From Pseudomonadota bacterium (lineage in GTDB: Bacteria > Pseudomonadota > Gammaproteobacteria > Burkholderiales > SHXO01), in assembly GCA_023430065.1 (NCBI GenBank), contig JAEZCG010000097.1:1-15349 (forward strand): 15,349 nt of DNA, given 5' to 3'. Positions 1 to 15,349 of this stretch are shown here, one piece after another. A program made the translations under genes and the position numbers. Position 1 is the first letter of the stretch; every line of letters begins with the position of its first letter. Under the pieces are notes generated by a model that saw nothing but the letters and a program-made list of their open reading frames with translations, did no database searches and was not told the DNA's origin.

Positions 1-2
1 GA

Positions 3-1691
3 CTGGGCCTTGCCGACTACAGCAACCGCGAGTTCTTCACGGACGATTCGAACTTCGGCTCGGCGACGGCGCTGCAGTATCCGTCTCCGCCTTCGGTGGC
101 GAACCACTACCAGAAGGAAGATGCGCCGACGGCAGTCGGTGCGAATTTCGCGGCGGAGGTCAGCTATCTGAGAGGGGACGTGCACGACCGCCAAACGGGA
201 ACACAGGACAACATCCGGATGACCACCGAATCGGTGTTCGATGCCTGGGCGGGCCTCGGGATCGTGCCGATCGACACTCAGTACACGATGAACCGGCAGG
301 TGTACGACGATCAGGCGCGCTTGTTGATTCCGCGTGCGGTCGCGTACTCCGCCGGACTGATCGACTACTTCTTCCGCGGCCGCATCGATTTCCATCCCGA
401 CCCGGAACAACCGTCCGCCTGGGTGCTTCGCAACCTGGGCACGGAGGACATGAAAGGCGGATTCGCTCTTCACTACGACGGCGTCGACGGGAAGCGCCAC
501 CCCGTGCCGGGGACCTTGCCCGATCAGACCTGGGTGTACCTCGAAGTGCCCGCCGGTGGGCAGCTCGACGGGCTGACCTTCGTGCCGCCGACGGATCCCG
601 CGCCGCGCTTTCCCGGCGAGTACATCCTCGTCTTCAACGGCGAGATGGGCAACGAGGGTCCCGAGGCGGGCAACGTCGGGGCCGTCGCCGCCAAGTATGT
701 GTCGGGAGGAGACCTGATCGTTTCCGCGCTCACGCCCAGCGGTGCCGCCTACGACCTCTATCGGTCCAGCGATCTGGGCAGCACGTGGAAGAAGTCAGGC
801 ACGACAGCGGGTGGCCCGAACTTCCTGCGCTACCTGGGCGGCGGAGGCGTGCTGAGCGAGTCGTTGATCTCGCTGGATGCCGGCGCGCACTGGATCGACG
901 TTCGGATGAGCGGACCGCAGGCCGCGGCCTTGCGGCGTGAAGCCGCCCCGGCGGGGGGCGGAAACCTGATCAGCACGTACGAACAGCAGGTTCCCATCAG
1001 CGCGCAAGCGCCAACCGGCTGGCAGGCGATGATTTCCCGATCGTCGGATCACGGCGTGACCTGGGGCGGGGACCAAGCGATTGCGAGTGTCGAGAGGCGG
1101 CTGCGTCCCCCGGCCTACCTGGGCGACGGGCGCTACGTGGCAATGAGCCGACGCTTTGTCCGGTCCGACACTTGTCCGTTCGGGATCTGCAACTACTACG
1201 AAGCGGTGCTGTTGCAGACTCACGATGCAGGTGCGACCTGGCAGGAGGCCGCGCTGATCGATCTCGACCACATCGTGCATCTGGGCAGACACTCGACGAT
1301 CGCGGGGAAGCTGCTGGCGGATCCTGCGGGAGAGCCGGTGCTGCTCGGTAACCGATACCTGCCGTCCGGCCCATCCCGGCACGAATTCGTCCGTTCGCTG
1401 GACGGTGGTCTGACGTGGACGCCGGTCGGCTTCCCGGCGGAGGTGCAGTACGGCGCCCCGGACTATTACACGCTCTGGCAGTTGACGGTGGTGGGGAAGG
1501 GCGTCGTGCTCGCCTATTTCCACGACAACGGCGGGACCAACCGGCACATGCTGTTCAAGTCGGTCGATGCAGGCGAGACATGGGAACGCGCCGGCAATCT
1601 ACCCGCGACTACCGCCGATCCGGGCCTGTTTGGGATGGCCTTCATTCCCCTGAACCGGAGCTTGCCGGCGATCGACGTGGCGCTCCAGTGA
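3..1691 (+). CDS. Sialidase-like Asp-box (BNR) repeat protein, 5'-truncated by window edge
   Basis: The reading frame is open from the first bases of the window to the TGA at 1689-1691, so the true start lies upstream; the GTG at 96 is only an internal codon. The C-terminal half carries six Asp-box motifs (S/T-x-D-x-G-x-x-W) at about 765, 870, 1041, 1218, 1395 and 1560. They are 35-59 residues apart, as in the blades of sialidase-type beta-propellers. Examples are SSDLGSTW, SLDGGLTW and SVDAGETW. Upstream (to about 680) is a separate region that I cannot assign, including a LIPRAVAYSAGLIDYFFRGR segment. Asp boxes are structural and do not prove sialidase activity; no catalytic Arg triad can be assigned here. 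The protein is probably exported or surface-associated, which is inferred from the fold and the next gene because the N-terminus is not visible. Confidence 0.8.
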   Translation: MGLADYSNREFFTDDSNFGSATALQYPSPPSVANHYQKEDAPTAVGANFAAEVSYLRGDVHDRQTGTQDNIRMTTESVFDAWAGLGIVPIDTQYTMNRQVYDDQARLLIPRAVAYSAGLIDYFFRGRIDFHPDPEQPSAWVLRNLGTEDMKGGFALHYDGVDGKRHPVPGTLPDQTWVYLEVPAGGQLDGLTFVPPTDPAPRFPGEYILVFNGEMGNEGPEAGNVGAVAAKYVSGGDLIVSALTPSGAAYDLYRSSDLGSTWKKSGTTAGGPNFLRYLGGGGVLSESLISLDAGAHWIDVRMSGPQAAALRREAAPAGGGNLISTYEQQVPISAQAPTGWQAMISRSSDHGVTWGGDQAIASVERRLRPPAYLGDGRYVAMSRRFVRSDTCPFGICNYYEAVLLQTHDAGATWQEAALIDLDHIVHLGRHSTIAGKLLADPAGEPVLLGNRYLPSGPSRHEFVRSLDGGLTWTPVGFPAEVQYGAPDYYTLWQLTVVGKGVVLAYFHDNGGTNRHMLFKSVDAGETWERAGNLPATTADPGLFGMAFIPLNRSLPAIDVALQ

Positions 1692-1717
1692 TCGTGCACC
1701 CACGGGAGAAACCAAGC

Positions 1718-2059
1718 ATGCAAGCACGTACCGCTCCGCGCATGGCAGTAGACACGCTGACATGCGGCCTTCTGATCGTCGTCCTGCTGCACACATCGCC
1801 GGCCGTCGCAGGGGATCCGATGCGCGTCGCACTCGTCGGCGGGCCGGTCCACGTTCTGCGCGATCTCACTCAGCTGCACCGTCCGAGTACGGCGCCGGCC
1901 AACCGCGTCTGTTCCGGGAAGGTCGGTGATACCGGCGTGGTGCTGGAAACCGTCGGGTCGGACGCTTCGCCCGCATACTGGGTGCGCATTCGGTTCGATT
2001 CAGGCGGGTGCGATGGCAAGGAGGGCTGGGTGGGATCCGACGTGGTGCGTGTGCAGTGA
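1718..2059 (+). CDS. Small exported SH3-like (SH3b) protein
   Basis: 113 residues. The ATG at 1718 is preceded by GGGAGA (1704-1709) at a workable distance. A signal peptide is visible: an Arg-containing start, a hydrophobic run around residues 14-28, and a likely cleavage after AVA near residue 31. The mature part of about 80 residues ends in a segment typical of bacterial SH3 folds (KVGDTGVVLETV, YWVRIRF, GKEGWV). It has two cysteines (C65, C98) that could form a disulfide. The gene begins 26 bases after the Asp-box protein stops, so the two are probably co-transcribed. Many small SH3b proteins bind cell-wall material or other proteins, but nothing here fixes the ligand. A second ATG at 1742 would leave a shorter signal peptide and is less likely. 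Confidence 0.65.
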   Translation: MQARTAPRMAVDTLTCGLLIVVLLHTSPAVAGDPMRVALVGGPVHVLRDLTQLHRPSTAPANRVCSGKVGDTGVVLETVGSDASPAYWVRIRFDSGGCDGKEGWVGSDVVRVQ

Positions 2060-2067
2060 AGCCTTCG

Positions 2068-2093
2068 GTCCCGGCGTTCACCGGTACCGGGAC
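2068..2093. terminator. Hairpin between convergent genes (first of two)
   Basis: GTCCCGG (2068-2074) pairs perfectly with CCGGGAC (2087-2093) around a 12-base loop, just after the stop of the SH3-like gene. There is no T-tract, so it is a weak or Rho-assisted candidate. Confidence 0.35.
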
Positions 2094-2103
2094 GCACACA
2101 TCC

Positions 2104-2124
2104 CGACTGCGGTCGAAGCAGTCG
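2104..2124. terminator. Hairpin between convergent genes (second of two)
   Basis: CGACTGC (2104-2110) pairs perfectly with GCAGTCG (2118-2124) around a 7-base loop. It lies between two genes that run towards each other, where a bidirectional terminator is expected. There is no T-tract on either side. Confidence 0.35.
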
Positions 2125-2143
2125 CGCCGTTCGCGGGAAACGA

Positions 2144-2665
2144 TCAATCCTGGCGCTTCAATTTCTCGTTGTACAGCCTGACCTTCTCAACGTAGTTCTC
2201 CGCGTTCATGCGAATGCGCAGGAGGTCCTTGTCGTTGATCTCGCGCACCACCTTGCCGGGCGAGCCCATCACCAGGCTGTTGTCGGGGATCTCCTTGCCT
2301 TCGGTGATCAGCGAGTTCGCGCCGATGATGCAGTTGCGGCCGATCTTCACGTTGTTCAGGATCACGCTCTTGATCCCGATCAGCGTGTGGTCGCCGATCT
2401 CGCAGCCGTGCAGCATGACCATGTGCCCCACGGTCACGCCCTTCCCGATGCGCAACGGAATGCCGGGGTCGGTGTGCAGCACGGCGCCGTCCTGCACGTT
2501 GCTGCCCTCGCCGATCACGATCAGGTCGTTGTCGCCCCGCACCACTGCGTTGAACCACACACTGGCCAGGTGCTCCAGGATCACGGACCCGATCACGGTG
2601 GCGTTTTCGGCAATATAGGTCTCGCCGCGGCACTCGACCCGGCGCTCTGCATACTGGTACTTCAC
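2144..2665 (-). CDS. γ-class carbonic anhydrase family protein (left-handed β-helix)
   Basis: 173 residues from the GTG at 2665. The repeated hexapeptides (for example [52 protein letters not shown]) build the left-handed β-helix of the γ-carbonic anhydrase/YrdA/PaaY group, which works as a trimer. The family's three zinc/iron-binding histidines are present as H64, H81 and H86 ([16 protein letters not shown]), with the supporting R43, D45 and Q58. CO2 hydration is therefore plausible, though several family members show little activity. Start choice: GAGGAG (2681-2676) lies 10 bases ahead of this GTG, and the protein then begins [11 protein letters not shown], as is usual in the family. The upstream ATG at 2692 adds nine residues and has only GAGGGG nearly touching it. 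The gene is divergent from the aldolase gene. Confidence 0.9.
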
Positions 2666-2675
2666 GATTCCGTTG

Positions 2676-2681
2676 CTCCTC
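2676..2681 (-). promoter_or_regulatory. Ribosome binding site that decides the carbonic anhydrase start
   Basis: On the minus strand this reads GAGGAG, 10 bases before the GTG at 2665. It lies inside the frame opened by the ATG at 2692, so it favours the shorter protein. Confidence 0.5.
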
Positions 2682-2800
2682 GCGTAGGGCATTCCCCTCG
2701 CAGGCTATCATAGCGGGGTGCGCAACGACGCCGTCCGCGGGCATTCTACGAGCGGGCGGGGGCGCTACTTGCTGCTTGATTTACTTGGAGGAAGAGGGAA

Positions 2801-3880
2801 ATGGCTGGATCGAACGCAACCACTGACATCGAGACCCTGCTCGGCGCCGACGCGGGCAACCTGCTCAACCACGTGTGCAAAGGCATTCCGAAGTCTTCCC
2901 TGCACCTGCCTGGCCCTGACTTCGTCGACCGGGTGTTCGCGCTGAGTGACCGTTCCCCGGCCGTGATGCGCGGCCTGCAGCAGATTTTCAACCACGGCCG
3001 CCTGGCCGGCACCGGCTATGTCTCCATCCTGCCCGTCGACCAGGGCATCGAGCACAGTGCCGGCGCATCGTTCGCCAAGAATCCGGCGATGTTCGACCCG
3101 GAGACCATCGTGCAGCTCGCCATCGAAGGCGGCTGCAACGCGGTGGCCTCGACACTGGGTGTGCTCGGATCGGTCGCGCGCAAGTATGCGCACAAGATTC
3201 CCTTCCTGCTCAAGTTCAACCACAACGAGTTTCTGACCTATCCCAACAAGTACGACCAGATCGCCTTTGCCAGCATCAAGCAGGCGCGCGACATGGGGGC
3301 GGTGGCCGTCGGGGCGACGATCTACTTCGGCTCGGCGGAATCGTCGCGCCAGATCGTGGAGGTGAGCAAGGCCTTCCAGATGGCGCACGAGGAGGGCCTT
3401 GCCACCGTGCTGTGGTGCTACCTGCGCAACAGCCATTTCAAGACCGACAAGGACTATCACGTCTCGGCCGACCTCACCGGCCAGGCCAATCACCTCGGCG
3501 TGACCATCGAGGCGGACATCATCAAGCAGAAGCTGCCGGAGAACAACGGCGGCTACAACGCGCTCAACTCGAAGGAGAACCCGTACGGCAAGACCGACAA
3601 GCGCGTGTACAGCGAACTGACCAGCGATCACCCGATCGATCTCACCCGCTATCAAGTGGCGAACTGCTACATGGGCCGCGCCGGCCTGATCAATTCGGGC
3701 GGCGCATCGGGCGAGAACGACTTTGCCGAGGCGGTGCGTACCGCCGTCATCAACAAGCGCGCGGGCGGCATGGGCCTGATTTCCGGACGCAAGGCCTTCC
3801 AACGCCCGGTGGCCGAGGGCGTGAAGCTCCTCAACGCGATCCAGGATGTGTATCTGGACCCGCGCATCACCGTTGCATAG
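2801..3880 (+). CDS. fbaB: Class I fructose-bisphosphate aldolase (FbaB/DhnA type)
   Basis: 359 residues, close to the roughly 350 of E. coli FbaB. It reversibly cleaves fructose 1,6-bisphosphate to dihydroxyacetone phosphate and glyceraldehyde 3-phosphate through a Schiff base, in the cytoplasm, for glycolysis or gluconeogenesis. Family signatures are PVDQGIEH (79-86), LKFNHNE (137-143), VGATIYFGS (170-178), [16 protein letters not shown] (237-252) and [20 protein letters not shown] (283-302). The Schiff-base lysine is expected in the IIKQK segment (probably K242, by family analogy). The ATG at 2801 follows a very strong ribosome binding site, GGAGGAAGAGGG, at 2787-2798, suggesting high expression. 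It is the first gene of a four-gene + strand cluster and is divergent from the carbonic anhydrase. I saw no convincing promoter in the 108-135 base gap between them. Confidence 0.95.
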
Positions 3881-3890
3881 GAGGAAGTCC

Positions 3891-4433
3891 ATGAACCGAT
3901 CCATCAGCATTGCGGCATCCATACTCGGACTGACATTCAGTGCCGCTGCCGGCGCGCAGAGCGTGCGCGCCTATGCCGACATCCAGAGTTGCACCGACAC
4001 ACCGGTGTCGGGACGGATGGTGCTGGTGGAACGGGCCTCCGAGGAAGGCGTCAAGGTGGTGGACGTGATGCTACGCGTCAAGGGGCTCCCTGACGGCAGG
4101 CACGCGGTCCACCTCCACGAGGTCGGCACGTGCATGCCGTGCGGAGATGCCAAAGGGCACTTCGACCCGGGACCGGCCGGCATGAGCAGCCCCGACGGCA
4201 ATCATCCCTATCACTCCGGCGATCTGATCAACATCGACATCAAGAACGGCGAAGGCATCATGCAGACCTTGACCAGCCGCGTCACCCTGTCGCCAGGCCC
4301 GCTGTCCGTGTTCGACGATGACGGCTCGGCGGTGATCATCCATGTCGATCCCGACAGCTACTGTCCGGAAGGCGAAGCGAAGGGCTGCGCCGGCGGGGCG
4401 CGTGCAGCGTGCGGCGTCATCGATCGACCGTAG
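3891..4433 (+). CDS. sodC: Periplasmic Cu/Zn superoxide dismutase (SodC family)
   Basis: 180 residues with a signal peptide (hydrophobic residues about 6-20, likely cut after AGA or AQS near 22-24). It converts superoxide to hydrogen peroxide and oxygen in the periplasm. Copper-site histidines are visible as H74 and H76 (HLHE), H90 (GHFDP, bridging) and H151 (IIHVD). H108 and D111 (HSGDL) fit the zinc site. The family ending GGARAACGVID holds the active-site arginine R172 and C174, which pairs with C81 or C84. Odd: the position equivalent to zinc ligand His71 of human SOD1 is M98, while an extra histidine, H105, sits three residues before H108. The start follows GGAGGAAG (3880-3887), which overlaps the aldolase TAG stop, so translation is probably coupled to the aldolase gene. 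Confidence 0.9.
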   Translation: MNRSISIAASILGLTFSAAAGAQSVRAYADIQSCTDTPVSGRMVLVERASEEGVKVVDVMLRVKGLPDGRHAVHLHEVGTCMPCGDAKGHFDPGPAGMSSPDGNHPYHSGDLINIDIKNGEGIMQTLTSRVTLSPGPLSVFDDDGSAVIIHVDPDSYCPEGEAKGCAGGARAACGVIDRP

Positions 4434-4441
4434 CTGCGGCG

Positions 4442-4828
4442 ATGCGCGCCCAAGACACATTCGGCCTCGGAGCGGTGCTGCTGGCGGCGCTGGTCTCGAT
4501 GCCCGCATCGGCAGGTGGCGGCGACCCCGAGGCAGAACTGGCCAGATTGCGCGGGGAGATCCAGGCACTTGCCGGGAACGGTCGCTGCGACGACGTCGCG
4601 CAATGCCGCGCCATCCCGATCGGGAAGCGCGATTGCGGCGGGCCGGAGGAGTACGTCGTCTTCTCCACCATGACGGCCAAGGCCGACCGGCTGCAAGCCA
4701 AGGCACTCGAATACACCCGCCTGCACGAAGAGATCCTGCGCGGCAAGTCCGGCGTGGGTCCGTGCGAGATCGTTCTCGAACCGACGCTTGCCTGCATCCG
4801 GCAGCGCTGCCGGGCCGTTGAGGAGTGA
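4442..4828 (+). CDS. Small exported six-cysteine protein of unknown function
   Basis: 128 residues from the ATG at 4442, eight bases after the SodC stop. It begins with a signal peptide (hydrophobic residues about 8-22, likely cut after PASA at residue 24). The mature protein of about 104 residues has six cysteines (C49, C55, C65, C108, C118, C123), enough for three disulfides. Recognisable segments are CDDVAQCRAIPIGKRDCGGP (49-68) and YVVFST (71-76). Two predicted helices (about 29-45 and 77-101) flank the first cysteine cluster. I do not recognise the family. An in-frame GTG at 4409 would add 11 residues and overlap sodC, and is less likely. The position right after sodC suggests a periplasmic role, but nothing shows a functional link. 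Confidence 0.7.
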   Translation: MRAQDTFGLGAVLLAALVSMPASAGGGDPEAELARLRGEIQALAGNGRCDDVAQCRAIPIGKRDCGGPEEYVVFSTMTAKADRLQAKALEYTRLHEEILRGKSGVGPCEIVLEPTLACIRQRCRAVEE

Positions 4829-4844
4829 CGCGAAGCAGCCGCCG

Positions 4845-5237
4845 ATGACCGCGACCAAGCTCATCCCCAGTCTCGGCGTGTCCGATCTCGAGCGCTCCCT
4901 GGACTTCTATCGAACCTTCTTCGGCTTCGACGTGGTCGACTCCTACGATGACGACGGCCGGATGGCGTGGTGCTGGCTGCGTACCGGGCCTGCCGACCTG
5001 ATGCTGCAGCAGTTGTCCGCCGACCAGCAGATCCGCCTCAACCCCGCCATCGGTCAGAGCTGGGTGGTTTACGTGCGCGTGGACGATCTGGACGCGACCC
5101 ACGCGCGGCTGAAGCAAGGCGGTTTTCCGGTCAGCGAGATCGACGAGACCGAGTACGACACGCGCGAGTTCTTCGTGCCCGATCCGGACGGCTACGAGTT
5201 GTGGATCTCGGCGCCGGGAGATGCCGAGGGGGAGTAG
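4845..5237 (+). CDS. VOC-superfamily (glyoxalase/bleomycin-resistance fold) protein
   Basis: 130 residues with the two βαβββ modules of the vicinal oxygen chelate fold, at roughly 5-55 and 72-124. The first opens LIPSLGVSDLERSLDFYRTFFGF and the second WVVYVRVDDLDATHARLKQGGF. The final strand, REFFVPDPDGYELWIS, carries E118, the usual C-terminal metal ligand or its equivalent. The usual N-terminal His ligand of glyoxalase-type enzymes is absent (I7-P8 there), so this may be a binding or resistance-type protein rather than a lyase. No signal peptide is visible, so it is cytoplasmic. It starts 16 bases after the six-cysteine gene; the GAGGAG at the end of that gene (4819-4824) is rather far from the ATG. 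It is the last gene of the aldolase cluster. The substrate is not predictable. Confidence 0.85.
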   Translation: MTATKLIPSLGVSDLERSLDFYRTFFGFDVVDSYDDDGRMAWCWLRTGPADLMLQQLSADQQIRLNPAIGQSWVVYVRVDDLDATHARLKQGGFPVSEIDETEYDTREFFVPDPDGYELWISAPGDAEGE

Positions 5238-5872
5238 GTTGCGCTTCGCTTCCCCGGCGAGGCCACTGCTCGTGGGTGGTGTCCCTTTCTCAATAGCGCT
5301 CATGCGTCCCCGTCGCACACCCGCTGAACTCCATATACCCGTCCGCGTCCTCGGCAACCGAAGTGGACTGCCAGCGGACAGGGAAAAGCGCCCATCGCCG
5401 CGGCTATGCACGATCATGGCCCCCACGCCCGGGGACTACCGCAGGTGTGCACTGGGGATGCTGTCCGTGCTGGTCAACCACCCAGGCCGGCGGACTCGAC
5501 GGAGTATTCAGGAAGGCCATCGTGCCGGCGCTCGAACCGCCGTTTGAGTGGCAGGCGATGCTCACAGGTTGCGTCGACGCACCAGGCACCCGGTAACGAT
5601 GGGCCGATTGCCCTTTCCCGGATCCGTAAGCCCTGCCTTGACGCGATATCGAGATGATCGGTGCATACGTCGAGCTGAAATCGTAGGTCCAGCGGCGAGA
5701 GGATCGAGCGCGCCAGCGCGTCCTGGCTTCGTCCTTGCTCCAGCCACCCGGGGAGGTTCGGTGTGTTAACGAAACGATGAAGTTTGCCGGGTCGTACCCC
5801 CGAGCCGGCCATCAGAGCGTGTGCCGATCGCGCCGAGGGAGCACTCAGCTGACATGAACGGGTGCTAACGGA
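5238..5872. other. Gene-free stretch with no recognisable feature
   Basis: About 635 bases with no open frame that looks coded on either strand. The short frames present have arginine-, proline- and serine-rich translations typical of shadow frames in GC-rich DNA, and none has a good ribosome binding site. I saw no terminator for the aldolase cluster, no tRNA and no repeat. One minus-strand frame (5812-5474) has a more protein-like middle part but no recognisable domain, so a decayed gene cannot be excluded. Confidence 0.5.
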
Positions 5873-5898
5873 ATACTGTATGTTATTGTTTACAGAAT
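5873..5898. promoter_or_regulatory. Imperfect inverted repeat overlapping a −35 box (candidate operator)
   Basis: ATACTGTA (5873-5880) and TACAGAAT (5891-5898) match as inverted arms at 7 of 8 positions around a 10-base centre. The centre and right arm cover the −35 element of the promoter ahead of the GGDEF-EAL gene. This is where a repressor or a regulator of that gene would bind. Confidence 0.4.
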
Positions 5899-5914
5899 AG
5901 TTGATTATTACAAT
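5886..5914 (+). promoter_or_regulatory. σ70-type promoter for the GGDEF-EAL gene
   Basis: TTGTTT (5886-5891) and TACAAT (5909-5914, 5 of 6 consensus bases) are separated by exactly 17 bases, within an AT-rich pocket in otherwise GC-rich DNA. Transcription would start near 5921, giving a leader of about 100 bases that contains two mini-ORFs. Confidence 0.55.
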
Positions 5915-5937
5915 GGGGCAAAATAGAGAGCGCGATC

Positions 5938-5967
5938 ATGCGCCAGAGTTGCACCCGAGGGAGGTGA
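5938..5967 (+). CDS. Mini-ORF 1 in the GGDEF-EAL leader
   Basis: Nine codons (MRQSCTRGR) from the ATG at 5938, with a weak AGAGAG seven bases upstream. Its TGA stop (5965-5967) overlaps the ATG of the next mini-ORF as TGATG. Its own coding sequence contains the ribosome binding site of that ORF. It is too short for any homology judgement and may be chance, but the overlap arrangement suits translational coupling. Confidence 0.2.
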   Translation: MRQSCTRGR

Positions 5968-6026
5968 TGCGCGCATCGGTTCTTCGGACTGCCGAAATCA
6001 ATGACGCAGCACGCGTTGAGCGATGA
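5967..6026 (+). CDS. Mini-ORF 2 (leader peptide) overlapping the GGDEF-EAL start
   Basis: Nineteen codons (MRASVLRTAEINDAARVER) from the ATG at 5967. The sequence before it, GGGAGGTG, is a strong anti-16S complement, though only two bases separate GGAGG from the ATG. Its TGA (6024-6026) overlaps the ATG of the GGDEF-EAL gene as ATGA. That large gene has no good ribosome binding site of its own and an in-frame stop two codons upstream, so ribosomes ending this ORF could restart on it. A role as leader peptide is inferred. Confidence 0.35.
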   Translation: MRASVLRTAEINDAARVER

Positions 6027-8842
6027 ACAAATTTAAGCTACTGATCTCTGTCCTGCCTGGTGTTCGGCACCTGGTTGCGGTGACGTGGCCGTTCCTCGCC
6101 ATTGTCGTCCTGCTGGTCTGGCTCTTCAGCGAGAGCATGATCATCCTCGGATCCGCGCGCTCCTACTCAGAAGGTAACAGCAACTGGTCGAAGGAGCAGA
6201 AAGAGGCCGTTTTCCAGTTGATGCGCTACGCGGAAACACACGACGAGGCGGACTTCCACCGTTATCAGGCCGCGATCGCGGTCCCGCTCGCCTTCCAGCG
6301 CTTTCGCATGGAGCTGCAGAAACCGGATCCCGACATGGCCATCGTGCACAAGGCGTTGCGCGATGGCTTGACACATCCGGATGACGTGGAATCGGGCATC
6401 ACGTTCTTCCGGCGCTTCCACCGCATGCCCCCGATGTCGGAGGTGATCAAGGTCTGGGAGCGCGGCGATGTCCTGATCGCCCAGCTCATGGCCACCGCGG
6501 ACGAACTCCATGCAGCGATCGAAGGAGGCGATGCCACCCCCGAACAGCTGAATGCCATTCGAGACCGAATGCTGAGCATCAACGCGCAGCTGACGCCGAT
6601 GTCGCAGGAATTCACCAGAAGTCTCGGAGCCGCCTCCCGGCAAACGCAAATCGTCCTATTGGTGTCGATGTTCTCGGTGGCGGCCCTGCTACTCCCGATC
6701 GGTATCTACTTGACCCACCGCACGCTGCGACGTGGCCGCATGATCGAGGACGCGCTGAAAATGAGCGAAGAACGCTTCGACCTTGCGGTAACGGGAAGCA
6801 GTGACGGACTATGGGACTGGAAGATTCTCGCCGACGAACTCTACTACTCGCCCCGTTTCGCGGAGTTGCTGGGGTACGACAGCCAGCCGATCGCGCCGAG
6901 CATGCAGGCGATCTACGATCTGATGCGTGAAAGGGATCGGTTGGTAGTGAAGGATGCGATCGCTCACCATCTGCGTGATGACACCCATTTCGACGTGGAA
7001 GTGCCGATGTGTACGAAGGGTGGTGTCTATCGATGGTTTCGTCTGCGTGGTCAGTGCGTACGCGACGAGAGCGGAGTCGCCGTACGCATGGCCGGCGCCT
7101 TGACCGATATCACGGACAAGCAGCGCGCAGCAGCCGAATTGTTCGCTGAAAAGGAACGCGCGCAAGTTACTCTCGCTTCGATTGCCGATGGCGTGATCAC
7201 GACGGATACCGAGGGTTGGGTCGAGTACCTGAATCCGGTTGCAGAACGGCTGACCGGATGGAAGACGCAGGACGCAAGGGGTCTGCCGATCCAGGCGTTG
7301 TTCCGGCTGGTGCACGAAACCCAGCACCGCCAAGCCGTCAATCCGATCGAAATCGTGCTGAAGGAGCATCGAACGGTCGAGGCATCTGGAAACGTCCTCC
7401 TGCAACGGAACGACGGCGTCGAGATTCCCATCGTGCATTCCGCCGCACCGATTCGCGGCCGCTCGGATGCGCTGTTGGGTGTGGTGCTGATCCTGCACGA
7501 CGTCAGTCGCGAGCGTCAGTACGCGGCGCGATTGTCATATCAGGCCAGTCACGATTCGCTCACGGGTTTGATCAATCGCGGCGAATTCGAACGCCGGCTG
7601 GAACTAGCGCTGCAAAGCGCAGCGGAGATCGGACGGCACCATAGTGTCATGTATCTCGACCTCGACCAGTTCAAGGTCGTGAACGACACCTGCGGCCATG
7701 CTGCCGGAGATCAGCTGATGCGACAGGTGAGTGCGCTGCTGATGGCCGATCTGCGCGAGGGCGACACACTCGGCCGCCTGGGCGGTGACGAGTTCGGGGT
7801 GCTGCTGGAAAACTGTGCGCCCGATGCCGCCCTCAGGATCGCCGACAAACTGCGTCAGACGATCGCGGAGTTCCATTTCGCGTGGGTCCACCTGCGCTTC
7901 AGCATCAGCGTGAGCATCGGCCTGGTGAATGTCGACGATGGGTTGTTCACCTTGGCCGAAGTGCTCAGGGCGGCCGACACCGCGTGTTACATGGCTAAGG
8001 AGAAGGGCAGGAACCGAGTGCAGGTCTACCACCCGGAGGATAGCGAACTCACCGTGAGGCAGGGTGAGATGGAGTGGGTGGCGCGCATCCAGAGAGCGCT
8101 GGACGAGGATAGGTTCTTGCTCTATTCGCAGGACATCGAGCCGGTCAGCGGTGGTGCCGCTTCCGGCGTGCATTGCGAACTCCTGGTGCGTATGGTCGAC
8201 GAGAGCGGAAAGCTGGTGCCGCCGATGGCATTCATACCCGCCGCTGAACGCTACAATCTCATGCCGGCCGTGGACCGTTGGGTGATCCGCAAAGCCCTCG
8301 CCACGTTACAGCGACTGCGGTTCGAGCAACCGGACACTCCCATCGAGCTGTGTGCAATCAACTTGTCCGGCGCGTCGATTGGCGACGACAGGTTTCTCGA
8401 GTTCGTGCACGAGCAGCTCGAGGCGTTTGACGTGCCGCCTCAGTGCATCTGCTTTGAGATCACCGAGACTGCCGCGATTGCCAATCTCGCGAAAGCGCAG
8501 AGGTTCATCGAAGAGTTCCGCGCGCTCGGCTGCAGGTTCTCGCTAGACGACTTTGGCGCCGGCATGTCTTCGTTTGCCTACCTGAAGCACCTCCCGGTCG
8601 ATTTTCTCAAGATCGACGGCGGCTTCGTGAAGGACATGGCAGACGATCCCATCGATCGCGCGATGGTGGAGGCGATCAACAACGTTGGCCATGTCATGGG
8701 CAAGCGCACCATTGCCGAGTTCGTCGACAATGACCGGGTGGTGGTCGCGTTGCGCCAGATCGGAGTCGACTATGCGCAAGGCTACGGCGTAGCTAAGCCC
8801 AAACCGTTCGCTCCCATTGTCGCAGCGGTTCAGATCGCATAG
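6023..8842 (+). CDS. Membrane PAS-PAS-GGDEF-EAL protein (cyclic-di-GMP synthesis/breakdown)
   Basis: 939 residues. In order: membrane helix (about 17-42), a helical periplasmic sensor region (43-207), a second membrane helix (208-231), PAS 1 with PAC (about 245-366), PAS 2 (about 375-496), GGDEF (about 500-668) and EAL (about 682-935). The diguanylate cyclase signature GGDEF (587-591) is intact, and the inhibitory I-site RxxD (R578, D581) lies five residues before it. In the phosphodiesterase domain the signature reads ELL (E719-L721) instead of EAL, but N780, E812/E815, D842-D843, K863, E899 and Q919 keep the catalytic set. Both activities are therefore plausible; family experience says one usually dominates. 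No HAMP domain is visible. An in-frame TGA at 6017-6019 fixes the start at ATG 6023, which has little ribosome binding site of its own and overlaps the stop of a mini-ORF. Confidence 0.95.
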   Translation: MNKFKLLISVLPGVRHLVAVTWPFLAIVVLLVWLFSESMIILGSARSYSEGNSNWSKEQKEAVFQLMRYAETHDEADFHRYQAAIAVPLAFQRFRMELQKPDPDMAIVHKALRDGLTHPDDVESGITFFRRFHRMPPMSEVIKVWERGDVLIAQLMATADELHAAIEGGDATPEQLNAIRDRMLSINAQLTPMSQEFTRSLGAASRQTQIVLLVSMFSVAALLLPIGIYLTHRTLRRGRMIEDALKMSEERFDLAVTGSSDGLWDWKILADELYYSPRFAELLGYDSQPIAPSMQAIYDLMRERDRLVVKDAIAHHLRDDTHFDVEVPMCTKGGVYRWFRLRGQCVRDESGVAVRMAGALTDITDKQRAAAELFAEKERAQVTLASIADGVITTDTEGWVEYLNPVAERLTGWKTQDARGLPIQALFRLVHETQHRQAVNPIEIVLKEHRTVEASGNVLLQRNDGVEIPIVHSAAPIRGRSDALLGVVLILHDVSRERQYAARLSYQASHDSLTGLINRGEFERRLELALQSAAEIGRHHSVMYLDLDQFKVVNDTCGHAAGDQLMRQVSALLMADLREGDTLGRLGGDEFGVLLENCAPDAALRIADKLRQTIAEFHFAWVHLRFSISVSIGLVNVDDGLFTLAEVLRAADTACYMAKEKGRNRVQVYHPEDSELTVRQGEMEWVARIQRALDEDRFLLYSQDIEPVSGGAASGVHCELLVRMVDESGKLVPPMAFIPAAERYNLMPAVDRWVIRKALATLQRLRFEQPDTPIELCAINLSGASIGDDRFLEFVHEQLEAFDVPPQCICFEITETAAIANLAKAQRFIEEFRALGCRFSLDDFGAGMSSFAYLKHLPVDFLKIDGGFVKDMADDPIDRAMVEAINNVGHVMGKRTIAEFVDNDRVVVALRQIGVDYAQGYGVAKPKPFAPIVAAVQIA

Positions 8843-8891
8843 CCCGGAATATCTGTCGGTTTGTGAGGTTTGGGTCAAATGCCCTCCTTAG

Positions 8892-8919
8892 CGTGCGGTT
8901 CGCGAGGCGCGACCGCACG
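8892..8919 (+). terminator. Strong hairpin after the GGDEF-EAL gene
   Basis: CGTGCGGT (8892-8899) pairs perfectly with ACCGCACG (8912-8919), and an inner CGCG/CGCG pair (8901-8904, 8908-8911) extends the stem past one bulged T. It lies 50 bases after the stop. Only a weak T-run follows, so it may stabilise the RNA end rather than terminate alone. Confidence 0.4.
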
Positions 8920-8972
8920 TTCGACCTCTGTAGCTCCCACGCCACCAGCGGCCGATTTTGGGGAGATCGGAC

Positions 8973-9005
8973 TTGCTAATCAAGGTCGAATGCTCCTAGA
9001 CTAGG
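8973..9005 (+). promoter_or_regulatory. Possible promoter with small dyad ahead of the diiron oxidase gene
   Basis: TTGCTA (8973-8978) and TAGACT (8997-9002) have 18-base spacing, each matching the σ70 consensus at 4 of 6 bases. The −10 lies inside the dyad CCTAG-A-CTAGG (8995-9005). The match is only moderate. A leader of about 130 bases would follow. Confidence 0.3.
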
Positions 9006-9137
9006 TCGCTGACATCAGTATGCGGATCGGCTGGCTTGGAGTTCAGTCACAGCCCGGATCGCTTGGGGGACGGCGTAAGCGGTGAATTGAGGTCGCAGGC
9101 GCGCCGAAAGGGCATTAGAACAAGGGGGCGAGAACAA

Positions 9138-9983
9138 ATGGGGTCGATGTACGAGATATCTTCCCACCCAGCCTGGGTGAACACGATGCAGACTTTCCTA
9201 AAGCCCTATTGGGATGGGCTTCTCCAAGGAGAGTTTGCCGAGTCCGCGGCACACACGCGGCTGAGTGTCGACGAACTGCGTGGCTGGATACTCCACATGT
9301 ATCCTTTCATCCACACCTTTCCGAAGTTCCTCGCGGAAGCGCTCATCAAAGTGGAAGACGACGAGTCGCGCGCCTTCCTGATCGACAATATCCGAGTGGA
9401 GAAGACGCACGCTCAGCACTGGCTGTGGATGGCCGACGGGTTCGGCGTACCGCGTCAGATGCTGCTCGACCTCGCCACCGGAGATCAGCCCGTGTTGAGA
9501 GACGTGCAGTCGCTCACGGACTGGCTGTGGTACATCAATACCAAGGGCAGCCTCGCGGAAGCGGTTGCGGCGACCAGCTTCGCGATCGAGGGGGTCACAG
9601 GGGATTTGACGCGCAAGACGCTCAACGGCTTCTTGGCGTACGGCGATTTTCCCGGCGTGGTGATGGACCAGCGCGCCTCGCGCTGGATGCGGTCCCACGC
9701 TCGCTACGACGACGAACATCCGAAGATTGCTCTGGAAGTGATCAAGCGTTACGCCACCAACGAGCGGCTCCAGCAGAGGGCCATGCTTGCTGCGAAGCGC
9801 AGCCTCCAGCTTCTGGACCTCGCGATGACCACCTCCTATCGCGCCTATTCGAAAGCGTTGCCCTCCGCCGAAACGATCGCGGAGCAGCGGGTTGCCGATC
9901 GGCGTAGGACTGCGCAGGCGATCGCATTTCCTGAGCGCCGTTTCGGCGAGCGTCGCGGCAAGATGGTCGCATCCATACTGTAG
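9138..9983 (+). CDS. Heme-oxygenase-like diiron oxidase (TenA/PqqC-fold iron-containing redox enzyme)
   Basis: 281 residues, all-helical. The iron-ligand pattern of heme-oxygenase-like diiron oxidases (UndA, BesC and CADD relatives) is present: E88-x2-H91, then E151 (FAIEGVTGD), then H187-x3-D191-x2-H194 (HARYDDEH). Such enzymes activate O2 for oxidative C-C or C-N bond cleavage, desaturation or N-oxidation on fatty acids, amino acids or similar small molecules; the substrate here is unknown. Start: AAGGGGGCGAG lies before the ATG at 9138; a TTG at 9036 would add 34 residues of non-family-like sequence. Odd: after the catalytic core the protein ends in an arginine-rich tail, DRR (254-256) then AFPERRFGERRG (263-274), which recurs at the end of the neighbouring P450. 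The two genes lie 61 bases apart and share a strand, so they are probably co-transcribed. Confidence 0.85.
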   Translation: MGSMYEISSHPAWVNTMQTFLKPYWDGLLQGEFAESAAHTRLSVDELRGWILHMYPFIHTFPKFLAEALIKVEDDESRAFLIDNIRVEKTHAQHWLWMADGFGVPRQMLLDLATGDQPVLRDVQSLTDWLWYINTKGSLAEAVAATSFAIEGVTGDLTRKTLNGFLAYGDFPGVVMDQRASRWMRSHARYDDEHPKIALEVIKRYATNERLQQRAMLAAKRSLQLLDLAMTTSYRAYSKALPSAETIAEQRVADRRRTAQAIAFPERRFGERRGKMVASIL

Positions 9984-9996
9984 CCAGTCCCCAGGC

Positions 9997-10013
9997 GTCG
10001 CGCGAACCGCGAC
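9997..10013 (+). terminator. Small GC-rich hairpin in the gap before the P450 gene (possible attenuator)
   Basis: GTCGCG (9997-10002) pairs with CGCGAC (10008-10013) around CGAAC, followed by the T-rich ATTTCTCTT. The stem of six pairs makes it weak. Its right arm lies in a 16-base repeat whose second copy covers the P450 start. Confidence 0.3.
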
Positions 10014-10062
10014 ATTTCTCTTCTGGCGCAAAGCATCCTGCTGCATGAACCGCGACATTTCT
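10004..10062 (+). repeat. 16-base direct repeat pair around the P450 start codon
   Basis: GAACCGCGACATTTCT occurs at 10004-10019 and again at 10047-10062, 43 bases apart and identical. The second copy begins at the G of the P450 ATG and encodes its first residues; the first lies in the noncoding gap in a different frame. Confidence 0.9.
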
Positions 10063-11616
10063 GTGGACGATCCGCGCTCGCGTGTCGGGCCGTCCCGCAA
10101 GTTGGAGGAACTGCCCGGACCCAATGGAATCCCGCTGCTGGGCAATGCCTTGCAGATGAAGCCCAGGGAATGCCATCGGATCTGGGGCGAGTGGGCCGAG
10201 CAGTACGGAAAGCTGTTCGTCTTCAAACTCGGTACGACCAAGGTCTTGTGCGTGGCCGATGCGGAGCTGATCCAGCGCGTGCTGCGCGATCGGCCGGACC
10301 GCCTGCGCCGATGGCGCAAGATGGAAGAAATCGCGGTCGAGATCGAGGCCAACGGGCTGTTCACCGCTGAGGGGACCCGCTGGCGTCGCGAGCGCAAGTT
10401 CGTGATGCACGCGCTCAACGCCGCCCACATTCGCGAGTTCGTGCCGCGCCTCGAGCAGGTCATCGGACGGCTGCGTCGAAAGTGGTGGCGGGCTGCTCTG
10501 GCCGGTGCCAGCGTCGACGTGCATTCCGACCTGATGCGAATGACTGTTGACGTGACGACCGGGCTTGCGTTCGGACGCGATCTCAATACGATCGACGAGC
10601 AGGTCGATCCGATACAGGTGCACCTCGATAAGCTCTTTCCGGCGATTGCGCGGCGTCAAACCGCGCTCTTTCCTTATTGGCGCTACATCCGGCTACCCGC
10701 CGATCGTGAACTGGATGCTGCGATTGCCGAGGTAAGTCGCGTACTTCATGAACTGATCGGCGATGCGCGCGCGCGCCTCTCGTCTGCCCCGGGCGCGCGG
10801 CCCACCAACCTTGTCGAGGCGCTCGTTGCCGCCCAGCTTCAGGACGAGGGCTCCTTCACAGATGGCGAGATTGCCAACAATCTCATGACTGTCCTCCTGG
10901 CCGGGGAGGACACGACGGCCAACAGCCTGTCCTACTTGGTCCATTTCCTCATGGAGCATCCGCTCGTGCAGGCGCGCGTGCAGGAGGAGGTGGACAGCGT
11001 CATGGGGGTCGCGGAGCGCTCCTGGCAGGATCCGTCCCTGGCGGATCGACTTCGCTACATCGAGGCCGTGGCGAATGAAACCATGCGTTGCAAGCCGGTC
11101 GGTGCCCACCTTTTTCTGGAGCCCAATGAAGACATCCACGTGGGTGACGTATTCGTGCCGCGTGGAACGCCGATACTCGTCATGAACGGCCACGTTGGAT
11201 CTTATGAACAGCACTTCAGCAAGGCGGCCGAGTTCTTGCCCGAACGTTGGCTCGAAGCGGCGGAGTCACAAAGCTGCCCGGTGCACGACATGAAGGCGTT
11301 CATGCCCTTCGGGTCCGGTCCCCGGTTCTGTCCGGGTCGTCAACTTGCCATGCTGCAGATCAAGATGTTCGTGGCCATGCTCTGCCGCGACTTCCAAGTG
11401 GTGCATCCGGCCGACGCCGAGCCACTGGAGGACATCTACAACTTTACCGTCGGCCCGGTCAACGTTCGTGCGCTACTCGTTCCGCGCCGCTCGATACGGC
11501 CGGGTATCGACATCGAGCTCCGTGCAGGCGATCGACGCAAGGTGTCCCTCCCCTTGGCCTTTCCAGAGCGACGTCGGGGAGAGCGCCGGGGGCAAGCGGC
11601 AACAGCCGTCGAGTGA
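10045..11616 (+). CDS. Cytochrome P450 monooxygenase
   Basis: 523 residues. All core P450 motifs are present: the proline-rich LPGPNGIPLLGN (23-34), the I-helix oxygen-activation motif AGEDTT (286-291), ExxR (E345-R348), FLPERW (397-402) and the heme loop FGSGPRFCPG (422-431) with ligand C429. There is no membrane anchor, so it is soluble; it needs outside electron donors, and none is encoded nearby. The substrate cannot be read from sequence. The P450 core ends near residue 485; the rest is an extra tail with DRR (496-498) and AFPERRRGERRG (505-516), matching the diiron oxidase tail. The frame stays open upstream to about 9892 but overlaps the oxidase gene, and its translation is not P450-like, so the ATG at 10045 is chosen. 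No Shine-Dalgarno sequence is visible there. Confidence 0.95.
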   Translation: MNRDISVDDPRSRVGPSRKLEELPGPNGIPLLGNALQMKPRECHRIWGEWAEQYGKLFVFKLGTTKVLCVADAELIQRVLRDRPDRLRRWRKMEEIAVEIEANGLFTAEGTRWRRERKFVMHALNAAHIREFVPRLEQVIGRLRRKWWRAALAGASVDVHSDLMRMTVDVTTGLAFGRDLNTIDEQVDPIQVHLDKLFPAIARRQTALFPYWRYIRLPADRELDAAIAEVSRVLHELIGDARARLSSAPGARPTNLVEALVAAQLQDEGSFTDGEIANNLMTVLLAGEDTTANSLSYLVHFLMEHPLVQARVQEEVDSVMGVAERSWQDPSLADRLRYIEAVANETMRCKPVGAHLFLEPNEDIHVGDVFVPRGTPILVMNGHVGSYEQHFSKAAEFLPERWLEAAESQSCPVHDMKAFMPFGSGPRFCPGRQLAMLQIKMFVAMLCRDFQVVHPADAEPLEDIYNFTVGPVNVRALLVPRRSIRPGIDIELRAGDRRKVSLPLAFPERRRGERRGQAATAVE

Positions 11617-11625
11617 ACTGGCTAG

Positions 11626-11661
11626 AACGAAAACGCCCCGCTCATGCGGGGCGTTTTCGTT
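11626..11661. terminator. Strong bidirectional intrinsic terminator
   Basis: AACGAAAACGCCCCGC (11626-11641) pairs without mismatch to GCGGGGCGTTTTCGTT (11646-11661) around the loop TCAT. The A-rich left and T-rich right sides let it work on both strands. It separates the P450 gene from the convergent pyrophosphatase gene, 9 bases after the P450 stop and 21 bases beyond the hppA stop. Confidence 0.95.
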
Positions 11662-11682
11662 GGTGCCGCAGACCTTGTGTGC

Positions 11683-14148
11683 CTACTGGACCAGGCTCAC
11701 CTCGACCCGCCGTGCTTCGGCATCGGATCCACTGCCGGTGACCGTCTCCGGTTTCTCCATGTCGATGCGATCTTCCGCAACGCCCGCACCGACGAGCGCA
11801 TCGCGCACCGCAAAGGCCCGAGCCTTGGCCAGTTCCTCGTTCTGGACGGGGTCGCCGCTCGCGTCGGTGAATCCCGAGATCTGCAGCCTCGCGGCACTGT
11901 CGGTCCGCACAGCTTCCACCATCCCGGCAAGCTGGGCGGCGGCATCCGACGGTAGGCTGCTCTGCCCGATCTCGAACAGGATGGCCACGGGCGGAATGGA
12001 GGCAACCGGTGCGTGCGCCACGGCAGGCGCCTCGGCAATCGCCGCCTCGGACGTCGCCTGCGGCGCGGCGGTGGCGTACACCCCGGCCAGCACCGGAACG
12101 ATCAGCAGTGCGACGAGGTTGATGATCTTGATCAGGGGGTTGACCGCGGGCCCCGCCGTGTCCTTGTAGGGATCGCCGACGGTATAGCCGGTCACCGCCG
12201 CCTTGTGGGCGTCGGAACCCTTGCCTCCGTGGTGACCTTCCTCGATGTACTTCTTCGCGTTGTCCCATGCACCGCCACCGGTCGTCATGGAGATGGCGAC
12301 GAACAGACCGGTGACGATCGTTCCCATCAGCAGGCCGCCGAGCGCTGCGGGTCCGAGGATCAGGCCGACCAGGATCGGCACGATCACCGGCAGCAGTGAC
12401 GGAATCATCATTTCCTTGATCGCCGCGGTGGTCAGCATGTCGACGGCGCGGCCATACTCGGGCTTGGCCTTGCCTTCCATGATGCCCTTGATGTCGCGGA
12501 ACTGCCGGCGCACTTCCTCCACGACCGCGCCGGCTGCACGACCGACGGCTTCCATCGCCATGGCGCCGAACAGGAAGGGAATCAGTCCGCCGATGAACAG
12601 GCCGATGATCACGTTCGGGTCGGACAGGTCGAAGCTGGCCGCGATGCCGGCGCCCTTGAGAGCGGCGGTGTAATCCGCGAACAGCACCAGCGCAGCCAGG
12701 CCGGCCGATCCGATGGCGTAACCCTTGGTCACCGCCTTGGTGGTGTTGCCTACGGCATCGAGGGGGTCGGTGACGTTGCGTACCGACTTCGGCATTTCCG
12801 CCATCTCCGCGATGCCGCCGGCGTTGTCGGTGATCGGTCCGTAGGCATCCAGCGCCACGATGATGCCGGCCATGGACAGCATGGCCGTGGCGGCGATGGC
12901 GATGCCGTACAGGCCGGTCACGCCGCCGCCTGTCACCCAGTACGACGCGAGAATCGCCACGCACACGGCCAGTACGGGCAGCGCACACGCCTTCATCGAC
13001 ACTGCGATCCCGGCAATGATGTTGGTCGCATGACCGGTGGTCGATGCCTGCGCCACGTACTTCACCGGCTTGAAGTCGGTGCCGGTGTAGTACTCGGTGA
13101 TCCACATCAGGGCGCCGGTGAGGAGGATGCCGATTGCCGAGGCCATCCACAGCTTCATCGGGGTCACCTCGCCGCCCGTCACGTCGGCCACGCCGCCCAT
13201 CAGCCAGGTGGTGATCGGGTAGAACGCGATCAGGGACAGCACGCCCGCCACGATGACACCGCGGTAGAGTGCATTCATGATCTTGCCGCCTTCCCTCGCC
13301 TTGACGAAGTAGCAGCCGATGATCGAGGCGATGATGGAGGCGCCGCCGAGGGCAAGCGGGTAGAGGATTGCCATGTCGCCGAAGTTCGCGAAGGCCAGCG
13401 CACCGACCAGCATGGTCGCAACCACCGTCACGGCGTAGGTCTCGAACAGGTCGGCCGCCATGCCGGCGCAGTCGCCGACGTTGTCGCCCACGTTATCGGC
13501 GATCACCGCCGGATTGCGGGGATCGTCCTCGGGGATGCCGGCCTCGACCTTGCCGACCAGATCTGCGCCCACGTCGGCGCCTTTGGTGAAGATGCCGCCG
13601 CCCAGACGGGCGAAGATGGAAATCAAGGAAGAGCCGAAGGCCAGCCCGATCATCGGGTGCAGGAGGTGGCGCATGTCGCTGGTGTCGCCGCTGAAGTTCA
13701 CCAACAAGGCGTAGAAGCCCGCGACGCCCAGCAGACCAAGTCCCACGACCAGCATTCCCGTGATGGCACCGCCGCGGAATGCGACGTCCAAGGCGGCGCT
13801 CAGGCCCTGCGTGGCAGCCTGCGCAGTGCGCACGTTGGAACGCACCGAGATGTTCATTCCGATGTAACCGGCTGCACCCGAGAGGATCGCCCCGATCAGG
13901 AATCCGATGGCCGTCGGCCAGCCGAGCCCGGGCACCAGGCCGATGATGATGAACAGCACCACGCCGACCAGGCCGATCGTCCGGTACTGCCTGTTCAGGT
14001 AGGCCTGTGCGCCCTGCTGGATGGCCGCGGCGATTTCCTGCATGCGCGGGTTGCCGGCGGGCTTGCCCAGGACCCAGCCAATCGATATCACGCCGTAGAC
14101 GACTGCCAGGATCGCGCAGGCGAGCGCGAAGATCAGTGCGGCTGACAT
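11683..14148 (-). CDS. hppA: K+-independent H+-translocating membrane pyrophosphatase fused to an OmpA-like domain
   Basis: 821 residues, against roughly 660-720 for ordinary HppA. The core (1 to about 690) has the many membrane helices of M-PPases and their catalytic loops: [12 protein letters not shown] (189-200), [19 protein letters not shown] (218-236), [10 protein letters not shown] (441-450), [12 protein letters not shown] (627-638) and [14 protein letters not shown] (658-671). It hydrolyses pyrophosphate and pumps H+ out of the cytoplasm. [10 protein letters not shown] (467-476) has Lys471 and Thr474, the pair that marks K+-independent H+-pumps. After an Ala/Pro-rich linker (692-720) comes an extra domain, 721-821, resembling OmpA C-terminal domains ([41 protein letters not shown]), here with F760 where GHTD has His and A812 where NRRVE has Asn. 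The start has AGGGGG five bases upstream. It is convergent with the P450 gene. Confidence 0.95.
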
Positions 14149-14956
14149 TTATCCCCCTAGAGGTATTGTAGGTAGCGCGATTCCCGGCCACGGGCGTGGC
14201 GGCAGATCGCCTGTTCGCCGGGTGCAGGATGCCGCCGCGGCGAAGCCCGCGATTCTACAAGAAAAAATCCAGATCTCCCAGATGCGGGCGGCGAGTCTCC
14301 TTGGGAGCCCCGCCGGATTGTCGGGGAAATTGACATTCTGTGAGGTTTGCACTTGTTCAGCTGAGACACCGCGATATTCGCTCTTCTCACCCGAAGCGCA
14401 TATTGCGCGCACCATTGAGTGCCTCGTGATGTCGCGCCCACCGGTACGGTGAATCCGCCTGAGGAGATGCCCGAGCCGAGCCTGCTTGACCTGCTGGGCC
14501 TGATCGTCGTTGCGGCCGGTTTCCCTTGAGGCGATTCGCCTGAGACATTACGCCCCTCACCAAACTTCGAGAGGCGGCTGCACGCCAGCTTCTTTGTGTT
14601 GATCGGCCGGCATCCCGGTCCTCTGCCGCACACGGACACGTCGATATACGTCCGTCGCGAGATGGCGACGCGCACGCGGCAGGCCACGAGACCCCCAGCG
14701 GAAGGTAACGAGGGCGGGAAAGCGGCGCAGCGTGCCGTTTCTAACGTCGCGGCTGTCGTGAATGCACGACTGGCGCAGTATCTAGCATGACATAAGCATT
14801 CTCGGGGTTAGCCCAACATCCTGTTGTTCTAACGTGTCATTTGAAAATATTCCAGGCAATCCGTCGCGGTGGCAGGCACATTGCTAGCTGGCGCGCGGCC
14901 CACGCGCGTTCCGCGTCCGTGGTCCTTGTCGGTTCAACCACGGATGCCCGCCCGAT
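14149..14956. other. Long gene-poor stretch between hppA and the S8 protease
   Basis: About 800 bases. It should hold the promoters of two divergently transcribed genes, but I find no convincing −35/−10 pair. On the minus strand TACAAT (14170-14165) and TAGAAT (14257-14252) resemble −10 boxes for hppA without a good −35. On the plus strand TTGTTC (14824-14829) before an AT-rich TTTGAAAATATT segment could serve the protease. Two short frames, 14419-14529 and 14662-14790, have weak support. No RNA gene or repeat is seen. Confidence 0.45.
14419..14529 (+). CDS. Doubtful short ORF with a hydrophobic end
   Basis: A frame of 36 codons from GTG 14419, or 20 codons from ATG 14467, ending at TGA 14527-14529. 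The last 20 residues (MPEPSLLDLLGLIVVAAGFP) form one hydrophobic helix. GAGGAG touches the ATG directly, which is too close for normal initiation. It could be a small membrane peptide, a gene remnant or chance. Confidence 0.15.
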   Translation: MPRDVAPTGTVNPPEEMPEPSLLDLLGLIVVAAGFP

Positions 14957-15349
14957 ATGCCTCGATCCTTCCGCCATGCCGTCCGCGTAGCGCTGCTCGT
15001 CTGCATGACTGCATTTGCTCCGGTCATGCTGCCGTCCAACTCGATGGCCGAACTGGCCGTGCAATCCCTCCCCGACGGCCGCTACTACGCCAAGGGGCGC
15101 CTGCTGGTGCAGACGCGCGCTGGTCTGAATGATGAGGAGGTCGACAAGGCGCTGAAGGGGCACAAGGGCAAGCGGCGCGGACGGATCAATCGAATCGACG
15201 TGCACATCGTCGAGTTGCCGGAGCAGGCCAACGAGATGGCGGTGGCCAAGGCGCTGCGCAAGAACCCGAATTTCGAGGCGGTGGAACTGGACTACGCCTA
15301 CGAACCGGAGATGACGGTCAATGACACCTACTTCGGCAGCGCGTGGCAT
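14957..15349 (+). CDS. Subtilisin-like (S8 family) serine protease, N-terminal part only
   Basis: 131 codons are visible and the frame is still open at the window end. The ATG at 14957 gives a signal peptide: basic start (RSFRHAVR), hydrophobic core (about 11-25), likely cut after SMA at residue 31. Next is a prodomain-like segment resembling the fervidolysin-type N-terminal prodomain: GRLLVQTRAGLNDEEVDKAL (47-66), INRIDVHIVELPE (77-89) and VAKALRKNPNFEAVELDYAY (96-115). The last residues, VNDTYFGSAWH (121-131), match the stretch that in many secreted subtilases opens the mature protease (the P-N-D-P-x-F-x-x-Q-W-H type). The catalytic Asp, His and Ser all lie beyond the edge, so the assignment rests on the prodomain and junction. 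No clear ribosome binding site is visible. Confidence 0.75.
   Translation, partial: MPRSFRHAVRVALLVCMTAFAPVMLPSNSMAELAVQSLPDGRYYAKGRLLVQTRAGLNDEEVDKALKGHKGKRRGRINRIDVHIVELPEQANEMAVAKALRKNPNFEAVELDYAYEPEMTVNDTYFGSAWH

What the first reader, a model, noticed from the sequence alone, without database searches (positions are those of the whole stretch)
9897..11592. Two adjacent, structurally unrelated oxidases share the same C-terminal arginine-rich tail
The diiron oxidase (tail at 9897-9959) and the P450 (tail at 11530-11592) both end in DRR-x6-AFPERRxGERRG with identical spacing and no gaps; 14 of the 22 positions starting at DRR are identical. The catalytic folds are unrelated, so the tail is not inherited with them. 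Within AFPERRxGERRG, 7 of the 11 shared residues use different synonymous codons, so this is not a recent DNA copy and looks like selection on the peptide. It lies outside both catalytic cores. Possible roles: docking of the two enzymes to each other or to a common scaffold or carrier, membrane/nucleoid localisation, or a tag read by a processing enzyme. I do not know of a described tag of this form on oxidases.
Basis: partly seen in the sequence, partly recalled or inferred. Interest (0 to 1): 0.82.

Follow-up and report, generated by a model that had tools for sequence, protein, structure and literature searches.

The report
Shared C-terminal tag on unrelated oxidases
Neighbouring bacterial enzymes with unrelated folds end in the same short, floppy, arginine-rich tail that selection has kept almost unchanged, which looks like a plug that brings them to one common partner.

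Summary
All 120 listed relatives of the diiron oxidase carry the tail, with RR…FPxRRx3RR invariant after a fast-changing linker. A P450 clade carries it in the same register: 88 of 120 listed P450s; 29 lack it and form an outside group, 3 cannot be judged. Two more families beside or near the diiron gene carry it: a fatty-acid desaturase and a PF10118 protein. FP[ED]RR mostly ends 13 residues before the C-terminus. The FPERRFGERRG part is strongly constrained (pN/pS 0.21; core 0.30, linker 0.90), yet AlphaFold2 confidence there is about 50 or less. Genome-wide it is rare: 15 of 300 order genomes, 1 of 398 phylum genomes. The diiron gene sits by a membrane GGDEF-EAL gene in 30 of 33 loci; the other three are cut by the contig end. 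Best reading: a C-terminal docking motif for one shared partner, still unidentified. Against strict coupling: tail-less diiron and P450 relatives, a tail-less dioxygenase gene nearby in three loci, and small non-oxidases with a similar motif. Eight paper searches found no description.

The parts
9138..9983 (+). [quoted passage not shown]
   Evidence: Pfam PF14518 3e-11 and PF03070 2e-8; UndA and 3oql closest in the PDB by profile and fold; start
9888..9980 (+). C-terminal tail of the HDO, from R251 (P0001 numbering) to the last residue
   Evidence: 120 of 120 listed relatives carry it; pLDDT below 50 for residues 242-281
10045..11616 (+). Cytochrome P450, 523 aa, 61 bases after the HDO stop
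   Evidence: PF00067 2e-80; FGSGPRFCPG, ETMR and AGEDTT motifs
11521..11613 (+). C-terminal tail of the P450, same register
   Evidence: blocks 491-523 have mean pLDDT 44-50
6023..8842 (+). Neighbouring protein with two predicted membrane segments, PAS domains, GGDEF and EAL
   Evidence: Pfam; hydropathy; relative next to the HDO in 30 of 33 loci
11639..11653 (+). Terminator-like hairpin after the P450
   Evidence: consensus scan only, 4 sites found against 2.0 expected in the region

Best explanation
The tail is a C-terminal short linear docking motif on a flexible linker. Shown: it is predicted disordered, conserved residue by residue, mostly fixed in distance from the C-terminus, and present on four unrelated enzyme families coded with or near an UndA-like diiron oxidase. 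Inferred: one common partner binds the motif and so brings soluble enzymes (HDO, P450, PF10118 protein) and a membrane desaturase to one place, perhaps to pass on a fatty-acid-like substrate or to share an electron donor. Partner candidates, in my order: the neighbouring membrane GGDEF-EAL sensor, a redox protein coded elsewhere, a scaffold coded elsewhere.
For: Invariant RR..FPxRR..RR in 120 of 120 HDOs after a variable linker. Same register in a P450 clade, in 3 desaturases and, with longer spacing in its first half, in 2 PF10118 proteins. Distance from FP[ED]RR to the C-terminus is 13 in 98 of 120 HDOs and 57 of 86 P450s, 3 of 3 desaturases and 2 of 2 PF10118 proteins. pN/pS 0.21 against 0.90 in the linker. 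Low pLDDT. Rare genome-wide. The desaturase core at E 1e-40 occurs in 2 of 300 order genomes, both with a tailed HDO. HDO and P450 lists share 11 contig lengths of 4 kb or more against 0.14 expected. Three P450s carry the tail twice.
Against: No receptor was found. Seven HDOs without the tail still sit by a GGDEF-EAL gene where flank exists. Two P450s that seem to share a contig with a tailed HDO (P0210, P0215) lack the tail. A PhyH dioxygenase gene close to the HDO in L010, L014 and L018 has no such tail. In G580 the tailed P450 lies on another contig with no HDO or GGDEF-EAL relative seen in the 20 kb read. Short proteins of no Pfam family carry similar tails, as do three unrelated short proteins in other genomes. 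Tails on the same contig are not more alike than across contigs (530 of 5000 permutations as high).
Confidence: 0.6

Rival explanations
1. The tail binds a polyanion directly: the arginines grip phospholipid or RNA and keep the enzymes near the membrane or another site, with no protein receptor.
For: 8 to 11 arginines and net charge +3 to +6 in the last 40-44 residues of the three tails computed; likely lipid substrates (family knowledge).
Against: Exact spacing, invariant F-P and kept acidic residues exceed what charge alone needs. The desaturase already has membrane-like segments, so an anchor would be redundant there.
Confidence: 0.15
2. The tail is a C-terminal recognition tag for a protease or modifying enzyme (degron or processing signal), which would explain the fixed distance from the end.
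For: 13 residues from FP[ED]RR to the end in most members of four families.
Against: The last eight residues themselves vary between families; distances of 9 to 25 also occur in P450s; no processing gene recurs among 20 scanned neighbours.
Confidence: 0.1
3. The tail binds c-di-GMP or another nucleotide made by the neighbouring GGDEF-EAL protein, so the messenger gates the oxidases.
For: GGDEF-EAL neighbour in 30 of 33 loci with GGDEF and RxxD motifs in the window protein. RxxxR occurs in the tail; that it resembles part of the PilZ motif is my recollection.
Against: RxxxR alone is very common. No other nucleotide-binding feature is present. Tail-less HDOs keep the same neighbour.
Confidence: 0.07
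4. The tail loads the enzymes into an encapsulin or a bacterial microcompartment.
For: Such cargo carries terminal peptides on unrelated enzymes (general knowledge).
Against: Encapsulin family PF04454 in 3 of 14 HDO genomes and BMC family PF00936 in 1 of 14. Other shell families were not tested.
Confidence: 0.02
5. The tail is a functionless leftover of an old DNA copy between neighbouring genes.
For: Identical register on unrelated folds suggests the segment was once copied.
Against: pN/pS 0.21 in FPERRFGERRG; only 40 of 66 bases identical in the window, so any copy is old and has been kept.
Confidence: 0.02

Closest known systems
UndA (1-undecene-forming fatty acid decarboxylase, HDO superfamily)
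   Same: Fold and profile match; six conserved positions that fit the 3H/3C ligand set
   Different: The profile match stops at position 228 of 282, before the tail; substrate here untested
Encapsulin and microcompartment targeting peptides (recalled)
   Same: Short terminal peptides shared by unrelated enzymes through a flexible linker
   Different: Shell proteins are absent from most HDO genomes; sequence unlike any I recall
RpfF-RpfR type pairs: fatty-acid signal maker beside a PAS-GGDEF-EAL sensor (recalled)
   Same: Probable lipid-modifying enzyme gene beside a PAS-GGDEF-EAL gene
   Different: Enzyme is an HDO; the GGDEF-EAL protein has membrane segments; no signal is known here; the resemblance is by recall only
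HDO protein DtpC of Acinetobacter (PMC13232832, passages read)
   Same: HDO superfamily by predicted structure
   Different: Linked there to desiccation stress; the passages seen mention no such tail

Membership tests
HDO superfamily | Heme-oxygenase-like alpha-helical fold | tested here: met
   Foldseek to 3oql, UndA and CADD, TM-score by query 0.68-0.73
HDO superfamily | 3 histidine / 3 carboxylate ligand set (PMC13108848, passages) | tested here: met
   E88, H91, E151, H187, D191, H194 invariant in 61 rows and aligned to UndA; which UndA residues are ligands is recalled
HDO superfamily | Binds two metals and activates oxygen | not testable with these tools
   needs protein
Cytochrome P450 | FxxGxRxCxG heme loop and ExxR | tested here: met
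   residues 422-431 and 345-348; PF00067
Fatty acid desaturase (third carrier) | PF00487 match | tested here: met
   E 6e-16 and 3e-16 for P0241 and P0242; P0243 not scanned
Encapsulin cargo | Encapsulin shell gene in the genome | tested here: not met
   PF04454 in 3 of 14 HDO genomes
Microcompartment cargo | BMC shell gene in the genome | tested here: not met
   PF00936 in 1 of 14 HDO genomes
Short linear docking motif | Disordered segment | tested here: met
Short linear docking motif | Conserved islands in a fast-changing linker | tested here: met
Short linear docking motif | A receptor that binds it | not testable with these tools
   needs a binding experiment; complex prediction was not on offer

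The most novel reading that the evidence does not exclude
The tail is a modular address code by which different oxygen-using enzymes (HDO, P450, desaturase, PF10118 protein) plug into one membrane c-di-GMP sensor, making an exchangeable lipid-oxidising complex whose product the PAS domains read. GGDEF-EAL partners of normally tailed HDOs have PAS domains in 6 of 6 examined, those of degenerate-tail HDOs have GAF in 2 of 2, and those of tail-less HDOs have neither in 4 of 4, though this may only follow the clades.
Probability: 0.18. Interest if true: 0.92.

Novelty: new variant of a known kind. Interest (0 to 1): 0.75.

Why it matters
Terminal tags that gather unrelated enzymes are known to me mainly for shells and organelles. 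A tag shared by four enzyme families in genomes that mostly lack such shells would be another way for bacteria to assemble oxidation pathways, a possible handle for building such assemblies, and a lead to what UndA-like oxidases with c-di-GMP neighbours make.

Tried and rejected
Rejected: chance or low complexity; a recent DNA copy; encapsulin or microcompartment cargo. I looked for a shared redox or scaffold gene beside the HDO by scanning 20 called neighbours from tailed or degenerate-tail loci with Pfam: no ferredoxin, reductase partner or scaffold family was named; 6 of 20 matched no family; GntR regulators (3) and PhyH dioxygenases (2) recur within one group of loci.

Led nowhere: a database search with the desaturase tail alone gave 3 desaturases of 79 candidates. 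PF10118 paralogues for a within-genome control do not exist in the 8 genomes searched: only the two tailed copies were found. Paper searches for the tail or the HDO/GGDEF pair gave no description; of the 45 papers with the letters FPERR only 20 titles and abstract starts were listed. PMC8304167 was read in passages: its redox enzyme and its GGDEF/EAL gene cmpA have distant locus tags and are not this pair. Co-variation of tails on the same contig was not significant.

Full report
Observation. 14 of 22 residues match, 9 of the 14 shared residues use different codons, and 40 of 66 bases match. [quoted passage not shown]). Six positions that fit the 3H/3C ligand set are invariant in 61 aligned relatives. 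The downstream enzyme is a cytochrome P450 with its signature motifs. The likely HDO start is the ATG at 9138, giving 281 residues.

Conservation. The 120 listed HDO relatives (best of 1072 found) all carry the tail. In P0001 numbering R255, R256, F264, P265, R267, R268, R272 and R273 are identical in 120 of 120, while linker positions 241-248 average about 3.3 bits of entropy. Of the 120 listed P450 relatives (best of 1724 found), 86 match a regex for the tail. Two more (P0180, P0201) carry a variant by eye. Three (P0126, P0207, P0212) are cut or run out of frame, and 29 end before it. In a tree of 118 of them (the two shortest, both tailed, were dropped) the 29 form an outside group with support 100, so one gain is enough. 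Both families share R(-13), RR(-9,-8), F(0), RR(3,4), RR(8,9). Three P450s (P0177, P0202, P0204) carry the tail twice.

Selection and structure. Over 22 HDO genes, two of them with degenerate tails, pN/pS is 0.30 in the core, 0.90 in the linker, 0.46 in the whole tail and 0.21 in FPERRFGERRG (uncorrected proportions). AlphaFold2 gives HDO residues 242-281 pLDDT below 50 and P450 residues 491-523 block means of 44-50. Constraint without predicted structure is the usual mark of a short linear motif (general knowledge).

More carriers. A genome-contig scan with the HDO gave 32 loci. Of the 33 HDOs (32 and the window), 22 have a normal tail, 3 a degenerate one (L019, L024, L027), 7 none (L020-L023, L025, L026, L029), and one (L032) is cut. 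The tail also ends fatty acid desaturases in L003, L004 and L011 and PF10118 proteins directly after the HDO in L017 and L018; Pfam names are (P0243 was not scanned). In the PF10118 proteins the first half of the motif is spaced more widely. Pfam calls PF10118 a predicted metal-dependent hydrolase; that it is a ferritin-like diiron protein is my recollection. The desaturase core reaches E 1e-40 in 2 of 300 order genomes, both with a tailed HDO. The desaturases have membrane-like segments, so a plain membrane anchor would be redundant there.

Rarity. A 24-column tail profile (A2) hits 12 of 12 and 13 of 13 HDO genomes at E 0.1. In two of these (G583, G585, tail-less HDOs) the only hits are weak and in frames of 28 and 39 residues, probably spurious. 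At E 0.001 it hits 9 of 12 genomes of one family, 15 of 300 of the order, 4 of 274 of the class and 1 of 398 of the phylum. Each count includes the centre genome, and the large surveys scored only part of the first-look candidates. Of the 19 hits, 14 are HDO, 2 desaturase, 1 PF10118, 1 a short protein and 1 unclear (L064). The three hits outside G007 are C-termini of unrelated short proteins (L053-L055), so a looser form of the motif exists elsewhere.

Short proteins. Proteins in frames of 117-184 residues with a similar tail occur in G006, G007 and G580; the two scanned match no Pfam family. Their core is found in 2 of 250 order genomes, both HDO genomes. They lie away from the HDO locus, some near genes that I read by eye as molybdopterin and formate dehydrogenase genes.

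Neighbourhood. With a home-made gene caller, a relative of the window's GGDEF-EAL protein lies next to the HDO in 30 of 33 loci, with at most one short called frame between; in the other three (L021, L029, L031) the contig starts at or within 135 bases of the HDO. Tail-less HDOs have the same kind of neighbour. Partners of normally tailed HDOs had PAS domains in 6 of 6 examined, of degenerate-tail HDOs GAF in 2 of 2, of tail-less HDOs neither in 4 of 4; this may just follow clades. Tailed and tail-less partners alike have two membrane-like segments. A PhyH dioxygenase gene close to the HDO in L010, L014 and L018 has no such tail (Pfam for L018 and L010), so not every oxygenase nearby is tagged.

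P450 linkage. Twelve contig lengths are shared between the HDO and P450 lists, 11 of them 4 kb or longer against 0.14 expected, so many pairs share a contig. Two of these P450s (P0210, P0215) lack the tail, which counts against strict coupling. In G580 the tailed P450 lies on another contig, with no relative of the HDO or GGDEF-EAL protein found in the 20 kb read. In the order survey 11 of 300 genomes have a P450 relative. In 10 of them (38-49% identity) the copies read, 13 of 15, lack the tail, including those of G012 and G286, which have a tailed HDO elsewhere; the eleventh, G411, is cut by the contig end.

Mechanism. I hold that the tail is a docking motif for one common partner (0.6). Shown: register, constraint, predicted disorder, rarity and location. 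Inferred: the partner and the benefit. The enzyme kinds use oxygen and probably act on lipids (family knowledge; not tested, and PF10118 least certain), so shared electron supply or channelling of a fatty-acid intermediate are the likeliest gains. No partner was identified.

Novelty. No paper found describes the tail; the library holds only open-licence papers. In the HDO review PMC13108848 (passages read) the word tail does not occur and the one C-terminal mention is the cupin domain of SznF. PMC13232832 (passages read) reports an HDO that protects against desiccation stress, a reminder that fatty-acid chemistry is not certain here.

Noticed in passing
6023-8842 and 9138-9983; L001-L032: An UndA-like diiron oxidase gene beside a membrane GGDEF-EAL gene in 30 of 33 loci, whether or not the oxidase has the tail: a conserved pair in its own right.
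   Followed up: partly
P0177, P0202, P0204: P450s that carry the tail twice in tandem, as a repeatable module.
   Followed up: no
L048, L052, L075, L077, L078, L098, L100: Short proteins with a KGQAISFA/KAQAISF-type core and a similar tail; core found in 2 of 250 order genomes, both with the HDO.
   Followed up: partly
L053, L054, L055: Unrelated short proteins in other genomes of the class end in a looser RR..F[PA]DRR..RR motif.
   Followed up: no
11683-14148, - strand: Proton-pumping pyrophosphatase (PF03030) with a C-terminal OmpA domain (PF00691) on one chain.
   Followed up: no
10004-10019 and 10047-10062: Direct repeat GAACCGCGACATTTCT just before and over the P450 start.
   Followed up: no
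6023-8842: The EAL signature reads ELLVR, while GGDEF, the RxxD site and DDFG are present.
   Followed up: no
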